A stretch of 64,000 bases of DNA from Oscillospiraceae bacterium (GTDB taxonomy: Bacteria; Bacillota; Clostridia; Oscillospirales; Ruminococcaceae). The translations under genes and the position numbers were made by a program. The notes under the pieces were generated by a model. That model had not been told where the DNA came from, searched no databases, and worked only from the letters and a program-made list of their open reading frames with translations. Positions 1-64,000 of the stretch are shown piece by piece. Location of the stretch: NCBI GenBank assembly GCA_015067025.1, contig SVNC01000004.1, positions 84,387 through 148,386 of the forward strand, given 5' to 3'. Each line of letters opens with the position of its first letter. The stretch's first letter is position 1.

Positions 1-699
1 GTCAACTGCGAATTTATAGACTGCCTTGCCGTCCATCTGTAAATAGCACTCCTTTTCAGGAGTATCTATAAGCTCATTGAACACCTCGTTGCCGTCAAAC
101 TTAGGGAAGTTTGGCTTATAATTTGCCTTGCAGTAAAGTGCCTCGAACATATCGCCCTCTGCACCGAGTATTGAATAGTAGGGCTTGTCTTCTCCCTTTT
201 CAACCACCACTGCACCTGCTCCGTCACCGAAAAGGATACAGCTTCCTCTGTCGTTATAATCAACGTGAGAAGAAAGTCTTTCGCTGGAAACGATAAGGAT
301 AGTTTTATAATCTCCTGTTGCAAGATAGTTTCTTGCAATGTCAAGAGCGTTTATAAAGCCTGTGCAGGCTGTGTTGATGTCTATACAGGGGCAACCCGTT
401 GCACCTATCTGCTTTTGCACAAGACAAGCCATATTTGGATAATAAAAATCAGGTGAGCAGGTGGATACTATTATAAAATCAATTTCCTCTGCTGTTTTTC
501 CTGCACTTTTAAGAGCCGCCTTTGCCGCCTCTGCCGCCATCTGATAGTTTGCCTTGTCAGGACTCATAAGGCGTGTCTTAATGCCTGTTCTTGAGCTTAT
601 CCATTCATCCGATGTGTCGATGAACTCTGTCAGCATCTCATTTGTCATAGCAAATGAGGGATTGTAGCCGCCTGCCCCTAAGATCGTAATTCCGTTCAT
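1..699 (-). CDS. fabH: Beta-ketoacyl-ACP synthase III (FabH), 3' part cut off by window edge
   Basis: This is a condensing enzyme that starts fatty acid chains by joining acetyl-CoA (or a branched acyl-CoA) to malonyl-ACP. The 233 codons read here run from the start codon at 697-699 to the window edge without a stop, so roughly the last 90-100 residues are missing (family length about 320-330). The catalytic cysteine is Cys112 in NTACTGF, the same position as in known FabH proteins. The catalytic His and Asn lie in the missing part. A ribosome-binding site (GAAAGGAAG) precedes the ATG. It is divergent from fabD, so both may be controlled from the 279-bp gap between them. The N-terminus begins MNGITILGAG, typical of the family. 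Confidence 0.95.
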   Translation of the reverse strand, partial: MNGITILGAGGYNPSFAMTNEMLTEFIDTSDEWISSRTGIKTRLMSPDKANYQMAAEAAKAALKSAGKTAEEIDFIIVSTCSPDFYYPNMACLVQKQIGATGCPCIDINTACTGFINALDIARNYLATGDYKTILIVSSERLSSHVDYNDRGSCILFGDGAGAVVVEKGEDKPYYSILGAEGDMFEALYCKANYKPNFPKFDGNEVFNELIDTPEKECYLQMDGKAVYKFAVD

Positions 700-757
700 G
701 ATACTTCCTTTCACTACCGCTTAATGCGATATTACACTTATTTTATCTATTTCAATA

Positions 758-786
758 TTGATTTTAATGACTTTTTGTTGTATAAT
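758..786 (+). promoter_or_regulatory. Sigma-A promoter for fabD
   Basis: TTGATT at 758-763 and TATAAT at 781-786 are separated by exactly 17 bases. The promoter lies between the divergent fabH and fabD and points to fabD, giving a leader of about 185 nt that is very A/T rich. I see no clear FapR-like operator. Confidence 0.75.
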
Positions 787-978
787 AAAGCAGATATAAG
801 CAGAGCTTTCTGCTTTGCAAAACCTACAAAATAATAGTACACTAATAATTTTACATTAATATTAACTGCCTTGTCAACAAAAAAACAAGTCGGTAATGCG
901 GAAAAATGTAAAAAAACCAAAAAAATTTAAAAAATTTTGCACGATTTAAAAATTTTTATTAAAAAGGAGACGTAAAAA

Positions 979-1917
979 ATGGTAGATATTTCCAAGACGA
1001 TATTTTTATTTTCAGGTCAGGGTTCACAGTATAAGGAAATGGGTAAGGAATTATATGATAATATCCCCGAGTGTAAAAAGGTACTTGAAATAGCAGAAAG
1101 CGTTCTTTCAATGCCCCTTACCGATATTATATTTAAAGGTGAAGAAAGCGAGCTTTCACGCACGGTTGTATCCCAACCTGCAATTCTTGCGATGTCGCTT
1201 ATGGCACTTGAAGCGGTTAAGACAAAGGGTATTGACGCATCCGCCGTTGCAGGTCACTCCCTCGGTGAATATGCGGCAATGGCGGCAAGTGGTATGTTAA
1301 GCTATGAAGAAGCCTTCAGAGCTATAAAATACCGTAGTGAGGCTATGGAAAAGGCGGCTAATGCAAACCCCGGCGGTATGGCGGCAGTATTAGGTCTTTC
1401 AGCTGAAGCTATTGAAGAAGTCTGCAAGGAGATTGAAAACGGCGGCGACTATATCACTCCCGTAAACTACAACTCCCCTGCACAGACAGTTATAGCAGGT
1501 ACTACAGATGCTCTTGCAAAGGCAGAGGAATTACTTTCTGCAAAGGGTGCAAAGAGAATAGTAAGACTTGCAGTTTCTGCGGCATTCCATTCAAAGCTTA
1601 TGGTATCCGCATCTGAAGAATTTAAGGAAAAGGCACAGGATATAAAGTTCAGCGTTCCCGAAAAGACATTCTACTGTAACGTTTACGGCAACAAGCTGAC
1701 CGATTTCTCCGATATGCCCTCCTATCTTGCAAAGCACATCTGCTCACCTGTAAGATTTACAGACGAGCTTGCCTGCATCAAGGCTGACGGATATGAAAAC
1801 TACATCGAACTCGGCCCCGGTAAGGTTCTTACAGGTCTTGTAAAGAAGACTCTTGACGGCGTAAACGCTCTTAACGTTGAAAATATGAAGACTCTTGAAA
1901 AGGCGGCTGAGCTTTAA
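979..1917 (+). CDS. fabD: Malonyl-CoA:ACP transacylase (FabD)
   Basis: It transfers the malonyl group from CoA to acyl carrier protein and so feeds fatty acid synthesis in the cytoplasm. The protein has 312 residues, the usual length. FSGQGSQ is at residues 11-17, the nucleophile is Ser94 in GHSLGEYAA, and the catalytic His is in the FHSKL motif near residue 205. AAAAAGGAGACG precedes the ATG. The stop codon overlaps the ATG of the next gene (PAP2 phosphatase) by one base, so the two are translationally coupled. The usual partners fabK, fabG and fabF do not follow; instead the operon continues into a lipid-phosphatase-like gene and shikimate genes. Confidence 0.97.
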   Translation: MVDISKTIFLFSGQGSQYKEMGKELYDNIPECKKVLEIAESVLSMPLTDIIFKGEESELSRTVVSQPAILAMSLMALEAVKTKGIDASAVAGHSLGEYAAMAASGMLSYEEAFRAIKYRSEAMEKAANANPGGMAAVLGLSAEAIEEVCKEIENGGDYITPVNYNSPAQTVIAGTTDALAKAEELLSAKGAKRIVRLAVSAAFHSKLMVSASEEFKEKAQDIKFSVPEKTFYCNVYGNKLTDFSDMPSYLAKHICSPVRFTDELACIKADGYENYIELGPGKVLTGLVKKTLDGVNALNVENMKTLEKAAEL

Positions 1918-2495
1918 TGGAAGCTATACTGGGTTTTGATTTTGCTATTCTTGATTTTATAAGAGAGAATATTGCAAATCCCGTACTTGACGTTATTATG
2001 AAGATAATAACCCATAGCGGTGACGCAGGCATAATATGGATAGCGGCGGCTTTGCTCTGTCTTATTTTTAAAAAGACACGAAAAGCGGGAGTGTGCATGG
2101 CTATTGCCCTGATACTCGTACTACTTATCTGCAATCTAACGTTAAAGCCGATAATCGCCCGACCAAGACCATTTATGCTGAGAGAAGAAATAGAGCTTAT
2201 AATATCTGCTCCATCGGGTTTTTCCTTCCCCTCGGGGCATACCGCGTCAAGCTTTGCGGCGGCTGTCGGACTATTTATCTATCACAAAAAGCTCGGCATT
2301 GCGGCTCTTATATGGGCGTTTCTGATAGCCTTTTCAAGACTGTATATGTACGTACACTACCCCACAGACGTCCTTGCGGGAATGGTTATAGGCATACTCT
2401 GCGCAGTTGTCGCTATGATAATTGTAAATAAAGTATATGAGCCTTTATCCGACAGGCTCAATACACTTATAAATAAGAAACAGGAGAAGAACTGA
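1917..2495 (+). CDS. PAP2-family membrane phosphatase
   Basis: A membrane protein of 192 residues with about five or six hydrophobic segments. All three parts of the PAP2 acid-phosphatase signature are present: KPIIARPRP (77-85), PSGH (105-108) and SR-(5)-H-(3)-D (140-151), which supply the phosphate-binding and catalytic residues. Likely substrates are lipid phosphates such as undecaprenyl diphosphate, phosphatidate or phosphatidylglycerol phosphate; sequence alone does not decide. The ATG overlaps the fabD stop, and aroE begins one base after its stop, so it sits inside the fabD-aroK operon. A membrane-lipid role would fit the fab context. Confidence 0.9.
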   Translation: MEAILGFDFAILDFIRENIANPVLDVIMKIITHSGDAGIIWIAAALLCLIFKKTRKAGVCMAIALILVLLICNLTLKPIIARPRPFMLREEIELIISAPSGFSFPSGHTASSFAAAVGLFIYHKKLGIAALIWAFLIAFSRLYMYVHYPTDVLAGMVIGILCAVVAMIIVNKVYEPLSDRLNTLINKKQEKN

Positions 2496-2496
2496 T

Positions 2497-3327
2497 ATGA
2501 AGACCTATGGCATCTTAGGCTACCCCTTAGGGCATAGCTTATCCCCCCAGATACACGAAAGACTTTTCGCTTTATCTGATATAAAGGCAGATTATAAAAT
2601 TTTTGAGATACCCTCTGAACAGTTAAAGGCAGAATTTGATATGCTGAAAGGAACGAATGGGTTTAATATCACAATTCCTCACAAGATAAGCATAATAGAG
2701 CTCTGCGACAGCCTTGACGATACTGCAAAGCGTTACACGAGTGTAAACTGCGTTGATATAAAGGACGGAAAAGTTACAGGCTACAATACCGACTGTGTTG
2801 GCTTCACCCTTTCTATAAAGGCTATGGGCGCTACCCTTTCAGAAAAAACTCTTATGCTGGGTTGCGGCGGCGTCGGCAGAATGATCGCTATTGAAACTGT
2901 CAGAAGCGGTGGCGATATCACAATAGCGGTAAGAGAAGAAGATACCGAAGTCGCAAAGAAGATGTGCGAAGAGCTTAAAAACTTCCGTAGCGACGTAAAG
3001 GCTGATTTCTGTCTTTTAAGTGAAATAAAGGGCGAATATACTCTTGTTGTAAACGCTACCCCCGTTGGTATGTATCCCAAGACGGAGTTTTCTCCCATAT
3101 CCGAAGAAGTGCTTGACAACGTCAAAACAAAGCATTTCTTTGACGTTATCTATAACCCCCTTGAAACAAAGCTGATGGCTATGATGAAGGCTAAGGGAGT
3201 AAACGTTTCGGGCGGTATGGATATGCTTGTATGGCAGGCGGTTGCCGCTCATACTATCTGGGACGGCTCAGAGTATGACGAAAAGGATATAAAGCAGCTC
3301 ATTGAAGATATGAAGGAGCTGATATAA
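2497..3327 (+). CDS. aroE: Shikimate dehydrogenase (AroE)
   Basis: NADPH-dependent reduction of 3-dehydroshikimate to shikimate in aromatic amino acid synthesis. The protein has 276 residues, normal for AroE. It starts with the substrate-binding signature GYPLGHSLSP, has the catalytic lysine in NITIPHK (Lys63) and the paired aspartate in the NTDCVG segment, and a dinucleotide-binding loop GCGGVGR around residues 122-128. The closing GGMDMLVWQA is also typical. The stop TAA shares one base with the aroK start, so these consecutive pathway enzymes are translationally coupled. The pathway genes upstream (aroB, aroF) are not in the window. Confidence 0.96.
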   Translation: MKTYGILGYPLGHSLSPQIHERLFALSDIKADYKIFEIPSEQLKAEFDMLKGTNGFNITIPHKISIIELCDSLDDTAKRYTSVNCVDIKDGKVTGYNTDCVGFTLSIKAMGATLSEKTLMLGCGGVGRMIAIETVRSGGDITIAVREEDTEVAKKMCEELKNFRSDVKADFCLLSEIKGEYTLVVNATPVGMYPKTEFSPISEEVLDNVKTKHFFDVIYNPLETKLMAMMKAKGVNVSGGMDMLVWQAVAAHTIWDGSEYDEKDIKQLIEDMKELI

Positions 3328-3833
3328 TGAAGCCTGTATATTTATGCGGTTTTATGGGCTGCGGAAAAAGCCATATCGGCAGACTGCTCTCAAAGGAGCT
3401 TACTGCGGTATTTATCGACCTTGATAAATATATAGTTGATAACGAGGGTATGACTATCCCCGAGATATTTGAAAAAAAAGGCGAGCCCTATTTCAGAGAT
3501 ACCGAGGCAAAATACATAAAGAATTTTAAGGGCAGGACTGTGGTTGCCACAGGCGGCGGTGCAATACTCCGCGACGAGACCGCCGAGTTTGCGAGAGAAG
3601 CAGGCACAGTATTCTTTATAGACGTAAGCTTTGACACCTGCTACAGCAGAATAAAGAACGACAAGAACCGTCCTCTCGTAGTAAATAATACAAAGGAACA
3701 GCTTATAGAAATTTTCAATAAGCGTTTCCCCATCTATAAGAAAAACAGCGACTATACAATAGACGGTGAAAGAACCGATAAGGAAATAGCAAAGGATATA
3801 ATTGATATTCTTAAGGAAAACGGAAAGGTATAA
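3327..3833 (+). CDS. aroK: Shikimate kinase (AroK)
   Basis: It phosphorylates shikimate with ATP, the step after AroE. The protein has 168 residues. Walker A is GFMGCGKS at residues 8-15. Substrate-contact residues are in FRDTEAKYI, with the GGGAI loop following, and the lid arginine is in NRPLV. It is coupled to aroE by a one-base start/stop overlap and is followed after 5 bases by the amidohydrolase gene, which probably belongs to the same transcript. Confidence 0.96.
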   Translation: MKPVYLCGFMGCGKSHIGRLLSKELTAVFIDLDKYIVDNEGMTIPEIFEKKGEPYFRDTEAKYIKNFKGRTVVATGGGAILRDETAEFAREAGTVFFIDVSFDTCYSRIKNDKNRPLVVNNTKEQLIEIFNKRFPIYKKNSDYTIDGERTDKEIAKDIIDILKENGKV

Positions 3834-3838
3834 ATATA

Positions 3839-5008
3839 ATGATACTTTACAACGCCCGTATAATCACAATGGCTGAGAAAATTATTGAAAACGGCTATGT
3901 CGAAATAAAAGACGGAAAAATATCAAGTGTGGGAGATATGAGTGCATTTGCATACTCTGTCACAGCAGATGATATCAACGCTGAGGGTAAGACAGTTTAC
4001 CCCGGCTTTATAGATATCCACAGTCATATCGGCGTATGGGAGGACGGACTCGGCTTTGAGGGCGATGACGGTAATGAAGAAACCGACCCTGCGACCCCTC
4101 ATTTAAGAGCTGTTGATATGATAAACCCCCTTGACAGATGCTTCACAGAAGCGGCAAAGGCGGGTATCACTTCCGTTGTAAGCGGTATGGGCAGTGCCAA
4201 TGCCATAGGCGGTACATTCCTTGCTATGAAAACGGCTGGCTCTAAAAATATAGATAAGCGGATTATTAAAAATCCTGTGGCTATGAAGTTTGCTTTAGGC
4301 GAAAATCCCAAAAGCGTATACAAGGATAAGGACACAGCCCCCATTACAAGAATGGCGACTGCGGCTATTATCAGAGAACAGCTTTACAAGGCAAAGAGAT
4401 ATCTTTCCGATATGGAGGAATATGAACGCCTTCAGGGAACTGAGGATGAAGTGGATAAGCCTGATTATGACGCAAAGTGCGAGGCACTTATCCCTCTTCT
4501 TAAAAAGGAGATACCCGCCCACTTCCATTGCCACAGAGCAGACGATATATTTACAGCGATAAGAATTTCAAAAGAATTTGATATAAACTACGTGCTTATC
4601 CACTGTACAGAGGGTCATCTCATCGCTGACGAATTAAAGGAAGAAAATGCGGTTGCGGTAGTAGGTCCTGTCTTATGTGACAGAAGTAAGCCTGAGCTTC
4701 GCAATCATACTATAGAAACCGCATCGGCACTTAACAAGGCAGGAATAAAAATTGCTATCTGCAACGACCACCCGGTAGTGCCCCAGCAGTATCTGTCCTT
4801 ATCGGCGGCACTAACAGTAAGAGGCGGACTTTCTGAAGACGAGGCTCTTCGTGCAATCACCGTAAACGCCGCTGAGATTGCTGGAATTGCCGACAGAGTA
4901 GGCACAATCGAAGTGGGTAAGGATGCAGACCTTGTTATATTCAGCGGCGATCCGTTAAGTGCCATAGCAGAGCCTGATATGGTTATAATCGACGGTAAAA
5001 TTATCTGA
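3839..5008 (+). CDS. Metal-dependent amidohydrolase, imidazolonepropionase-like
   Basis: A 389-residue member of the amidohydrolase superfamily (COG1228-like). The metal ligands of the TIM barrel can be followed: HSH at residues 61-63, a histidine cluster HFHCHRADD near 229, IHCTEGH near 255, and the catalytic Asp in CNDHP near 310. The small N- and C-terminal beta domain (ILYNARI at the start, GKDADLVIFSGDP near the end) is also typical. The substrate is unknown; related proteins hydrolyse cyclic amides or dipeptides. It lacks histidine-degradation neighbours, so I do not call it HutI. It sits 5 bp after aroK and 16 bp before the fumarase subunit. Confidence 0.85.
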   Translation: MILYNARIITMAEKIIENGYVEIKDGKISSVGDMSAFAYSVTADDINAEGKTVYPGFIDIHSHIGVWEDGLGFEGDDGNEETDPATPHLRAVDMINPLDRCFTEAAKAGITSVVSGMGSANAIGGTFLAMKTAGSKNIDKRIIKNPVAMKFALGENPKSVYKDKDTAPITRMATAAIIREQLYKAKRYLSDMEEYERLQGTEDEVDKPDYDAKCEALIPLLKKEIPAHFHCHRADDIFTAIRISKEFDINYVLIHCTEGHLIADELKEENAVAVVGPVLCDRSKPELRNHTIETASALNKAGIKIAICNDHPVVPQQYLSLSAALTVRGGLSEDEALRAITVNAAEIAGIADRVGTIEVGKDADLVIFSGDPLSAIAEPDMVIIDGKII

Positions 5009-5024
5009 AAGGGAGAAATTTTAT

Positions 5025-5867
5025 ATGCGAGAAATTGATGTAAGCGTCATATCCGAAAAGATAAGCGAGCTTTGTATAAAGGCTAATCTGTTTCTTCCTG
5101 ATGGTATGAAGGAAAAGATAAGCTCCTGCATCGGCTGTGAAAAAAGTCAGCTTTGCAAGGAGGTATTATCCGACATAGTAAGAAATATCGACTGTGCAAA
5201 GGAATTAGAAATTCCCGTTTGTCAGGACACTGGTATGGCTGTCATCTTTATGGAGATAGGTCAGGACGTTCATTTTGTGGGTGGTAGCCTCGAAAAAGCG
5301 ATAAATGACGGCGTCGCAAAGGGCTATATAGACGGAAAACTGAGACTGTCGGTTGTGGAAGACCCCCTTATGAGAAAGAACACAGAAAATAACACTCCTG
5401 CCATCATTCATACGAGGATAGTAGAAGGTGACAAGGTGCATATAATGGTTGCACCTAAAGGCTTCGGCAGTGAAAATATGAGTGCTGTGAAAATGTTCAC
5501 CCCATCAGCCACTCCCGATGATATTATAAATTTTGTTGTCGAAACGGTATCAAAGGCAGGCAGTAACCCCTGCCCTCCGATAACGGTAGGAGTAGGTATC
5601 GGCGGCGATTTTGAATACTGTGCGGTGCTTTCTAAAAAAGCTCTTTGCAGAGATTTGAATAAACGCAACGAAAATAAATTCTACGCAGACATGGAAGAAA
5701 AGATGTTAGAAAAGATAAATAAGCTTGGTATAGGTTCTCAGGGCTTTGGCGGTACTGTGACCGCTCTTTACGTAAATATCGAGCAGTTCCCCACCCACAT
5801 CGCAGGACTGCCCGTGGCGGTAAATATCGGTTGCCACGTAACAAGACACGCAGAGACTAAAATTTAA
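5025..5867 (+). CDS. Class I fumarase / tartrate dehydratase alpha subunit (orphan)
   Basis: This is the iron-sulfur subunit of a two-subunit fumarate hydratase or L-tartrate dehydratase (FumA/TtdA alpha type), 280 residues. The three cysteines expected to bind the 4Fe-4S cluster are visible: CQDTG (Cys66), GSNPCPP (about 186) and NIGCHVTRH near the C-terminus. GGSLEKAINDG and GVGIGGDFE are conserved blocks. A ribosome-binding site GGGAG precedes the ATG. The beta subunit, normally the next gene, is absent here: the downstream gene is an unrelated lipoprotein. The stop codon lies inside the first stem of a hairpin array. A separate beta gene elsewhere in the genome is the likely solution. Confidence 0.88.
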   Translation: MREIDVSVISEKISELCIKANLFLPDGMKEKISSCIGCEKSQLCKEVLSDIVRNIDCAKELEIPVCQDTGMAVIFMEIGQDVHFVGGSLEKAINDGVAKGYIDGKLRLSVVEDPLMRKNTENNTPAIIHTRIVEGDKVHIMVAPKGFGSENMSAVKMFTPSATPDDIINFVVETVSKAGSNPCPPITVGVGIGGDFEYCAVLSKKALCRDLNKRNENKFYADMEEKMLEKINKLGIGSQGFGGTVTALYVNIEQFPTHIAGLPVAVNIGCHVTRHAETKI

Positions 5868-5986
5868 ACCCTTGGTTTAAATTTTAAATGATATATCTGC
5901 TTTGCAGATATGAGGAATGATGTTTTGCCCTATCGGGCAAAATGATGCCGCTACGCTAATTGTTGTATCCACCTTCGGTGGATGGT
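5860..5986. repeat. Mini-hairpin array 1
   Basis: A string of short perfect inverted repeats with 3-4 base loops: 5860-5884 (11-bp arms AAATTTAAACC, enclosing the stop codon of the fumarase subunit), 5893-5911 (ATATCTGC arms), 5923-5942 (TTTTGCCC arms) and 5967-5983 (ATCCACC arms), plus a degenerate GCCGCTACGC unit near 5947-5956. Linkers contain AATGAT/ATGATG. The same hairpin and linker order recurs at 51471-51545. Confidence 0.85.
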
Positions 5987-6007
5987 ATTTAAAAAGGAGT
6001 GTGGAAA

Positions 6008-7171
6008 ATGAAAAAAGGGAAAACCTTATGCCTTCTGTTATCAGTTATGTTTATAATTACTGCAATTTCAGGCTGTAATATGAATATCAGCATCGGTTCT
6101 GACAGCTTTGTCTTTGTTAATGACAAAGGCGCTGAACAGAGCATTTCTGCTGAGGATATACTGAATTACGTTCCCACAAGGGCTGACGCTATGGGTGAGT
6201 ACTGCAAAAACGCACTTTCAGGAAACGCTCTTTACGTCTACAATGCAGTATCTTTCGCGGTGGATAACGGATGTACGGAGATACGCATACCCGATAAATA
6301 CGGCTATAAGGACCCCGGCGAATATATAAAGGCTATAACCTTCTATAGCTGTGACAGCCCCTTTTTAGAGCATAACTACACCACAGACGGCACCTTCAGA
6401 CTGACTGAAAATACCCTTTTTGGCAGCACGAGCTTCGGCTTTACCTTACCGAGAAACAGCACCATCTTCTCAAATGAAAAGCAGAAGGCATACGAAAAGG
6501 CAAAGGAGATAATAAGCTCTATGCCTGCTCAGTATCTGACCGATGCACAGAAGATGAAATACCTATACAGCTACGTAGCACAAAACGTTAAATACACCAC
6601 GGCAGTAAATTCCTACAGCTATAACACGGTGCCTATCTACGATGCACTTATGACGGATGATCACGAAACCATCTGCGACGGCTTTGCCGACACTCTTTTA
6701 ATGCTTTTCAATATGGCAGGTATTGAGTGCTTTGCCGTTGAGGGACTGAACAATAAAAATACAGGGCACGTGGTAGTTTGTGCAAAGCTTGACGGTCAGT
6801 ATTACTACTTTGACCCCACAAATGATTCAAACGTTTGCGTAAGCGGCTTTAAACCCGGTTTTTACTATGCAATGTCCGACAAGGAGCTAAGCTCCTACTT
6901 TAAAGAGGAGAGCGATTTTTCAAACCTCCTTCCCGTATGCCCCACAAATAAGGCGAGCGACCTTGCAGACGTCGTTGCCTTCAGCGATGATGACAACACG
7001 GTAAATAACGCCAAAAGCGTTTTACTCCGCGACGGAGCGGTAAACGTGTACTTTACCGATGCAGTCTCAGACAGCGATAAAGAGAATTTCGGCAGAAAGC
7101 TTGCCACCGCCATCGGCGACTCGATAGTCAACACAAAGGCAAATAGCGTCATCGGATATGCAAAACATTGA
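6008..7171 (+). CDS. Lipoprotein with transglutaminase-like domain
   Basis: A secreted lipoprotein of 388 residues. The N-terminus has lysines, a hydrophobic stretch and a lipobox ISGC, so the mature protein is probably anchored outside the membrane. A transglutaminase-like fold covers about residues 180-290, with the catalytic triad visible as Cys in TICDGFA, His in NTGHVVV and Asp in YYFDPTND. Such domains usually act as proteases or amidases on wall or peptide substrates; the substrate cannot be told. I chose ATG at 6008 because AAAAAGGAG lies 8 bases upstream; the in-frame GTG at 5999 overlaps that site. It follows hairpin array 1 directly, so it may be expressed separately from the fumarase gene. 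Confidence 0.85.
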   Translation: MKKGKTLCLLLSVMFIITAISGCNMNISIGSDSFVFVNDKGAEQSISAEDILNYVPTRADAMGEYCKNALSGNALYVYNAVSFAVDNGCTEIRIPDKYGYKDPGEYIKAITFYSCDSPFLEHNYTTDGTFRLTENTLFGSTSFGFTLPRNSTIFSNEKQKAYEKAKEIISSMPAQYLTDAQKMKYLYSYVAQNVKYTTAVNSYSYNTVPIYDALMTDDHETICDGFADTLLMLFNMAGIECFAVEGLNNKNTGHVVVCAKLDGQYYYFDPTNDSNVCVSGFKPGFYYAMSDKELSSYFKEESDFSNLLPVCPTNKASDLADVVAFSDDDNTVNNAKSVLLRDGAVNVYFTDAVSDSDKENFGRKLATAIGDSIVNTKANSVIGYAKH

Positions 7172-7196
7172 GCAAATTCGACAACAATTCAGCAAA

Positions 7197-7216
7197 TTTG
7201 TTGAAATTTCAACAAA
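7197..7216. promoter_or_regulatory. 20-bp perfect palindrome upstream of trmL promoter
   Basis: The sequence has arms TTTGTTGAAA and TTTCAACAAA with no spacer, and sits 4 bases upstream of the -35 box of trmL. It could be an operator for a dimeric repressor, or the hairpin of a terminator for the preceding lipoprotein gene, although no T-run follows directly. Confidence 0.5.
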
Positions 7217-7220
7217 AGTG

Positions 7221-7249
7221 TTGATTTTTTATCGCTTATCGTTTATAAT
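7221..7249 (+). promoter_or_regulatory. Sigma-A promoter for trmL
   Basis: TTGATT at 7221-7226 and TATAAT at 7244-7249 with a 17-base spacer. The predicted start of transcription lies about 20-25 bases before the trmL ATG. Confidence 0.8.
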
Positions 7250-7278
7250 GTAATTTAGAAAAAGCAGGAAAAGAAAAA

Positions 7279-7785
7279 ATGGAACTTAACATCGTTCTTG
7301 TAGAGCCGCAGATACCGCAGAATACCGGCAACATTGCCCGTACCTGTGCGGTAACGGGTGCAAGACTACACATAATAAAACCAATGGGGTTTGCCATTGA
7401 CGATAAAAAGCTGAAGCATGCAGGGCTTGATTACTGGCATCATCTTGATATAACCTATTATGACGGACTTGACGATTTCTTCAGTCAAAATCCCGATGGT
7501 GAATTTTACTATTTTACCACCAAAGGCACAAACACCTACTGCGACCCACGGTATAAGGACAAGGTATATATAGTTTTCGGCAGAGAGGACAAGGGTCTGC
7601 CTGAGGAGCTTTTATTTAAAAACAAAAGCCACTGCGTCAGAATACCTATGGGAAACAATATGAGGAGTCTTAACCTGTCAAACAGCGTAGCAATAGGAGC
7701 GTACGAGGTTTTAAGACAGTGGGATTTCCCTGAGCTTCAGAATTACGGCAGTCTTACAAAATTCGACTGGAACAGTATAGAATAA
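7279..7785 (+). CDS. trmL: tRNA (cytidine/uridine-34-2'-O)-methyltransferase (TrmL)
   Basis: A SPOUT-class methyltransferase that 2'-O-methylates the wobble base of leucine tRNAs. It has 168 residues, close to the usual 155-165. The N-terminus NIVLVEPQIPQNTGNIART carries the conserved arginine. The knotted SAM-binding region is seen in VFGREDKGLPEELL, IPMGNNMRSLNLSNSVAI and the C-terminal AYEVLRQ. It has its own promoter and appears to be a single-gene unit or to share a transcript with the DegV gene 73 bp downstream. Confidence 0.95.
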   Translation: MELNIVLVEPQIPQNTGNIARTCAVTGARLHIIKPMGFAIDDKKLKHAGLDYWHHLDITYYDGLDDFFSQNPDGEFYYFTTKGTNTYCDPRYKDKVYIVFGREDKGLPEELLFKNKSHCVRIPMGNNMRSLNLSNSVAIGAYEVLRQWDFPELQNYGSLTKFDWNSIE

Positions 7786-7858
7786 AACACGCTTTTGTGT
7801 TATACATAAAGAAAAAACAAAAGAAAGAAAAGTAAGGAAACAGAAAGGAACAAAGCCG

Positions 7859-8728
7859 ATGAAAATTAAATTTATCACCGACAGTTGCAGCGACTTATCC
7901 TACGAAGACGAGGAAAAATACGGCATTGACATAATGCCCTTTGATATAACACTCGGAGAAAGAAGTCTTGCAGAGCGTGTGGATTTTACACCTCAGGAAT
8001 TTCTTACAATGATAGACAGATCCGAATTCTTACCCAAGACCTCTCAGATCGTGTCCTATCGTTTTGAAGAAAAGATGTTAAAGTACTACGAAGAAGGCTA
8101 TGACGCTATCGTGTTCGTACTTATCAATTCCACAGGCTCACAGACCTATAACAATGCATTAGCCGCAAAGGAAAGCGTACTTTCCGAACGCCCTGAAATC
8201 GCGGATATGAGAATTGAAATAGTTGATACCCACTGCTACTCGGTAGGCTACGGCTACCCTCTTGTAGAAGCCTGCAAGAAGATAAACGCAGGTCAGAGCC
8301 TTGACGTGGTATTAGCGTACTTAAATGATATGTTTAACTGCGTTGAAACCTATCTTATAGGACTTGAACTTCGTCATATGAAGAAGTCGGGCAGAATAAA
8401 CGCCGCAGCCGCTTTCTTAGGCGAGCTTATGGGATTAAAGCCGCTTATCTCTCTTATTGACGGTGAAAGTGCAGTGCTCAAAAAGAGCCGTGGTGATAAA
8501 AAGGCTATTTCCGATGCTGTTGAATACATCTCATCAAGAGCTAAGCCCGGCACTCCCTGGCAGTTCTTACGCACCACCGAAAAGGAGATCGAGGACGAAT
8601 TCATAAAGCAGTACACTGCAAAGGTTGGTCAGCCTCCCGCAATGGTAAGCTATGCCGGTGCGGCAGTTGCCTCCAACACAGGCCCTCACACTCTCGGCAT
8701 CGTTATCCGTGGCGAAGCCCGCCGCTGA
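7859..8728 (+). CDS. DegV family fatty-acid-binding protein
   Basis: A 289-residue DegV-family (EDD fold) protein. Members bind fatty acids in a buried pocket and some (FakB) present them to the kinase FakA for incorporation into phospholipids. The family start is clear: KFITDSCSDLSYE, then FDITLGE, the SQIVSYRFEE block, and LRHMKKSGRINAAAAFLGELMGLKPLIS in the second domain. AGAAAGGAAC precedes the ATG. No FakA-like gene is nearby. The gene is followed by repeat DNA and a shared terminator at 9003-9029. Confidence 0.9.
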   Translation: MKIKFITDSCSDLSYEDEEKYGIDIMPFDITLGERSLAERVDFTPQEFLTMIDRSEFLPKTSQIVSYRFEEKMLKYYEEGYDAIVFVLINSTGSQTYNNALAAKESVLSERPEIADMRIEIVDTHCYSVGYGYPLVEACKKINAGQSLDVVLAYLNDMFNCVETYLIGLELRHMKKSGRINAAAAFLGELMGLKPLISLIDGESAVLKKSRGDKKAISDAVEYISSRAKPGTPWQFLRTTEKEIEDEFIKQYTAKVGQPPAMVSYAGAAVASNTGPHTLGIVIRGEARR

Positions 8729-8970
8729 GAAGCGTGCCGCTTCTGTCATTTTCTGCGAAGCGTGCCACTTCTGTCATTTCCTGCGAAGCGTGCCGCTTCT
8801 GTCATTTCCTGCCTTTTAAAATCTTCATCTTTGCGAAGTAAAGCAAAACGGCAGGAGAATAATCGTGTTCTGAGTTATAAAAAGCTATTGCGTGCCGCTT
8901 CTGTCATTTCCTGCCTTTATAAACCCTCATCTTTGCAAAGTAAAACAAAACGGCAGGAGAACAAATATAC
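8729..8970 (+). repeat. Dispersed two-hairpin repeat, tandem copies A and B
   Basis: The unit GCGTGCCGCTTCTGTCATTT is repeated four times (three in tandem at 8731-8812, with one base changed to GCCACTTC in the second, and one at 8891-8910). Twice it is followed by the sequence that closes with AACGGCAGGAG (8812-8857 and 8912-8961). Each unit can form a GAAGCG/CGCTTC hairpin, followed by a longer CTGCC/GGCAG stem. Related copies lie near 11330-11410, 25015-25090 and 51390-51465. Confidence 0.8.
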
Positions 8971-9002
8971 TATAAATCTTAACACGTACATTTACAAAAA
9001 TA

Positions 9003-9029
9003 TCCCCGCCTGAAGGCGGGGATTTATTT
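9003..9029. terminator. Bidirectional terminator between the DegV and MATE genes
   Basis: Stem TCCCCGCC / GGCGGGGA with loop TGAA (9003-9022), followed by TTTATTTTA on the plus strand and ATATTTTTG on the minus strand. It can end both converging genes. Confidence 0.85.
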
Positions 9030-10411
9030 TATTCTTCTGTTGTTTCTATCGCTTCCGTCTTTACCACAAGCGTTTTGTATATCCGTCCGTAAACTATCGT
9101 CGTTATAACAAAGGTTATCATATCAGATACAAGCTGTGAGCCTACAACACCGTAAATACCAAAGAAATGATTTGCTATAAGCAGTATCGGGATGTATACT
9201 ATACCCTGACGGCATACTGCAAGTAAAAGTGACTCCTTACCCTTACCCATAGCTTGTAAGCAGAAATTCTTCTGGAAGTTACTTATCATAAAGGGAGTAG
9301 CAAGACAGGCTATTCTTAAAAAGTCCTTGCCGTAGGCTATTGTGGTGGCTTCGCCTATAAAAATCCTTACTATAGGCTCTGCGAATATTTCAAATGCCAA
9401 TATGCAGGTACCCGCCATAATCATACCTGTAAGCTGTGCTGCTTTTATAAAGCCGTTCATTCGCTTATAGTTTGCCGCCGCATAGTTATAAGCTACAAGC
9501 GGCATCATTCCCTGACAAAGCCCCATGCCGATATTAAGCGGTAGCATATCTATCTTTACAACTATACTCAAAGCCGCAAGCTCAATATCGCTGTGGCCGG
9601 AGGCTAAATTGTTCTTCAGTATTGCCGCTGTTGCCGCAAGCATTGCAGAAAGCGTTGAAGGAAGGCCTATAGCAAATACCGAGCCGATAGAGGCTTTTGA
9701 CGGTATCATCAGTTTAGGTGATAAAGTCAGTACCGATTTTTTTCTGAGTCTTAAAAATTCAAAAAGGAAATATAAAAGTGCAATGACGTTTGAAAGCATT
9801 GTAGCTATCGCCGCACCCGTTACTTCATTTCCTGAGGGAAGCACAACGAACATAAATATCGGGTCAAGGATGATATTCATAACACCGCCAAGGGCAAGTC
9901 CGAAGCTTGATTTGCCCGAATATCCCGCACTGCGAAGCAGATGTGACATTGCAACGCTTACTATCATCGGTATACCGCCTACAAATACAGTCCAGAATAT
10001 ATATTCCCTGCAGTAGCCTATAGTATTCTGAGATGCACCTAACAAAAATGAAATCGGATCGGCAAAGAGAAATGCCACAACAGAGCATATTATACCTATA
10101 AGGAGCGAACCGTAAAAGCTGAAAGAGCAGACCTTTTTCGCTTCCTCTTCCCTGCTTATACCGAGCAATCTTGACATAAGACTGCCGCCACCTACACCGA
10201 AAAGGTTTGTGAAGGCACTCATTACAAAGAATACGTTACCCACTACACCTGCCGCCGCCACTTTATAAGGGTCGTCAGTCATACCGATAAATATGGTATC
10301 CGCCATATTGTATATCATCGAAATAAGCTGGCTGATGATAGTCGGTATCGCCATTGCCGCTAAAGCCTTGGCTATAGGGGCGTTTTCAAAAAGTTCCTTT
10401 TTTTCGTTCAT
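9029..10411 (-). CDS. MATE family efflux transporter
   Basis: A multidrug/toxin extrusion transporter of 460 residues with about 12 hydrophobic segments, driven by Na+ or H+. The family start PIAKALAAMAIPTIISQLISMIYNMADTIF is characteristic, with the duplicated N- and C-terminal halves (second half from about residue 235, GSVFAIGLPSTLSAML). The start was set at ATG 10409-10411 (MNEKKELF). A longer reading begins with TTG at 10444, but this overlaps the upstream terminator hairpin and has no ribosome site. The substrate cannot be predicted. Confidence 0.92.
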   Translation of the reverse strand: MNEKKELFENAPIAKALAAMAIPTIISQLISMIYNMADTIFIGMTDDPYKVAAAGVVGNVFFVMSAFTNLFGVGGGSLMSRLLGISREEEAKKVCSFSFYGSLLIGIICSVVAFLFADPISFLLGASQNTIGYCREYIFWTVFVGGIPMIVSVAMSHLLRSAGYSGKSSFGLALGGVMNIILDPIFMFVVLPSGNEVTGAAIATMLSNVIALLYFLFEFLRLRKKSVLTLSPKLMIPSKASIGSVFAIGLPSTLSAMLAATAAILKNNLASGHSDIELAALSIVVKIDMLPLNIGMGLCQGMMPLVAYNYAAANYKRMNGFIKAAQLTGMIMAGTCILAFEIFAEPIVRIFIGEATTIAYGKDFLRIACLATPFMISNFQKNFCLQAMGKGKESLLLAVCRQGIVYIPILLIANHFFGIYGVVGSQLVSDMITFVITTIVYGRIYKTLVVKTEAIETTEE

Positions 10412-10433
10412 TAATATCTCTTTTCTATTTATA

Positions 10434-10470
10434 TTTCTACGCAAAAACAGAACCGACGTCTGCGGTTCTG
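10434..10470 (-). terminator. Terminator after the VOC gene
   Basis: On the minus strand CAGAACCG pairs with CGGTTCTG (10448-10470) and is followed by a T-run (GTTTTTGCG). It separates the VOC gene from the MATE gene. Confidence 0.7.
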
Positions 10471-10515
10471 TCTATAATTATATTACTGATTTTTAAAAAA
10501 GTCAAGAAAAAACGA

Positions 10516-10899
10516 TCAAACCGTTATTTCGACAATAATATTTCCGATTTCTGCACAGCTTTCGTAATATCCATCACCCGTTGTTCTCGGACCGCTTAGT
10601 ATTCTGTAGCCGTCATCAGAAAGTCTTTTTGTAAGGTCGTCCACCTTTTTCTTACTGCCGACGCTGAAAGCAATATGATGATAGCCCTCAGAGTAATCCT
10701 CTGCAGATATGAATTTTGTTTCAGGTCTGTTCATAATTTCAAGCCTTGCACCATCGGAAAAACTTAAAAAGTAGGAGCGAAACCCCGTATTTTTATTATG
10801 ATAACCCTCGTTTGACAGAGCACCGAAATATTTTATGAAAAATTCTCTCATTCTTTCAAGGTCGGTTACGTAAAGGGCGATGTGGTCAATTTTTATCAT
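10516..10899 (-). CDS. VOC (glyoxalase/dioxygenase) superfamily protein
   Basis: A 127-residue protein of one VOC domain. It starts with KIDHIALYVTDLERM, with a candidate metal histidine in DHIA, and has a GYHHIAFSVGSKKKVDDL segment holding another histidine and a C-terminal SCAEIGNIIVEI with a glutamate, consistent with metal binding by two paired beta-alpha-beta motifs. Possible roles include lactoylglutathione-lyase-like or methylmalonyl-CoA epimerase-like chemistry, or resistance; none is decided by the sequence. It is a single-gene unit with its own terminator. Confidence 0.85.
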   Translation of the reverse strand: MIKIDHIALYVTDLERMREFFIKYFGALSNEGYHNKNTGFRSYFLSFSDGARLEIMNRPETKFISAEDYSEGYHHIAFSVGSKKKVDDLTKRLSDDGYRILSGPRTTGDGYYESCAEIGNIIVEITV

Positions 10900-10920
10900 T
10901 GATTTTCTCCTGTGAAAGTA

Positions 10921-11321
10921 AGATAAATTGTTATTTATCGCTCCGCTGTGGTTATTGTAGCCCCCAACCCCCTTGCCCCCTTCCCCCTTAGGGAAGGGGG
11001 ATTAATGAGGGGCTACCGCCCCTTGTGACCCTTTGGGGCTACCGCCCCAGCAGTCCAAGGGACTGCGACGCCCTTTAGGGCAATAAACCATCGTTTATTT
11101 CGGCGTTTGAGGGCAATTTACCACTTTGTTTTAATTATAATCATTTCCGTAGGGGCGACTATTAGTCGCCCGTATACAACCAACCGCCGAAGGGAGCAGT
11201 TCGCAGAACTGCGACAATTTCGGCAAAATCTTTTTGCCGAAATATATTTCCTCGGGGGAAAGGGGGTCAGGGGGTTTGGGGCTACAATGCCTACGGCAAC
11301 CCTATAAACAACAATTTATCG
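10921..11321. mobile_element. MITE-like modular element, copy 1
   Basis: A non-coding element of about 400 bp between the VOC and aguB genes. The left end (GATAAATTGTTATTTAT ... ATTGTAGCCCC) is repeated in reverse at the right end (GGGGCTACAAT ... ATAAACAACAATTTATC, 11277-11320), giving imperfect terminal inverted repeats of about 44 bp. The inside is a chain of small palindromes such as GCAGTCC/GGACTGC, GGGCGAC/GTCGCCC and TTTCGGCAAAA/TTTTGCCGAAA. There is no transposase. A second copy is at 15914-16454. Confidence 0.75.
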
Positions 11322-11424
11322 TACACAATGGTGTAATCCCTGCCGTTCGCCAAGTTCCATATATAACAATGATGTAAAAAGGCAGGAGTTGCCCGCGGTG
11401 GCACACCGCAAACAACAATTTATC
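11322..11424 (-). repeat. Dispersed two-hairpin repeat, copy D, next to MITE copy 1
   Basis: On the minus strand this reads GCGGTGTGCCACCGC, a hairpin, then CTCCTGCCTTTTTACAT and a closing GAACGGCAGG. It is the same family as the copies at 8729-8970, 25015-25090 and 51390-51465. It is followed on the plus strand by a second AACAACAATTTATC (11411-11424), identical to the MITE right end at 11307-11320, so the repeat seems to sit between two alternative MITE ends. Confidence 0.7.
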
Positions 11425-11473
11425 TGCTAATTACATAATCTAAAAGCACCCTCCATAAAGAAGGTGCTTTGTG

Positions 11474-12352
11474 TCAATGATTCATTATCCTTCCGTAAAG
11501 CTCGGGTCTGCGATCTCTGAACACGCCCCAGCTCTGACGGAATTCTCTGTTCGCTTCAAGGTCGGTAACAGAGGTGATTATCATTTCATTTTCCCTGTCT
11601 GCCTCTGCCATTATCTCGCCTGTCGCATCGGTTATAAAGGACGAGCCGTAGAAAGTGAGCGATGATTCCTGATACTGATTATCTTCAGAGGGGATAACCT
11701 CCTCTGTGCCTATTCTGTTTGCCGCTATAACGGGGATGAGATTGGATGCAGAATGTCCCTGCATTGCTCTTCTCCAATGAGGCATAGAATCACATTCTAA
11801 AATAGGCTCACTACCTATGGCTGTGGGATATAAAAGCATATCCGCACCCATTAACGCCATACATCTTGCCGCCTCAGGAAACCACTGGTCCCAGCAGATA
11901 CCGACACCGATATTGCCGTATCTTGTTTTCCACACCTTAAAGCCTGTATCTCCGGGAGTAAAATAGAATTTCTCCTGATAGAAATGATCATCAGGTATAT
12001 GGCTTTTACGATATACTCCCATAAGACTTCCGTCTGCATCTATCATAGCTATAGAATTGAAAAAAGTATTGCCGTACTTTTCGTAAAAGCTTACGGGGAT
12101 AACCGTACCCGTTTCTCTTGCAACCTGCATAAAGCGTTTTACCGCAGGGTTTTCCTCTGTAGTTTCGGCATAGTAGTAAAACTCGTAATTTCTTTGCTGG
12201 CAGAAGTAAGGCGTTTCAAAAAGCTCAGGGAGAAGTATTACCTTTGCCCCGTCTGCCGCCGCCTGACGCACCATATATTCAGCCTTTGCAATGTTTTCGT
12301 CACGCTCTTCATTACAGCTCATCTGTATTGCCGCTACCTTGACCTTACTCAT
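11474..12352 (-). CDS. aguB: N-carbamoylputrescine amidase (AguB)
   Basis: A nitrilase-superfamily amidase of 292 residues that splits N-carbamoylputrescine into putrescine, CO2 and ammonia. The Glu-Lys-Cys triad is in LLPELFETPYFCQ, YRKSHIPDDHFYQEKFYF and VGICWDQWFPEAAR; these motifs are diagnostic for AguB. The start is ATG 12350-12352 (MSKVKVAAIQMSC), preceded by AGAGGGG; a longer frame to 12406 overlaps the aguA 3' end and lacks a ribosome site. It is the last gene of the iorA-iorB-aguA-aguB unit, 20 bp after aguA. Confidence 0.95.
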   Translation of the reverse strand: MSKVKVAAIQMSCNEERDENIAKAEYMVRQAAADGAKVILLPELFETPYFCQQRNYEFYYYAETTEENPAVKRFMQVARETGTVIPVSFYEKYGNTFFNSIAMIDADGSLMGVYRKSHIPDDHFYQEKFYFTPGDTGFKVWKTRYGNIGVGICWDQWFPEAARCMALMGADMLLYPTAIGSEPILECDSMPHWRRAMQGHSASNLIPVIAANRIGTEEVIPSEDNQYQESSLTFYGSSFITDATGEIMAEADRENEMIITSVTDLEANREFRQSWGVFRDRRPELYGRIMNH

Positions 12353-12372
12353 TTTACTACCCCTCTTTTCTG

Positions 12373-13482
12373 TTATTTGTATTCCGGAATCTGATGTGTG
12401 ATGCAATGTATATTACCGCCACCGATAAGTATATCCCTTGCATAAACGGATATGACCTCTTTTTCGGGGAATACTGACCTTACTATTTCAAAAGCTCTCT
12501 TATCAGCCTCTTCGTTTTCGCCGCCAAAGGCAGGCATAACGACAGTTTCATTGCCGATATAGAGATTGACGTAGCTTGCGGAAAGTCTTTCGCTAACGTC
12601 CCTTGTAGGTTCACCAAAGCAGTAATCAAGCCCCTCAACCTCGTCCTCTGTCATAAAAACCGGCTTTGGCATAGGGAGTTTTATTACTTCTATCTTTTCG
12701 CCCATAGCGTCAGTACTGTTTTCGAGAACCTGTAAACATTCTTTGCAAACCTTATACTGCGGGTCGTTTTCATCCTCACACCATGAAAGCAAAACCTTAT
12801 GCGGTGCGGCAAACACGCAGATATTATCAACGTGCTCGTTGGTTTCATCCCCTAAAATGCCGCGGGGTAGCCATATTACCTTTTCTGCTCCAAGACCCTC
12901 GCAAAGCTTTTGCTCTATCTCTTCCCTTGACATATCAGGATTTCTACCCTTGCTTAAAAGACAAGCTTCGGTTGTAAGTACCGTGCCAAGTCCGTCAACG
13001 CTTATACTTCCGCCCTCTAAAACAAAGTCGGAAAAATCATACATATCAATATCATAAATGTCGCAGACCTTTTTTGCTATGGCATTATCCATGTCCCAAG
13101 GGAAATAAAGCCCGTCATATAGTCCGCCCCAGGCATTGAAATACCAGTCAACTCCTCTTATGCCACCTTTACCATCTGTGACAAATTCGGGGCTGATGTC
13201 CCTTGCCCATGCGTCGTCCGAGGACATCTCAACCACCCTTATATAATCGGGGAGTAATCGTCTTGCATTGTCGTATTGAGCCGCACTTGCAAGCATAGTT
13301 ACCTTTTCGCCTTTTGCAATAGCCTTTGCCACTTCGGCAAAAGCTTTTCTTGCTTTTACAGCGCCGTACTGCCAGGAATCAGCTCTTTCGGGAAATATCA
13401 TTATACATCCGCTGTGGGCACTGAATTCCGCAGGCATACGGTATCCGTCTTTTTTAGGCGTACTGTTTTTTATTATTTTCAT
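12373..13482 (-). CDS. aguA: Agmatine deiminase (AguA)
   Basis: It converts agmatine to N-carbamoylputrescine and ammonia, the step before AguB. The protein has 369 residues, typical of the family. Key motifs are RMPAEFSAHSGCIMIFPER, WARDISPEFV, DGLYFPWD, VLEGGSISVDG and the C-terminal GGGNIHCITHQIP with the catalytic cysteine. The ATG lies one base after the iorB stop codon, so aguA is tightly bound to the ior genes. A partner amino-acid decarboxylase lies 4.5 kb away at 17956-19305 and could supply agmatine. Confidence 0.96.
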   Translation of the reverse strand: MKIIKNSTPKKDGYRMPAEFSAHSGCIMIFPERADSWQYGAVKARKAFAEVAKAIAKGEKVTMLASAAQYDNARRLLPDYIRVVEMSSDDAWARDISPEFVTDGKGGIRGVDWYFNAWGGLYDGLYFPWDMDNAIAKKVCDIYDIDMYDFSDFVLEGGSISVDGLGTVLTTEACLLSKGRNPDMSREEIEQKLCEGLGAEKVIWLPRGILGDETNEHVDNICVFAAPHKVLLSWCEDENDPQYKVCKECLQVLENSTDAMGEKIEVIKLPMPKPVFMTEDEVEGLDYCFGEPTRDVSERLSASYVNLYIGNETVVMPAFGGENEEADKRAFEIVRSVFPEKEVISVYARDILIGGGNIHCITHQIPEYK

Positions 13483-13483
13483 T

Positions 13484-14062
13484 TTATACTAACTTTGTAC
13501 CAAGCTCGAAAGCCTTTTCGTTGATTTCAATAACCTTCTTAGGTACACATTCTTCTACAGCCTTTTTCCAAGCCGCTTCATCAAAGCCCTTTAATACCTT
13601 TGATAAAACACCCATAAGAACAACGTTTACTGCCTTTGCACTACCCGCTTCGTTAGCGGCGGAAAGTGCGTCAACTGCGATAAGATCAATACCCTTATCG
13701 GCAATCTTTTCGAGGAGTCCCTCGGGATACTGTGCCGCACCTGTGATAACAGGCATGGGGCTTATCTTCTGTGAGTTTGTGATAACTGTACCGCCCTTTT
13801 TGAGAGAGGAAAGCCATCTTGCAGCTTCAAGCTGTTCAAAGGATACGATGATATCAGCCTGACCCTTTTCGATAACAGGGCTGTATACCTTTTCACCATA
13901 CTTGATGTAGGTTACTACAGAACCGCCACGCTGGCTCATTCCGTGTACCTCACTTACCTTTACGTCATAGCCTGCAGAGCCTAAAACGTTACCTAATATA
14001 CGGCTGGCAAGCAGAGTACCCTGACCGCCAACGCCTACGATCATAATTGAATTTGTGTTCAT
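13484..14062 (-). CDS. iorB: Indolepyruvate ferredoxin oxidoreductase, beta subunit (IorB)
   Basis: The small subunit (192 residues) of the arylpyruvate:ferredoxin oxidoreductase, corresponding to the gamma domain of other 2-oxoacid oxidoreductases. The N-terminus SIMIVGVGGQGTLLASRILG is the hallmark, followed by EVHGMSQRGGSVV. Start ATG 14060-14062 follows GGGGGACAG; the frame continues upstream to 14092 but only into the iorA end. It lies 13 bp after iorA. With IorA it oxidises aryl 2-oxoacids to aryl-acyl-CoA with reduced ferredoxin, or runs in reverse to make aryl 2-oxoacids. Confidence 0.95.
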   Translation of the reverse strand: MNTNSIMIVGVGGQGTLLASRILGNVLGSAGYDVKVSEVHGMSQRGGSVVTYIKYGEKVYSPVIEKGQADIIVSFEQLEAARWLSSLKKGGTVITNSQKISPMPVITGAAQYPEGLLEKIADKGIDLIAVDALSAANEAGSAKAVNVVLMGVLSKVLKGFDEAAWKKAVEECVPKKVIEINEKAFELGTKLV

Positions 14063-14075
14063 ATTTCTGTCCCCC

Positions 14076-15809
14076 TTATTCTTCGATAGCACCGAACTTG
14101 CACATCTGGTTGCAAAGTCCGCAGCCTACGCAGAGTGTAGCGTCAATAGTTACACCGTTTTCGCCCCAGCATAATGCAGGACAGCCTATCTTCATACAAG
14201 CCTTGCAGTTCTTGCACTTGTCGGGATTAATTTTAAAGGGAGCTTTATGCTTTACAGTCTTGAGAAGTGCACAAGGACGGCGTGCGATAATTACAGAAGG
14301 TTCATCCTTTGCAAGCTCTTCCTTGATTACGCTTTCAGTTTCAGTAAGGTTATTGGGGTCAATAACTCTTACGCTGCTTATACCAACTGCCTTTGCAAGT
14401 GCTTCAAGATTAACTGCCGCCGCAGGGTCGCCGTAAATATTCATACCGTTTGCGGGGTTATTCTGATGTCCTGTCATACCTGTGATGCTGTTATCAAGGA
14501 TGAGGACTGTAGAATTACTTCTGTTGTATGCGATATTGATAAGACCTGTAACGCCGCTGTGGATAAAGGTGCTGTCACCGATAACCGCTACAGACTTGCC
14601 TTCAAACTCGCCCTTTCTACCCTTATTAAAGCCGTGCAGACCGCTTACAGACGCACCCATACATACTGTAGTATCAATAGCTGATAAAGGAGCGGCAGAG
14701 CCTAACGTATAGCAACCGATATCGCCGCTTAACATTACGCCAAGCTTCTTTAATATGTAGAATACACCTCTGTGGGGACATCCTGCGCAAAGTACGGGAG
14801 GACGAACGGGAATAGCCTCGTCAAGAACTGTAAATTCGTCAGTTTCGTTTAAGATAACCTGCTTTATCTTGCTCTGGAAATATTCGCCCTGGAGTGTAAA
14901 TAATTCCTTACCCTTTACTTCAATACCGTTCTTGCGGCAATGGGTTTCGATAACGTCGTCAAGCTCTTCGATAACGTATAAGGTCTTAACCTTAGCGGCA
15001 AATTCCTTGATAAGATTTACAGGCAGGGGATTTACCATACCAAGCTTTAAATAGCTTGCCTTGTCCCCTAAAGCTTCTTTAGCAAACTGGTAGCAGATAC
15101 CTGATGTGATAACACCGATTTCATCGCTGTTCATTTCAATAGTGTTGATACCTGAATTTTCTGCATATTCAGTAAGCTTTAAGGTTCTTTCTTCAACTAC
15201 AACGTGCTTTTTGATAGCATTTGCAGGAACCATTACGTACTTAGCGATATCCTTCTTATATTCGGGAAGAGCCTTTTCAACTCTGTCGCATTCTTCAACA
15301 GTAGACTGGGAATGGCTTACTCTTGTTGTAAGTCTTAAGATTACGGGAGTATCAAACTGCTCGGAGATCTCATAGGCTAGCTTTGTGTATTCCTTACATT
15401 CAGCAGAATCGGAGGGCTCTAACATAGGAACCTTTGCACCGATTGCATAGTGACGGGAATCCTGCTCATTCTGTGAGCTGTGCATACCCGGGTCGTCAGC
15501 AACCGCTAAAACAAAACCGCCGTTTACACCTGTGTAGGAGGCAGTGAATAAGGGGTCAGCCGCAACGTTTAAGCCTACGTGCTTCATAGCACAGAAGCTT
15601 CTTGCACCTGCAATGCTTGCACCGATCGCTACTTCGCAGGCTACCTTTTCATTAGGAGCCCATTCACAGTACATTTCTTCCGCATTGTATTTTGATGCGA
15701 ACTCTGTTATTTCGGTACTGGGTGTACCGGGATAGCTTGATACCACGCTGACGCCTGCTTCGTATAAGCCACGGGCTACAGCCTGGTTACCTAACATTAA
15801 TTTTGCCAT
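14076..15809 (-). CDS. iorA: Indolepyruvate ferredoxin oxidoreductase, alpha subunit (IorA)
   Basis: The large subunit (577 residues) carrying thiamine diphosphate and iron-sulfur clusters. The order is: pyrimidine-binding domain (LMLGNQAVARGLYEAG at the start), a transketolase-C-like middle, a TPP domain with CAGCPHRGVFYIL, GDIGCYTLG and GDSTFIHSG ... DNSITGMTG (metal and diphosphate binding), and a C-terminal ferredoxin domain with two cysteine groups, CKNCKACMKIGC and CVGCGLCNQMC. The start is ATG 15807-15809 with AAAGGAA upstream. It is first in the operon, driven by the promoter at 15864-15892. Co-transcription with aguAB is unusual and has no obvious biochemical reason. Confidence 0.96.
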   Translation of the reverse strand: MAKLMLGNQAVARGLYEAGVSVVSSYPGTPSTEITEFASKYNAEEMYCEWAPNEKVACEVAIGASIAGARSFCAMKHVGLNVAADPLFTASYTGVNGGFVLAVADDPGMHSSQNEQDSRHYAIGAKVPMLEPSDSAECKEYTKLAYEISEQFDTPVILRLTTRVSHSQSTVEECDRVEKALPEYKKDIAKYVMVPANAIKKHVVVEERTLKLTEYAENSGINTIEMNSDEIGVITSGICYQFAKEALGDKASYLKLGMVNPLPVNLIKEFAAKVKTLYVIEELDDVIETHCRKNGIEVKGKELFTLQGEYFQSKIKQVILNETDEFTVLDEAIPVRPPVLCAGCPHRGVFYILKKLGVMLSGDIGCYTLGSAAPLSAIDTTVCMGASVSGLHGFNKGRKGEFEGKSVAVIGDSTFIHSGVTGLINIAYNRSNSTVLILDNSITGMTGHQNNPANGMNIYGDPAAAVNLEALAKAVGISSVRVIDPNNLTETESVIKEELAKDEPSVIIARRPCALLKTVKHKAPFKINPDKCKNCKACMKIGCPALCWGENGVTIDATLCVGCGLCNQMCKFGAIEE

Positions 15810-15863
15810 AATAAAAATTCCTTTCGGTAAAAATTTACATAGTTCTTCATTATAGATAGTATC

Positions 15864-15892
15864 ATTATACACTATTTTTTGCCTGTTGTAAA
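15864..15892 (-). promoter_or_regulatory. Sigma-A promoter for the iorA-iorB-aguA-aguB operon
   Basis: On the minus strand TTTACA (15887-15892) and TATAAT (15864-15869) are 17 bases apart. MITE copy 2 begins only about 22 bp upstream of the -35 box. Confidence 0.8.
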
Positions 15893-15913
15893 TAATAAAA
15901 TGAAAAGAAGAGG

Positions 15914-16454
15914 TGAATTGTTGTTTATCGCTCCGCTGGGTTATTGTAGCCCCAAACAGTCCGAAGGACTGTAACGCCCTTTAGGGCAATATCCCACCTG
16001 ACCCCCTTTCCCCTGAGGAAATATATTTCGGCAAAAAGATTTTGCCGAAATTGTCGCAGTTCTGCGAACTGCTGGGGCTGGGAGCAGTCCGATAGAACTG
16101 CGTGACTTTATGAAAATGCAATTTTCATAAAGTTTAGGCTACCGCCCCTGTAGCAGTCCAACGGACTGCGACGGTCTTTAGACCAATGACCTCTGTTTGG
16201 GGCTACGCCCCAGCAGTCCAAGGGACTGCGACGCCCTTTAGGGCAATAAACCACCGTTTATATTGGCGTTTGTGGGCAATTTACCACCTTGTTTTAATTA
16301 TAATCATTTCCGTAGGGGCGACTATTAGTCGCCCGTATACAACCAACCGCCGAAGGAAGCAGTCCGTAGGACTGCGGCGGTTTTTAAAATCTTTGATTTT
16401 AAAAACAATGGGAAACTTGGATTGAGCACCACGCGTTCAAACAACAATTTATCG
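15914..16454. mobile_element. MITE-like modular element, copy 2
   Basis: About 540 bp of non-coding DNA with the same ends as copy 1: GAATTGTTGTTTATCGCTCC ... ATTGTAGCCCC on the left (from 15915) and AAACAACAATTTATCG on the right (to 16454). A block at 16207-16358 is nearly identical to 11045-11196 in copy 1 and in the same direction, while 15999-16073 is the reverse complement of 11195-11275. Further palindromes include TTTATGAAAA/TTTTCATAAA (16108-16132). There is no coding capacity of its own. Confidence 0.75.
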
Positions 16455-16514
16455 GGATGTTTTTCGCCACAAAAAACGGGCTTCTATGCGACGCCCGTTT
16501 GGTGTAATATAAAA

Positions 16515-16718
16515 TTATCTGAACAAAGTACATTCTCCGCTTTTGCGGTAATACTCTATCCTTTCCTCTATCGCCTGCCTTGTGGTCTTATAGAACTTTG
16601 CCAGACAGTCGATGCATAAAAATTCGTCTGCGTTACGGGTGACAAGCTTTCTGTAGATGGCTATATCATCACCGCCGAGCTTTGCACCGCACTCGTAACA
16701 GGTACTGTAATTTGACAT
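16515..16718 (-). CDS. Small zinc-ribbon protein, function unknown
   Basis: A 67-residue protein beginning MSNYSTCYECGAKLGG and containing CIDCLAKFY, so two CxxC pairs that could hold a zinc ion. The start at 16716-16718 shares one base with the stop codon of the alpha-galactosidase, a TGATG junction, which suggests translational coupling. I do not recognise a named family with certainty. The body (residues 35-60) is charged and helical. It could be a nucleic-acid or protein-binding accessory factor. Confidence 0.7.
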   Translation of the reverse strand: MSNYSTCYECGAKLGGDDIAIYRKLVTRNADEFLCIDCLAKFYKTTRQAIEERIEYYRKSGECTLFR

Positions 16719-17911
16719 CAGAGCTTTACTACCTTTGCTCTCAGTACGAGACAGTCGTGGGGAGCGATCGTCGTTACAAAACGCTCTGAGCATCTGCCGA
16801 TGTCCTTATGCTCCCAGCAGTCATATACTTCTAATCCTCTGCCTGCGGCAGTGGTTAAACCGATATCCCAGAGCTGTAAGGACATTTCTGCATTAACGTC
16901 GCTGAAGTTGAACATACCGATAGCAAAATCACCGTTTGATAAAGGCTTTACAAGAGAAAATACGTTTTCAGGGTTATTCCACTGGCTGATGCGATAAGGT
17001 GCTCTACATTCAATATCCTGATTTAACGCAATTACGTCCTTATTTGTAAGTATTTCCTTTGTCTTTGCGGTCATGTTGCGAACGTCGCAACCGATCATAA
17101 GGGGGCTGTTCATCATTGCCCAGAGAGAGAAGTGAGTCTTATATTCCACGTCTGTGCAACCGCCTATACCCTTGCCGTCCTTATTTGCAAACTGGTCGTC
17201 GCTGCCACCGTTTATAAATTCGTTGTTTGAGCCACCGTGCATACCTACGACCAGCATATCTATATCGTTGTGGCAGAAGGGTGCACTATAACACTGATTG
17301 CCCATCTGAGAAAGAGCAAGTCTCTTTATACATTCCCAGTTATCCTGAATATCACCTGTAGAACGGAACATATGCGCTCCCGATTCTCTTATCCAGCGAT
17401 AAACGTTATCGTTGCCCCAGTTACAAGCGGAGAAGAGGATATCTCTACCGCAGTTGCGAAGAGCTGTGCTCATTCTCTTATAAAGGATTTCACCCGGGAT
17501 ATGGTCGGGCTTATAGCAATAGTCATATTTCAGGTAGTCAACACCCCAGCTTGCAAAAGTTTCAGCATCCTGGAATTCGTGCTCAAAGCTACCGGGATGA
17601 CCGGCACAGGTATGAGTACCCGCACAGGAATATATACCGAATTTGAGTCCCTTGCTATGTACGTAATCAGCTACCGCCTTTATTCCGTTCGGAAATTTAT
17701 AGCGGTCGGGTACAAGCTCGCCCTTTTCATTTCTCTGCTTTTCGCTCCAGCAGTCGTCAATTACGATATACTCATAGCCTGCGTCCTTAAGACCGTTTTC
17801 CACAAAAGCGTCTGCCGCCTGCTTAATTAACTCCTCATTTATTTCCCAGGTAAAGGTATTCCAGGAGTTCCAGCCAAGAGGGGGTAACATACCGATGTTT
17901 TTTACTTTCAT
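16718..17911 (-). CDS. Alpha-galactosidase, glycoside hydrolase family 27
   Basis: A 397-residue GH27 enzyme that releases alpha-galactose from galacto-oligosaccharides or galactomannan side chains. It opens with PPLGWNSWNTF and YIVIDDCW, typical of the (beta/alpha)8 barrel. The nucleophile is the Asp in YLKYDYCY (about residue 131); the acid/base Asp is in FRSTGDIQDNW (about 187). NSPLMIGCDVR follows. The C-terminal beta domain starts near 310. No signal peptide is visible, so the enzyme is probably cytoplasmic and works on imported sugars. It starts 44 bp after the decarboxylase gene. A galactomannan theme would match the GH26-like lipoprotein at 19474-21123. Confidence 0.93.
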   Translation of the reverse strand: MKVKNIGMLPPLGWNSWNTFTWEINEELIKQAADAFVENGLKDAGYEYIVIDDCWSEKQRNEKGELVPDRYKFPNGIKAVADYVHSKGLKFGIYSCAGTHTCAGHPGSFEHEFQDAETFASWGVDYLKYDYCYKPDHIPGEILYKRMSTALRNCGRDILFSACNWGNDNVYRWIRESGAHMFRSTGDIQDNWECIKRLALSQMGNQCYSAPFCHNDIDMLVVGMHGGSNNEFINGGSDDQFANKDGKGIGGCTDVEYKTHFSLWAMMNSPLMIGCDVRNMTAKTKEILTNKDVIALNQDIECRAPYRISQWNNPENVFSLVKPLSNGDFAIGMFNFSDVNAEMSLQLWDIGLTTAAGRGLEVYDCWEHKDIGRCSERFVTTIAPHDCLVLRAKVVKL

Positions 17912-17955
17912 TTTATAAAATTTCCTTTCTGATGACTTTTTTAGTTTTATTTTGA

Positions 17956-19305
17956 TTAATATATATTACGGAGTCCCACCGTAGTTTCTATTTTTGTAAC
18001 GCCTGACTGAAGGAGGACGTCTATAGCCTCTCTCGTAATCACTTCGCCCGGCATTAAAAGGGGTATTCCGGGAGGGCAGGGTGCAATAACGCCGCCGCAA
18101 ATTTTTCCTTCCGCTTCCTCTAAATTCATTGTCTGCTTCATCTTATTATAAGCGATAGCGGGAGCTGACGCGGATGTGGTCTTTATCATAACGGGAGGCT
18201 TTGGCAATTTAAAAAGTGCCGTTCTTTGCATTACACCTTCAGTAAATATCATATAAAGCGTTTCAAAATCCTGATCTGACGTATGCCAGCCCAGTAACAG
18301 AACACATCTATAATCATCCGCATACTCGCACGTAACACCGAACTGGTCAAGCTCGTAAGCAAATCTCTGACCCGTTGTAAACATTGCACGGCAATCAAAG
18401 GTGATACGCATATCGTCGCTTTCTGATAAAACGTAACCCGATGCCTGAATATGTCTTTTAAGCTCCTTTATCCTTACTGCAAGATCCTTTATGTGATCAG
18501 GGTTTTCGCTTACCGTCGCATTGAAGCGGTCAAGGCTGTCAAGAATAAGATAGCTGGGACTTGATGAGCCGAAAAGTGACATCGTCTCCTTTGCATTGTC
18601 GCAAAAACGCTTGTTTCCGATATGAAGATATGCGCCGCCCGTCAGTACAGGCAGGGTCTTATGAGCCGAATCAGCACACATATCAGCTCCAAGAGAAATG
18701 GGGTGTCTGTCAGTTTCGGTAAACTTCAGGTATGCACCGTGGGCGTTATCCACAAGTAGCGGTATATCGTGCTTTTTGCAAACCTCGGATATTGCTCTAA
18801 TATCGCTCATACCGCCGTAATAGTCGATGGAATTTATAAATACCGCAAGGGTGCGTTCGGTTATCTTGTTTTCAATATCAGCGGGAGATAAAACACAGCT
18901 CATATATTCCTTAGGATATACCCAGGAGGGAGTAAGTCCCAACAGTATGCAGGTATTTATAAAGCTACGGTGAGAATATCTGCCTGCTATAACGTGATCT
19001 CTGCCTTTGCCCTTTGCCTTTGCAAGTGCAAGCATCGTCTGGATGGCAAGGGTACTGCCGCCGCAGGAATATAAGGTCTGCTCCGTGCCGTAAATACGGG
19101 ATGCTATACGCTCACTCTGTCCGATTATTCCTCTGTTATCTGCAAAGGGGTCTGCATCATAAAGGCTGTCTGCACCCTCTATCTCGGTTATATCGAGAGG
19201 ATTTTCATAACCCTTATGACCCGGCATATAACATCTCACCTTACAGTCCTGTTTATTCTTTATAAGAAAGTCGTGTATGGGAGTAAGACTGATATTTTCT
19301 TCCAT
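17956..19305 (-). CDS. Orn/Lys/Arg decarboxylase family PLP enzyme
   Basis: A fold-type I PLP decarboxylase of 449 residues, the short form found in Gram-positives (SpeA/Cad/YaaO-like). Motifs are CRYMPGHKG, DSLYDADPF, GIIGQSERIASRIYG, SCGGSTLAIQ, VDNAHGAYL and ADSAHKTLPVLTGGAYLH, whose lysine forms the PLP aldimine. The C-terminal CPPGIPLLMPGE is diagnostic. Because aguA and aguB are nearby, arginine decarboxylation to agmatine is the most plausible reaction, but lysine or ornithine cannot be excluded. Start ATG 19303-19305 follows AGAAAGGAGAA. The promoter is at 19347-19375, divergent from the GH26 gene. Confidence 0.92.
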   Translation of the reverse strand: MEENISLTPIHDFLIKNKQDCKVRCYMPGHKGYENPLDITEIEGADSLYDADPFADNRGIIGQSERIASRIYGTEQTLYSCGGSTLAIQTMLALAKAKGKGRDHVIAGRYSHRSFINTCILLGLTPSWVYPKEYMSCVLSPADIENKITERTLAVFINSIDYYGGMSDIRAISEVCKKHDIPLLVDNAHGAYLKFTETDRHPISLGADMCADSAHKTLPVLTGGAYLHIGNKRFCDNAKETMSLFGSSSPSYLILDSLDRFNATVSENPDHIKDLAVRIKELKRHIQASGYVLSESDDMRITFDCRAMFTTGQRFAYELDQFGVTCEYADDYRCVLLLGWHTSDQDFETLYMIFTEGVMQRTALFKLPKPPVMIKTTSASAPAIAYNKMKQTMNLEEAEGKICGGVIAPCPPGIPLLMPGEVITREAIDVLLQSGVTKIETTVGLRNIY

Positions 19306-19346
19306 AATTTCTCCTTTCTGAATTGTCTTTAATCTTTTATTAAATA

Positions 19347-19375
19347 ATTTTAGCATAAATTAATAAATTTTTCAA
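19347..19375 (-). promoter_or_regulatory. Sigma-A promoter for the decarboxylase gene
   Basis: Minus-strand TTGAAA (19370-19375) and TAAAAT (19347-19352) with a 17-base spacer. It lies back to back with the GH26 promoter at 19405-19433, so a regulator binding between them could affect both. Confidence 0.75.
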
Positions 19376-19404
19376 TTTTTATTTGATTATTTTTTAAAAA
19401 ATTA

Positions 19405-19433
19405 TTGAATTATCCCGAGATTTTTTATATAAT
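19405..19433 (+). promoter_or_regulatory. Sigma-A promoter for the GH26 lipoprotein gene
   Basis: TTGAAT (19405-19410) and TATAAT (19428-19433), spacer 17. Because transcription should begin near 19440, the upstream in-frame ATG at 19405 cannot be the start codon, which supports the TTG start at 19474. Confidence 0.8.
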
Positions 19434-19473
19434 TAATTATAGTATGAAAAATCAAGGCTCAGGAGGAGTACCA

Positions 19474-21123
19474 TTGCATAAAAAAAATAAAGTCGGAGTG
19501 CTCGCTCTGGCTATTGCAACGGCATTTGTTGTCGGTTGCAGTGAAATAGATTATACAGCAAGCGGTAATGATGACAGCCTGCCTCTCCCCTCTTTCACAG
19601 ATAAGAATTCTGAAAGTAAGGAAGAAGCACCACCTGCCAACATAACCACCGAAATGCTTTTAAACAGATATACAATAAATTTAACCGACTATAAATCTTC
19701 AGTAGAAATGGAAAGTCTGCTTTCAGAAGATGAAAAGCCCCTTACCGATATCGAGCTTTTCAGCGGAACGGGATATATAAGCCTTAACGCTTATCAGAGT
19801 ATAGAGCTTACAGTAAATGTCCCTGCCAGTCAGCATTACGACTTTACTCTGTACGCCTGCGGAAACGGCGGTACAGTTACCCTTATATCAGGCGGTAAAA
19901 AGCTTATAGACAGCGAAAGCGGAAAATATAAGCGTATAGACGGACTGCTTCACGGTGCGTATAAAGTCCATCAGGGAAAATTATTTACCGAATACAGAGT
20001 TTCTCCTATATATCTTGAAAAGGGAGAAAACAAGATAACGCTCCAGACGGTAAACGGCTCAGCATTTTTAGACAAGCTGATAATTACCGACGCTGATATT
20101 AAAAGCGAAAGGTATGAAAAAGCAGGTACGTCCATAGCAGGCGATGAGATAAACTACGGCAGACTGCAGACAATGAGCTATTTAAAGTCCATTTACGGAA
20201 AACAGACCTTAACTGCTCAGTACTGCACACCGAACACCAATGCAGAAATTGACGTAATCTACCGTAACACAGGCAGATATCCTGCAATTCGCTGCGGTGA
20301 CCTTATGTACTACACAAAGGCAGGAGCTTCACTGCTCAGCGGAAAGAACGAGAACATAGATACCGAGCTTGCGATAGAATGGGCAAAGCAGGGCGGTATG
20401 GTAATGTATAGCTGGTACTGGTACACGCCGATAGGCAAGACCTCGCTTTATGCGGTGGACTGCGAATTTGACGTAACAAAGACGATTACCGACAATGAAA
20501 AATACTACACTCTGTCGCAGGAGGAACTGAAAATGCTCCTTGATGACGGCAGTATAACAGAAGAATGTTACACCATCCTTTGCGATATGGACAGCATTGC
20601 AGGACAGCTTAAGCTTTTGTATAAGGAAGATATCCCCGTATTGTTCAAGCCTATGGCGGTGACCGACAATGCAATGTACTGGTGGGAAAAAGACGAAGAG
20701 GTATATAAGACCCTCTGGCAGATGATGCAGATACGCTTTGAAGAATATCACGAGCTGTCAAACCTTATATGGATATGCCCCGTTACAAAGGGCAGAATGT
20801 ATCCCGGTGACGACTACGTGGATATAATTGGTTGTGATATCTACAATAACAGCAACGTTTCAAACCTTCAGGGTATGATAAATGCTGACTCGCTTACTCT
20901 TAACACAAAGATGCTTGCCCTTACCGAGTGTTGCTTTACTCCCGACCCTGATATTCTGTACCGTGACAACGCTATGTGGTTATGGTCTGCTCCCTGGAGC
21001 GGTAAATACCTTATAAACTCTGACGGCTATATGACGGGAAATTATATTTCCGTTTCACAGATGAAGAAGATTTATAATCACGAGCTTACAATAGCAAGAG
21101 ACGAGCTTGCAATAGACGACTGA
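19474..21123 (+). CDS. GH26-like (mannanase fold) lipoprotein with N-terminal carbohydrate-binding-like domain; acid/base motif altered
   Basis: A 549-residue lipoprotein. TTG at 19474 is chosen because AGGAGGAG lies just upstream; the signal peptide ends in the lipobox VVGC. Residues about 60-200 look like a beta-sandwich carbohydrate-binding module (CBM35/6-like). A GH26 barrel follows: LTAQYCTPNT, WAKQGGMVMYSWYW, IPVLFKPM, YHELSNLIWI and YPGDDYVDIIGCDIY. The predicted nucleophile Glu is in LALTECCF. The usual acid/base motif RPLHEMNG-WFWW reads FKPMAVTDNAMYWW here, so the His-Glu pair is replaced by Ala-Val. The protein may thus be a mannan-binding or otherwise altered enzyme. An AI-2E transporter gene follows after 21 bp. 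Confidence 0.82.
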   Translation: MHKKNKVGVLALAIATAFVVGCSEIDYTASGNDDSLPLPSFTDKNSESKEEAPPANITTEMLLNRYTINLTDYKSSVEMESLLSEDEKPLTDIELFSGTGYISLNAYQSIELTVNVPASQHYDFTLYACGNGGTVTLISGGKKLIDSESGKYKRIDGLLHGAYKVHQGKLFTEYRVSPIYLEKGENKITLQTVNGSAFLDKLIITDADIKSERYEKAGTSIAGDEINYGRLQTMSYLKSIYGKQTLTAQYCTPNTNAEIDVIYRNTGRYPAIRCGDLMYYTKAGASLLSGKNENIDTELAIEWAKQGGMVMYSWYWYTPIGKTSLYAVDCEFDVTKTITDNEKYYTLSQEELKMLLDDGSITEECYTILCDMDSIAGQLKLLYKEDIPVLFKPMAVTDNAMYWWEKDEEVYKTLWQMMQIRFEEYHELSNLIWICPVTKGRMYPGDDYVDIIGCDIYNNSNVSNLQGMINADSLTLNTKMLALTECCFTPDPDILYRDNAMWLWSAPWSGKYLINSDGYMTGNYISVSQMKKIYNHELTIARDELAIDD

Positions 21124-21144
21124 CAATAAAAAGGAGCTGATAGC

Positions 21145-22524
21145 TTGAAATACCGCTGGCACAAAAAATACCTTTACTGGGGCGTTACCGCATTTTTGGT
21201 GATCGCCGCTTCGATAGTGTTCTTCTTAGGACTGTCACAGGTAGAACCTATACTGGAAAAGATCTTTTCCTTCCTCAGCATACTGACTCCCGTACTTTAC
21301 GGTTTCATTATAGCCTACGTACTGTCCCCTGTGGCGACCTTCTTTGAAAAGCCCTGCTTCAGAAGACTTTTCTACACCATTCAGGACAAGAAAAGAGAAC
21401 GCTTTATAGCAAAGAACCCGGGCAAGACACCGCCTGAAAAGACCTTCCCGGTAAGAAAGGTCGCAAGAGTACTGAGCGTTGTCGTAACAATGATTCTCGC
21501 TCTGCTGCTTCTTGGCGGTATGATATGGATATTACTCCCTCAGCTTATTGATACAGTTACTTCACTTGTAAACAATATGCCGACTTACGTAAAGCAGGTA
21601 AGTGAATGGGTATCAGGTCTTCTTGAAAACTACCCTGATATAAAGGCTTATGTACTGCAGTTTACAGGCGGCATTTCAGATATGCTGAACAACTGGCTTT
21701 CTACCGAGCTTTTACCGCAGATGAACAATATATGGGATCTCATCTCATCAAACGTAATGAACGTTATCAACGTTACGATAAACCTTCTGCTCGGTGTTGT
21801 TATCGCCGTATACTTCCTTAACAGCAAAGAGCTTTTTGCCGCTCAGGGTAAAAAGATAGCATATTGTCTTTTCAAAACAAAGCACGCAAATAATATCATA
21901 ACTACCGTAAGGGATATCCACAAATCCTTCGGTCAGTTTATCACAGGCAAGCTTATTGACAGCTTTATTATCGGTGCTCTTTATATAATCATAATGAGCA
22001 TACTCGGTATGCCCTATGCAACACTTGCAGGCGTTATCATGGGTATCACAAGTATCATCCCCTTCTTCGGGCCCTTTATCGGTGCAGTACCCTGCACACT
22101 CCTGATGCTCCTTGCAGATCCTATCCAGTGCCTGTGGTTCTTTATCCTTATGATAATTATTCAGCAGATAGACGGAAATATCTTAGCACCCAAGATCATC
22201 GGTGACTCAACGGGACTTTCAAGCTTCTGGGTAATCTTCGGTATGCTCCTGGGTCAGGGTATATTCGGTTTTGCAGGACTTATTATCGGTATTCCTTTAT
22301 TTGCAGTGGTATACTCCTTCACAAAGAGAAGAGTTGCAAGAGGCCTTGAAGAAAAAAATCTTCCCTCAGACTCCAACGACTATCGTGATATCCATCACAT
22401 TGACGATGAAACGGGCGAGCCCGTTATGTTTCCCCATCCGCCCTATATGAAAAAGGCAAAGGTAAGAGAAAAGAAATCCGTAAAAGTTTTTTTCAGAAGA
22501 AAAAAGAATAAGAACAAAAAATAA
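21145..22524 (+). CDS. AI-2E (TqsA/PerM) family transporter
   Basis: A 459-residue membrane protein of the AI-2E transporter/permease family, with about eight transmembrane segments. The N-terminus has two (near residues 12-32 and 40-62), a third near 115-140, a long amphipathic part, and a C-terminal block of five from about 225. Family motifs include DSFIIGALYIIIMSILGMPYATLAGVI and FFGPFIGAVP, then QQIDGNILAPKIIGDSTGLSSFWV. The tail is basic (lysine-rich) and cytoplasmic. TTG at 21145 is the start, with AAAAAGGAG upstream. Family members export quorum signals or ions; the substrate is unknown here. Confidence 0.9.
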   Translation: MKYRWHKKYLYWGVTAFLVIAASIVFFLGLSQVEPILEKIFSFLSILTPVLYGFIIAYVLSPVATFFEKPCFRRLFYTIQDKKRERFIAKNPGKTPPEKTFPVRKVARVLSVVVTMILALLLLGGMIWILLPQLIDTVTSLVNNMPTYVKQVSEWVSGLLENYPDIKAYVLQFTGGISDMLNNWLSTELLPQMNNIWDLISSNVMNVINVTINLLLGVVIAVYFLNSKELFAAQGKKIAYCLFKTKHANNIITTVRDIHKSFGQFITGKLIDSFIIGALYIIIMSILGMPYATLAGVIMGITSIIPFFGPFIGAVPCTLLMLLADPIQCLWFFILMIIIQQIDGNILAPKIIGDSTGLSSFWVIFGMLLGQGIFGFAGLIIGIPLFAVVYSFTKRRVARGLEEKNLPSDSNDYRDIHHIDDETGEPVMFPHPPYMKKAKVREKKSVKVFFRRKKNKNKK

Positions 22525-22559
22525 ACCCGCAAAGCCCCTTGATTACACGAGGTAGAATT

Positions 22560-24080
22560 ATGACGAAATACGTAGTGACCCCTGAACAGATGAAAAGAGC
22601 AGAACAAAACTGCGAGCTTAACGATATCTCCCTTGCTACCCTTATGGAGAATGCAGGTAAAGCCATTGCCCAAAGCACTATGGAGCTTATCACTTCTCCC
22701 GAAGAAGCAAAGGTGGTTATACTATGTGGTGGCGGCAACAACGGCGGCGACGGATACGTGGTCGCAAAAGAGCTATCAAAACAGGGCGTTAAAGTAGATG
22801 CAGTATGTCTTGCCGAACCCTCTACCGAGCTTTGCCGTGACGTTTTTGACAGATGCAAAGCTCACGTCAGCGGTACTTTATTAACTACAGCTGACGAGTC
22901 GGACGTTATCCGACACCGCATAGACAGTGCCGACGTAATAGTTGACTGTATCTTTGGCACAGGCTTTCACGGCGAGATCGAGGACGAAAACATAATCGAC
23001 CTTATATCTGCAAGTAATGACTCAAAGGCTATCCGTTTTTCTGCAGATATTCCATCGGGCTGTAACGCAAAGACAGGCGAAGCGGCAAAGACCTGCTTCA
23101 AGGCAGACTACACTCTTGCTTTAGGCGCTTTAAAAAGCGGTCATATACATATCCCCTGCAGTGAATATTCAGGCGAGCTTATATTACTCGATATCGGCAT
23201 ACCTGATTTTTGCTATGAGGAATATAAGGCGATAATTACCGATGACGACGTTTTTACTAAGCTCCCCAAAAGACAGAGAATAAGCAACAAGGGCGATTAC
23301 GGCAGACTGCTGAACATTGCAGGCAGCGAAAATTACGTAGGTGCGGCGTGGCTTTCCACAAATGCGGCACTGCGCACGGGTACAGGACTTGTGACCCTAT
23401 GCTCTGTAAAATCCGTTACCTCAGCAGTATCCATTACTCTGCACGAAAGTACCTATCTTCCTTTAACCGACAGCGGACAGATAAAAACCGAGCATATAAA
23501 CGATATCCTTTCTGCGGCAGAAAATGCAACGGCTGTACTTATCGGTTGCGGTACGGGTTGCAATGAGGATATTGCAAAAATTACTCTTTCGCTGATAAAA
23601 TATGCCGGATGTCCCGTAATTATTGACGCAGATGGTCTAAATTCAATAGCTCCGCATATAAATGAGATAAAGGACAACAACGGAATGGTGGTTCTTACAC
23701 CTCATTTAAAGGAATTTTCAAGATTATCAGGCTGTGATATGGGTTATATTCTTAAGAATAAGCTTTCAGCGGCAAGGATTTTTGCCAAGGAATATAACGT
23801 TCATCTGCTGTTAAAGGATGCCTATTCTGTATACGCTGATCCCAAGGGTTTTGTGGCAGTCAATATGAGCGGCAACGACGCTCTTGCAAAGGCAGGTAGC
23901 GGTGATACTCTTGCAGGCACGATTGCAGGACTCTTAGCAGGCGGTATGGAAATAAACGACGCCGCTATGGCAGGTGCGTATCTTCTTGGCAGAGCGGCAG
24001 AGGAAATATCTCTCACCCGTGACACAAGAGGTATTCTCCCCTCAGAGCTTCCCTCTTACTACGGCTATATAACGTTATAA
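22560..24080 (+). CDS. nnrD: Bifunctional NAD(P)H-hydrate epimerase / ADP-dependent NAD(P)H-hydrate dehydratase
   Basis: A metabolite-repair enzyme of 506 residues that rescues hydrated NAD(P)H. The N-terminal YjeF_N epimerase domain (about 1-210) holds MENAGKAIAQ, LCGGGNNGGDGYVVA and VDCIFGTGFHGE. The C-terminal ribokinase-like dehydratase (about 235-500) holds NKGDYGRLLNIAGS, GCGTGCN, LTPHLKEFSRLSG and the catalytic NDALAKAGSGDTLAGTIAGLL. The start ATG 22560 follows CACGAGGTAG. It lies 35 bp after the AI-2E gene and ends just before a clear terminator. Confidence 0.94.
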   Translation: MTKYVVTPEQMKRAEQNCELNDISLATLMENAGKAIAQSTMELITSPEEAKVVILCGGGNNGGDGYVVAKELSKQGVKVDAVCLAEPSTELCRDVFDRCKAHVSGTLLTTADESDVIRHRIDSADVIVDCIFGTGFHGEIEDENIIDLISASNDSKAIRFSADIPSGCNAKTGEAAKTCFKADYTLALGALKSGHIHIPCSEYSGELILLDIGIPDFCYEEYKAIITDDDVFTKLPKRQRISNKGDYGRLLNIAGSENYVGAAWLSTNAALRTGTGLVTLCSVKSVTSAVSITLHESTYLPLTDSGQIKTEHINDILSAAENATAVLIGCGTGCNEDIAKITLSLIKYAGCPVIIDADGLNSIAPHINEIKDNNGMVVLTPHLKEFSRLSGCDMGYILKNKLSAARIFAKEYNVHLLLKDAYSVYADPKGFVAVNMSGNDALAKAGSGDTLAGTIAGLLAGGMEINDAAMAGAYLLGRAAEEISLTRDTRGILPSELPSYYGYITL

Positions 24081-24084
24081 ACGG

Positions 24085-24123
24085 AAAGTTGTCCTTAAGT
24101 ATTACGAAAGGACAACTTTTTTT
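24085..24123 (+). terminator. Terminator after the Nnr gene
   Basis: Arms AAAGTTGTCCTT (24085-24096) and AAGGACAACTTT (24108-24119) followed by a T-run. The ATG of the next lipoprotein lies at 24124, immediately behind the T-run, so the hairpin also sits in the leader of that gene and could act as an attenuator. Confidence 0.85.
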
Positions 24124-24636
24124 ATGAAAGGAAAAAAGATTATTGCTGCGGCAGGAGTATCGGCTATGCTTGCCCTTACTTCCTGCAAGGAAAATATGAT
24201 AATGTCCCCTCCCGATCTTTCAGGAAACATCGAAATGAAAGGAACTGTATCCTGCGGTACATTAAAGGCAGAGGCAGAAATAAAGCGGACTGACGGAACC
24301 TGGACCATACTTTACACCGCCCCCGACAGCCTTTGCGGTATGGAGATAGTTACCGACGGTACGGAGTGCAAGGTAACCCACAGCGGTATCGCCTTTGATT
24401 ATAAGAATGAAGACGTACCCTTTATCACCGCAGTAGATTACATAACCGCAAGCATTGACAGTACGAAGGATGCCGCAAATATATCTCTGTCACAAAACGG
24501 AAACGGAACCACCCTTTCAGGCTCAGTCTTATCAAGCGGTTTTCAGATAGTACTTGACAAGGAACAGAATATTGTATCCTTGTCTGCAGGCGATTATAAA
24601 TTCACGGCGGTAAAAAATGATAAAGAGGAAAGCTAA
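24124..24636 (+). CDS. Small lipoprotein of unknown function
   Basis: A 170-residue protein with a lysine-rich start, a hydrophobic stretch and the lipobox LTSC (Cys at about residue 21), so it should be lipid-anchored outside the cell. The mature part is rich in beta-forming residues (GNIEMKGTVSCGTLKAEAEI, LSGSVLSSGFQIVL) and resembles LolA/LppX-like or copper-amine-oxidase-like beta proteins only in a general way. I do not recognise a family. It overlaps the start of the downstream membrane protein gene by 20 bases, so the two are likely coupled. GAAAGG upstream is shared with the terminator hairpin. Confidence 0.7.
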   Translation: MKGKKIIAAAGVSAMLALTSCKENMIMSPPDLSGNIEMKGTVSCGTLKAEAEIKRTDGTWTILYTAPDSLCGMEIVTDGTECKVTHSGIAFDYKNEDVPFITAVDYITASIDSTKDAANISLSQNGNGTTLSGSVLSSGFQIVLDKEQNIVSLSAGDYKFTAVKNDKEES

Positions 24637-25012
24637 GTATCCCGTTTTAAGAAAACTGAAGCCCTTTATAAAGGGTACTGTGGCAGGATTTATCGTAACC
24701 CTTTTGATGACGCTCCTTTTTTCCTTTGTCATATGTGCTTTAAGTGTAGATGAAAGTATGTATGCTATCATTGCTCTGATTGCAACGGGAGTCGGTTGCT
24801 ATGTGGACGGTATACTGATAGGCGGCGGCAAAGGCAGAAACGGATTTTTCTGGGGTGCAGTCGGCGGAATCATATTCTTTATAATATACGCCGCAGGAGC
24901 TGTAATTATCGGGAATACTGACGGCAGTCAGCTTATAGCAAAGCTTCTTTGCTGTGTTATCTGTTCTATGGCAGGGGGAATAACAGGGGTCAATATTGAG
25001 CTTAATAATTAG
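24617..25012 (+). CDS. TIGR04086-like four-helix membrane protein
   Basis: A 131-residue membrane protein with four predicted transmembrane helices (about residues 16-40, 46-64, 75-95 and 103-125). The pattern KGTVAGFIVTLLMTLLFS ... VDGILIGGGKGRNGFFWGAVGGI resembles the TIGR04086/DUF3792 family, common in Clostridia and of unknown function. The start ATG 24617 lies inside the preceding lipoprotein gene, in another frame. It ends at 25012, just before a copy of the dispersed two-hairpin repeat. Confidence 0.75.
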   Translation: MIKRKAKYPVLRKLKPFIKGTVAGFIVTLLMTLLFSFVICALSVDESMYAIIALIATGVGCYVDGILIGGGKGRNGFFWGAVGGIIFFIIYAAGAVIIGNTDGSQLIAKLLCCVICSMAGGITGVNIELNN

Positions 25013-25014
25013 CG

Positions 25015-25090
25015 GCGAGTCGCCGCTGACAGTTCCCGCCTTTTTATAGCTTTGCGTATGCAAAGATCTGCGAAACGGCGGGGAACAAAG
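25015..25090 (+). repeat. Dispersed two-hairpin repeat, copy C
   Basis: GCGGCGAGTCGCCGC (hairpin) then TTCCCGCCTTTTTATAG and the closing GAAACGGCGGGGAAC. This is the same architecture as copies at 8729-8970, 11322-11424 and 51390-51465, with base changes in both arms of the closing stem (CCCGCC / GGCGGG instead of CCTGCC / GGCAGG). Confidence 0.75.
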
Positions 25091-25136
25091 CCTTGTTAAC
25101 AGCATTCATATAAAATTGATACCTTCTATGACAAGA

Positions 25137-25172
25137 AGACGCTGTAAAAAAAGTTTTTACAGCGTCTTTGTG
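25137..25172. terminator. Bidirectional terminator between converging genes
   Basis: Arms AGACGCTGTAAAAA and TTTTTACAGCGTCT with loop AAG, followed by T-rich DNA on both strands. It ends the acyl-CoA synthetase transcript on the minus strand and the lipoprotein/membrane-protein transcript on the plus strand. Confidence 0.85.
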
Positions 25173-25178
25173 TTTTGT

Positions 25179-27515
25179 TTATTCAGATTTCTTTGCGTCC
25201 TGCTCACGGATCTCGCTTCTTCTGATCTTTCCGCTGCCTACAGTCTTGGGCAGGCTGTCACGGAATTCGATAACTCTCGGATACTTATAAGGAGCCGTCT
25301 GATTCTTAACGTAAGTCTGGATCTCCTTTTTAAGCTCGTCGCTGGGTTCTGTACCCTTTGTAAGAACGATGGTAGCCTTTACGAGCTGACCTCTTATCTC
25401 ATCAGGAACACCTGTAACCGCACATTCAAGAACGTAAGGAAGCTCCATGATAACACTTTCGATTTCGAAAGGTCCGATGCGGTAGCCTGATGACTTGATA
25501 AGGTCGTCAACTCTACCGATGTACCAGTAGTAACCGTCTTCGTCCATACGGGCAGTATCACCTGTGTGGTACCAGCCGTCGTGCCATGCTTCCTTTGTGC
25601 TTTCTTCATTATTATAATAGCTCATAAACAGACCGCAAGGTTTCTTGCCGTTTGTTCTGATGCAGATCTCACCTGTTTCGCCATCTCCTGCCTCTGTACC
25701 GTCGGCATTAAGGATATGCACGTCATAGAGAGGATTGGGCTTGCCCATACTGCCGGGCTTTGGAGTCATACCAACGAAGTTTGCAACGGAAAGGGTGGTT
25801 TCCGTCTGACCGAAACCTTCCATAAGAGAGATGCCTGTAGCCTTCTTAAACTGGTGGAATACTTCAGGGTTAAGAGCCTCACCTGCTATAGTTGCATACT
25901 TAAGACTTGAAAGATCGTACTTTGACAGATCCTCCTTTATAAAGAAGCGGTACATTGTAGGGGGTGCACAGAAGGTTGTGATGTTGTACTTTGCAAACAT
26001 CGGCAGGATATCTTCTGCATGGAAGCGTTCAAAGTCGTAAACGAATACGGCAGTTTCGCACATCCACTGACCGTAGAGCTTACCCCAGAGTGCTTTGCCC
26101 CAGCCGGTATCGGAGATGGTGAAGTGGATACCGTTAGGGTCTACATTGTGCCAGTATCTTGCTGTCGTATAATGACCTAAAGGATACTTAAAGTCGTGCA
26201 TTGCGATCTTGGGATAACCTGTTGTACCTGACGTAAAGAACATCAGCATAGGGTCGCTGCCGCAAGCAGTATTTTCCGTTCTGGGGAACTTGCCGCTGTA
26301 AGAAGGAAGCTCTTCGTCAAAATCGTTCCAACCATCTCTGCTGCCGCCTACTAATATCTTTGTCTTAAGGGACTTGCAGTTAGGTGCTGCTAAATCTATT
26401 TCATCTGCTACTGCGCCATCAGCAGTACATACAACTGCGGATATTTCAGCAGCGTCAAAGCGGTATTCAAAGTCGTGCTTTACAAGCTGGTTTGACGCAG
26501 GGATAACCACAGCACCCAATCTGTGCAGTGCAAGGATAGAGAACCAGAACTGATAGTGTCTTTTCAATACCAGCATCACCTTGTCGCCCTTCTTTATGCC
26601 AAGGGACTTGAAGTAATTTGCTGTCTGGCAGGAATACTTCATTATATCCTTAAAGGTAAACTTACGCTCGCTCTTATCGTCAGCCACGTGGATCATAGCC
26701 ACCTTATCGGGACACTTTTCCGCAAGAGCGTCAACGATATCATAAGCGAAGTTGAAGCTTTCTTCATTATGGAACTTAACGCCTGATAAAAGTCCCTGCT
26801 CGTCTGTTTCGCAGGATACGAATTTATCTGCAACGGGATGAGATATACCGGCCTTGTAGAAGTTGGAGTGGGTGTACTTTCTCACCTGCTCGTGATATTC
26901 CACAGTCTGCTCACCGTCACGGGGTGCCATAACGAAAGCGTAGATCTCACAGTCCTCACCGCCCAGTGCTATTTCATCGTGGGGCATTGAGCTGTCGTAG
27001 TAGATGCAATCGCCCTCGTGAAGTGTTTCCACGTGAGTACCGATTATCATACGTAAAGTACCCTTGACAACGATATCCATTTCCTGACCTGCGTGACTTG
27101 CAAGGTGACGGGGAGAGCTTAAAGCCTCCTCGGAATAAGGAATAACAACGTGGAAGGGTTCTGTTATCCTATCCTTGAATTTATATGCAAGGTGATTATA
27201 TTCAAAGCCTGCTCTTCTTACGATAGGCTTACCCTTGCCTCTTCTTGTAACTGTGTAGCCTGTAAGCTCAGGGCTGTCGCCACCCATAAGCTCGGCAATG
27301 TCAACACCGAATACGCCTGCACATTTGTGGATAAAGGTGAAGCTAAAGTCGGTCTCACCCTTTTCCATCTTCTTGTATTCTTCGACAGAAAGACCTGTCT
27401 TTGCCGCCATAGTTGTGGCGGAAATGCCCATATCCTCACGAAGAGTACGGATACGCTGTGCAACCTCACGGATACTCTGTTCGGTCGCATTCATAACATT
27501 GTTGTTTTCTGACAT
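25179..27515 (-). CDS. XRE-type HTH + cupin + acyl-CoA synthetase fusion protein
   Basis: A 778-residue protein with three parts. Residues 1-75 form an XRE/Cro HTH (VAQRIRTLREDMGISATTMAAKTGLSVEEYKKMEKG). Residues about 110-205 form a cupin barrel (SHAGQEMDIVVKGTLRMIIG, HEGDCIYYDSSMPHDEIAL). From about 240 to the end lies an ANL-family AMP-forming acyl-CoA synthetase of the medium-chain type: P-loop TSGTTGYPK (about 428), GEALNPE, GFGQTETT, WYHTGD, and the C-terminal catalytic lysine in VGSGKIRRSEI. AAAGGAG precedes the ATG. HTH-cupin proteins normally stand alone as regulators; here the sensor and enzyme are one chain. A T-box leader lies upstream. Acyl substrate unknown. Confidence 0.92.
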   Translation of the reverse strand: MSENNNVMNATEQSIREVAQRIRTLREDMGISATTMAAKTGLSVEEYKKMEKGETDFSFTFIHKCAGVFGVDIAELMGGDSPELTGYTVTRRGKGKPIVRRAGFEYNHLAYKFKDRITEPFHVVIPYSEEALSSPRHLASHAGQEMDIVVKGTLRMIIGTHVETLHEGDCIYYDSSMPHDEIALGGEDCEIYAFVMAPRDGEQTVEYHEQVRKYTHSNFYKAGISHPVADKFVSCETDEQGLLSGVKFHNEESFNFAYDIVDALAEKCPDKVAMIHVADDKSERKFTFKDIMKYSCQTANYFKSLGIKKGDKVMLVLKRHYQFWFSILALHRLGAVVIPASNQLVKHDFEYRFDAAEISAVVCTADGAVADEIDLAAPNCKSLKTKILVGGSRDGWNDFDEELPSYSGKFPRTENTACGSDPMLMFFTSGTTGYPKIAMHDFKYPLGHYTTARYWHNVDPNGIHFTISDTGWGKALWGKLYGQWMCETAVFVYDFERFHAEDILPMFAKYNITTFCAPPTMYRFFIKEDLSKYDLSSLKYATIAGEALNPEVFHQFKKATGISLMEGFGQTETTLSVANFVGMTPKPGSMGKPNPLYDVHILNADGTEAGDGETGEICIRTNGKKPCGLFMSYYNNEESTKEAWHDGWYHTGDTARMDEDGYYWYIGRVDDLIKSSGYRIGPFEIESVIMELPYVLECAVTGVPDEIRGQLVKATIVLTKGTEPSDELKKEIQTYVKNQTAPYKYPRVIEFRDSLPKTVGSGKIRRSEIREQDAKKSE

Positions 27516-27565
27516 TGTGTTTTACTCCTTTCGTTGTTGTGGGGCATAGGCTGTATAAATAAAAA

Positions 27566-27835
27566 AACCCGCCCCAAAGTGTTTTACTTTGAGACGAGAT
27601 TAAACCCGCGGTACCACTCAAATTGCGTTTTGCTATTGCTCAACGCCACTTCAGACTCGCCACTTACGGTACAAGCCCTATGCATTAACGCAGCCTCACG
27701 AGAACGCTTACTGAAATTTCAGCATTCCAACTCAGAAGGGATGCACTCTGCTTGCCGTTACTGTCTCGCACCGCCCGACAGCTCTCTGAAAACATCTCAA
27801 TACAGAATGTGTGTCTTCGTCATCGTTTTTTTGAT
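27566..27835 (-). promoter_or_regulatory. T-box riboswitch controlling the XRE-cupin-acyl-CoA synthetase gene
   Basis: On the minus strand the leader has the T-box core GAGTGGTACCGCGGG (about 27605-27619), the AGAGAG bulge and GGCGGTGCGA-type distal loop of Stem I (about 27760-27785), a K-turn-like GATGACGAAG near the 5' end, and a terminator: CTCGTCTCAAAGT pairs with ACTTTGGGGCGGG and is followed by seven T. The T-box bulge is TGGT, which would pair with a tRNA with discriminator base A. By hand-folding, the specifier region is GTGCATCCCTTC; the codon is not settled (ATC Ile, GCA Ala or TCC Ser). Confidence 0.88.
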
Positions 27836-27841
27836 ATTGCA

Positions 27842-27870
27842 ATTATACACCCATGTTTTTTATTTGTCAA
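27842..27870 (-). promoter_or_regulatory. Consensus sigma-A promoter of the T-box transcript
   Basis: TTGACA (27865-27870) and TATAAT (27842-27847) on the minus strand with a 17-base spacer, a perfect match to consensus. Strong constitutive initiation fits control by attenuation in the leader. Confidence 0.9.
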
Positions 27871-27900
27871 TAGTTTTTTTAAAATTTTTTTAAAAATTAT

Positions 27901-27920
27901 AGGCGACCATAGGTCGCCCG
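27901..27920 (-). terminator. Terminator after ricT
   Basis: GGCGACC / GGTCGCC stem (27902-27918) with a three-base loop, then TATAATTTTT on the minus strand. The stem resembles the GGGCGACTATTAGTCGCCC module inside the two MITE-like elements. Confidence 0.6.
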
Positions 27921-27940
27921 GTCGAATTTAATGTCAGCTT

Positions 27941-28807
27941 TTAGTCTTCAAGTCCCTTTAATGCCTGAATTTCTTCTCTGTTTACTCTTATTTTGCCGTC
28001 CTTTAATATTTTTACATCGGCACGATTAAAGCTCTGAGCCGCCGCATCGGGATTTTTATCCAGCTTTACCTTTACGACACCCGTTAAAAGATTGGTATCC
28101 TCAACTATGCCTCTGCCCTCTGCCGTTTCTACAAGAGCGCCAAGCTTTGGTGTGATGGCAAGCAGTTCTTCATAGCAGTCCTGCTCGTATTTAAGACAGC
28201 ACATAAGTCTGCCGCAGGTGCCTGATATCTTCGTAGGGTTAAGAGATAAGGACTGTTCCTTAGCCATCTTTATTGACACCGGCTGAAATTCGCCCAAGAA
28301 GGATGAGCAGCAGAACTTTCTGCCGCAGATACCAAGACCGCCAAGCTTCTTTGCTTCATCTCTGACGCCTATCTGTCTGAGTTCTATTCTTGTTCGGTAG
28401 ATCGCCGCTAAATCCTTTACAAGCTCTCTGAAGTCAACTCTGCTTTCAGCGGTAAAATAAAAAAGTATCTTACTGCCATCAAAGGTGCAGTCGATGTCTA
28501 TGGGCTTCATCTCCAGCTTGTGCTCGGCGATCTTTTCTATAAACACCTTCATTATCTCCTGCTCCCTCTCACGATTTTTCTCGAGGGTTTCTTCGTCCTG
28601 CTTTGTTGCAATACGGATAATGCTCTTTAAAGGTTGTACTACCTTGTCATCCTCAACCATACGGTTGGAGATGACCACCTCGCCGCATTCAACACCTCTT
28701 GCAGTCTCTACTATAACCTTTTCATTTGCCTGTACCTTATTATTTCCGGGAGCAAAGTAGTAGACCTTGCCCGCATCCTTGAATCTGACTCCGATTACTT
28801 CAGTCAT
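27941..28807 (-). CDS. ricT: PSP1/RicT family protein (YaaT)
   Basis: A 288-residue PSP1-domain protein. In Bacillus RicT joins RicA and RicF in the Y-complex, which carries iron-sulfur clusters and assists RNase Y in mRNA maturation, affecting sporulation and competence. The cysteine pattern is complete: GGLGICGRKFCCSSFLGEF and SGTCGRLMCCLKYEQDCY. The N-terminus EVIGVRFKDAGKVYYF is typical. It is the last gene of a darA-holB-ricT order, the same arrangement as in Bacillus (yaaQ-holB-yaaT). Start ATG 28805-28807 follows GAAAGGAAT. Confidence 0.94.
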   Translation of the reverse strand: MTEVIGVRFKDAGKVYYFAPGNNKVQANEKVIVETARGVECGEVVISNRMVEDDKVVQPLKSIIRIATKQDEETLEKNREREQEIMKVFIEKIAEHKLEMKPIDIDCTFDGSKILFYFTAESRVDFRELVKDLAAIYRTRIELRQIGVRDEAKKLGGLGICGRKFCCSSFLGEFQPVSIKMAKEQSLSLNPTKISGTCGRLMCCLKYEQDCYEELLAITPKLGALVETAEGRGIVEDTNLLTGVVKVKLDKNPDAAAQSFNRADVKILKDGKIRVNREEIQALKGLED

Positions 28808-28837
28808 TATTATGATTCCTTTCTTTTATCTGTAGCC

Positions 28838-29779
28838 TTATGCGATTATTTCAAATATCTGACTGCTGCAGTATGCCGCAAAAACTCTGGCGTTTACATT
28901 AAAATCTGAAAGTGCAGTCAGCTCTTCTATTCTTCGGCTCAATAAATACAGCTTTTTAAAGGAGAGATTTTCCTTTAAGGCTGTTACAGTCTTATCCTCG
29001 TTTTCTTCGGGTCTGACAGCCCTGCATACCTTTTCATAAATAATACTCAGTATAGTGAAAAGCTCGTCTCTGTCGGTATATCGTGCAAATTCTCTTGCGG
29101 TAAGATACTCGTTGCCATCGGCAATATATTGTGCCGTTTTTTCTGCACTGTCATATAACTCAAGCTGTTTTTTATCGGCAATTGCCGATAAGATCTTACC
29201 CGGATTTGTACCGAGCTTATTTATATATTCCTTTGCCTCTTCCTCGTCTATATCTTTAAGAACAAGACAGCTTTTACACTCCTCGCTTGTCATTTCAGAC
29301 ACGGGGATATTCACCACTCTTGACAGGATGGTAGAAAGCATTGAGGCGGGGTTTTCACAAGTGAAGATATATCTGTTATATTTTGAAGGCTCTTCAATAG
29401 CCTTTAACAGCAAATTCTGCTGAACCTCACTCATCTCGTCGCAGTCCTCGAATATAACTACTCTCAGTTCTCCGTCGTTGGGGTAAAGAGAGGATTTATG
29501 CACTATATCTCTTATACTGTCGGCACTGTATTTTTCGCCCTTTGCATATATAACGTCGGGATGCTCTTCATTCGATATATTGCGACAGCTACGGCAATGC
29601 ATACAGGGTGCGTCTTCCTTTTCGCACATCATAAGCATAGTACACCAGCGTGCAAGCAGCTTTTTACCCAGTCCCTTTGCACCCGTCAGCATAATTGCGT
29701 GAGGCATTCTCCCTTCGGCGTGAAGGAATTTAAGACGGTCGGTCACGTTACGCTTGCCGAACAGCACAAAATCCTGCAT
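28838..29779 (-). CDS. holB: DNA polymerase III subunit delta' (HolB)
   Basis: A 313-residue AAA+ clamp-loader subunit that helps place the sliding clamp on DNA. It has GAKGLGKKLLARW (a Walker A-like loop), a zinc-binding group C-(8)-C-(2)-C-(2)-C in CEKEDAPCMHCRSC, FEDCDEMSEVQQNLLLKAIEEPS (Walker B region and following helix) and FTCENPASMLSTILSRV (sensor 1 and arginine finger SRV). The start overlaps the darA stop in a TGATG junction. It lies between darA and ricT, as in Bacillus. Confidence 0.93.
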   Translation of the reverse strand: MQDFVLFGKRNVTDRLKFLHAEGRMPHAIMLTGAKGLGKKLLARWCTMLMMCEKEDAPCMHCRSCRNISNEEHPDVIYAKGEKYSADSIRDIVHKSSLYPNDGELRVVIFEDCDEMSEVQQNLLLKAIEEPSKYNRYIFTCENPASMLSTILSRVVNIPVSEMTSEECKSCLVLKDIDEEEAKEYINKLGTNPGKILSAIADKKQLELYDSAEKTAQYIADGNEYLTAREFARYTDRDELFTILSIIYEKVCRAVRPEENEDKTVTALKENLSFKKLYLLSRRIEELTALSDFNVNARVFAAYCSSQIFEIIA

Positions 29780-30102
29780 CAGACCTTTTCAAACCTTTCA
29801 ACGTTGGTGACGAATATTGTCGCACCGCCTACGAACACCTCGGCAGGCATATTGGCATAGCCTGATTCTCCGTAGGATGCAACTGAAGAAACAAACTGCT
29901 TTCTTTTATGTGAATGATTCTTTATAACCTCGATTATGTCATTTACCTTATCATCGTCTGAGCAGATAAGGAAGGTGGTGTTACCTGCCATTAAAAATCC
30001 GCCTGTGGAGGCAAGCTTTGTAGCCTGATATCCCGCCTGGGTAAGTGAAGATGATACGGACTGAGCGTCATCGTTATTTACTATTGCATAAATAAGCTTC
30101 AT
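29779..30102 (-). CDS. darA: Cyclic di-AMP receptor (DarA/PstA, PII-like)
   Basis: A 107-residue PII-like protein that binds cyclic di-AMP. The start MKLIYAIVNNDDAQSVSSSLTQ is slightly varied from the classical form. The conserved KLASTGGFLMAGNTTFLIC holds nucleotide contacts, followed by HSHKRKQFVSS and GATIFVTNVERFEKV at the C-terminus. It is first in the darA-holB-ricT operon, with promoter at 30144-30172. Its output partner is not known in most bacteria. Confidence 0.93.
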   Translation of the reverse strand: MKLIYAIVNNDDAQSVSSSLTQAGYQATKLASTGGFLMAGNTTFLICSDDDKVNDIIEVIKNHSHKRKQFVSSVASYGESGYANMPAEVFVGGATIFVTNVERFEKV

Positions 30103-30143
30103 AAAAATTCACTCCTTTTTTGAAATTGCTTATTATCTTTTAT

Positions 30144-30172
30144 ATTGTACCACAAAATTTTCTTGTTGTAAA
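30144..30172 (-). promoter_or_regulatory. Sigma-A promoter for darA-holB-ricT
   Basis: Minus-strand TTTACA (30167-30172) and TACAAT (30144-30149) with a 17-base spacer, about 40 bp upstream of the darA start. Confidence 0.75.
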
Positions 30173-30240
30173 GAAAAAATTACACAGCAGTTATCTTTAT
30201 CAAAAGGAAAAATTTTTTTGCTTAAATTTATCTGTTGTAC

Positions 30241-30269
30241 TGGAAAAAGGACAATTTATGTAATATAAT
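30241..30269 (+). promoter_or_regulatory. Probable promoter for addB-addA
   Basis: TATAAT at 30264-30269 is clear. The -35 box TGGAAA at 30241-30246, 17 bases upstream, matches consensus weakly. The start of addB is 33 bp downstream and is preceded by CGGAGGGTGC. Confidence 0.6.
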
Positions 30270-30301
30270 GATAAGTGTGATAAAAACTATCGGAGGGTGC
30301 T

Positions 30302-33300
30302 ATGTTTTATTTTATACTTGGCAGAGCAGGCAGCGGAAAATCAGACGATATCTACGACCGTCTTTATAAGACAGAAGGAAACGCCCTGATGCTCGTACCT
30401 GACCAGTTTGTTTTTGAAGCGGAAAGAATAGTCGCAAAAAAAACAGACGAAAAGACTGAAAATATAAAGATATGCGGATTTTCTTCGCTTTCCGAAGAGA
30501 TACTGCGTAAATTCTGCAGAAGAAAAAGCTATGCCGATACTACCGCAAAGCATATCATTATGCAGGATGCGGTAAAGGAGCTTAAAAAAGGCTTTTCATA
30601 TTACAGTACCGCCGCCAATAAAAAGGGCTTTACTTCGCTTGCCCGTTCTGCGGTGGAGGAAATGAAAAAGGGCGGTATTACTCCCGATACCCTTTCCTCT
30701 GCTGCCGAAAATCTCAGCGGGACGTTAAAGGACAAGGTGTCGGAAATTGCTCTTATCTACGGATTATATAACGAAAAGCTTACGGATATATACGATGACA
30801 GAGAGGATAATTTACTGCTGGCAGCACGGTCTGCCTCGGAAAACGGATATTTTAAGGGCGTAACTGTGTTTATCGACGGATTTGACAGCTTTTCAGGCTC
30901 TCAGTTTAAATTTCTTGCCCCACTGATAGAGCAAAGCAAGGACTGCTATATAGCCCTTTGCCTTGACAGAAATAATCCCTCCGAGCTTAACTTCTCCGCC
31001 ACGGAAAAAACTCTGGAGCAGCTTAAAAGAATAGCTGATAATTCAGGAGTTGAAGTAAGCTTTACCGATCTTCAGAGCAGCACAAGATACAGTAGTAACG
31101 AGCTTTTGCATTTAAGAAATATCCTGTCAGGCGACAAGGTAGAAAAATATGAGGAAAAGGTAAGGGATATCGTATGCAAAATGGCTAATGATGCCGATAC
31201 CGAAACGGATTACGTCTTTGCCGAGATCAGAAAGCTCACCCGTAAGGGCTACCGATACAGCGATATAAATATACTCTGCCCCTCCCCTGCAAATTACGTA
31301 GACAGTATAACCTCCTCTGCTCTGCGGTACGAGGTGCCTGTTTTTACAGATATCCCCTCTCCTATAAGCAGAAAGCCGCTTGTAAAGTATCTGCTTTTCT
31401 TACTTGAAACTGCGATAAACCCCAGCGGTAAGAACATTTTAAGGCTTGTCAAAAGTGGTTTTGTAAGAACTGCAAAAGAAAACGGCAAAACACGTCCCAT
31501 AACCCTTAAGGAAATAAATGCCCTCCAGCGATACTGCGATAAATGGGATATAGGTCATCTGACCTTTACAAAGCCCTTTTCACATCTTGAAACAGATGAG
31601 GAAAAAAGGCTTGATGCTCTCCGTGACGGTATCGTTACCCCTCTTACACGCTTTAAAGCAGAGTGTGAGGGAAAAACAGGCAGCGAGATCACACGCCTTT
31701 TTACGGAATATCTTTTTAAGGATGCCGATATAAGTGCCGCAATCCAGGGTAAATGTCAGGACAGAACCACAAGAGATCTTAAATATAACAAGGAGCTGAC
31801 AGAGGAATACAATCAGCTCTGGTCCATTATAATCACTATGCTGGAATCTGCCGATGAGGCAATGCAGAATATCAGTTGTACGCTAAGCGAATACGCTGAT
31901 ATCATAAAAGGGTGTGCCTCTCTCATCTCCCTGTCAAAGCCTCCTCAGGTGCTGGACAGCGTGCTTTTCGGCGATACCCACCGCACCAGATCAAAGGGTG
32001 CTAAGGTTGTATTTGTAATCGGTGCCGACGAAAACAGCTTTCCAAACTGCGATACAGATAATAACGGAGTATTCACTCTGCAGGAATATTCCGTTCTTGC
32101 AAAAAACAATATCGACCTTTTTGCAGACGGTGACAACAGATATATATCAGAGCTTTCCGCCTGCTATAAGGCTCTCACCCTGCCCTCAGAAAAGCTTTAT
32201 ATAACCTACTGCGGAAATAAGGAACAGATGGGCGAAATGGTAGAAACAGTCCTTGATATCTTTGATATAAGGATAGAAAACAACGACCTTTCAAAACTTC
32301 CTGCCGAATTTTTCTGCGAGAGTATACGTTCAGCGGAAAAACAGCTTGCTGTCCGCCTTTTCGACGGAGATACGGGAGCGGATATAAAATCCGCCCTTGC
32401 CGGCGTAGAAGACACCCGATATTTAGAGCTTATCGGAAATATCGAAAAGAAAAACCTGTCAGAAGACTCCAACAGACACCTGATCGACCCTGACAGAGCA
32501 GGACTTATTTTCGGCTTTAACAGACTTTCTCCCACAGCGATAAGGAGTCTCAACAACTGCCGCTTCGGCTATTTCTGCCAGTACGGACTGGGCATCAGAA
32601 CGCCCTCAACAAAGAAGATGAGTCCTCAGAATATCGGAAATATCGTGCATTATGCCATGGACTACTGCTTTAAGAAATTCTACGACGGCACAACCGCCAA
32701 CGGAGAATTTTCTGATGATATAATAAAGGATACCGTAGCCGAAGCTTTGGCAAAATATCGTGAAGATGAGCTGATGGAGGAGCAGTACCACACAGTACGC
32801 TTTAACGTACTCTTTAAAAACCTCGGTGAAATATGCTTCTACCTGCTTAAATATATGACGGGCGAGCTTGCAAGGAGCAATTTCCATCCCAGTTATTTCG
32901 AGCTTGATTTAAAGCAGGACTTTACCACCCCTGACGGCTTTACCGCAAAGCCCTTCAGAATACCCGTCAGCGTAAACGGAAAAACGGAAGATATCGAAAT
33001 TTACGGCACCGTTGACCGTGTTGATATAGCAACTATAGAAAAAACCGATGAAAACGGCTCTGTTTCAGAGCAAAAGCAGATAAGGGTAATTGACTACAAG
33101 ACAGGTCTTGAGACTTTTGGTCTTGGTCGTGTGTATTACGGTCTCAGCCTCCAGTTGCTTATCTATCTTTTTGCCCTTGCAGAAAACAACCCCGATTATA
33201 TTCCTTCTTCCGCTACCTATTATCCTTCAGGTGTCGCCTGCACTCAGAGTGAGCTGGCAAAGCCCTCGGAGGACAAGCTGAGAGATATATGGCTCAGTAA

Positions 33301-33697
33301 TCATCCTGAGGAGGGTATTGTTGTAAAGGATACCGCAGGAGATACCGAAAGGGAAAATTACAAGAGCCTTTGTCCGACCAAAACGGGAAAACATTCTGAT
33401 TATTTTGCCGCAAAAACGGTAACAAGCGAAAAATTCGGCAAGCTGAAAGACCATATAACAAGCACCATCGCCAAAAACGTGGGCAATGTAAAAGAAGGCG
33501 ACGTATCGGCATTTCCCTTATGCGAGGATGACAGTCCCCTATCCTGCACTTTCTGCTCCTACAACGCAATATGCGGAGCAAGACAGGAGCACAGCAGAAA
33601 CATAAACAGCAAGGAAGCGGCAGAATTTATAACGGACATAACCGCAACAGACACACAAGATACACAGGACGAAACGGCAGGTGAAAAAGATGAGTAA
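30302..33697 (+). CDS. addB: ATP-dependent helicase/nuclease subunit B (AddB)
   Basis: One half of the AddAB enzyme that resects double-strand breaks for recombination. The protein has 1131 residues. The N-terminus FYFILGRAGSGKSDDIYDRL has a Walker A motif (GRAGSGKS). The C-terminal nuclease carries VIDYKTG (about 930). The iron-sulfur staple is visible: first Cys in NNCRFGYFC (about 757), and the C-terminal C-x(n)-CTFCSYNAIC. GAGGGTGC precedes the ATG at 30302. It overlaps addA by 8 bases. Confidence 0.95.
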   Translation: MFYFILGRAGSGKSDDIYDRLYKTEGNALMLVPDQFVFEAERIVAKKTDEKTENIKICGFSSLSEEILRKFCRRKSYADTTAKHIIMQDAVKELKKGFSYYSTAANKKGFTSLARSAVEEMKKGGITPDTLSSAAENLSGTLKDKVSEIALIYGLYNEKLTDIYDDREDNLLLAARSASENGYFKGVTVFIDGFDSFSGSQFKFLAPLIEQSKDCYIALCLDRNNPSELNFSATEKTLEQLKRIADNSGVEVSFTDLQSSTRYSSNELLHLRNILSGDKVEKYEEKVRDIVCKMANDADTETDYVFAEIRKLTRKGYRYSDINILCPSPANYVDSITSSALRYEVPVFTDIPSPISRKPLVKYLLFLLETAINPSGKNILRLVKSGFVRTAKENGKTRPITLKEINALQRYCDKWDIGHLTFTKPFSHLETDEEKRLDALRDGIVTPLTRFKAECEGKTGSEITRLFTEYLFKDADISAAIQGKCQDRTTRDLKYNKELTEEYNQLWSIIITMLESADEAMQNISCTLSEYADIIKGCASLISLSKPPQVLDSVLFGDTHRTRSKGAKVVFVIGADENSFPNCDTDNNGVFTLQEYSVLAKNNIDLFADGDNRYISELSACYKALTLPSEKLYITYCGNKEQMGEMVETVLDIFDIRIENNDLSKLPAEFFCESIRSAEKQLAVRLFDGDTGADIKSALAGVEDTRYLELIGNIEKKNLSEDSNRHLIDPDRAGLIFGFNRLSPTAIRSLNNCRFGYFCQYGLGIRTPSTKKMSPQNIGNIVHYAMDYCFKKFYDGTTANGEFSDDIIKDTVAEALAKYREDELMEEQYHTVRFNVLFKNLGEICFYLLKYMTGELARSNFHPSYFELDLKQDFTTPDGFTAKPFRIPVSVNGKTEDIEIYGTVDRVDIATIEKTDENGSVSEQKQIRVIDYKTGLETFGLGRVYYGLSLQLLIYLFALAENNPDYIPSSATYYPSGVACTQSELAKPSEDKLRDIWLSNHPEEGIVVKDTAGDTERENYKSLCPTKTGKHSDYFAAKTVTSEKFGKLKDHITSTIAKNVGNVKEGDVSAFPLCEDDSPLSCTFCSYNAICGARQEHSRNINSKEAAEFITDITATDTQDTQDETAGEKDE

Positions 33698-36600
33698 GAA
33701 CGAGCAATGGACCGATGACCAGAAAAAAGCCATAGACCACAGAGACGGCGGAGCGATAATAACCGCAGGTGCAGGCAGTGGAAAGACGGCGGTTCTTTCC
33801 GCACATATCACAGATATATTATGTGACGAGGAGCATTATACAGACCCCTCAAAAACGGCGGTGATTACCTTTACAAAAAAGGCAGCCAACGAACTGAAAG
33901 CAAGACTTAAACGCAAGATGAGGGAAAGGCTGGCTGAAAACCCCGAAAATGCCGAATTTCTGCGTCGTCAGAATACTCTGCTTCACAATGCAAAAATATC
34001 TACGATAAGCTCCTTCTGTTTTACTCTTATAAGAGAGAATATCACCCTTTCCACCCTTGCTTCAGGCTTTGAGATTATGGAAGAATCCCGTGCCGCCATG
34101 ACACGCTACGCCATTGCAGAAATGGCAGTGGAGGAATTTTATAAGAACTCTCAGGAGAAAGACAGAGAGCTGATTTTAGAACACTTTGTCCACAAAAGCG
34201 ACAGACCGCTGATTGAAGCTATTCTCAGCATCTCCTCCTTTGCCTCAAACCTTCCTGAGCCTGACGTCTGGTATGAACGATGCAAGGACCCTTCAAGACT
34301 TGATGATATTTTTGCCTGCTCTGACGATGGATATAATTCGACAAGAGAAGAACTGTTACAGTGCTGTGAGGAGATATCAAAGGCACTTGAGCTTCTGAAC
34401 GCCGTGGAAAAACCAAAAGCGGCACAGGTAAGAGCAAAGGAATGCATAGAAAAACTTCTTTCCTTGTGCGAAAGTGCTGTAGCTACGCTTGATAAGGCGG
34501 TAAGCGAAAATGATTTTTCCAACGTTTCCTTTATTGATAAAAAGGAAATCAAAAACGCAATTCCTCCCTTCACAAAGGATAAGGTGGGTGATGCCTCTGC
34601 AAGTATCAAGGCGGCGGTTGAATCTCTGGCGTTACTTTACGAAAATGCGTCTTATACAAAGGGGATGCGTTCTTCTCTTTATAAGAGTCAGCCGGTAATT
34701 GATATACTTATTGATATTACAAGACGATTTGAACAGCTGTATGCGGCGGAAAAGCAATCGCTCAACGTGGCTGATTATACCGACGCCGAAAGGCAGCTTT
34801 ACAATATGCTGAAAAACAACCCCGACCTCAGAGAAAAAATCGGATTACAGCTTATCATCGTTGATGAGTTTCAGGACAGCAACCGTCTGCAGTATGAGAT
34901 ATTTGAAATGCTCTCCGATAACAAGAAAAATCTTTATTTTGTAGGCGATATAAAGCAGTCCATCTATGCCTTCAGAGGCGCTCAGTCAGAGGTTTTTGAC
35001 GAGGTTACCAAAAATCCGCAGTACACCTGCCTTAATTTAAATCATAACTTCCGTAGCAGAGATAATGTGATAAAGGGCGTAAATGAGATATTCAGCCACG
35101 TTATGACAGAAAAACTGGGCGGAGTAAATTACGCCGAAAACAGCCTGCTTAAATTAGGAGATACCCAGAATAAATCCGATAATCCCGAGGATATTACTGA
35201 AATTCTGCTTGTTACAGACGACAACGAAGAATACCCGGAAGCGAAATACGTGGCTTATCATATAAATGAGATGATAAAATCGGGATATACGGTAGAGGGC
35301 AGACCCTGTACAGCAGAGGACTTTGCAATCATACTCCGTGCTACCAGCGATAAGGCGTCTCACTATGCCGATGCTCTGGCAGAGTATGACATCAGCTCCA
35401 CAACAAAAAAAGACGGCGGATTTTTCTCAGAGCCTGAAATATGCATTATGCTGGATTATCTTAAGGTAATTGACGACCCCTATAACGATGAAAGTCTTGC
35501 AAGACTGCTTATGTCTTGCCTGATGGGATTTTCAGCAGATAAGATGGCGGCAATAAGGACTTGTACCATAGGCTTTGATATTGCTGAGATTTCCGCAGTC
35601 TGCGGTGACGAGCTTAAAGCCTACGCAGGCTACTGGCGTAAAAAACCGCTTTATTCCTGCATTAAGGCGGCAACTGACGGTTATGAGATAAATAAGGAGC
35701 TTTACCCCTCTTTATCTGAGCTTTGCAATGAAAAGCCGCAGCTTTTCGGCTCTATGACCGATAAGGAATGTACGGAATTTGAAACACAGCTTGACCGACT
35801 GAGAGGCGTTATGGCGGCAAGCTCACCGGCAGAGCTTATCAAATACATCTATGATACCACCTCTGTGGCAGATCTGCTCAGCGTGGGCGAAAACGGAGAA
35901 AACCGCAGAGCAAATCTTGCAGGTCTTTTAACTATCGCTTCTGATTACGTCAGACATCATAGCGATGGAATACTGTCCGACCTGCTGAGTCATCTCATGC
36001 AGGTCAGCGACAGAGGACTAAAGGTAGTATTGCCCTCGGGCGGTGCTTCGGCAGGCGTTCAGATAATGTCTATTCACGCCTCAAAGGGACTGGAATTTCC
36101 TATTGTGTTTGTCTGCGACTGTGCAAAGCCCTTCAATATGCAGGACGCCTATAGCAACCCTATCATAAGTGCAGAGTACGGTATCTGCATTCGTGACGTG
36201 AACAAAGCTATGATGGCAAAGATACCCTCCCCTGCCTATAAGAAAACCTCTGAGCTTATTATCAGAAAAGCCCGCAGTGAAGAGATGCGTCTTTTGTACG
36301 TAGCCGCCACAAGAGCAAAATATAAGCTTATATTCACAGGTAAAAAGAGCAACGGACTTGAAAACGTGGGTACGGCACAGTCTCTTATAGATAAAATCAG
36401 CTATCTTTCGTGGTTGCTTGTACCCTATGTTATGCAGTATGAGGTTACAAGCCTGCCGGGTGCTGACAATATCGCTCCACAGGAAGAAACTGTGGGGGCG
36501 TTAAAATACAGAGCAGTAAGTCGTTTCTCACAGCAGTCGGACTCTGATGATAAGATCTGTGCCGATGAAAGAATTTCCGAAAGCGGCGATAATACAGATG

Positions 36601-37325
36601 CTCAGTCGGATAAGGAAATTTCCACTGCCTCAGATATTATAAGAGAACAGATATCGGGAGAATACGCCTACAAAGCATCCACAGAGATTGCGGCAAAGTA
36701 TACGGCAACCGGCCTTGCATCTATGAAACGCCGTGATAAGGGTGAAAAATGTGAGCTTTACGTATCCCGTCCCTCGTTTATGCAGGAATCGGAAGGTAAA
36801 AAACTCAGCGGTAAGAAAAAGGGCGACGCATACCATAAGCTTATGGAGCATATCCCCTTTGATAAGGCTGTTTCCGAGCAGGAGGCAAAGGAATATATCA
36901 AAGGTCATACCGCTGATTTTCTCAGTGATGCGGAAAGAGAGTGTATAAAACCCGCCGATATCAGCCTTTTCTTTGCAAATGAAGTGGCAGAACGTATGCT
37001 CTGCTCTGAAAAGATATACAGAGAATTTCCGATATTCCATAAGCTTTCTGATAATATCCTTTCCGAGGTTATAGAGGACTATCAGGAGAAGAATATCACC
37101 GACGGATGCTACGTTCAGGGTATCGCAGATATGTTCTTTATCGAAAAGGATGGAATTGTGCTTGTCGACTACAAGACCGACAGCTTTTCAGATGAAGAAA
37201 AGCTGACTGAGGACTATTCCTTCCAGCTCAGAGTATATGCCGAGGCTCTCGAAAAAGCCTTCTCCTTACCTGTAAAAGAAATGTTTATCTATTCCTTTAA
37301 AAAAGGTAAAATGATTAAAATTTAA
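33690..37325 (+). CDS. addA: ATP-dependent helicase/nuclease subunit A (AddA)
   Basis: The UvrD-like helicase and second nuclease of AddAB, 1211 residues. Walker A is AGAGSGKT near residue 28. Further helicase motifs are VITFTKKAANELKARL, IIVDEFQDSN, FVGDIKQSIYAFRGA, LNHNFRS, IMSIHASKGLEFPIVFV and RLLYVAATRAK. The C-terminal PD-(D/E)XK nuclease holds GDAYHKLMEH and VLVDYKTDSF. I chose ATG 33690 (MSKNEQW) since AGGTGA lies just upstream; GTG 33681 is possible. It ends before a hairpin terminator at 37339-37372. Confidence 0.95.
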   Translation: MSKNEQWTDDQKKAIDHRDGGAIITAGAGSGKTAVLSAHITDILCDEEHYTDPSKTAVITFTKKAANELKARLKRKMRERLAENPENAEFLRRQNTLLHNAKISTISSFCFTLIRENITLSTLASGFEIMEESRAAMTRYAIAEMAVEEFYKNSQEKDRELILEHFVHKSDRPLIEAILSISSFASNLPEPDVWYERCKDPSRLDDIFACSDDGYNSTREELLQCCEEISKALELLNAVEKPKAAQVRAKECIEKLLSLCESAVATLDKAVSENDFSNVSFIDKKEIKNAIPPFTKDKVGDASASIKAAVESLALLYENASYTKGMRSSLYKSQPVIDILIDITRRFEQLYAAEKQSLNVADYTDAERQLYNMLKNNPDLREKIGLQLIIVDEFQDSNRLQYEIFEMLSDNKKNLYFVGDIKQSIYAFRGAQSEVFDEVTKNPQYTCLNLNHNFRSRDNVIKGVNEIFSHVMTEKLGGVNYAENSLLKLGDTQNKSDNPEDITEILLVTDDNEEYPEAKYVAYHINEMIKSGYTVEGRPCTAEDFAIILRATSDKASHYADALAEYDISSTTKKDGGFFSEPEICIMLDYLKVIDDPYNDESLARLLMSCLMGFSADKMAAIRTCTIGFDIAEISAVCGDELKAYAGYWRKKPLYSCIKAATDGYEINKELYPSLSELCNEKPQLFGSMTDKECTEFETQLDRLRGVMAASSPAELIKYIYDTTSVADLLSVGENGENRRANLAGLLTIASDYVRHHSDGILSDLLSHLMQVSDRGLKVVLPSGGASAGVQIMSIHASKGLEFPIVFVCDCAKPFNMQDAYSNPIISAEYGICIRDVNKAMMAKIPSPAYKKTSELIIRKARSEEMRLLYVAATRAKYKLIFTGKKSNGLENVGTAQSLIDKISYLSWLLVPYVMQYEVTSLPGADNIAPQEETVGALKYRAVSRFSQQSDSDDKICADERISESGDNTDAQSDKEISTASDIIREQISGEYAYKASTEIAAKYTATGLASMKRRDKGEKCELYVSRPSFMQESEGKKLSGKKKGDAYHKLMEHIPFDKAVSEQEAKEYIKGHTADFLSDAERECIKPADISLFFANEVAERMLCSEKIYREFPIFHKLSDNILSEVIEDYQEKNITDGCYVQGIADMFFIEKDGIVLVDYKTDSFSDEEKLTEDYSFQLRVYAEALEKAFSLPVKEMFIYSFKKGKMIKI

Positions 37326-37338
37326 AAACCTTTAAGCA

Positions 37339-37372
37339 AAAAAGCCACAGAGTTTCTCTCTTCGGCTTTTTG
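37339..37372 (+). terminator. Terminator after addA
   Basis: AAAAAGCC pairs with GGCTTTTT around an ACAGAGTTTCTCTCTTC loop that can itself form GAG/CTC pairs; the 3' arm supplies the T-run. Confidence 0.7.
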
Positions 37373-37434
37373 TACAATGTGCTAAAAAGTGATAAGAAAT
37401 TTTCAGTCCATTATACAAATATCACAATAAATTA

Positions 37435-37463
37435 TTGACTTATAGCCTTAAAAGTGGTAAAAT
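37435..37463 (+). promoter_or_regulatory. Sigma-A promoter for the chemotaxis receptor gene
   Basis: TTGACT (37435-37440) and TAAAAT (37458-37463) with a 17-base spacer. The leader is about 90 nt and can form GGCTAT/ATAGCC and GGAAA/TTTCC hairpins; the latter would hide a GGGAGGA sequence. Confidence 0.75.
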
Positions 37464-37559
37464 TATAACACACAAAAACGGCTATAAGAGATAAAATAGC
37501 CTACAGCGAAGGGAGGAAAGTATTTCCTTACATTTGTTTGGAGATACGCACATTATATT

Positions 37560-39245
37560 ATGTTAAAAGTGTTTAAAAATGCGAAGGTAAGAAGCAAGCT
37601 GTATATTTCATTTGGAATAGTTCTTGCCTTTCTGATACTCGTCACAATATTCTCAAGCACTGCATTTTTATCTGTTCGAGCAATCGTTTCAGAATTCTAC
37701 CACAACACATTTGAGAGTGTTGAGCTTGCCGATGAGATCGATATCAAGATTCAGGAAAGTGCCAAGGATCTTTTACAGGCTATCAGCGAAACAGACGCCG
37801 CTCTGACAGATAAATATCTTACCGAAGCACAGAACAATTTAGCTACCATCGAGTCAGACGTAACTGAGCTTGAAAATATATACACAGGTGATAAAGCGGC
37901 ACTTGAAAAAATAAAGAGCGAATGCGAAACGGCTCACGGATACTTTGACGAGCTTGCTTCAAAGGTAAAGTCGAACGACGCAGAGGGTGCATATAACGTA
38001 TATAAGACATACCTTATGCCCTCTCTCGAAACTGTAATAAAAACGGTCGACGAAATACAGAGCTACGCAGACGCAACAGCTGACGAGGAATACAAGGCTA
38101 TCGGCACAAGAGTTGACCTTACGATTCTTATCGTTTCTGCAATCGGTGTTTTAGCTGTTATATTCGCAGCATTCACAGCATTCTACGTAACAAAACTTAT
38201 CAGCACAGGTATCAAGCAGGTACAGAAGGCGGCTGAAAGCATGAGTGCAGGTAACTTCAAGGTTGATATCTCCTATCAGTCAAAGGATGAGATCGGTACA
38301 CTTGCTGAAAGCACGAGAGATCTTTCCAAGCGTATGGGCAAGGTTATTGCAGATATCGACACAGTTCTTGAAGCATTATCAATCGGTAATCTTACAGCAA
38401 GATCCACTGATGAAAAGATGTACATAGGCGACTTTGAAAATATCCTCGCTTCTATCAACAACTTAAGAACGAACCTCAACGATACAATGACACAGATCAA
38501 CATTGCGGCAGATCAGGTTTCTGCAGGCTCTGATCAGGTATCAGCAGGTGCTCAGGCACTTTCTCAGGGTGCTACAGAGCAGGCTTCTTCCGTACAGGAA
38601 TTAGCGGCTACTATCACAGTTATTGCTCAGCAGATCAAGGAAAATGCAAACAGTGCAGAAAATGCCAGCAAGAAAACAGGCGAAGCCGGTGCAGAAATGG
38701 GCGAAGCAAATCAGAAGATGGCAGAGCTTGTTTCCGCTATGGAAGAGATCAGCACTTATTCAAACGAAATTCAGGCTATCATCAAGACTATCGAAGATAT
38801 TGCCTTCCAGACAAATATACTTTCTCTCAATGCGGCTGTTGAAGCTGCAAGAGCAGGCGAAGCAGGTAAGGGCTTCGCAGTAGTTGCTGACGAAGTAAGA
38901 AACCTTGCAGGTAAATCAGCAGAGGCTGTAAACAATACTACAGCTCTTATCGAAAGCACGGTTGCTTCTATCGCAAAGGGTAACGCACTTGTTGACGAGG
39001 TTGCTCAGAGAATGAACGTTGTATCAGATGCGGCGGGAGAAGTTGCAAAGATAAACGGTGAGATATCCACAGCATCAAGACGTACAGCAGAATCCATCGA
39101 GCAGATCACAGTAGGCGTAGACCAGATCTCCAGCGTAGTTCAGACAAACTCTGCTACAGCAGAAGAATCCGCAGCAGCGTCTGAAGAGCTTTCAGGTCAG
39201 GCTACAATGCTGAAGGAACTCATCAGCACATTTACAGTAGAATAA
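37560..39245 (+). CDS. Methyl-accepting chemotaxis protein
   Basis: A 561-residue receptor. TM1 is near residues 15-38, then an extracytoplasmic helical sensor of about 150 residues (4HB_MCP-like), TM2 near 186-210, a HAMP domain ([20 protein letters not shown]) and a long coiled-coil signalling domain. The kinase-contact tip is [43 protein letters not shown]. No strong ribosome-binding site is at the normal distance before ATG 37560 (GGAG is 15-19 bases away), but the sequence [14 protein letters not shown] fits a receptor start. No other chemotaxis or flagellar genes are in the window; the ligand is unknown. Confidence 0.93.
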
Positions 39246-39273
39246 TTAATCTCTTCATTTTTTCTCCTATGTT

Positions 39274-39306
39274 TTGTACCGTCGCATAATGCGACGGTAC
39301 AATTTT
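39274..39306. promoter_or_regulatory. Perfect palindrome between the MCP and Abi genes: terminator and possible overlapping promoter
   Basis: TTGTACCGTCGCA, then TAA, then TGCGACGGTACAA: 13-bp perfect arms. With the following ATTTTT it resembles a terminator for the chemotaxis gene. The same sequence also holds TTGTAC and TACAAT 18 bases apart, so it could be a promoter for the Abi gene. The ribosome-binding site AGGAAAGGAAC and ATG 39332 follow. Confidence 0.65.
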
Positions 39307-39331
39307 TAGAAAAATAAGGAAAGGAACAAAT

Positions 39332-40162
39332 ATGGCTCAGCAAAGAGGATATAACAAGACCCCGTCCACCATAAAGCAACAGATCGAGATACTCGAAGAA
39401 CGAGGATGTGAAATAAACGATATTGAATATGCAAAAAAATGTCTTACCAATATAAACTATTATCGCCTTGCCCACTACTTTGCTCCCTTTAAGGAAAGCA
39501 AAAAAGGCAGATATAAAAAAGGGACTACCTTTGAGGACGGTATGCGGTTATATGAGTTTGACAGACAGCTCCGCCGTCTTATTATGACGTTTCTTGAGGA
39601 GATAGAGATAAGCTTCCGTGCGATAGTATCAAACTATCACGCCATGAAATATGGTGCTTTAGGCTATCTCAACGCATCTACCTTTGATTCGGGGCATAAC
39701 CACGCTTCTCACCTCACCCGTATCGAAAGACTTATGGAGCTTAACGAATCGGAGGATTTTGTAAAGCATCATAAAAATAAATACGGCGGCGTTATGCCGG
39801 TATGGGTAGCTATGGAGCTTTTCAGCTTCGGAAATCTTACCTACTTCTATATTGATATGAAGGAAGCCGACCAGAAGGAGCTGTCGGCAAAATATTACAA
39901 CCTCAATTATCGTATGGTAGAAAACTATCTGCTTTGTCTGTCAGATCTCAGAAATGCATGTGCTCATTATACAAGGCTTTATGAAAATCCCCTGCCTATG
40001 ATACCGAAGGGCGAGCCTGACGGAACACTCCGTTCTTATCTTAATATTGCAAAGGCTCTTTATCCCGACAAGGAAAAATGGGAAAACGAATTTGATACAG
40101 CCCTTGCCGAGCTTACAAGGAAGTATCATATGGAGGATAAAATGGACGGGTACGGGTTCTGA
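39332..40162 (+). CDS. Abi_2/AbiF-like HEPN protein (abortive infection family)
   Basis: A 276-residue member of the Abi_2 (AbiD/AbiF) family, which is linked to phage-triggered growth arrest. The N-terminal NKTPSTIKQQIEILEERG and NINYYRLAHYFAPF are typical, as is FDRQLRRLIMTFLEEIEISFR. Near the C-terminus RNACAHYTRLYENPLP provides the HEPN RNase motif R-x4-H. AGGAAAGGAAC precedes the ATG. No second defence gene lies next to it, so it may act alone or with a small RNA. Its stop codon lies in the first stem of hairpin array C. The surroundings (MCP, lipoprotein, protease) do not form a defence island. Confidence 0.9.
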   Translation: MAQQRGYNKTPSTIKQQIEILEERGCEINDIEYAKKCLTNINYYRLAHYFAPFKESKKGRYKKGTTFEDGMRLYEFDRQLRRLIMTFLEEIEISFRAIVSNYHAMKYGALGYLNASTFDSGHNHASHLTRIERLMELNESEDFVKHHKNKYGGVMPVWVAMELFSFGNLTYFYIDMKEADQKELSAKYYNLNYRMVENYLLCLSDLRNACAHYTRLYENPLPMIPKGEPDGTLRSYLNIAKALYPDKEKWENEFDTALAELTRKYHMEDKMDGYGF

Positions 40163-40262
40163 AATTTGCGGAGCAAATTTCAGAATGAAGTTTCGTGCTA
40201 CGCACGAAGTGAAGAATGTGAAGTATGCCCTATCGGGCAAGTGAAGTTGCATCTTACGGTGC
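40159..40262. repeat. Mini-hairpin array C, directly after the Abi gene
   Basis: Four stems: CTGAAATTTGC/GCAAATTTCAG (40159-40183, enclosing the Abi stop codon), TTCGTGC/GCACGAA (about 40192-40208), TGCCC/GGGCA (about 40226-40239), and an imperfect TGCATC/GGTGCA pair (about 40248-40262). Linkers carry AATGAAG or GTGAAG. It resembles arrays at 5860, 46994, 51471 and 63826, but with different arm sequences. Confidence 0.8.
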
Positions 40263-40285
40263 AGATTTTATTCAAATGATGCAAA

Positions 40286-40312
40286 AAAATCCGTGATTGC
40301 TCACGGATTTTT
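40286..40312. terminator. Bidirectional terminator
   Basis: AAATCCGTGA/TCACGGATTT stem (40287-40310), loop TTGC, with T-runs on both strands. It ends the Abi transcript and the lipoprotein transcript coming from the other side. Confidence 0.85.
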
Positions 40313-40314
40313 CT

Positions 40315-41178
40315 TTATCGTATTCGAATATTATAGTACTCTGATCCGTACTTTAATTTTGGAAAGCGTGCAAGCAGTTCTGTCGCATAAAAGTGACATT
40401 GATCTATCAGATAACCGTTTTCAGTCTTTTTTAAAATCACTTGTTCTTCTTCTATAAGATCTTCATCTGTTCCCCAGTCCTCTTTGTAACCGATGCAGGT
40501 GAAATTCAGTATAAGGGTATTTTCATCGGGCTTTTCGTAAGAATCAAGGATAAGCTCTGACTGTCCGAGACCTATACCTCCTCCGCCGCCTGTCGGTCTG
40601 ATATACCATTCATTTTGATAGACATAAACGCGTTCGTTCACAATATTTTTTTTCATATTTTCGGTTACCATACCGTTAAGCTCATTTATCCAGCTTTCCT
40701 TCGCCCTGTACAGTATATTGAACCTCTGTGCATCCTCCGGTGAAGAAATAACCTCATTTGTGTCCATATCAATATATATTTTATCTTCTTCGTAAGCAAT
40801 ATCAAAATTCCATTTATTTACAGGAAAGGATGTTATAAATATAAAATGGCTATAATCATAGAGAATCTTCAGTATCTGCTCATTTTCTGTAAGCTCTTTA
40901 GGCGGATCAGATTCAGAGGTTACAGTTTCTTCCGACTGAGTTGTCGTAGTCTCAGGCATAGAGGTTACAGCTTCTTCCGACTGAATTGTTGTGGTTTCAG
41001 GTATAGAGGTTACTGTAGCTGAAGTCTGCTCTGTTGATGTGGTAGTAGATGTCGAATCCGAAACATCTGAAAGCAAGTTGTCATTACTGCTTGATATTTG
41101 GTTTTCTGTTATCGAGCATCCTGCACCGCAAAATGCAAATGCGATAACTATTAAAAACGACATTATTTTTTTCTTCAT
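40315..41178 (-). CDS. Lipoprotein with Ser/Thr-rich linker, function unknown
   Basis: A 287-residue lipoprotein: KKK start, hydrophobic segment and lipobox GAGC (Cys about 21). Residues about 30-92 are a Ser/Thr/Glu-rich linker with a near-repeat of PETTTIQSEEAVTSM. The folded part (from about 95) has no family I recognise; it contains SHFIFITSFPVNKWNFDI and a glycine cluster TGGGGGIGLGQSE, and may belong to a group of small secreted beta-rich proteins. It follows the C39-like protease gene by 19 bp, suggesting one transcript. It might be secreted together with the protease or protect against it. Confidence 0.7.
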   Translation of the reverse strand: MKKKIMSFLIVIAFAFCGAGCSITENQISSSNDNLLSDVSDSTSTTTSTEQTSATVTSIPETTTIQSEEAVTSMPETTTTQSEETVTSESDPPKELTENEQILKILYDYSHFIFITSFPVNKWNFDIAYEEDKIYIDMDTNEVISSPEDAQRFNILYRAKESWINELNGMVTENMKKNIVNERVYVYQNEWYIRPTGGGGGIGLGQSELILDSYEKPDENTLILNFTCIGYKEDWGTDEDLIEEEQVILKKTENGYLIDQCHFYATELLARFPKLKYGSEYYNIRIR

Positions 41179-41197
41179 CAGGGTTACCGCCTTTCTG

Positions 41198-42079
41198 TTA
41201 ATATAGATTAGAGATGATCGTATAGTCTAAGATCTCTCCCATTTCATCTCCGCTATATCCTATACCATAAATCTCCATTTCATCCAGTGTGCGTTCCGTT
41301 CCATCCCAAGGATCTATAATAATGTATTCTCCGTTTTCTTTTCCTATTACAGTTGCCCAATGTTCGGACGGTTGTCCATTTCTGTCTGTACCATTTGCAT
41401 GTATAAGAACGGGATTACCGAGATACAGCTGTGCGTCAATACCTCTGAAAGTTTCTGCAGGACTATCCGAAGTTATCCAATATGCCGTACCTGAGACGTT
41501 TCCGTCGTTCCAGTTTATATTATCTACATTTTCGTCTATCCTAACATTTGCCCAGGAACCGTTACCGTCTGTTACGATATGTTCGGGTGTTATCTGCCTA
41601 TTATATTTAATGCTTAAAGCCGTCGCCAACGCAAATGCGGCACACGACCTTCTGGGCTGGGGCAGCCCATAGGAATTACCACCCGTCTGACTATAACAAT
41701 GTGAGGTGTTATACTCGAGCTTTTCATGGTCACCCTGTATCTGTGCCAAGGCGTTATTATATGCCTGTGCATCAGCCGAACCGTTTATTCTCGGTACACC
41801 TGTGTCACTACAATCTATACCGGCTATTTTGCAAGCTAATAAAATAGGCAGCTTCCTTTTCTGTATCGGGGTTTTGGCACTTCTGGCAGACCTTGCCCCT
41901 GTATTCACAGAATAAGTTGACATAGATTCTGACGAAGAATAGACAAATTTGTCTCTTTTACTTGCAGATAAAGTATTTGAACTAACTGTACTTTGATTGT
42001 TGTTCAGCGTAACTGATGACTTGGAAAGTGTTTTTCCGTTGCTTAAAACCAGTAAGCTTGCTTCTGAATTAATTCTCAT
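41198..42079 (-). CDS. C39-like cysteine peptidase with unusual N-terminus
   Basis: A 293-residue protein whose C-terminal part (about 130-290) looks like a papain-fold C39-like peptidase: Cys in RRSCAAFALA, His in SEHWATVIGKENGEYIIIDPWDG, and the Asp following. The 110-residue N-terminal part is rich in Ser, Asn and Thr (LSKSSVTLNNNQSTVSSNTL) and has no normal signal peptide or transmembrane segment. So the export route is unclear, or the protein is cytoplasmic. I chose ATG 42077-42079 (MRINSEASLL) with AAAGGTTG upstream. A TTGAC-TTA-GTCAA palindrome (42094-42106) lies just before it. The lipoprotein gene follows. Confidence 0.72.
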   Translation of the reverse strand: MRINSEASLLVLSNGKTLSKSSVTLNNNQSTVSSNTLSASKRDKFVYSSSESMSTYSVNTGARSARSAKTPIQKRKLPILLACKIAGIDCSDTGVPRINGSADAQAYNNALAQIQGDHEKLEYNTSHCYSQTGGNSYGLPQPRRSCAAFALATALSIKYNRQITPEHIVTDGNGSWANVRIDENVDNINWNDGNVSGTAYWITSDSPAETFRGIDAQLYLGNPVLIHANGTDRNGQPSEHWATVIGKENGEYIIIDPWDGTERTLDEMEIYGIGYSGDEMGEILDYTIISNLY

Positions 42080-42325
42080 TTTAACAACCTTTCTTGACTT
42101 AGTCAATAATTTTAATATTGAAACCGCAAATACAAACAGACATATGTAAATTGCACCCTCTACATTAAATAACGAAAAAAGGACTGTTTTGTTAGATGAA
42201 AATTAAAAATTTTTTCAAATCGTGAATATCACCAAAATAGCAAGATAAATTTTATGCAGCCTCACAACAAACTTGTTCGATAAATTGAAAATTTCACAAT
42301 TTAGCTATTCACTTCCTAAAACGCT

Positions 42326-42352
42326 AAAACCCGTGATTACTCACGGATTTTT
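42326..42352 (-). terminator. Terminator after rlmH
   Basis: On the minus strand CCGTGA pairs with TCACGG around GTAA, followed by GTTTTAG. The sequence resembles the terminator at 40286-40312. Confidence 0.7.
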
Positions 42353-42835
42353 TCATTTATGATATTTACTTCCTGCATTTATGCTGTGGGCTCTGTATAT
42401 CTGCTCTAAAAGCATCACCCTTGCAAGCTGATGGGGAAAGGTCATCTGTGACATTGACAGTCTGTAATCAGCCATAGATTTTATTTCAGGTGCTAATCCA
42501 AAAGAACTGCCGATTATGAAATTCACCGCTGATCTTCCCGTAAGGGCAATATCAGAAAATTCCTTTGCAAGCTGTTCACTGCTCCTCTGCTTTCCCTCAA
42601 TGCACATAGCATAGGTAACTGCGTTTTTAAGGAGCTTTGCTTCTATCATCTCCCCTTCCTTTGACAAAGCATTTTCTATCTGCTTATCGGAGGGGTTCTG
42701 GGGCAGATTTACAGGCTCTAACTCATTTATAGTAAGCTTGCACATCGTACCCAGTCTTTTTTCATATTCCTTGCAGGCGGCTCTCAGATAATCCTCTTTG
42801 AGCCTGCCAAGACATATTATATTTACGGCTAACAT
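42353..42835 (-). CDS. rlmH: 23S rRNA (pseudouridine-1915-N3)-methyltransferase (RlmH)
   Basis: A SPOUT methyltransferase of 160 residues that modifies helix 69 of 23S rRNA in the 70S ribosome. The family motifs are FIIGSSFGLAPEIK (SAM-binding knot, G-x-x-x-G), LSMSQMTFPHQLARVMLLEQIYRAHSINAGSKYHK at the C-terminus. The ATG overlaps the stop codon of the D,D-carboxypeptidase gene (TGATG-type junction). Confidence 0.96.
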   Translation of the reverse strand: MLAVNIICLGRLKEDYLRAACKEYEKRLGTMCKLTINELEPVNLPQNPSDKQIENALSKEGEMIEAKLLKNAVTYAMCIEGKQRSSEQLAKEFSDIALTGRSAVNFIIGSSFGLAPEIKSMADYRLSMSQMTFPHQLARVMLLEQIYRAHSINAGSKYHK

Positions 42836-44235
42836 CAGCGTTTTTTGGCGTAATTGCTCATACGGCGTTTTTCCTGTGCCTTACGCTTTCTCCTGTTTTT
42901 ATCATCAATTGCTTTCGTTACGATAAAGCATACAAGCAGTATTACAAAGCAGATAACTGAGATTATGAACCAGGGCTCAGTAAACTGTTTATTAATTCTG
43001 CCCATATAATAATCAAATTCAGAACGCTTTACGTCCTTTGCCGCTACAAGGTTTACCGTTACTATAGTTTCACCCTTGAACTTTATATCCATAACGCCTA
43101 AGACGTCACCCTTCTTAACGGGTGCTTTCACCTCATCATAGGTGGTTATCACCTTCTGCACGCTCTTTGCGTCAATAGCCTTAGGCATAAGAGCGGTGAA
43201 ATCTCTGTCAGGCTTTACAATAACATGATCTGCGTTTTCGCCAAGTACAACGGGTATTTCTGTAATCTGCTCATTCTTTTCTACGATAGTAGTCATAGCA
43301 AAGTTTTCAAATGCCCACTCATATAAATTGATGTGGTCCACCATTGAATACCACTCTTCGTAATATTCTCCCTCACTGTCACGGTAAGGTGCTTTAAGGG
43401 TAACGAGCATATAGTTGTACTGCTTTTTTGCCGCTGATACAAGGCAACGTCCTGCCTGATCGGTAGTACCCGTCTTTATACCGTAAGCGTATTCATAAAA
43501 ATATACGCTGGTGGGGCGGATAAGAGAAATCGTACTGAAAATGCTGTAGCCGTCGGGGTTGTATTCATTTTCGGGCATTGCGTATTCATAGGTGCTTACC
43601 ACTTCTGCAAACTTGGGATTCTTCATTGCATACTGAGAAATGAGGAACATATCCTTTGCAGTGGTGTAATTCTGATCCTCGTGAAGTCCGTGGGCATTTG
43701 TAAAGTTTGTACCTGTACAGCCAAGCTCCTTTGCCTTTTTATTCATCTTATCAAAAAAAGCCTGCATATTTCCCTTGCATATATTATAGGCAAGGATATT
43801 TGCCGCCTCACAGCCTGAGGGGAGCATAAGTCCGTAAATACAGTCCTTATAAGTAAGATTTTCCTGCAAAGGCTCAATCGCCGCATTTGAGGGATCGTTC
43901 TTATTCGGGTCGTCGCTCCAGAATTCATTAAAGCAATCATAGGGGATAGTAACCTTCTTATTCCAGTCGGATACGTTTTCAAGAGCTATGATAGCAGTCA
44001 TTATTTTAGCTGTAGATGCGGGGTACATCTTCTTTTCCGCATTCTTTTCAAATACCACGTCGCCCGTATCAGTATTCACCATATAGACGGCCTCACTCCA
44101 CACCTTATCGGTATAGGGGTCAAAGCCTGACACTATCGCTGAGCCTGCCTCTTCGGCGTGAACGTTTACTGCTAAACAGCCTATTATGGCAGCGGCAGAT
44201 AATACCGCAGATATAAGCCTTTTGATCTTATTCAT
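42835..44235 (-). CDS. D-alanyl-D-alanine carboxypeptidase (PBP5/DacF type)
   Basis: A serine peptidase S11 of 466 residues that trims the terminal D-Ala from peptidoglycan stem peptides. There is an N-terminal signal segment (LISAVLSAAAIIGCLAVNVHA). The active-site motifs are PASTAKIMTA (S-x-x-K), SGC (S-x-N-type position) and GIKTGTTD (K-T-G). A PBP5 C-terminal beta domain follows, then a transmembrane anchor (WFIISVICFVILLVCFIV) and a very basic tail (RRKRKAQEKRR). So the enzyme sits on the outer face of the membrane. It is transcribed with rlmH. Confidence 0.92.
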   Translation of the reverse strand: MNKIKRLISAVLSAAAIIGCLAVNVHAEEAGSAIVSGFDPYTDKVWSEAVYMVNTDTGDVVFEKNAEKKMYPASTAKIMTAIIALENVSDWNKKVTIPYDCFNEFWSDDPNKNDPSNAAIEPLQENLTYKDCIYGLMLPSGCEAANILAYNICKGNMQAFFDKMNKKAKELGCTGTNFTNAHGLHEDQNYTTAKDMFLISQYAMKNPKFAEVVSTYEYAMPENEYNPDGYSIFSTISLIRPTSVYFYEYAYGIKTGTTDQAGRCLVSAAKKQYNYMLVTLKAPYRDSEGEYYEEWYSMVDHINLYEWAFENFAMTTIVEKNEQITEIPVVLGENADHVIVKPDRDFTALMPKAIDAKSVQKVITTYDEVKAPVKKGDVLGVMDIKFKGETIVTVNLVAAKDVKRSEFDYYMGRINKQFTEPWFIISVICFVILLVCFIVTKAIDDKNRRKRKAQEKRRMSNYAKKR

Positions 44236-44401
44236 GTTATCGCCTTTCTGTTAAATGCAATTCATTATATATGACAGAAAATTTCTGTTTATCTTACAAT
44301 TTAAAAATCAGGATAACCCGATTACTCCCATATATAGTTATTGTACCACAAAAAAGAAAGGATGTAAAGAATTATTTGTTTTCTGACAGAAAAAAGCAAA
44401 G

Positions 44402-44790
44402 AACCACCGACATAGCCGGTGGTTAAGACTGAAGACAAACTCACGCACCGCAAAAATGCATAAAATTTTGCAGTAAAATTACTGATACACAAAAATAGCA
44501 ATACAAAAGTTTAGGGGAGCCGTTTTCGGCTCCCCTAAAGCATTTTTGCTTACTTCGTCATCCGTCCTTCAACTGTACTTCATGCGAACACTTTGCGGTG
44601 CGTCGTCCTGACGCACTTTGTGTGTTCGCTTTACGGCATCCTTGCCGTTCGTACGCCTATCGGGGCGGTTGACGATTTTGACCGAACGGGTCAAAATCAA
44701 TGGCTGACGTGCGTTTTTCATCGTCTGACAGCGTGTAGACAAAACTTTGTCTACACGCTGAACCACCGACATAGCCGGTGGTTCAGACTT
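44402..44790. mobile_element. Hairpin-ended non-coding element, IS200/IS605-like (PATE candidate)
   Basis: About 390 bp between two direct copies of an imperfect palindrome (AACCACCG-ACATAGC-CGGTGGTT followed by AGACT) at 44402-44431 and 44761-44790, differing at one base. Inside are strong stems: TTAGGGGAGCCG/CGGCTCCCCTAA (44511-44538), a long imperfect GCGAACAC...GTGTTCGC stem (44583-44632), GATTTTGACC/GGTCAAAATC (44674-44698) and a 15-bp pair CAGCGTGTAGACAAA/TTTGTCTACACGCTG (44729-44760). End hairpins in the same direction are typical of IS200/IS605 elements. No TnpA or TnpB is present. Confidence 0.6.
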
Positions 44791-44819
44791 ATTTCAAATA
44801 TTTTGTTTATAATCTTTTA

Positions 44820-46157
44820 TCACCTATGATACTTCGCCTCGTTAGCAAAATATTCCTCATACCCTGTAAGCTTCAATGCACAGACGTTGGTAACGGCATA
44901 TAATACTCTGCCATCGTTTGTATCCCTTATCTTTTTATAGAAGGTGTAGAAGGGCAAACCCTCTACGTTGCCCGGTCTGCTCGGAGATTTAAGATAACGG
45001 AAAACGTAGTTTATCTCTACGAAATCGTATTCCTCAAAGCTGATTGCCTGCTGGTCCTGAATACATCCCATGCAGACGTGCTCACAGAATACGTAGCCCT
45101 TTGCTAAAAGCTCTTCCGCTTCGGTAAGCGTGATGATTTCGGCTTTTGCCATCACCTTTTGTCTTTCAGCAACAGTTTTGCTGTAATCCATAAAATACAC
45201 CTGCATTAAGAACATTTCACCGTCAATATCCTCATTGGTCTTAAAGCTGATTTTTATATGATCGTCATAAACTGTATTATAGCCTATATGAGCGTCCGCC
45301 TTATTATAGAAGATTATATCCACGTAATTATTGCTGTACAGGCAATCTCTTTCTACTGCAACGTCGGTAAACTCTCTGCCGAAAATTTCAGAAAGATCGT
45401 TTTTCAGCCATTCGGTATCTTTTATTAGCTCTTCGTCCGTTCTGCTCCAGTTTATAGTAAGCTCGCCATTCTTGAAATATCTGCGGAGCTGATTATCAGT
45501 CGCATCGCCATGACCCCATTCAGTATGACTTATTTCCACAGACTCATATTCTTCGGTGCTGTCAATATCAACCTTAAACTTTGGTGCACCGGAGTTCAGG
45601 TAGAAAAAGGGTGTGCCAAAACTTTTATCAATTACGTTTTTCTCATTCTTGCTATACGTCGTTTCCGTCTGCTCGCAGAATTTATCTATAACCGCTTCAT
45701 ATTTTTCAAAAAGAGCCATTCCCTTTTCGCCCTGCTCTCTGTCAAATCTTACATCCTCATAAACAGGAAGAAATTTATCTTTAAGCGGCAGGTTATCCTT
45801 TATATTCTCTTCAAGATACTTATCCGTATGGAAATATTCTTCGGTATAATACTTTGTATCTCCGTCTGAGGTGTCAGCTATTACTATATCTGCCACATCC
45901 GAAGCGGTGTATTCTATCAGCGGTATATCATCAAGAGGAAAATCGTGACTGCTCGTAGTACCTATATCATCGCCCTTTAACAGCAGTGACGCACCGATAC
46001 TTACAACGCAGATACACGCCGCCGCAGAAATTACGGGTGCTACCCACTTAAAACGGTTTTTTATCTTTTTCTTTACCTTCTCATTTTCGGGGCTTGCTTC
46101 TTCAATATACTTATCCTCTGCCATGTCAAGAGATACTAATATATCCTTTTCCTTCAT
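44820..46157 (-). CDS. Putative anti-sigma factor / membrane regulator of the adjacent ECF sigma factor
   Basis: A 445-residue protein with a charged cytoplasmic N-terminus (MKEKDILVSLDMAEDKYIEEA), one transmembrane segment (WVAPVISAAACICVVSIGASLLL, about residues 38-60) and a large external part without a family I recognise. The start ATGA overlaps the stop of the sigma factor gene by 4 bases, which is typical of an ECF sigma/anti-sigma pair. The external domain contains many acidic and aromatic residues and only a few cysteines (CEQTE, CVALCV absent). A sensor role for envelope signals is inferred from the architecture only. Confidence 0.7.
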   Translation of the reverse strand: MKEKDILVSLDMAEDKYIEEASPENEKVKKKIKNRFKWVAPVISAAACICVVSIGASLLLKGDDIGTTSSHDFPLDDIPLIEYTASDVADIVIADTSDGDTKYYTEEYFHTDKYLEENIKDNLPLKDKFLPVYEDVRFDREQGEKGMALFEKYEAVIDKFCEQTETTYSKNEKNVIDKSFGTPFFYLNSGAPKFKVDIDSTEEYESVEISHTEWGHGDATDNQLRRYFKNGELTINWSRTDEELIKDTEWLKNDLSEIFGREFTDVAVERDCLYSNNYVDIIFYNKADAHIGYNTVYDDHIKISFKTNEDIDGEMFLMQVYFMDYSKTVAERQKVMAKAEIITLTEAEELLAKGYVFCEHVCMGCIQDQQAISFEEYDFVEINYVFRYLKSPSRPGNVEGLPFYTFYKKIRDTNDGRVLYAVTNVCALKLTGYEEYFANEAKYHR

Positions 46158-46702
46158 AATGCTATACCCTCCTTTAAAAGATGGTTTTTAAATTCTCGTC
46201 TTGTCCTTGATAATATGGATTTTACCGTACCCTCAGGAATGCCGTAATCCTCGGCCATTTCTTTGATGCTACTCATATACCAATATCTACGCATAAAGAT
46301 TACTCTCGTTCTTACGGGCAGTTTTGCGAGAAAGCTGTTGATAGCCTCTTTTATAGCCATATTTTCACAATAATCGTCGTTTCCGCTGATTATCTCTGAA
46401 GCTTCATCAGAAATCTGTAAAAAATCTCCGCCACGCTTTTTTGCGTTATCGTGACAGACGCGGTTGATAGCGATATTTCTTGTTATCCTGCCAAGAAAAG
46501 CAGATAGCACGTCCGGCTTTTTCGGCGGCATATTGTCCCAGGCATTGAGATAGGTGTCATTTACACACTCCTCGCTGTCCTGCTCGTTATAAAGAATACG
46601 ATACGCTATATAACGACAGAGCTTTCCGTACTTTTTATCAGTTTCAGAAATTGCACTTTCATCACGGCTGAAGTAAAGCTCGATTATTCTTTTGTCATCC
46701 AT
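46154..46702 (-). CDS. ECF-type RNA polymerase sigma factor
   Basis: A 182-residue sigma-70 family protein. Region 2 holds LCRYIAYRILYNEQDSEECVNDTYLNAWDNMP; region 4 is a helix-turn-helix near the C-terminus (VIFMRRYWYMSSIKEMAEDYGIPEGTVKSILSRTRREF). No region 1.1 or 3 is present, so it is of the ECF class. The start is ATG 46700-46702 (MDDKRIIEL), with AAGGGGTGAT upstream; the longer frame would include the palindrome at 46725-46741. It is followed by the putative anti-sigma gene with a 4-base overlap. A GCAACC/GTCT promoter lies upstream. Confidence 0.93.
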   Translation of the reverse strand: MDDKRIIELYFSRDESAISETDKKYGKLCRYIAYRILYNEQDSEECVNDTYLNAWDNMPPKKPDVLSAFLGRITRNIAINRVCHDNAKKRGGDFLQISDEASEIISGNDDYCENMAIKEAINSFLAKLPVRTRVIFMRRYWYMSSIKEMAEDYGIPEGTVKSILSRTRREFKNHLLKEGIAL

Positions 46703-46724
46703 ATTATCACCCCTTACTGTTTTT

Positions 46725-46741
46725 GTGAAAGACTCTTTCAC
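46725..46741. promoter_or_regulatory. 17-bp perfect palindrome in front of the sigma factor gene
   Basis: GTGAAAGA-C-TCTTTCAC, an 8-bp perfect inverted repeat with a single central base. It lies between the candidate -10 element and the ribosome-binding site, around the expected transcription start. Confidence 0.55.
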
Positions 46742-46747
46742 TTATAA

Positions 46748-46774
46748 AGACAAGAATTAAAAGGAAAAGGTTGC
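46748..46774 (-). promoter_or_regulatory. Candidate ECF-type autoregulatory promoter
   Basis: On the minus strand GCAACC (46769-46774) and GTCT (46748-46751) are separated by 17 bases, with T-rich DNA in between. An AAC-containing -35 and a GTC-containing -10 are typical of ECF promoters, and ECF factors often read their own gene. Confidence 0.55.
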
Positions 46775-46993
46775 ACAAACGCGTGGCGTTTGATCCATGT
46801 TCCGCCTTTTATAAGATAGCATAATAGCGAAGCCTCGTGAACGGCGGTTTCATACGTTGGTTGTATTTCAAATTAAAATTTGGCGGGTTGCACCCGCAGG
46901 CGGTTTGAATTCGGGAGCATACCCCTCATCAGTCACCTTCGGTGACAGCTTCTCCCGAGGGAGAAGCCTTTATAATGCACCTTTTAAAATCCA

Positions 46994-47140
46994 TCAATTG
47001 CCTTCGGCAATTGATACCACAACTTCGTGCGTAGCACGAAACATCACTCCGACGGAGTCGGTACATCACTCGGCAACGCCGTACATCACTTTTGCCGTAA
47101 GGCAAATACTTCACTTTAAATTTGCAGAGCAAATTTAAAA
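46994..47140. repeat. Mini-hairpin array D, after ispH-rpsA
   Basis: Six stems in a row: TCAATTGCC/GGCAATTGA (46994-47014), TTCGTGC/GCACGAA (47024-47040), CCGAC/GTCGG (47049-47061), CGGC/GCCG (47071-47081), TTTGCC/GGCAAA (about 47091-47106) and AAATTTGC/GCAAATTT (about 47118-47136). Linkers read ACATCACT on the plus strand (AGTGATGT on the minus strand). Loops have three or four bases. Confidence 0.85.
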
Positions 47141-47174
47141 GCCGTAGCACCTACGAAAGCGTCTGTGCTACGGC
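47131..47174 (-). terminator. Terminator after ispH-rpsA
   Basis: Stem GCCGTAGCAC / GTGCTACGGC (47141-47174), loop of 14 bases, then TTTTAAATTT on the minus strand. It directly abuts hairpin array D. Confidence 0.75.
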
Positions 47175-47191
47175 AAATTTCAAAGATTTAA

Positions 47192-49201
47192 TTATTCAGC
47201 ATCTTCTGCTACTTCTTCTGTAGCTTCTTCAGCAGCTTCTTCTGTAGCTTCTTCAGCTTCAGCAGGAGCTTCTTCCTTAAGAGCACGGATAGAGAGGCTT
47301 ACTCTGTTAGCTTCTTCGTTGATCTCGATGATCTTAGCCTGAACCTCATCACCTACAGAAAGAACCTGAGCTACGTTGTTGATACGCTCTGTTGATACCT
47401 GAGAGATGTGGATAAGACCGTCAACACCGGGAACGATCTGTGCAAATGCACCGAAGGGAGTGATACTTACAACCTTAACGTCTGCTACGTCATCAACAGC
47501 GTACTGTGCTGTGAACTTTGTCCAGGGGTTGTCCTCTTCCTTCTTGCAGCCGAGAGAAACTCTCTTCTTTTCGGGGTCAAAGCTCTTTACATAAACTTCA
47601 AGCTTATCGCCTACAGAAACGACTTCCTTAGGATGTCTGATTCTGTTCCATGTAAGTTCAGAAGTGTGAACCATTCCGTCTACACCGCCGAGGTCTACGA
47701 ATACGCCGTAGCTTTCGATAGACTTAACTTCGCCTGTGAACTTCTGGCCTTCTTCGATTGTTTCCCAGAACTTAGCCTTTGCAGCGTCGTTTATTTCCTT
47801 CTTAGCCATACGGATAGAACCAACTACTCTGCCTCTTGCTTCAGTAACTTCGATTACCTTGAAAGAAACTGTAGTCTTTAAAAGTTCTTCAAGCTTGCCA
47901 TCTCTGGGCACGCCTGTCTGTGATGCAGGGATAAATACTCTTACACCGTTTGCGATAACGATAACGCCACCCTTTACAACTGCTGCAACTTCACCTTCGA
48001 GTGTTTCGTTTGCTTCCATAGCAGCTGAAAGCTTTTCAACGCCGAGAACGCTGTCTACCTTCTTCTTAGAAAGGTGAACAACACCTTCTGCATCGTTGAT
48101 AGATGTAACGATTGCTTCGATCTCATCGCCTACAGAAACAACGTCAGCAGGTGCTGCGTTAGGATTCTGTGAAAGCTCTTCAGCAGAAATGTAGCCCGAG
48201 TGCTTTGTACCCAGATCTACAACAGCTTCGTTATTGTTTACAGCAACAACAACGGCCTTAACCCTGTTCCCTATATATACTTTTTTAAAGGTTTTGTCAA
48301 CCTCCGCCATGAAGTCGAAGTCTTCATTAAGAATTTCGCTCATAATTTTATGAACCTCCTTTATTATATAGGCAGGTGTCGAAGCTCCTGCCGTTATGCC
48401 TACAATTCCGCCATCGTCACCGACAAGCTTTTTAATTGCGGCTTTATCAATATCACTACCCCGTTCTATAAATAAAACAGGACAGTGTTGTTGACATATC
48501 TGTGCAAGCTTTGTGGTATTGCTGGAGTTTTTTCCTCCTACTACCACCATCAGTACAGCCTCACTTGCAAGGCTTTCTGCTTCCCTCTGTCTTTCAGAGG
48601 TCGCACTACATATTGTATCAAAAATTTCAATATTTGTATAGTATTTTTTTGCAATTTTTTTGCAAGATTGCCATTTTGACGAATTATATGTAGTCTGAGC
48701 TACCATAATTAGTGCATTTTCACAAGATTTTTTAAGGTTCTCAAGTTCTTTTTGTAGCTCCTGCTCATCTGCAATAACGATCACTTTGCTGTCTTCATTA
48801 CAGTGACCGACTATACCGATTACCTCAGGATGCGACTTATCTCCTGCTATTATCACTGTACCCTCTGCCTTTGCCACTATACCGTGTATCTTGGCAACAA
48901 AGGGGCAGGTCGCATCAATATAAGTGACGTTTTTTTCTGTCAGATAATCGGTGACTGATTTTTTTACTCCGTGGCTTCTTATGATCAGCGTACCCGCTGA
49001 GCTGTCGAAGTTTTCGTAATCCTCTGTCACCTTTACGCCAAGTGCTCCCAGTCTTTCGATTTCAGAGTTATTGTGGATAAGCGGACCGTAGGTATAACAA
49101 CCGCCCTGCTCTGCAGCAGTCTTTACAGCGGTGTCAACGGCTCTTGTCACTCCAAAACAAAATCCTGCACTTTTAGCAAGCTTAACAGTAAATCTGCCCA
49201 T
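47192..49201 (-). CDS. ispH: IspH (HMBPP reductase) fused to ribosomal protein S1-like domains
   Basis: A 669-residue fusion known from Clostridia. The N-terminal part (about 1-285) is 4-hydroxy-3-methylbut-2-enyl diphosphate reductase, last step of the non-mevalonate isoprenoid pathway; its three 4Fe-4S cysteines lie in SAGFCFGV, DATCPFV and ICSATSERQ. The C-terminal part has four S1 RNA-binding repeats starting near 305, 375, 470 and 560, with typical blocks such as KFTGEVKSIESYGVFVDLGGVDGMVHTSEL. It ends in a Glu/Ala-rich acidic tail. It may bind mRNA like ribosomal protein S1 while making isoprenoid precursor. It follows plsC in the cmk-plsC-ispH order. Confidence 0.95.
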   Translation of the reverse strand: MGRFTVKLAKSAGFCFGVTRAVDTAVKTAAEQGGCYTYGPLIHNNSEIERLGALGVKVTEDYENFDSSAGTLIIRSHGVKKSVTDYLTEKNVTYIDATCPFVAKIHGIVAKAEGTVIIAGDKSHPEVIGIVGHCNEDSKVIVIADEQELQKELENLKKSCENALIMVAQTTYNSSKWQSCKKIAKKYYTNIEIFDTICSATSERQREAESLASEAVLMVVVGGKNSSNTTKLAQICQQHCPVLFIERGSDIDKAAIKKLVGDDGGIVGITAGASTPAYIIKEVHKIMSEILNEDFDFMAEVDKTFKKVYIGNRVKAVVVAVNNNEAVVDLGTKHSGYISAEELSQNPNAAPADVVSVGDEIEAIVTSINDAEGVVHLSKKKVDSVLGVEKLSAAMEANETLEGEVAAVVKGGVIVIANGVRVFIPASQTGVPRDGKLEELLKTTVSFKVIEVTEARGRVVGSIRMAKKEINDAAKAKFWETIEEGQKFTGEVKSIESYGVFVDLGGVDGMVHTSELTWNRIRHPKEVVSVGDKLEVYVKSFDPEKKRVSLGCKKEEDNPWTKFTAQYAVDDVADVKVVSITPFGAFAQIVPGVDGLIHISQVSTERINNVAQVLSVGDEVQAKIIEINEEANRVSLSIRALKEEAPAEAEEATEEAAEEATEEVAEDAE

Positions 49202-49875
49202 TATTCGCTTGCCTTCTCCTTGCTCTTCTCTTCCTTGGGAACGTACTGCTTAGGTAACGGCTCACCATATTCGCCCATATCATCCATAAGCATCTTTATA
49301 TTATCCATAATGAGGTTTGAAACTCTTCTCAGCTCGCCTCTGTCATCGCCCTTTATAGCAATCTCTTCAGCAGGGATCATTTCGCCGATCGTGACCCAGG
49401 CTCTTCTGCGAAAACCCTTCTTGCCGTACTTTATGCATACGGGGAGAACGGGAGCGTTAGCCTTACCTGCGATTACCGCAATACCTGACTTTGCTCTGCC
49501 TATATTACCGTCCTTTGAGCGTGTACCCTCAGGGAATATAACAAAGGCTCTTCCGCTTTCGATATCGCTTATTGCCTTGTCTATAGCCCAGTTGTCGCCT
49601 GCTCCTCTTTCTACGGGGAAAGCTCCGCACTTTTTGATAAGCCATGCAAAGAACTTGTTTTTGAAAAGCTCTGACTTTGCCATAAAGGAGAACTTTGACT
49701 TGACGATTGCCGCAATAAGCGGTGGATCGCTGTATTCAATGTGGTTGCAAGCTATAATGTAGCCGCCCTTGATACCCTTTTTATGAGGAAGATTTTCTTT
49801 ACCGAAAACTTTAATGCGGTGCTTTATATGCATTGCAGGTGTTACAAAGCACGCTCTTGCAAACTCGTAAAACAT
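49201..49875 (-). CDS. plsC: 1-acyl-sn-glycerol-3-phosphate acyltransferase (PlsC)
   Basis: A lysophosphatidate acyltransferase of 224 residues that makes phosphatidic acid at the inner face of the membrane. The H-x4-D motif is NHIEYSDPP; the second block is PVERGAGD, and FPEGTRSKDG is the glycerol-phosphate-binding motif. The N-terminal hydrophobic helix is short and the C-terminus is charged. Stop and start codons overlap neighbouring genes (cmk upstream, ispH downstream), so the three are probably co-translated. Confidence 0.94.
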   Translation of the reverse strand: MFYEFARACFVTPAMHIKHRIKVFGKENLPHKKGIKGGYIIACNHIEYSDPPLIAAIVKSKFSFMAKSELFKNKFFAWLIKKCGAFPVERGAGDNWAIDKAISDIESGRAFVIFPEGTRSKDGNIGRAKSGIAVIAGKANAPVLPVCIKYGKKGFRRRAWVTIGEMIPAEEIAIKGDDRGELRRVSNLIMDNIKMLMDDMGEYGEPLPKQYVPKEEKSKEKASE

Positions 49876-50546
49876 CAGATGTTCGCCTTTTCCTTTATTA
49901 TTTTTACGATAAATGCACAGGACTGCTCAAAGTCAAGCTCCGTAGTATCTGCCACCACAGCGTCGTCAGCCACCTTAAGTGGTGCTGTTTCTCTGTGCAT
50001 ATCGTTGTAATCTCTCTGATTAAGGTCGGATAATACGTCCTCGTACTTTACGTCCTGACCCTTGGCAATAAGCTCATCATAGCGACGCTTTGCCCTTACC
50101 TCTGCTGCTGCAGTAAGATATATCTTTACCTTTGCGTCGGGCAATATAACGGTACCGATATCTCTGCCGTCCATTATTACGTTGTTAGCCTTTGCAAAGC
50201 TTCTCTGTAGATCCAGTAAAAAGGCTCTGACTTCAGGGATAGCGGATACGTTTGACGCCGCCATACTGATTTCAGGGAGTCTTATATCATCGGATACGTC
50301 TTCACCGTTTAAAAATACTCTCTGTGTGCCATCAATGATCTTTATATCGAGAGAAATTTCAGGGAGTAATGCTGTTACCGCCTCAGCGTCTGTGGTGATA
50401 ACGCCCTTTCTTACCGCGTATAAGCCGATACCACGGTACATAGCACCTGTATCAACGTATATAAAGTCGAGGGTCTTTGCCGCCTGACGTGCAATGGAGC
50501 TTTTTCCTGCACCTACAGGTCCGTCTATAGCTACTGCAATATTCAT
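49875..50546 (-). CDS. cmk: Cytidylate kinase (Cmk)
   Basis: It phosphorylates CMP and dCMP using ATP. The protein has 223 residues. The P-loop is AIDGPVGAGKSSIAR at the N-terminus; VDTGAMYRGIGLYA, MDGRDIGTVILPDAKVKIYLTA and RAKRRYDE are the nucleotide and LID blocks. It is first in the cmk-plsC-ispH/rpsA operon, with promoter at 50595-50623, an order known from Clostridia and related to cmk-rpsA in other bacteria. Confidence 0.96.
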   Translation of the reverse strand: MNIAVAIDGPVGAGKSSIARQAAKTLDFIYVDTGAMYRGIGLYAVRKGVITTDAEAVTALLPEISLDIKIIDGTQRVFLNGEDVSDDIRLPEISMAASNVSAIPEVRAFLLDLQRSFAKANNVIMDGRDIGTVILPDAKVKIYLTAAAEVRAKRRYDELIAKGQDVKYEDVLSDLNQRDYNDMHRETAPLKVADDAVVADTTELDFEQSCAFIVKIIKEKANI

Positions 50547-50594
50547 ATCTATTTCCTTTTAAATTTAAATAAATTTATCCATTTTATACATACA

Positions 50595-50623
50595 ATTATA
50601 CCACTAATAGAGAACAAATGCAA
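50595..50623 (-). promoter_or_regulatory. Sigma-A promoter for cmk-plsC-ispH
   Basis: Minus-strand TTGCAT (50618-50623) and TATAAT (50595-50600), 17 bases apart, about 50 bp upstream of the cmk start. Confidence 0.75.
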
Positions 50624-50678
50624 TAAACAAAAATAAAAATTGTGTGAAAATTTTCTACAAAATTCGTCACAAAACTTT

Positions 50679-51377
50679 TTATCGGATGAGGTCCTTGATA
50701 ACCTCACCTGCGATTATAAGCCCTGCGACTGACGGCACAAAGGATATACTCGCAGGTACAGGCTTGCCGTTTTCAGTTTCCTTGCCGTTTATTATCGGCT
50801 CTTCTTCGGAATATACTACTTTAAGGCTTTCTATACCACGCTTTTTAAGTTCTCTTCTCATAACCCTTGCGAGAGGGCATACGGAGGTTTTATATATATC
50901 CGCTACCTTAAAGGCGGTGGGGTCAAGCTTGTTACCCGTACCCATACTGCTGATAAGAGGAACGCTGTTTTTCTTACAGCTTACCGCAAGCTCTATTTTT
51001 GCGGTGACCGTATCCACCGCATCCACCACGTAATCATAGGAGGAGAAATCAAACTCTCCTGCCGTTTCGGGCAGGAAAAAGAGCTGTTTTGCAGTAACTG
51101 TGGCTTCGGGGTTTATATCAAGTATTCTTTCCCTCATTACTTCGACCTTTGGTCTGCCGACGGTAGAAGTAAGGGCTATTATCTGACGGTTACGGTTTGA
51201 GTCACTGACGTCGTCTTTATCTATAAGCACAAGGTGACCTACCCCTGCCCTTGCAAGAGCCTCGGCAACGTAGCCACCGACACCGCCCACACCGAATACG
51301 GCAACGGTCTTTTGTTTAAGGGCGTTTACTCCCTCTTCTCCTATTAGCATTGAGGTCCTTTTATAAAATTCTTTCAT
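50679..51377 (-). CDS. tcdA: tRNA threonylcarbamoyladenosine dehydratase (TcdA)
   Basis: An E1/ThiF-fold enzyme of 232 residues that uses ATP to cyclise t6A37 in tRNA to ct6A. The nucleotide-binding loop is VAVFGVGGVGGYVAEALARAGVG, followed by the LIDKDDVSDSNRNRQ block and DYVVDAVDTVTAK. GLIIAGEVIKDL at the C-terminus is typical. ATG 51375-51377 follows CAAGGAGAAG; the upstream extension to 51449 runs through repeat DNA and is not the start. Confidence 0.93.
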   Translation of the reverse strand: MKEFYKRTSMLIGEEGVNALKQKTVAVFGVGGVGGYVAEALARAGVGHLVLIDKDDVSDSNRNRQIIALTSTVGRPKVEVMRERILDINPEATVTAKQLFFLPETAGEFDFSSYDYVVDAVDTVTAKIELAVSCKKNSVPLISSMGTGNKLDPTAFKVADIYKTSVCPLARVMRRELKKRGIESLKVVYSEEEPIINGKETENGKPVPASISFVPSVAGLIIAGEVIKDLIR

Positions 51378-51389
51378 ATCTTCTCCTTG

Positions 51390-51465
51390 CGGCGGTGTGC
51401 CACCGCTCCTATTTCCTGCCTTTTTACATTGCCGTTGTATATAAACCAAGGTGAACGGCAGAAGT
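51390..51465 (+). repeat. Dispersed two-hairpin repeat, copy E
   Basis: GCGGTGTGCCACCGC hairpin, then TCCTATTTCCTGCCTTTTTA and a closing GAACGGCAGAAG. It belongs to the family at 8729-8970, 11322-11424 and 25015-25090. It lies in front of tcdA and runs directly into mini-hairpin array B. Confidence 0.75.
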
Positions 51466-51470
51466 TACAT

Positions 51471-51545
51471 AAATGATATATCTGCTACGCAGATATGAGG
51501 AATGATATATGCCCTTCGGGCATATGATGTCGCTTCGCTAATGGT
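51471..51545. repeat. Mini-hairpin array B, sister of array 1
   Basis: ATATCTGC/GCAGATAT (51478-51496) and ATATGCCC/GGGCATAT (51507-51525), then ATGATGTCGCTTCGCTAATG. Linkers and order match array 1 at 5885-5960, but the second stem changes from TTTTGCCC to ATATGCCC on both sides, so pairing is conserved. Confidence 0.85.
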
Positions 51546-51573
51546 GGTTTTTCCTGACGTTCCTGTCCCGATT

Positions 51574-51608
51574 ACAAAAAAGAGGCAACCCAAAAAGAAT
51601 TGCCTCTC
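51574..51608 (-). terminator. Terminator after the SseB-like gene
   Basis: On the minus strand AGAGGCAA pairs with TTGCCTCT and is followed by a run of six T. Confidence 0.85.
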
Positions 51609-51617
51609 TCATTTTAT

Positions 51618-52400
51618 TCAGATCGCCACATAGAAGGGGACTTTTTCCTTAACGGAAACTGCCGCCGCTTCTTCTGTGATAGGCATGACCATAAAAGGCT
51701 CGTTCTCTTCTTCCATAGGCTTAAGCACTTCTTCGGCAAATGCCTTTGAAAATTCGCCGAAATCAACGCCATCCTTAAGGTCAACGATGACCAGCTTACG
51801 GGTCTCTTCCCCTCTCTTAAGCTCCATAAGATAAGCCTTCTTTACAGTTTTAACCTTATCAAAATACTTTTCGATGGGTGTCGTTATCTCAAAGGGTGTA
51901 TCAGGTAATTCGTTTATTACTGCCATTTCTCCCTTTTCAACCTTCATCTGTATAGAAAGCACGTTGATAGCGTGTGCCTGCTGAGGTCCGATAACTATAT
52001 TCTCTGTAAAGGGGTTTATTGCTATACCTGTCATAGGGCAACTCTTGTCAGAAAGCATTCTTGTAAAATCGCCGTAGGTAAAGCCGATGACCTGAAGATT
52101 TTCGGTATTGTTCTTTGCCGCCATCATAAGAGTTTCATAATCGGTAAACGCCATAAAGAACGCCTTACCCTCTTTATTCTTAAGGTGAGATATCTCCATC
52201 GTCATCTTGCCGTTATCATCAAGATTTTTAATAGACACGGGTACAACAAATTTTGCCTTTGTTATTTCTGTGACGTATCTGCGCTGAAGATCCTCCGAGG
52301 GCTTTTCAGTAGCCTTGAGTTCTCTCATCACTGCTAAAAGCTCAGGGTTCTTCACTTCCTTAACCTTCTTCTGAAGAAGATTTATATCCATTCCGGCCAT
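51618..52400 (-). CDS. SseB-family protein
   Basis: A 260-residue protein similar to SseB (enhanced serine sensitivity), whose N-terminal domain occurs in many bacteria with unknown biochemistry. Recognisable blocks are AKFVVPVSIKN, KAFFMAFTDYETLMM, and ITGIAINPFTENIVIGPQQ-like sequence near residue 135. The C-terminal half is a second, different domain ending in PFYVAI. ATG 52398-52400 follows GGAAGGAAA; the in-frame TTG six bases upstream is too close to the ribosome site. It lies 24 bp after recR and may be on the dnaX-ybaB-recR transcript. Confidence 0.8.
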   Translation of the reverse strand: MAGMDINLLQKKVKEVKNPELLAVMRELKATEKPSEDLQRRYVTEITKAKFVVPVSIKNLDDNGKMTMEISHLKNKEGKAFFMAFTDYETLMMAAKNNTENLQVIGFTYGDFTRMLSDKSCPMTGIAINPFTENIVIGPQQAHAINVLSIQMKVEKGEMAVINELPDTPFEITTPIEKYFDKVKTVKKAYLMELKRGEETRKLVIVDLKDGVDFGEFSKAFAEEVLKPMEEENEPFMVMPITEEAAAVSVKEKVPFYVAI

Positions 52401-52424
52401 TGTCAAGTTTCCTTCCTGTCCGTT

Positions 52425-53021
52425 TTATATTTCGTTACGATTTTCAAGTGCCCTTTGTAACGTAACGTCATCCGCATATTCAAGGCTTGCACCAGCAGGC
52501 AAGCCGTAGGCAAGTCTCGTTACCTTAATACCCATCTGCTTTATCATACGGCTGATGTATGAAGCAGTCGCCTCTCCCTCAACCGTAGGGCTGGTCGCCA
52601 TTATAACTTCATCTGCATCGGTAAGCCTTGCCATAAGCTCTCTAATCTTTATCTGATCAGGACCTATGCCGTTTACGGGAGATAAAAGTCCGTGCAGTAC
52701 GTGATACACTCCTGAAAAACCGCCGCTGCGTTCTATCGCGCTGACATCCTTAGGAGATTCCACCACGCAAATAACAGACTTATCCCTGCGTACCGACCCA
52801 CATATCTCGCAGGTATCGTCAGAACAGATATTCTGACAGACCTTACATATCTTCATAGAGCGTCTTGCTTCAAGTATGCCCTTTGCAAACTGCTCTACCT
52901 CCTCTTCAGGAGTATTCAGGATATAATATGCCAGTCTTTGTGCGGTCTTAAGTCCTATACCCGGGAGCTTTGCAAACTCCTGTGCCGCTAAAATAAGCGG
53001 CTGAGAATTGTATTCTGCCAT
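52425..53021 (-). CDS. recR: Recombination protein RecR
   Basis: It works with RecO and RecF to load RecA on gapped DNA. The protein has 198 residues. The helix-hairpin-helix region is FAKLPGIGLKTAQRLAYYIL. A C4 zinc finger follows: CKVCQNICSDDTCEIC. The Toprim domain is VICVVESPKDVSAIERSGGFSGVYHVLHGLLSPVNGIGP, and RLAYGLPAGASLEYADDVTL closes the Walker-B-like part. It follows ybaB by 6 bp in the dnaX-ybaB-recR order. Confidence 0.97.
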   Translation of the reverse strand: MAEYNSQPLILAAQEFAKLPGIGLKTAQRLAYYILNTPEEEVEQFAKGILEARRSMKICKVCQNICSDDTCEICGSVRRDKSVICVVESPKDVSAIERSGGFSGVYHVLHGLLSPVNGIGPDQIKIRELMARLTDADEVIMATSPTVEGEATASYISRMIKQMGIKVTRLAYGLPAGASLEYADDVTLQRALENRNEI

Positions 53022-53027
53022 TTTCTC

Positions 53028-53378
53028 TTAGATAAGGCCGGGAATGTTTACGCCGCCTGTAACCTTTTCCATTTCAGCAGCTGTTGCTTCTTCGATCATG
53101 GTGATTACAGCGTTGATACCTGCAATGATCGTGTCCTGAAGATCCTCGATAGCGTCCTTGTCAACGATCTCGGGGTTCAGCTTTACGTCCTTAAGCACCT
53201 TTGCACCGCTCATTGTAACTTCGATCATACCGCCTGCTGCAGTTGCTGTAAAATCTCTTTCTTCAAGCTCAGCCTGTACTCTTTCGATGTCTTCCTGCAT
53301 CTTCTGTGCCTGCTTGATCATGCTGTTCATATTGCCAGCGCCTTTGTTCTGGAATTCCTTGGGTAATCTTGATTTCAT
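53028..53378 (-). CDS. YbaB/EbfC nucleoid-associated protein
   Basis: A small DNA-binding protein of 116 residues, forming a tweezer-like dimer. The N-terminal long helix NMNSMIKQAQKMQEDIERVQAELEERDF is typical, as is AAGGMIEVTMSGAKVLKDVKLNPEIVDK in the beta part. The start MKSRLPKEFQNKG agrees with homologues, with AAAGGATC upstream. It lies between dnaX and recR as in most Firmicutes. Confidence 0.95.
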   Translation of the reverse strand: MKSRLPKEFQNKGAGNMNSMIKQAQKMQEDIERVQAELEERDFTATAAGGMIEVTMSGAKVLKDVKLNPEIVDKDAIEDLQDTIIAGINAVITMIEEATAAEMEKVTGGVNIPGLI

Positions 53379-53397
53379 AACGTTAAGATCCTTTCGT

Positions 53398-55515
53398 TTA
53401 TCTTTTTGTGTTTTTATGCTTTATATTTACGCCCATATCCTTTGCTCTTGTCATAAAAGCTGTGAATGGGTCGTTTTGTTCTTCCTTGTCCGCTGTGTCA
53501 CCCTCGTCAAATAACACACTGTGGGCAACGCCTGTGACCCGCTTTGTCGCCTGCTTTATAGCGTCAATATAGTTCTGCGACTTGATAAAATCCTTATGGA
53601 AGGAGGTGTAATTCGTTATAACGAATTTCCCGTCTGCCATAGCTACAGTTACCTGCTTTAACATTGCACGGAGCAATGCAGGTAATATTTCAAGCACCTC
53701 AGCATACTGTCCTGCCGCTTCTATCTTAGTAGCCAGTGCCGGTGCGGGACTGTCCTCGTAAACGTAAGACGGAACGTCAGCAGGTGGCTCAGGGGGAATG
53801 TTGTACTCTGTTGTCACAGCTTCTGCAACAGGTGCGGGCTCGTCTATGTCAAAGGGTGGTTCGTCCTCTTTAGACTCACTTTCCTCCTGCTGTATCGGTG
53901 CTGTCTGTGGCTCTTCCTCTAAATCAAAAGGCGGAACGTTGCTGTCGTAACCGTTATCTGCTATCGGACTGTCATCGGGATACATAGGCACGTATCCATC
54001 GTAGCCGCTACCGTTGTCGTCACCCTCAAAAAGCCATGAGGGAGGTGCGGTCTGCTCTTCGTCAGCTTTCTGCGTGGTAGCAGGCTCTTCTGCCTTTTCT
54101 TTAGCTACAGGCTCATTCCCTTCGGGGATTTCAAAATCCGCATCACCCTTAAAAGAGGGTAACGTCATCGGAGTCTGTGCAAGCTTATCATAATCCTCAT
54201 CTGTTAAGGGAAGCGTTACGGGTGTTGCCGCTAAAGCCTCTTCCTCAGGAGTACTCGGTACTATCGGAGGAACTACCGTTCTCGTCACGGGTGGCGGAGC
54301 GGTTCTTGCCATCATAAAGGCAGGGGGCATTTCCTGCTTTTCCTCTGTCTTTACGGTAACACCGTTCTTTTCTATCTCATCAAGTCTTTTTTCAAGCTTT
54401 TCAAGTCTTAAGGATAAGCCCTTATTGTCATCGTCAAGCCTTGGTGTGCATAATCTTATAAGGCACATTTCGGCTACGGTTTTTCTTCTTGTTGCTTTAG
54501 GTGCTTTTGTAAGGTATTCCTGGAGTATCTCCATACATCTCATTATCTCGCCTAAAGTAAACTTTTCAGTTTGCTGTGCAAGAGCATTCTTATCGCCGCT
54601 GCCTGCAGGAATAAGAGAAAAGTCCATATTCATAGATTTAAGCATGCATAAATTTCTGAAATGGTTTGCAAGCTCCTCTAAAAGCAGGATAACGTCCTTT
54701 GACGCCGCGTGCAGCTCGTCAAGTATCTTAAGAGCGTAAGCGGTATTGCCGCTTTTTATACAGTCGGCAATAGCGAAAAGGTGCTCCGTACCTGCAACGC
54801 CTGCGGTATCTCTTACCACGTTTTCATCTATATTACGGCTTACGCTGATGCACTGGTCAAGGAGCGACACCGCATCTCTCATACCGCCGTCAGACAGTCT
54901 TGAAATAAGATCAGCGGCAGGACGTGTAAGCTCTGCATTTTCTTTCTTTGCGATCTCGCAAAGTCTTTCGGCACTTTCATTAGGGTCAATTCTTCTGAAA
55001 CGGAACTGCTGACAACGTGATACTATAGTAGCAGGAACCTTGTGGGTCTCTGTAGTAGCTAAAATGAATATAACGTGAGCGGGCGGCTCTTCAATGGTCT
55101 TTAACAGAGCGTTAAAGGCAGAGCCTGACATCATATGCACCTCGTCTATAATATACACCTTATACTTGCACTGTACGGGGGTATATATAACCTCGTCACG
55201 AAGTATTCTTACGTCGTCAACGCTGTTATTGGATGCGGCATCCATTTCCACAATGTCAGAACAGCCTGCTGATATAGCTTTGCATATCTCACACTCTCCG
55301 CAGGGGTTTCCGTCTACGGGCGAAAGGCAGTTTACCGCCTTCGCCATAAGCTTTGCACAGGTGGTCTTTCCTGTACCTCTTGAGCCTGTGAAAAGGTATG
55401 CGTGGGCAAGCTTTCCTGTCTTTATCTGATTTTTAAGAGTCGTAGTTATATGCTCCTGACTGATTACCTCGTCAAAGGTAGCACTACGATACTTTCTGTA
55501 AAGGGCTAAATACAT
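53398..55515 (-). CDS. dnaX: DNA polymerase III subunits gamma and tau (DnaX)
   Basis: The clamp-loader ATPase of 705 residues. Walker A is GSRGTGKTTCAKLM; the zinc group is C-(8)-C-(2)-C-(2)-C in NCLSPVDGNPCGECEIC; Walker B is YIIDEVHMMS; sensor I and the arginine finger are in ILATTETHKVPATIVSRCQQF. Residues about 390-600 form a Pro/Glu-rich linker with low complexity, followed by a C-terminal domain IV/V-like part. I see no obvious frameshift slippery site, so only the long form may be made. It is followed by ybaB and recR, with SRP RNA just upstream. Confidence 0.96.
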   Translation of the reverse strand: MYLALYRKYRSATFDEVISQEHITTTLKNQIKTGKLAHAYLFTGSRGTGKTTCAKLMAKAVNCLSPVDGNPCGECEICKAISAGCSDIVEMDAASNNSVDDVRILRDEVIYTPVQCKYKVYIIDEVHMMSGSAFNALLKTIEEPPAHVIFILATTETHKVPATIVSRCQQFRFRRIDPNESAERLCEIAKKENAELTRPAADLISRLSDGGMRDAVSLLDQCISVSRNIDENVVRDTAGVAGTEHLFAIADCIKSGNTAYALKILDELHAASKDVILLLEELANHFRNLCMLKSMNMDFSLIPAGSGDKNALAQQTEKFTLGEIMRCMEILQEYLTKAPKATRRKTVAEMCLIRLCTPRLDDDNKGLSLRLEKLEKRLDEIEKNGVTVKTEEKQEMPPAFMMARTAPPPVTRTVVPPIVPSTPEEEALAATPVTLPLTDEDYDKLAQTPMTLPSFKGDADFEIPEGNEPVAKEKAEEPATTQKADEEQTAPPSWLFEGDDNGSGYDGYVPMYPDDSPIADNGYDSNVPPFDLEEEPQTAPIQQEESESKEDEPPFDIDEPAPVAEAVTTEYNIPPEPPADVPSYVYEDSPAPALATKIEAAGQYAEVLEILPALLRAMLKQVTVAMADGKFVITNYTSFHKDFIKSQNYIDAIKQATKRVTGVAHSVLFDEGDTADKEEQNDPFTAFMTRAKDMGVNIKHKNTKR

Positions 55516-55548
55516 AAAAGCTCACCTGCCTTTTCCATAAAAATAACA

Positions 55549-55675
55549 AAATCCGTGATTATGAGTGTAAACTTACTGCGGCACAGGTCGTAACTGCTTA
55601 ATGCTGCTCGGTTCCCCGCCTGACATGGTTCACAGGACTTCCTTGCACAGGGCTTACACCCATAATCACGGGCTT
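55549..55675 (-). ncRNA. ffs: Signal recognition particle RNA (small, 4.5S type)
   Basis: About 125 nt on the minus strand. The ends pair: CCCGTGATTATGGGTGTAA near the 5' end with TTACACTCATAATCACGG near the 3' end. The conserved domain reads GAACCATGTCAGG, then the hairpin CGG-GGAA-CCG with its GGAA tetraloop, and AGCAGCATTAAGCAG. This is the Ffh-binding symmetric loop. No Alu domain can fit, so it is the short form. It is located upstream of dnaX, as in Bacillus. Promoter at 55695-55723. Confidence 0.93.
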
Positions 55676-55694
55676 TGTCTTGTCATACAGTAGT

Positions 55695-55723
55695 ATTTTA
55701 TCATATACAAAAGAAAAAATCAA
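55695..55723 (-). promoter_or_regulatory. Sigma-A promoter for SRP RNA
   Basis: Minus-strand TTGATT (55718-55723) and TAAAAT (55695-55700) with a 17-base spacer. Transcription would begin near 55688, a few bases before the mature 5' end. Confidence 0.75.
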
Positions 55724-55829
55724 GTGCTTTATAAGTTTTTTTGAAGTGTAACGGATAGCATCTTTCTGCTTTTCTTCAAAAAAGACGATAAAATATATAA
55801 AAATATTAACAATTTGGCAAAAAATTATG

Positions 55830-55858
55830 TTGAATTTTGTAATGCGATGTGTTATACT
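55830..55858 (+). promoter_or_regulatory. Sigma-A promoter for the VTC-domain gene
   Basis: TTGAAT (55830-55835) and TATACT (55853-55858), spacer 17. An in-frame ATG at 55849 lies inside this promoter and is therefore not used, which supports the TTG start at 55894. Confidence 0.75.
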
Positions 55859-55893
55859 TATTTTATCTTGAATTTTATAAAGGGGGACGAGCA

Positions 55894-56613
55894 TTGAATT
55901 ACAAAAACCGAAGACTCCGCCACGAGCTTAAATATCCTGTCACAGCCGCACAATGTGAAATTTTAAGGCAACGCTTCGGTGCCGTTATGAAGCCCGACCT
56001 TAACGGCGGTCCTGACGGCAAGTACCGTATAACAAGCCTTTATCTTGACGACGCCTACAATTCAGGCTACAACGATAAACTGCTTGGTGCTGATACGAGA
56101 AAAAAATACCGTATACGAACCTATAATCTCTCTCCCGATAAAATACACCTCGAATGTAAATATAAGGATACCGATATGGTTTCAAAGCGGGGTGCGTGGC
56201 TTACAAGAGAGCAGTATGAAAGCATACTTAAGGGTGACTTCACTTTCACCTGGGACAGCCAATACAGTGGCACAGTAATTGAAGACTTTGGCATAAGCCA
56301 TTCACTGGCAAAGCTCGGTCCGTCAGTTATAGTGGATTACAACCGTGAGGCTTACGTAAACCCTGAGGGAAACGTCCGCTTTACCATAGACAGCGGCTTT
56401 AAAGTGGGTGTATTTTCCGCAGATATGTTTTCAGATGAGGTTCAATTTGTACCCGTTACCGATATAGCGGCGGTAATTGAGCTTAAATATGACGATTATC
56501 TGCCCTCATTCCTTTTGGATCTAGTGCAGGGCGTAAACTTAGAACAGCAGTCAGTTTCAAAATTCGTAATGTGCAAAGATAAGTTGCTGACAATGAATAC
56601 CTTAATAATATAA
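55894..56613 (+). CDS. VTC-domain polyphosphate polymerase-like protein
   Basis: A 239-residue protein of the VTC (CYTH-like tunnel) family, whose eukaryotic members make polyphosphate. Conserved basic and acidic residues of the tunnel are in RRLRHELKYPVT, YRITSLYLDDAYN, KKYRIRTYN, IHLECKYKD and VIVDYNREAY, then RFTIDSGFK and AVIELKYDDYLP. TTG at 55894 follows AAAGGGGGA. A DUF4956 membrane protein gene follows after 13 bp, a pairing seen in many bacteria and possibly forming a membrane-bound polyphosphate system. No CotH-type kinase is present here. Confidence 0.9.
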   Translation: MNYKNRRLRHELKYPVTAAQCEILRQRFGAVMKPDLNGGPDGKYRITSLYLDDAYNSGYNDKLLGADTRKKYRIRTYNLSPDKIHLECKYKDTDMVSKRGAWLTREQYESILKGDFTFTWDSQYSGTVIEDFGISHSLAKLGPSVIVDYNREAYVNPEGNVRFTIDSGFKVGVFSADMFSDEVQFVPVTDIAAVIELKYDDYLPSFLLDLVQGVNLEQQSVSKFVMCKDKLLTMNTLII

Positions 56614-56626
56614 CGGAGGAAAAACA

Positions 56627-57334
56627 ATGACACAGTTTTTAACCACACTGGCAGAAAACGCAGAAGATGATTTCTTCGCCCTTTTAGGACAGAGCTTCGA
56701 CCTGTCCCAGCAGTTCGCAAATCTCTCGCTGCCGAGAATTTTACTGGCAATGCTTACAGCCACAGTCTGCGGACTTATTATCTACTGGGTATACAGACTC
56801 TTTTACAGAGGCGTCGTATACAGCGACAACTACAACATTTTAGTACTGCTTATAACGGTAGTTACTGCCTTTATCATTATGACCATCAGTGCAAACCTCG
56901 TATTGTCACTCGGTATGGTCGGTGCGCTTTCGATCATCCGATTCAGAAGTGCGATCAAAGATCCCCTTGACGTAGGCTTCTTATTCTGGGGCGTTGCCGC
57001 AGGTATAACAGCAGGTGCGGGTCTTTACTTCGTAGCTCTTATCGGTACGGTATTCGTGGCAGCACTTTACATAGTTCTTACACTTATCAAAAAGCCCCGT
57101 CGCAGCTACCTTTTAGTAGTAAGATACGGCATTGACGCTGAAGATAACGTAAAGGCTCTCCTCGGTGCTATCCGCTACAAGTTAAAGAACAAGACTCAGG
57201 TAAACGACAAGGTAGAGGTTACAATCGAAGTTAAGATCGCAAACAACGATACCTCTCAGCTCTCCCGTTTCAAGGCTATTGACGGCGTAGACAGCGTTAC
57301 ACTCCTCGAATACAGCGGAGAATATATGAACTGA
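56627..57334 (+). CDS. DUF4956 membrane protein
   Basis: A 235-residue membrane protein with about four transmembrane segments (residues 38-60, 68-92, 97-115 and 118-150) and a soluble C-terminal domain. The block VLSLGMVGALSIIRFRSAIKDPLDVGFLFWGVAAGI is the DUF4956 hallmark. The C-terminal part (about 155-235) is an alpha/beta domain with LLVVRYGIDAEDNVKALLGAI. Function unknown; family members accompany VTC-domain proteins, as here. GGAGGAAAAAC precedes the ATG. Confidence 0.9.
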   Translation: MTQFLTTLAENAEDDFFALLGQSFDLSQQFANLSLPRILLAMLTATVCGLIIYWVYRLFYRGVVYSDNYNILVLLITVVTAFIIMTISANLVLSLGMVGALSIIRFRSAIKDPLDVGFLFWGVAAGITAGAGLYFVALIGTVFVAALYIVLTLIKKPRRSYLLVVRYGIDAEDNVKALLGAIRYKLKNKTQVNDKVEVTIEVKIANNDTSQLSRFKAIDGVDSVTLLEYSGEYMN

Positions 57335-57342
57335 TAAATAGC

Positions 57343-57384
57343 AAAAGCTCTGAAAAGGCGATGCCTTTTTCAGAGCTTTTATTT
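57343..57384. terminator. Bidirectional terminator
   Basis: AAAAGCTCTGAAAAGGC pairs with GCCTTTTTCAGAGCTTTT around GAT. It ends the DUF4956 gene and the DUF4298 gene, which converge here. Confidence 0.9.
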
Positions 57385-57385
57385 T

Positions 57386-57658
57386 CTATTCTTCATCTTC
57401 GATCTCCGCCAATAGATTATAAACCCCGTCTTCAGAAAGCACACCCCTTTTAAGGTCGCGGGGTAGCTCTCCCCTTTCGTCAGCTTTGTAATCCTTGAGC
57501 CACTGACCGTTTTCATAATAATCCATAAGGACAGTCAGCATTTTTTGAATATATCTGTCCTTTTTAAGCATATCGGGGTAATTTTTCTGTGTGTAGCTTA
57601 TCGTATCAAAGTAAAGCTCCATACGGCGTATTCTGTCGATCGTCCTTTTATCTGCCAT
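57386..57658 (-). CDS. DUF4298 family protein
   Basis: A 90-residue helical protein. The C-terminal block NGQWLKDYKADERGELPRDLKRGVLSEDGVYNLL is diagnostic for DUF4298, whose function is unknown. The first half is amphipathic (RIRRMELYFDTISY). It is the last gene of the nspC-HAD-hypothetical-DUF4298 run on the minus strand; TAAGGAGAATGT precedes the ATG. Spacing of 9 bases to the gene upstream suggests one transcript. Confidence 0.85.
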   Translation of the reverse strand: MADKRTIDRIRRMELYFDTISYTQKNYPDMLKKDRYIQKMLTVLMDYYENGQWLKDYKADERGELPRDLKRGVLSEDGVYNLLAEIEDEE

Positions 57659-57667
57659 ACATTCTCC

Positions 57668-58150
57668 TTAATGCCTGTCGATATCGTTAAACCACTGAGC
57701 AACAATATAAGCACCGTCCGTCCCTTGCGACATAGCAACAGCCTCACCGACTGCATCATCACAACTACTGTATATAATGGGATTTAAAGCCTTGTTATAT
57801 TCGCTGTCATCTCTTATTTCATAGCTTTCAAGATATTTATTCCATGACTGTATATAACAGCTTTTCGGAGCGTCAGAGATTATTACATAGCCATTTCCCT
57901 TATATCGTCCCTTTGCCACGTTTCCGTCATCAAATTCCTTGTTCTGATAAATTACCTTTCCGCCCTTTACGACCGCAAATCTCTTATAGGTGACAAGCAC
58001 AAAGCTACCCTTAAAGCTACTATATTTATCAATATTTTCCGCTTCTTCATAACTGCATAAATAAGAAAACCTGTCCGATTTCAGAAAATAGTTCTTATCG
58101 CAAGGACTGAAAATATCGACTTTTTCTTTGGGATAATCAAGATATTCCAT
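57668..58150 (-). CDS. Hypothetical protein, 160 residues
   Basis: I do not recognise a family. The protein has no signal peptide or membrane segment. It looks like a mixed alpha/beta globular protein, rich in Tyr, Lys and Asp (for example NYFLKSDRFSYLCSYEEAENIDKYSSF), and has a block SFVLVTYKRFAVVKGGKVIYQNKEF. It lies one base after the HAD phosphatase gene and 9 bases before the DUF4298 gene, so it is probably co-transcribed with both and with nspC. Confidence 0.7.
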   Translation of the reverse strand: MEYLDYPKEKVDIFSPCDKNYFLKSDRFSYLCSYEEAENIDKYSSFKGSFVLVTYKRFAVVKGGKVIYQNKEFDDGNVAKGRYKGNGYVIISDAPKSCYIQSWNKYLESYEIRDDSEYNKALNPIIYSSCDDAVGEAVAMSQGTDGAYIVAQWFNDIDRH

Positions 58151-58151
58151 A

Positions 58152-58808
58152 TTATTTCATTTCCTCTATAATATCAACTACCTTATCAAGAGAGGGTGCT
58201 ACCGCATAAACTGCGTCAAGCTGCTCCTTTTCAGGCTCTGTCAGGTCAGGCACCATAACGGTAACACAACCTGCCGTACTTGCTGACTTTACCCCGTTGG
58301 GGCTATCCTCAAGGGCGATACATTCTGAGGGGGCAAGACCCAACTTTTCGCAGGCATAGAGGTAAATATCGGGACAAGGCTTGCCGTTTTCCAGCATATT
58401 TCCGCAGATTATCTGCTCGAACTTATCATATACCCCTATCTGTTTCAGATACTCCTCTGCCCTTTCGATATTCGTTGCGGTGGCTACTGCGGTACGATAT
58501 CCGTTAGCTTTAAGATAATCAAGCAAAGTGTCAAGACCCTGCTTTTTTTCTATGCCGTGCTTATCGGTATATTCGCTCATCAGCTTTACACGGAGATTTC
58601 TGATAGTGAGATAATCACAGCTTTCTCCGAACCATTCTTTAAGCTGTGGCTTTGCAAACTTTCCCGAAAAGGAACGCAGTGCAAGGGCGTGCCATCTTTC
58701 CATAGGATATCCTAAAGAGTTTGCCGCTTCGCACCAGTATTTAACCAGTAGCTTTTCGGTATCCAGCATAAGTCCGTCCATATCAAATATAACTGCTTTT
58801 ATTTTCAT
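58152..58808 (-). CDS. HAD-superfamily phosphatase/phosphomutase-like protein
   Basis: A 218-residue HAD hydrolase of the beta-phosphoglucomutase/phosphatase subgroup with a helical cap. Motif I is VIFDMDGLMLDTE (nucleophile Asp about 9); motif II is VATATN; motif III is the Lys in NGKPCPD; motif IV is IALEDSPNGVKSA. The substrate is not predictable. It lies 8 bp after nspC and one base before the next hypothetical gene. Its small phosphorylated substrate may or may not relate to polyamine metabolism. Confidence 0.88.
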   Translation of the reverse strand: MKIKAVIFDMDGLMLDTEKLLVKYWCEAANSLGYPMERWHALALRSFSGKFAKPQLKEWFGESCDYLTIRNLRVKLMSEYTDKHGIEKKQGLDTLLDYLKANGYRTAVATATNIERAEEYLKQIGVYDKFEQIICGNMLENGKPCPDIYLYACEKLGLAPSECIALEDSPNGVKSASTAGCVTVMVPDLTEPEKEQLDAVYAVAPSLDKVVDIIEEMK

Positions 58809-58816
58809 ATCTTCTC

Positions 58817-59986
58817 CTATATTCTGCTTTTGAAATCCTCGTAGCTAAACTTACGTATTACCTTTAACTCGTCATCCGTATTATAGTAAATAGTCGGTAA
58901 GGGCATACCGTTGAAGGTGTTGTTCTTGACTGTAGAATATATCGCCATATCGCAAAATACCAGTCTGTCCCCGACCTTTAAAGGACTGTCAAAGGAATAA
59001 TCTCCTATAATATCTCCTGCAAGGCAGGTGGGTGTACCAAGCCTGTAGATATAGGCTTTTTCGCCCTCTTCCCCGGCAAGAACATTTCTGCTATCCAGTA
59101 TCTTCGGGCGGTAAGGCATCTCTAAAACATCAGGCATATGACAAGCGGCAGATACGTCCATAATGGCAATATCCCTTTCCCCATTCACCTTACCGTCGAT
59201 TATATCAATTACCTCAGATACTAAAAAGCCTGCGTTTAACGCTACCGCCTCTCCCGGCTCTAAATATACCTGCAGATTATATTTATTCTTAAAATGCTCA
59301 ATTACCCTTACGAGAGTTTCTATATCGTAGTCCTCTCTTGTTATATGGTGACCACCGCCGAAGTTTATCCATTTCATTTTGCTGAGGTATTTTCCGAACT
59401 GCTCTTCTACCACCATTGCGGTTTTATAAAGGTCGTCTGAATTCTGCTCGCAAAGGGTATGGAAGTGTATACCCGAAACGCCGTCAAGTCCGTATTTTTC
59501 CACATCCTCTTCAAAGGAAGAAAGGGTCTGCCCCAGTCTTGAATTTTTAGCACAGGGATCGTATATCTCGTGTCCTTCCTGAGTTGAAAAGCGTGGATTT
59601 ACTCTTATACCGCACTCTTTTCCTGCCATTTTGTCCTTATGTAAAACAAACTGTCTTATACTGTTGAAAACAAAATGCCCCGCATATTTTAAAAGCTCGT
59701 CCATATCCTTTTTGGTGTAGGCGGGAGAATATACGTGGGTTTCCTTGCCGAAATGCTCATAGCCAAGCCTTGCCTCATATACTCCGCTTGCAGTCGTTCC
59801 TGCAAGGTAGTTTTGCAAAAGCGGATAGCTGCTGTACATTGAAAAAGCCTTCTGAGCAAGGAGAATTTTACAGCCGGTTCTTTCCTGAACTGATTTTAAA
59901 ATCTCGCCGTTATGCTTTAAATAGCACTCCTCAGTCACGTAGCAGGGAGTGTTTACTTTATTTATGTCAAAGGTGGGTAAATTCAT
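58817..59986 (-). CDS. nspC: Carboxynorspermidine/carboxyspermidine decarboxylase (NspC)
   Basis: A PLP-dependent fold-type III decarboxylase of 389 residues that turns carboxyspermidine into spermidine (or carboxynorspermidine into norspermidine). The PLP lysine is in ILLAQKAFSM. FVFNSIRQF, GIHFHTLCEQN, NFGGGHHIT and YLEPGEAVALNAGF are typical of the family. The substrate-contact Cys/Asp block is DVSAACHMPDVLEMPYRP. AGGAGGACG precedes the ATG. Its partner, carboxyspermidine dehydrogenase, is normally adjacent but is not in the window. The promoter is at 60016-60044. Confidence 0.93.
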   Translation of the reverse strand: MNLPTFDINKVNTPCYVTEECYLKHNGEILKSVQERTGCKILLAQKAFSMYSSYPLLQNYLAGTTASGVYEARLGYEHFGKETHVYSPAYTKKDMDELLKYAGHFVFNSIRQFVLHKDKMAGKECGIRVNPRFSTQEGHEIYDPCAKNSRLGQTLSSFEEDVEKYGLDGVSGIHFHTLCEQNSDDLYKTAMVVEEQFGKYLSKMKWINFGGGHHITREDYDIETLVRVIEHFKNKYNLQVYLEPGEAVALNAGFLVSEVIDIIDGKVNGERDIAIMDVSAACHMPDVLEMPYRPKILDSRNVLAGEEGEKAYIYRLGTPTCLAGDIIGDYSFDSPLKVGDRLVFCDMAIYSTVKNNTFNGMPLPTIYYNTDDELKVIRKFSYEDFKSRI

Positions 59987-60015
59987 TTCGTCCTCCTTAA
60001 AAGCTCTGTAGCATT

Positions 60016-60044
60016 ATTGTATCATAAAAAGAAAATAATTTCAA
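60016..60044 (-). promoter_or_regulatory. Sigma-A promoter for the nspC operon
   Basis: Minus-strand TTGAAA (60039-60044) and TACAAT (60016-60021), spacer 17. Confidence 0.75.
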
Positions 60045-60061
60045 TTACATAACCGATAATA

Positions 60062-60093
60062 AACAACAACCCCCAAGCCTATCGGCCTGGGGA
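60062..60093 (-). terminator. Probable terminator after adhE
   Basis: CCCCAAGCC pairs with GGCCTGGGG (one mismatch) at 60071-60093; on the minus strand GTTGTTGTTT follows. It is a strong stem but a poor T-run. Confidence 0.55.
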
Positions 60094-60133
60094 CTGTCGC
60101 ATATATAGTTTAAAACAATTAGGAATAAGCAGA

Positions 60134-62797
60134 TTATACGGTTTCGTCGTTGCCGTAGTAAGCGTTCAGGTACATCTGCTTGATCTCGCTCATAAGAGGA
60201 TATCTGGGATTAGCACCTGTACACTGATCGTCGAATGCCTGTTCAACCATAGCGTCAAGTCTTTCAAGGAAGTCCTTTTCATCTACGCCATAGTCCTTGA
60301 TGGTCTTCTTTATGCCCACCTCGCTCTTCAGTGCTTCGATCTTTTCAATAAGCTTTTCAAAGCGTTCTTTCTTGTTCTTGCCGGAAATTCCGAGGAAGTC
60401 GGCAATTTCAAGATATCTTTCAAGGGTGTGGGGGTGGTCATACTGGGAGAAGGTGCCCATCTTAACGGGACATTCAACAGCATTGTATCTCATAACCTGT
60501 GTGATAAGCAGAGCGTTTGCTACGCCGTGAGGCAGGTGGTGGAACGCACCGAGCTTATGAGCCATAGAGTGACATACACCGAGGAAAGCATTGGCAAAGG
60601 CGATACCTGCAATTGTGGATGCGTCTGCCATCTTCTCTCTTGCCTTTACGTCTGTAAGACCGTCGTTATAGGCTCTGGGGAGATACTCGAATATATTCTT
60701 TATAGCCTTTAATGCAAGACCGTCTGTGTAATCTGTCGCCATTACTGAAGCATAAGCTTCAAGAGCGTGGGTAAGTGCGTCGATACCTGATGCACTTGTA
60801 AGTCCCTTAGGCTGTGTCATCATATTATCTGTGTCGATGATCGCCATATTGGGGAGCAATTCATAGTCGGCAAGAGGATACTTGACGCCTGTCTTTTCGT
60901 CTGTGATAACGGCAAAGGGAGTACATTCACTACCTGTACCTGAAGAAGTGGGGATAGCTACAAAGTAAGCCTTTTCGCCCATCTTGGGGAACTTGTAGAT
61001 TCTCTTGCGGATATCTATAAAACGCATAGCCATATCCATAAAGTCAGCCTCGGGATGCTCGTAAAGCACCCACATGATCTTAGCGGCATCCATTGCAGAA
61101 CCGCCACCGAGGGCAATGATAACGTCAGGCTTAAACTGTGCCATAACTGCGGCACCTTCCTTAGCACAGGCTAAGGTGGGGTCGGGCTCTACGTTAAAGA
61201 ACGTAGTGTGAATAATGCCCATACTGTCAAGCTTATCCGTTATGGGCTTTGTATTGCCGTTATTGAATAAGAAGGAGTCTGTTACGATAAACGCCTTCTT
61301 CTTGTTCATCACTGTACCCAGTTCGTCAAGGGCAACGGGCATACAACCCTTCTTGAAATATACCTTTTCAGGTACTCTCATCCAAAGCATATTCTCTCTC
61401 CTCTCGGCTACTGTCTTGTAATTTAATAAGTGCTTTACGCCAACGTTCTCGGATACCGAGTTACCGCCCCAGCTACCGCAACCAAGGGTAAGAGAGGGAG
61501 CAAGCTTGAAGTTGTATAGATCACCGATACCGCCGTGGGAGGAGGGTGTGTTTACTAAAATTCGGCAGGTCTTCATCTTTTCGCCGAAGAATTCTATCTT
61601 TTCTCTTTCCGTTACCGCATTGCAGTAAAGAGATGAGGTGTGACCGTAGCCGCCGTCTGCAACTAAGACTTCAGCCTTTGCAACCGCTTCCTTAAAGTCC
61701 TTTGCTCTGTACATAGCAAGAACGGGAGAAAGCTTTTCATGTGCAAATTCTTCGTCCAGGGATACGCTTTCAACCTCACCGATAAGGATCTTTGTCTTTT
61801 CGGGAACCTTGACGCCTGCAAGCTCAGCGATCTTTACCGCTTTCTGACCTACGATCTTTGCGTTGAGAGCGTTATTTATAATAATGGTCTTTCTGACCTT
61901 TTCAGTTTCTTCTTCATTTAGGAAGTAACAGCCCATAGCTGCAAATTCCCTTTTAACCTTTGAATAGATCTTATCAATAACGATAACCGACTGTTCAGAG
62001 GCACATATCATACCGTTATCAAAGGTCTTGGAGTGAATAATAGAGCTTACTGCAAGCTTGATATCAGCCGTGCTGTCAATGATTGCAGGAGTATTACCTG
62101 CACCAACGCCTAAAGCGGGCTTGCCTGAAGAGTAAGCCGCCTTTACCATACCCGGACCGCCTGTCGCTAATATGATATCAGCACTTCTCATTACTTCGTT
62201 CGTCATATCAAGAGAGGGGATATCTATCCAGGCAATGATACCCTTGGGAGCACCTGCCTCTACCGCCGCATCAAGCACTACCTTTGCGGCTTCAATCGTG
62301 CAGTTCTTTGCTCTGGGGTGGGGGCTGAATATGATACCGTTTCTTGTCTTAAGACTTAAAAGTGCCTTGAATATTGCTGTAGAAGTAGGGTTTGTCGTGG
62401 GGATAACCGCCGCAATAACACCGATAGGCTCTGCTACAGTCGCTGTGCCGAAGGCTTCGTCACGACTGATGATACCGCAGGTCTTTGTGTCCTTATATGC
62501 GTTGTAGATGTATTCGCTGGCGTAGTTGTTCTTGATGACCTTATCTTCAACAACGCCCATGCCTGTTTCCTCTACTGCCATTTTAGCAAGAGGAATTCTC
62601 ATTCTGTTAGCGGCAGCGGCAGCAGCTAAAAATATCTTATCTACCTGCTCCTGTGTATATTCTGCAAAAATTTCCTGTGCCGCTCTGACTTCAGCCATGC
62701 GGATCTTAAGTGCCTCTACGTTATCAACTATTTCAGGGCTTACGGGAGTCTTTAACGCAGGTGCTTTTCTTGTTTTTACAATGTTCTTCTTTGCCAT
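60134..62797 (-). CDS. adhE: Bifunctional acetaldehyde-CoA/alcohol dehydrogenase (AdhE)
   Basis: The key ethanol-forming enzyme, 887 residues, assembled into spirosomes in known cases. The N-terminal aldehyde dehydrogenase domain (about 15-450) has the catalytic cysteine in FDNGMICASEQS. A linker follows. The C-terminal iron-dependent alcohol dehydrogenase (about 460-870) has GGGSAMDAAK (NADH binding) and iron ligands in SGIDALTHALEAY, CHSMAHKLGAFHHLPHG. GAAAGGAATAAG precedes the ATG. It is a single gene with a 234-bp gap upstream, in which a Rex-like site may lie. Confidence 0.97.
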   Translation of the reverse strand: MAKKNIVKTRKAPALKTPVSPEIVDNVEALKIRMAEVRAAQEIFAEYTQEQVDKIFLAAAAAANRMRIPLAKMAVEETGMGVVEDKVIKNNYASEYIYNAYKDTKTCGIISRDEAFGTATVAEPIGVIAAVIPTTNPTSTAIFKALLSLKTRNGIIFSPHPRAKNCTIEAAKVVLDAAVEAGAPKGIIAWIDIPSLDMTNEVMRSADIILATGGPGMVKAAYSSGKPALGVGAGNTPAIIDSTADIKLAVSSIIHSKTFDNGMICASEQSVIVIDKIYSKVKREFAAMGCYFLNEEETEKVRKTIIINNALNAKIVGQKAVKIAELAGVKVPEKTKILIGEVESVSLDEEFAHEKLSPVLAMYRAKDFKEAVAKAEVLVADGGYGHTSSLYCNAVTEREKIEFFGEKMKTCRILVNTPSSHGGIGDLYNFKLAPSLTLGCGSWGGNSVSENVGVKHLLNYKTVAERRENMLWMRVPEKVYFKKGCMPVALDELGTVMNKKKAFIVTDSFLFNNGNTKPITDKLDSMGIIHTTFFNVEPDPTLACAKEGAAVMAQFKPDVIIALGGGSAMDAAKIMWVLYEHPEADFMDMAMRFIDIRKRIYKFPKMGEKAYFVAIPTSSGTGSECTPFAVITDEKTGVKYPLADYELLPNMAIIDTDNMMTQPKGLTSASGIDALTHALEAYASVMATDYTDGLALKAIKNIFEYLPRAYNDGLTDVKAREKMADASTIAGIAFANAFLGVCHSMAHKLGAFHHLPHGVANALLITQVMRYNAVECPVKMGTFSQYDHPHTLERYLEIADFLGISGKNKKERFEKLIEKIEALKSEVGIKKTIKDYGVDEKDFLERLDAMVEQAFDDQCTGANPRYPLMSEIKQMYLNAYYGNDETV

Positions 62798-62903
62798 TGC
62801 TCTTATTCCTTTCCGAAATTTTTTGTTTTAAACTATAATTATATAAAGGATAATCTTATCTTATCCCGACAATAACGGAAAATTCTCCGATTTTAAGAAT
62901 GTG

Positions 62904-62921
62904 CCGTTATTTTTTTAACAA
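62904..62921. promoter_or_regulatory. Possible Rex-like redox operator upstream of adhE
   Basis: On the minus strand the sequence reads TTGTTAA-AAAA-ATAACGG. One half matches the clostridial Rex consensus TTGTTAA fully, the other only partly. It lies about 110 bp upstream of the adhE start. Rex commonly controls adhE in Clostridia. Confidence 0.35.
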
Positions 62922-62936
62922 TTTTATTATATCAAT

Positions 62937-62964
62937 AAAAGCGTTGTAATGTCAACGCTTTTTA
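62937..62964 (-). terminator. Terminator after the DUF4375-like gene
   Basis: AAAAGCGTTG pairs with CAACGCTTTT around a six-base loop (62937-62962); on the minus strand it follows the gene at 63032 and ends in TTTTATTG. Confidence 0.75.
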
Positions 62965-63031
62965 CAATGAATTTTAACAAATTTTAAAGGATGGTTTTGT
63001 GCACTATGTATAAAGGGATTGTCTCATATAT

Positions 63032-63439
63032 TTAAAGCTCGATTTCACCGGCGTATCTTTCTAAAATCTGATTTATCTCACCCTCGTTATCATAAAACGT
63101 ATCGTCGCATTTTGCTATGATATCCTCAGCCTTTTCATTTTCGTCGTCGTTTTCTTCAAGAATAAGATAGGCTTTGTACGCCTTTTTCAGATTTTTTCTG
63201 AACTTAGATGGCAGAATAGCTTCAAGCTGTTTCATATCCTTTTCTAAAGTACCTTCTGATCCGACGTTGTCAAAATACTGATAATGCCCGCCGTTGTACA
63301 CTTCGCCCTGATACGTCATAAGCTCAGAATAAGGAGACTGCATCTCCCCTTTTACCCACATATCACACATCTTATTCCATTTTTCAGGGTCAGCGAAAAT
63401 TTTGGGTTTGGTTTTTTGGAATAGGTTTAGTAGGCTCAT
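63032..63439 (-). CDS. DUF4375/DMP19-like protein
   Basis: A 135-residue acidic protein. The block NGGHYQYFDNVG is the signature of the DMP19/DUF4375 family, whose members resemble a phage-borne DNA mimic or immunity-like fold; the biochemical function is not known. The acidic C-terminal half (EENDDENEKAED) would fit binding to a basic partner. It overlaps the upstream four-helix-bundle gene by one base, suggesting a two-gene unit. Confidence 0.75.
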   Translation of the reverse strand: MSLLNLFQKTKPKIFADPEKWNKMCDMWVKGEMQSPYSELMTYQGEVYNGGHYQYFDNVGSEGTLEKDMKQLEAILPSKFRKNLKKAYKAYLILEENDDENEKAEDIIAKCDDTFYDNEGEINQILERYAGEIEL

Positions 63440-63783
63440 TATTCATTCTCCTTTGCGGTGTTGAGGGAGGAGATGAGCATTCTGCGTATAGAACCACAAT
63501 CGTGCAAAATATTTCTTGTCATATCATCAGCGATCAAACCCGATTTTTGTGCAATCTCAATCCAATATTCTGTTTCATAACATTCCTTTAGTGCAATCTG
63601 TAGTTTGGCTATAAAATCAGGACGGCTGTGTGCATATTTTGCTTCACGAATATTAGCTCCGATACTTGTACCACTTCTTTCAAGCTGATTGGATAAGGAA
63701 TAATGTCCTTTTATACCATCTGTAAGCTTTAATATTTTAATTGCAAATTCAGTTGACAAATCTGCAAGTTTATTTTCTGCCAT
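63439..63783 (-). CDS. Four-helix-bundle protein (23S rRNA intervening-sequence protein family)
   Basis: A 114-residue helical protein. LADLSTEFAIKILKLTD, SNQLERSGTSIGANIREAKYAHSRPDFIAKLQIALKECYETEYWIEIA is the classic pattern of this family, first found in 23S rRNA intervening sequences but widespread as a stand-alone gene. ATG 63781-63783 follows GAGGTGATTTTG; the longer frame to 63831 includes the promoter at 63803-63831 and is rejected. Function unknown, possibly nucleic-acid binding or part of mobile loci. Confidence 0.9.
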   Translation of the reverse strand: MAENKLADLSTEFAIKILKLTDGIKGHYSLSNQLERSGTSIGANIREAKYAHSRPDFIAKLQIALKECYETEYWIEIAQKSGLIADDMTRNILHDCGSIRRMLISSLNTAKENE

Positions 63784-63802
63784 CAAAATCACCTCACTAT
63801 AA

Positions 63803-63831
63803 ATTATATCATAAGTTATAGCATATTTCAA
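63803..63831 (-). promoter_or_regulatory. Sigma-A promoter for the four-helix-bundle/DUF4375 pair
   Basis: Minus-strand TTGAAA (63826-63831) and TATAAT (63803-63808), spacer 17. Hairpin array E starts directly upstream. Confidence 0.8.
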
Positions 63832-64000
63832 TGAAATCGTGCTGTCGCACGATGAAATCCGAGCAAGCTCGGATGAAATCTTCAGCCTTCGGCTTCAGAT
63901 GAAATTAAATCCGTCCATGCTCCCGACGAAGTCGGATTTCATCACGGAGTGATTTCATCCCACTATAGTGGGATTTATTCCGTCCGTAAGGACGGATTTA
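63829..64000. repeat. Mini-hairpin array E, running off the window end
   Basis: At least six stems: TCGTGC/GCACGA, TCCGAGC/GCTCGGA, CCGAC/GTCGG, ATCAC/GTGAT, TCCCAC/GTGGGA and TCCGTCC/GGACGGA, with some imperfect units between. Linkers carry ATGAAAT or its complement ATTTCAT, so the direction seems to switch near 63920. Loops are two to four bases. Confidence 0.85.

Follow-up and report, generated by a model that had tools for sequence, protein, structure and literature searches.

The T-box leader and the gene behind it

What is a T-box riboswitch doing in front of an acyl-CoA synthetase gene, which amino acid does it read, and what might the enzyme contribute to the supply of that amino acid? 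The locus lies on the minus strand of the window (the whole 64,000-nucleotide stretch of Oscillospiraceae DNA analysed here, probably from a gut relative of Ruminococcus, in whose coordinates all positions and minus-strand features are given). A preliminary description had claimed a full T-box with promoter, Stem I, core and 13-bp terminator, and had made this depend on a covariance search. That search identifies the leader RNA (27587..27832) as a genuine T-box riboswitch: cmscan matches it to the full RF00230 model (1-219) at 112.9 bits, above the gathering threshold of 93 (E 3.7e-24), and an RF00230 search of the organism's own genome gives the same leader with E 3.2e-26. Read from the sequence, the promoter is TTGACA-17-TATAAT (27842..27870; -35 at 27865-27870, 17-nt spacer, -10 at 27842-27847), Stem I shows AGAGAG and GGUG, and the core is GAGTGGTACCGCGGG, with the bulge UGGU at 27613..27616. 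In T-boxes such a bulge pairs with the tRNA 3' end ACCA, that is, with discriminator base A. The 13-bp stem of the intrinsic terminator, followed by a U run (27568..27598), folds at -18.3 kcal/mol (z -3.08 against shuffles), and has CUCGUCUCAAA in common with the antiterminator, making the two structures mutually exclusive.

The antiterminator piece itself (-8.3 kcal/mol, z -1.04, 31/200 shuffles) does not fold better than many shuffles and the Stem I piece shows no folding excess over them (z 0.67, 152/200), so that the case for a T-box rests on the covariance score. An AGUA/GAA (Loop E) motif is a common T-box feature; it is absent from this specifier loop, which has ACACA on its 5' side and CAUCC on its 3' side, and was not needed for the RF00230 score. 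The leader thus shares with RF00230 T-boxes the covariance score, Stem I, the UGGN bulge, the antiterminator/terminator pair and a specifier codon, but differs from them in its specifier loop without AGUA/GAA and in serving an acyl-CoA synthetase.

The next ORF on the same strand (25179..27515) encodes a 778-residue HTH-cupin-acyl-CoA synthetase fusion. It is the single gene behind the leader, as had been claimed: an unrelated short synthetase gene between leader and fusion ORF was looked for and none is present, and the long ORF past the fusion stop (24617-25012) is on the opposite strand. Pfam domains are HTH_3 (PF01381, residues 22-76, 27288..27452, 35.2 bits), Cupin_2 (PF07883, residues 131-193, 26937..27125, 39 bits), a MacsMa-like AMP-binding domain (PF00501, residues 265-633, 25617..26723, 209 bits) and AMP-binding_C (PF13193, residues 684-758, 25242..25466, 73 bits). 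Cupin residues H141, E145 and H179 are invariant in 13/13 aligned homologs. By profile and fold search the N-terminal 235 residues match HppE and other HTH-cupin proteins (1y9q, 1zz6), though no phosphonate context is seen for the fusion, a difference from HppE; confidence in the structure model of this part is modest (pLDDT 73.7, pTM 0.50), and the model superposes on HppE-type structures with an rmsd of about 15 across the two domains, giving fold-level hints only.

The closest solved protein to the synthetase part is the archaeal MacsMa of Methanosarcina acetivorans (PDB 3ETC), which matches residues 245-774 at 669 bits, leaves the HTH-cupin part outside the match and favours 2-methylbutyrate as substrate (PMC10455477). 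The top NCBIfam model is MbcS of Staphylococcus aureus (NF047394), at 447.8 bits against a curated equivalog cut-off of 850, which places the fusion outside that equivalog; MbcS activates 2-methylbutyrate and isobutyrate (PMC10026030). The fusion enzyme is predicted to activate 2-methylbutyrate.

The specifier codon

Which tRNA would such a leader sense? Read from the Rfam alignment column, a script, the internal loop of the minimum free energy (MFE) structure and the homologs, the specifier is AUC, isoleucine (27740..27742). The preliminary description had left the codon to be fixed with the RF00230 model, in whose specifier columns AUC is indeed found, and had expected a tRNA with discriminator A, which isoleucine fits. 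In the MFE structure the internal loop around the specifier is ACACA/CAUCC, and one base (C, 27739) separates AUC from the lower stem CUUC (27735-27738), paired with GAAG (27815-27818). The 3' side CAUCC offers the codons CAU, AUC and UCC, and the UGGU bulge is compatible only with the isoleucine reading.

How far can specifier columns be trusted? They match the downstream gene in eight of the nine other own-genome leaders aligned (L002-L010): aroF UUC, leuA CUC, trpB-like UGG, aspS-gatCAB AAC, a second aroF UAC, cysE-cysS UGC, proS CCC and the ilvA operon AUC; by this rule the pheST leader misses by one base. A search gave the identity of ilvA and leuA, and for the trpB-like gene only PALP; the rest were identified by eye. 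The script is imperfect: its reading agrees with the known gene for five of seven own-genome leaders (aroF, leuA, trpB-like, proS, ilvA), disagreeing for the second aroF, where the UAC comes from the Rfam alignment, and for pheST, again by one base, while leaders L005, L007 and L012 have no match to its motif. No tRNA-Ile gene was among the 25 tRNA loci examined.

The non-canonical specifier loop, together with the one-base offset at pheST, lends something to the idea that the frame is shifted and that the T-box responds to another amino acid (Ala GCA, Cys UGC, His CAU or Ser UCC). This is extremely unlikely, and the shifted readings are rejected: GCA and UGC run into the upper helix in the MFE structure, the UGGU bulge suits discriminator A, and the ilvA operon leader has an identical AUC by the script. 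Across the 74 script calls, moreover, AUC is constant while the next base varies (37 A, 36 C, 1 G) and the lower stem varies with pairing maintained (66 GAAG, 8 GAGG).

Conservation before homologous fusions

Whether T-boxes with the same specifier stand before homologous fusions had been put forward as a check, and for the majority they do. An Ile leader (AUC) precedes 78 of 109 distinct HTH-cupin-synthetase fusions; the remainder carry a Val codon (8: seven GUA, one GUC), have no T-box that was found (21) or are cut by contig ends (2). The script alone gave 74 Ile, 8 Val, 2 other, 23 without motif and 2 cut; the two "other" cases (L040, L182) are AUC by eye, and two without motif (L045, L048) are AUC in Rfam alignments. 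The 21 fusions without a T-box include one cut by a contig end (L047) and a second L092 copy, in tandem behind a T-box-bearing copy; Rfam covered four of them (L038, L041, L042, L044) and found no T-box there, and 15 of the 21 fall in one clade. Eleven of 80 named loci (L160, L171, L175, L176, L178, L181, L187, L198, L203, L213, L220) gave no row among the 109, the gene being cut, split or missed at the ORF step, or the locus being a repeat (L178, L203). Also uncounted are L116 (split genes, with a motif about 600 bases upstream and no specifier) and L066 (weak motif). On a tree of synthetase domains the specifier labels cluster, with 9 changes against a shuffled mean of 27.2; Val labels do not form one clade (3 changes), and no single origin is therefore claimed.

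A proposed salvage pathway

VOR-type 2-oxoacid:ferredoxin oxidoreductase genes stand beside fusions in 8 of 110 loci, seven of which also have IlvE; in a ninth locus (L122), VOR adjoins a split HTH-cupin and synthetase pair. At the order level, IlvC is absent from 19/20 fusion genomes versus 14/39 without the fusion. Among the 29 fusion genomes searched, IlvC is present in nine. Non-fusion genomes lacking IlvC also occur in three families (f10, f16, f25), and a fourth (f15) shows the opposite trend. The leaders, their codons and the conservation of these are direct observations, and so are the clustering of the genes and the fact that IlvC is often missing.

The Ile T-box and the predicted 2-methylbutyrate ligase probably serve salvage of isoleucine by reductive carboxylation. 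In this scheme, uncharged tRNA-Ile would pair with the AUC specifier, and its ACCA end with the UGGU bulge; its binding would stabilise the antiterminator, blocking the terminator and allowing the ligase gene to be read. The fusion ligase would convert 2-methylbutyrate to 2-methylbutyryl-CoA, a VOR-type ferredoxin oxidoreductase would carboxylate this to 3-methyl-2-oxovalerate, and an aminotransferase would yield isoleucine, so that in isoleucine shortage the cell would likely rebuild the amino acid from a waste acid. The proposal of a CoA ligase that provides, for reductive carboxylation, the precursor of an amino acid is thus supported, and narrowed to isoleucine, by AUC and the seven loci with VOR and IlvE; we infer the tRNA response, the substrate, the reductive direction and any role of the HTH-cupin part. 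Aryl acids (phenylacetate, indoleacetate), also put forward as substrates, find no support and are set aside, no Phe or Trp specifier being called before these acyl-CoA synthetase genes.

Similar arrangements point to the other branched acids. A second own-genome T-box reads CUC (Leu) and stands before a further acyl-CoA synthetase, a TIM-barrel fusion; the CUC leader is found at 20 of 30 such loci, the other ten showing no T-box, and in 7/7 clusters with a LeuA-like gene (L089-L098). This synthetase likely takes isovalerate towards leucine, and the second HTH-cupin-synthetase of relatives, behind a Val T-box (GUA or GUC), likely takes isobutyrate towards valine. The best reading is one CoA ligase per branched volatile fatty acid, each under the T-box for its amino acid. 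These ligases probably form, in gut and rumen Clostridia, a three-part salvage (2-methylbutyrate/Ile, isobutyrate/Val, isovalerate/Leu) that would use one VOR and one IlvE and, in many lineages, take the place of de novo synthesis.

Could the synthetase instead feed branched-chain fatty acids, with 2-methylbutyryl-CoA priming anteiso chains and the Ile T-box only reporting a shortage of isoleucine, the usual primer source? MbcS, the best NCBIfam relative, has this role in S. aureus (PMC10026030), unlike that proposed for the fusion, and the CoA ester could be split between both fates. As the main function it is unlikely: seven loci group fusions with VOR and a branched-chain aminotransferase, other synthetases stand behind Leu and Val T-boxes, and IlvC is missing from nearly all order-level fusion genomes. 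The last point also weighs against an oxidative pathway, in which branched-chain amino acids would be degraded to acids with a gain of ATP, the ligase being reversed or scavenging. VOR enzymes are reversible and their oxidative use is common; a T-box, however, switches on in a shortage of its amino acid, a behaviour that fits synthesis, and the oxidative reading is very unlikely.

Relation to rumen physiology

Salvage by reductive carboxylation has a physiological precedent in the rumen, where 2-methylbutyrate is a precursor of isoleucine, isobutyrate of valine and isovalerate of leucine (PMC7356843), the identical three pairs; that route is known from physiology. A 1962 title cited in the same paper names branched volatile fatty acids as growth factors of ruminococci, and PMC7709123 describes the reverse, carboxylating reaction in 2020 as not proven yet. 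Among the papers listed, none names genes for this conversion in ruminococci in its title or the opening of its abstract. Among the matches listed from a mostly non-subscription literature, none has a T-box with acyl-CoA synthetase, AMP-binding, CoA ligase, 2-methylbutyrate or ketoisovalerate oxidoreductase; two T-box surveys do not use, in their main texts, the terms acyl and CoA (PMC2494555) or acyl-CoA and CoA ligase (PMC3766115). If true, the three-part salvage would explain at the level of genes the long-known need of rumen bacteria for branched acids as growth factors. The leader codon would name each ligase's end product, making substrates predictable from sequence and directly testable, and leader codons would predict which gut bacteria rely on neighbours for branched acids.

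The organism itself encodes IlvC, and its ilvA-ilvB-ilvN-ilvC-ilvD run follows an Ile T-box, so that acid salvage would not be essential there. Its genome also contains the VOR-type oxidoreductase on which VOR-dependent branched-chain amino acid synthesis would draw: the alpha subunit exceeds the VorB cut-off (NF005507, 538 vs 399 bits), and the beta and gamma subunits match related models, below their cut-offs. These genes are unlinked to the fusion and have no RF00230 match; close homologs of the alpha subunit were sought in 29 fusion genomes and found in 28. In four genomes (G099, G100, G113, G122) the distance between VorA and a different synthetase paralog, split or unfused, is at most about 2 kb, suggesting that VOR may serve other acids too. 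Indolepyruvate oxidoreductase genes also lie in the window, and are not tied to the T-box finding.

A T-box leader on a single fusion gene

The leader at window positions 27587-27832 (minus strand) is a real T-box. It scores 112.9 bits against RF00230 (E 3.7e-24) with the entire model covered, contains the Stem I loops and a UGGU bulge, has a 13-bp terminator (fold -18.3 kcal/mol), and lies behind a consensus promoter read from the sequence at 27842-27870 (minus). The preliminary description had proposed a full T-box with one gene behind it, and both points are borne out: the only ORF behind the leader (25179-27515, minus) encodes a 778-aa fusion of HTH_3, Cupin_2, AMP-binding and AMP-binding_C domains, and because the next long ORF past its stop is on the opposite strand, the transcription unit is this one gene.

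The Rfam alignment puts AUC (Ile) in the specifier column, followed by one base and then a lower stem in which CUUC pairs with GAAG. The minimum-energy fold has the same lower stem and places CAUCC on the 3' side of the internal loop; since the Stem I piece overall folds no better than shuffles (z 0.67), this counts as support, not proof. Codons entirely within that side are CAU, AUC and UCC. A UGGU bulge requires a tRNA with discriminator A, which among these three presumably suits Ile alone; the earlier prediction of such a tRNA agrees with AUC. Two results count against this assignment: the usual AGUA/GAA motif is absent from the specifier loop of the window leader, and no tRNA-Ile gene was found among 25 tRNA loci examined, which include tRNA-Leu(GAG) and tRNA-Val(UAC).

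The same genome (GCA_015067025.1) has 12 RF00230 matches. Specifier columns match the downstream gene in eight of nine other leaders (L002-L010) and are one base off in the pheST leader; among these genes ilvA and leuA were named from searches, the trpB-like gene is known only as a PALP protein, and the others were named by eye. An AUC leader heads an ilvA-ilvB-ilvN-ilvC-ilvD run (order by eye, IlvC confirmed), a CUC leader heads ridA-leuA-leuC-leuD-leuB (the last three by eye), and the ileS leader is AUC by eye. A further CUC leader heads an 842-aa protein in which a xylose-isomerase-like TIM barrel is combined with an acyl-CoA synthetase, and acyl-CoA synthetases follow two of the 12 T-boxes, one Ile and one Leu. 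Two DAHP synthases (by eye; L002, L006) have separate T-boxes, one UUC (Phe) and the other UAC (Tyr), and at L019:5623-10617 an Asn-codon (AAC) T-box precedes aspS-gatC-gatA-gatB (genes by eye), compatible with formation of Asn-tRNA by transamidation. The window also holds a bacterial small SRP RNA (55562-55659, minus; RF00169, 60.2 bits).

Predicted substrate and role

By sequence, the closest protein of solved structure is 3etc, MacsMa (669 bits), whose preferred substrate is 2-methylbutyrate (PMC10455477). Among NCBIfam models MbcS scores highest (447.8 bits, under its cut-off of 850); MbcS takes 2-methylbutyrate and isobutyrate as substrates and activates isovalerate poorly (PMC10026030), a range that fits a single family serving both Ile and Val, with a separate TIM-barrel fusion family for Leu. 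In the HTH-cupin part, which resembles other proteins of this domain make-up such as HppE, H141, E145 and H179 are kept in all 13 aligned homologs.

When uncharged, tRNA-Ile would probably bind the leader and so allow the ligase gene to be read; the predicted product, 2-methylbutyryl-CoA, would be carboxylated by a VOR-type 2-oxoacid:ferredoxin oxidoreductase (VOR), and an aminotransferase would then aminate the result. The suggestion that a T-box-controlled CoA ligase supplies an amino-acid precursor holds, narrowed to Ile by the AUC specifier and with a predicted substrate. Leader and fusion are an isoleucine T-box on a likely 2-methylbutyrate ligase, and this ligase is likely one of a set covering the three branched-chain amino acids. 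The proposed pairings match acid-to-amino-acid pairs known from rumen physiology (PMC7356843); a 2020 study regards the formation of amino acids from branched acids, the reverse reaction, as still unproven (PMC7709123). T-boxes and the branched-acid route are each known separately; no report pairing a T-box with a branched-acid ligase was found in the literature reached, some of it available only in part.

Distribution of leaders among homologs

Fusion homologs were drawn from 149 relatives and from named genomes (80 loci, six of them titled Ruminococcus flavefaciens, the rest mostly rumen or gut Clostridia; 11 of the 80 contributed none), leaving 109 distinct fusions after removal of near-copies, of which the relatives supply 37 and the named genomes 72. 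Homologous fusions do carry T-boxes, mostly with the same specifier: an Ile leader precedes 78 (74 by script, two by eye, two from Rfam) and a Val leader eight (seven GUA, one GUC); two are cut by a contig end, and for 21 no T-box was found, which counts against the reading. One relative (G130) has an additional fusion copy with a Val leader, and at L188 GUA has become GUC, valine being retained. Fifteen of the 21 fall in a single clade, to which R. flavefaciens ND2009 belongs; in further records of this species (L150, L151, L152, L156) an Ile leader stands before a copy from a different clade. Members of a clade in which no T-box was detected, one of them in ND2009, include L161, L163, L166, L173, L177, L180, L190, L193 and L206, several with short leaders and an AAAGGAG-AGGCTT-like stretch ahead of the start.

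The TIM-barrel synthetase has a CUC leader at 20 of 30 loci (L052-L081; 18 by script, two from Rfam), and none was found at the other ten. Where a LeuA-like gene precedes it (seven clusters among L089-L098), the CUC leader is present in all seven. Another RF00230 search, covering ten genomes, gave matches at the same sites, for example three each in the G131 and G111 clusters.

Relation to de novo synthesis

Of 20 order-level fusion genomes, 19 lack IlvC (PF01450), versus 14 of 39 without the fusion (Fisher p 1.4e-5, a guide only, as the genomes are related); the fusion list was compiled from the homolog search, and three of the 20 genomes are less than 90% complete. In families f3, f19, f20, f21 and f24 carriers lack IlvC and non-carriers have it; in f10, f16 and f25 it is also missing from some or all non-carriers, and f15 shows the reverse trend. 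With the genus of the window included, IlvC is present in nine of 29 fusion genomes, among them the window's own, where the branched-acid route would therefore be an extra one.

Clusters with VOR and aminotransferase genes

In a tblastn survey of 110 loci, VOR-type subunits occur at nine. VOR adjoins the fusion at just eight (L089, L091, L092, L093, L095, L188, L208, L218), which counts against the reading; seven of these also have a branched-chain aminotransferase (IlvE), and at the ninth locus, L122, VOR adjoins a split HTH-cupin and synthetase pair. The order at L089 is Ile T-box, fusion 1, Val T-box, fusion 2, P-loop protein, VOR alpha, beta and gamma, IlvE, Leu T-box, LeuA-like protein and TIM-barrel synthetase, with the aminotransferase above the ilvE_II cut-off (410 versus 250). 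In the window's genome the VOR alpha subunit is above the VorB cut-off (538 versus 399), the VOR genes are on a different contig from the fusion, and the genome-wide RF00230 search gave no T-box match at them. Close VorA homologs occur in 28 of 29 fusion genomes (own genus included). The fusion need not be the only enzyme that VOR works with, because in G099, G100, G113 and G122 another synthetase paralog, split or unfused, is found within about 2 kb of VorA.

The LeuA-like protein that follows the Leu T-box and precedes the TIM-barrel synthetase (460 aa; L089:17004-18386 and homologs) scores, at L089, below every LeuA cut-off. A P-loop MinD/ParA-like protein lies beside the VOR genes both in the window's genome and in the clusters (L100:9450-10112, L089:12359-13033). 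The same genome has a split version of the fusion, a 195-aa HTH-cupin-like gene and an adjoining 552-aa acyl-CoA synthetase (L088:6542-8826), with no RF00230 match there. About 9 kb from the fusion, iorB and iorA (window 13484-15872, minus) encode an indolepyruvate ferredoxin oxidoreductase (alpha subunit, TIGR03336, 723 versus 651 bits) that could serve aryl acids.
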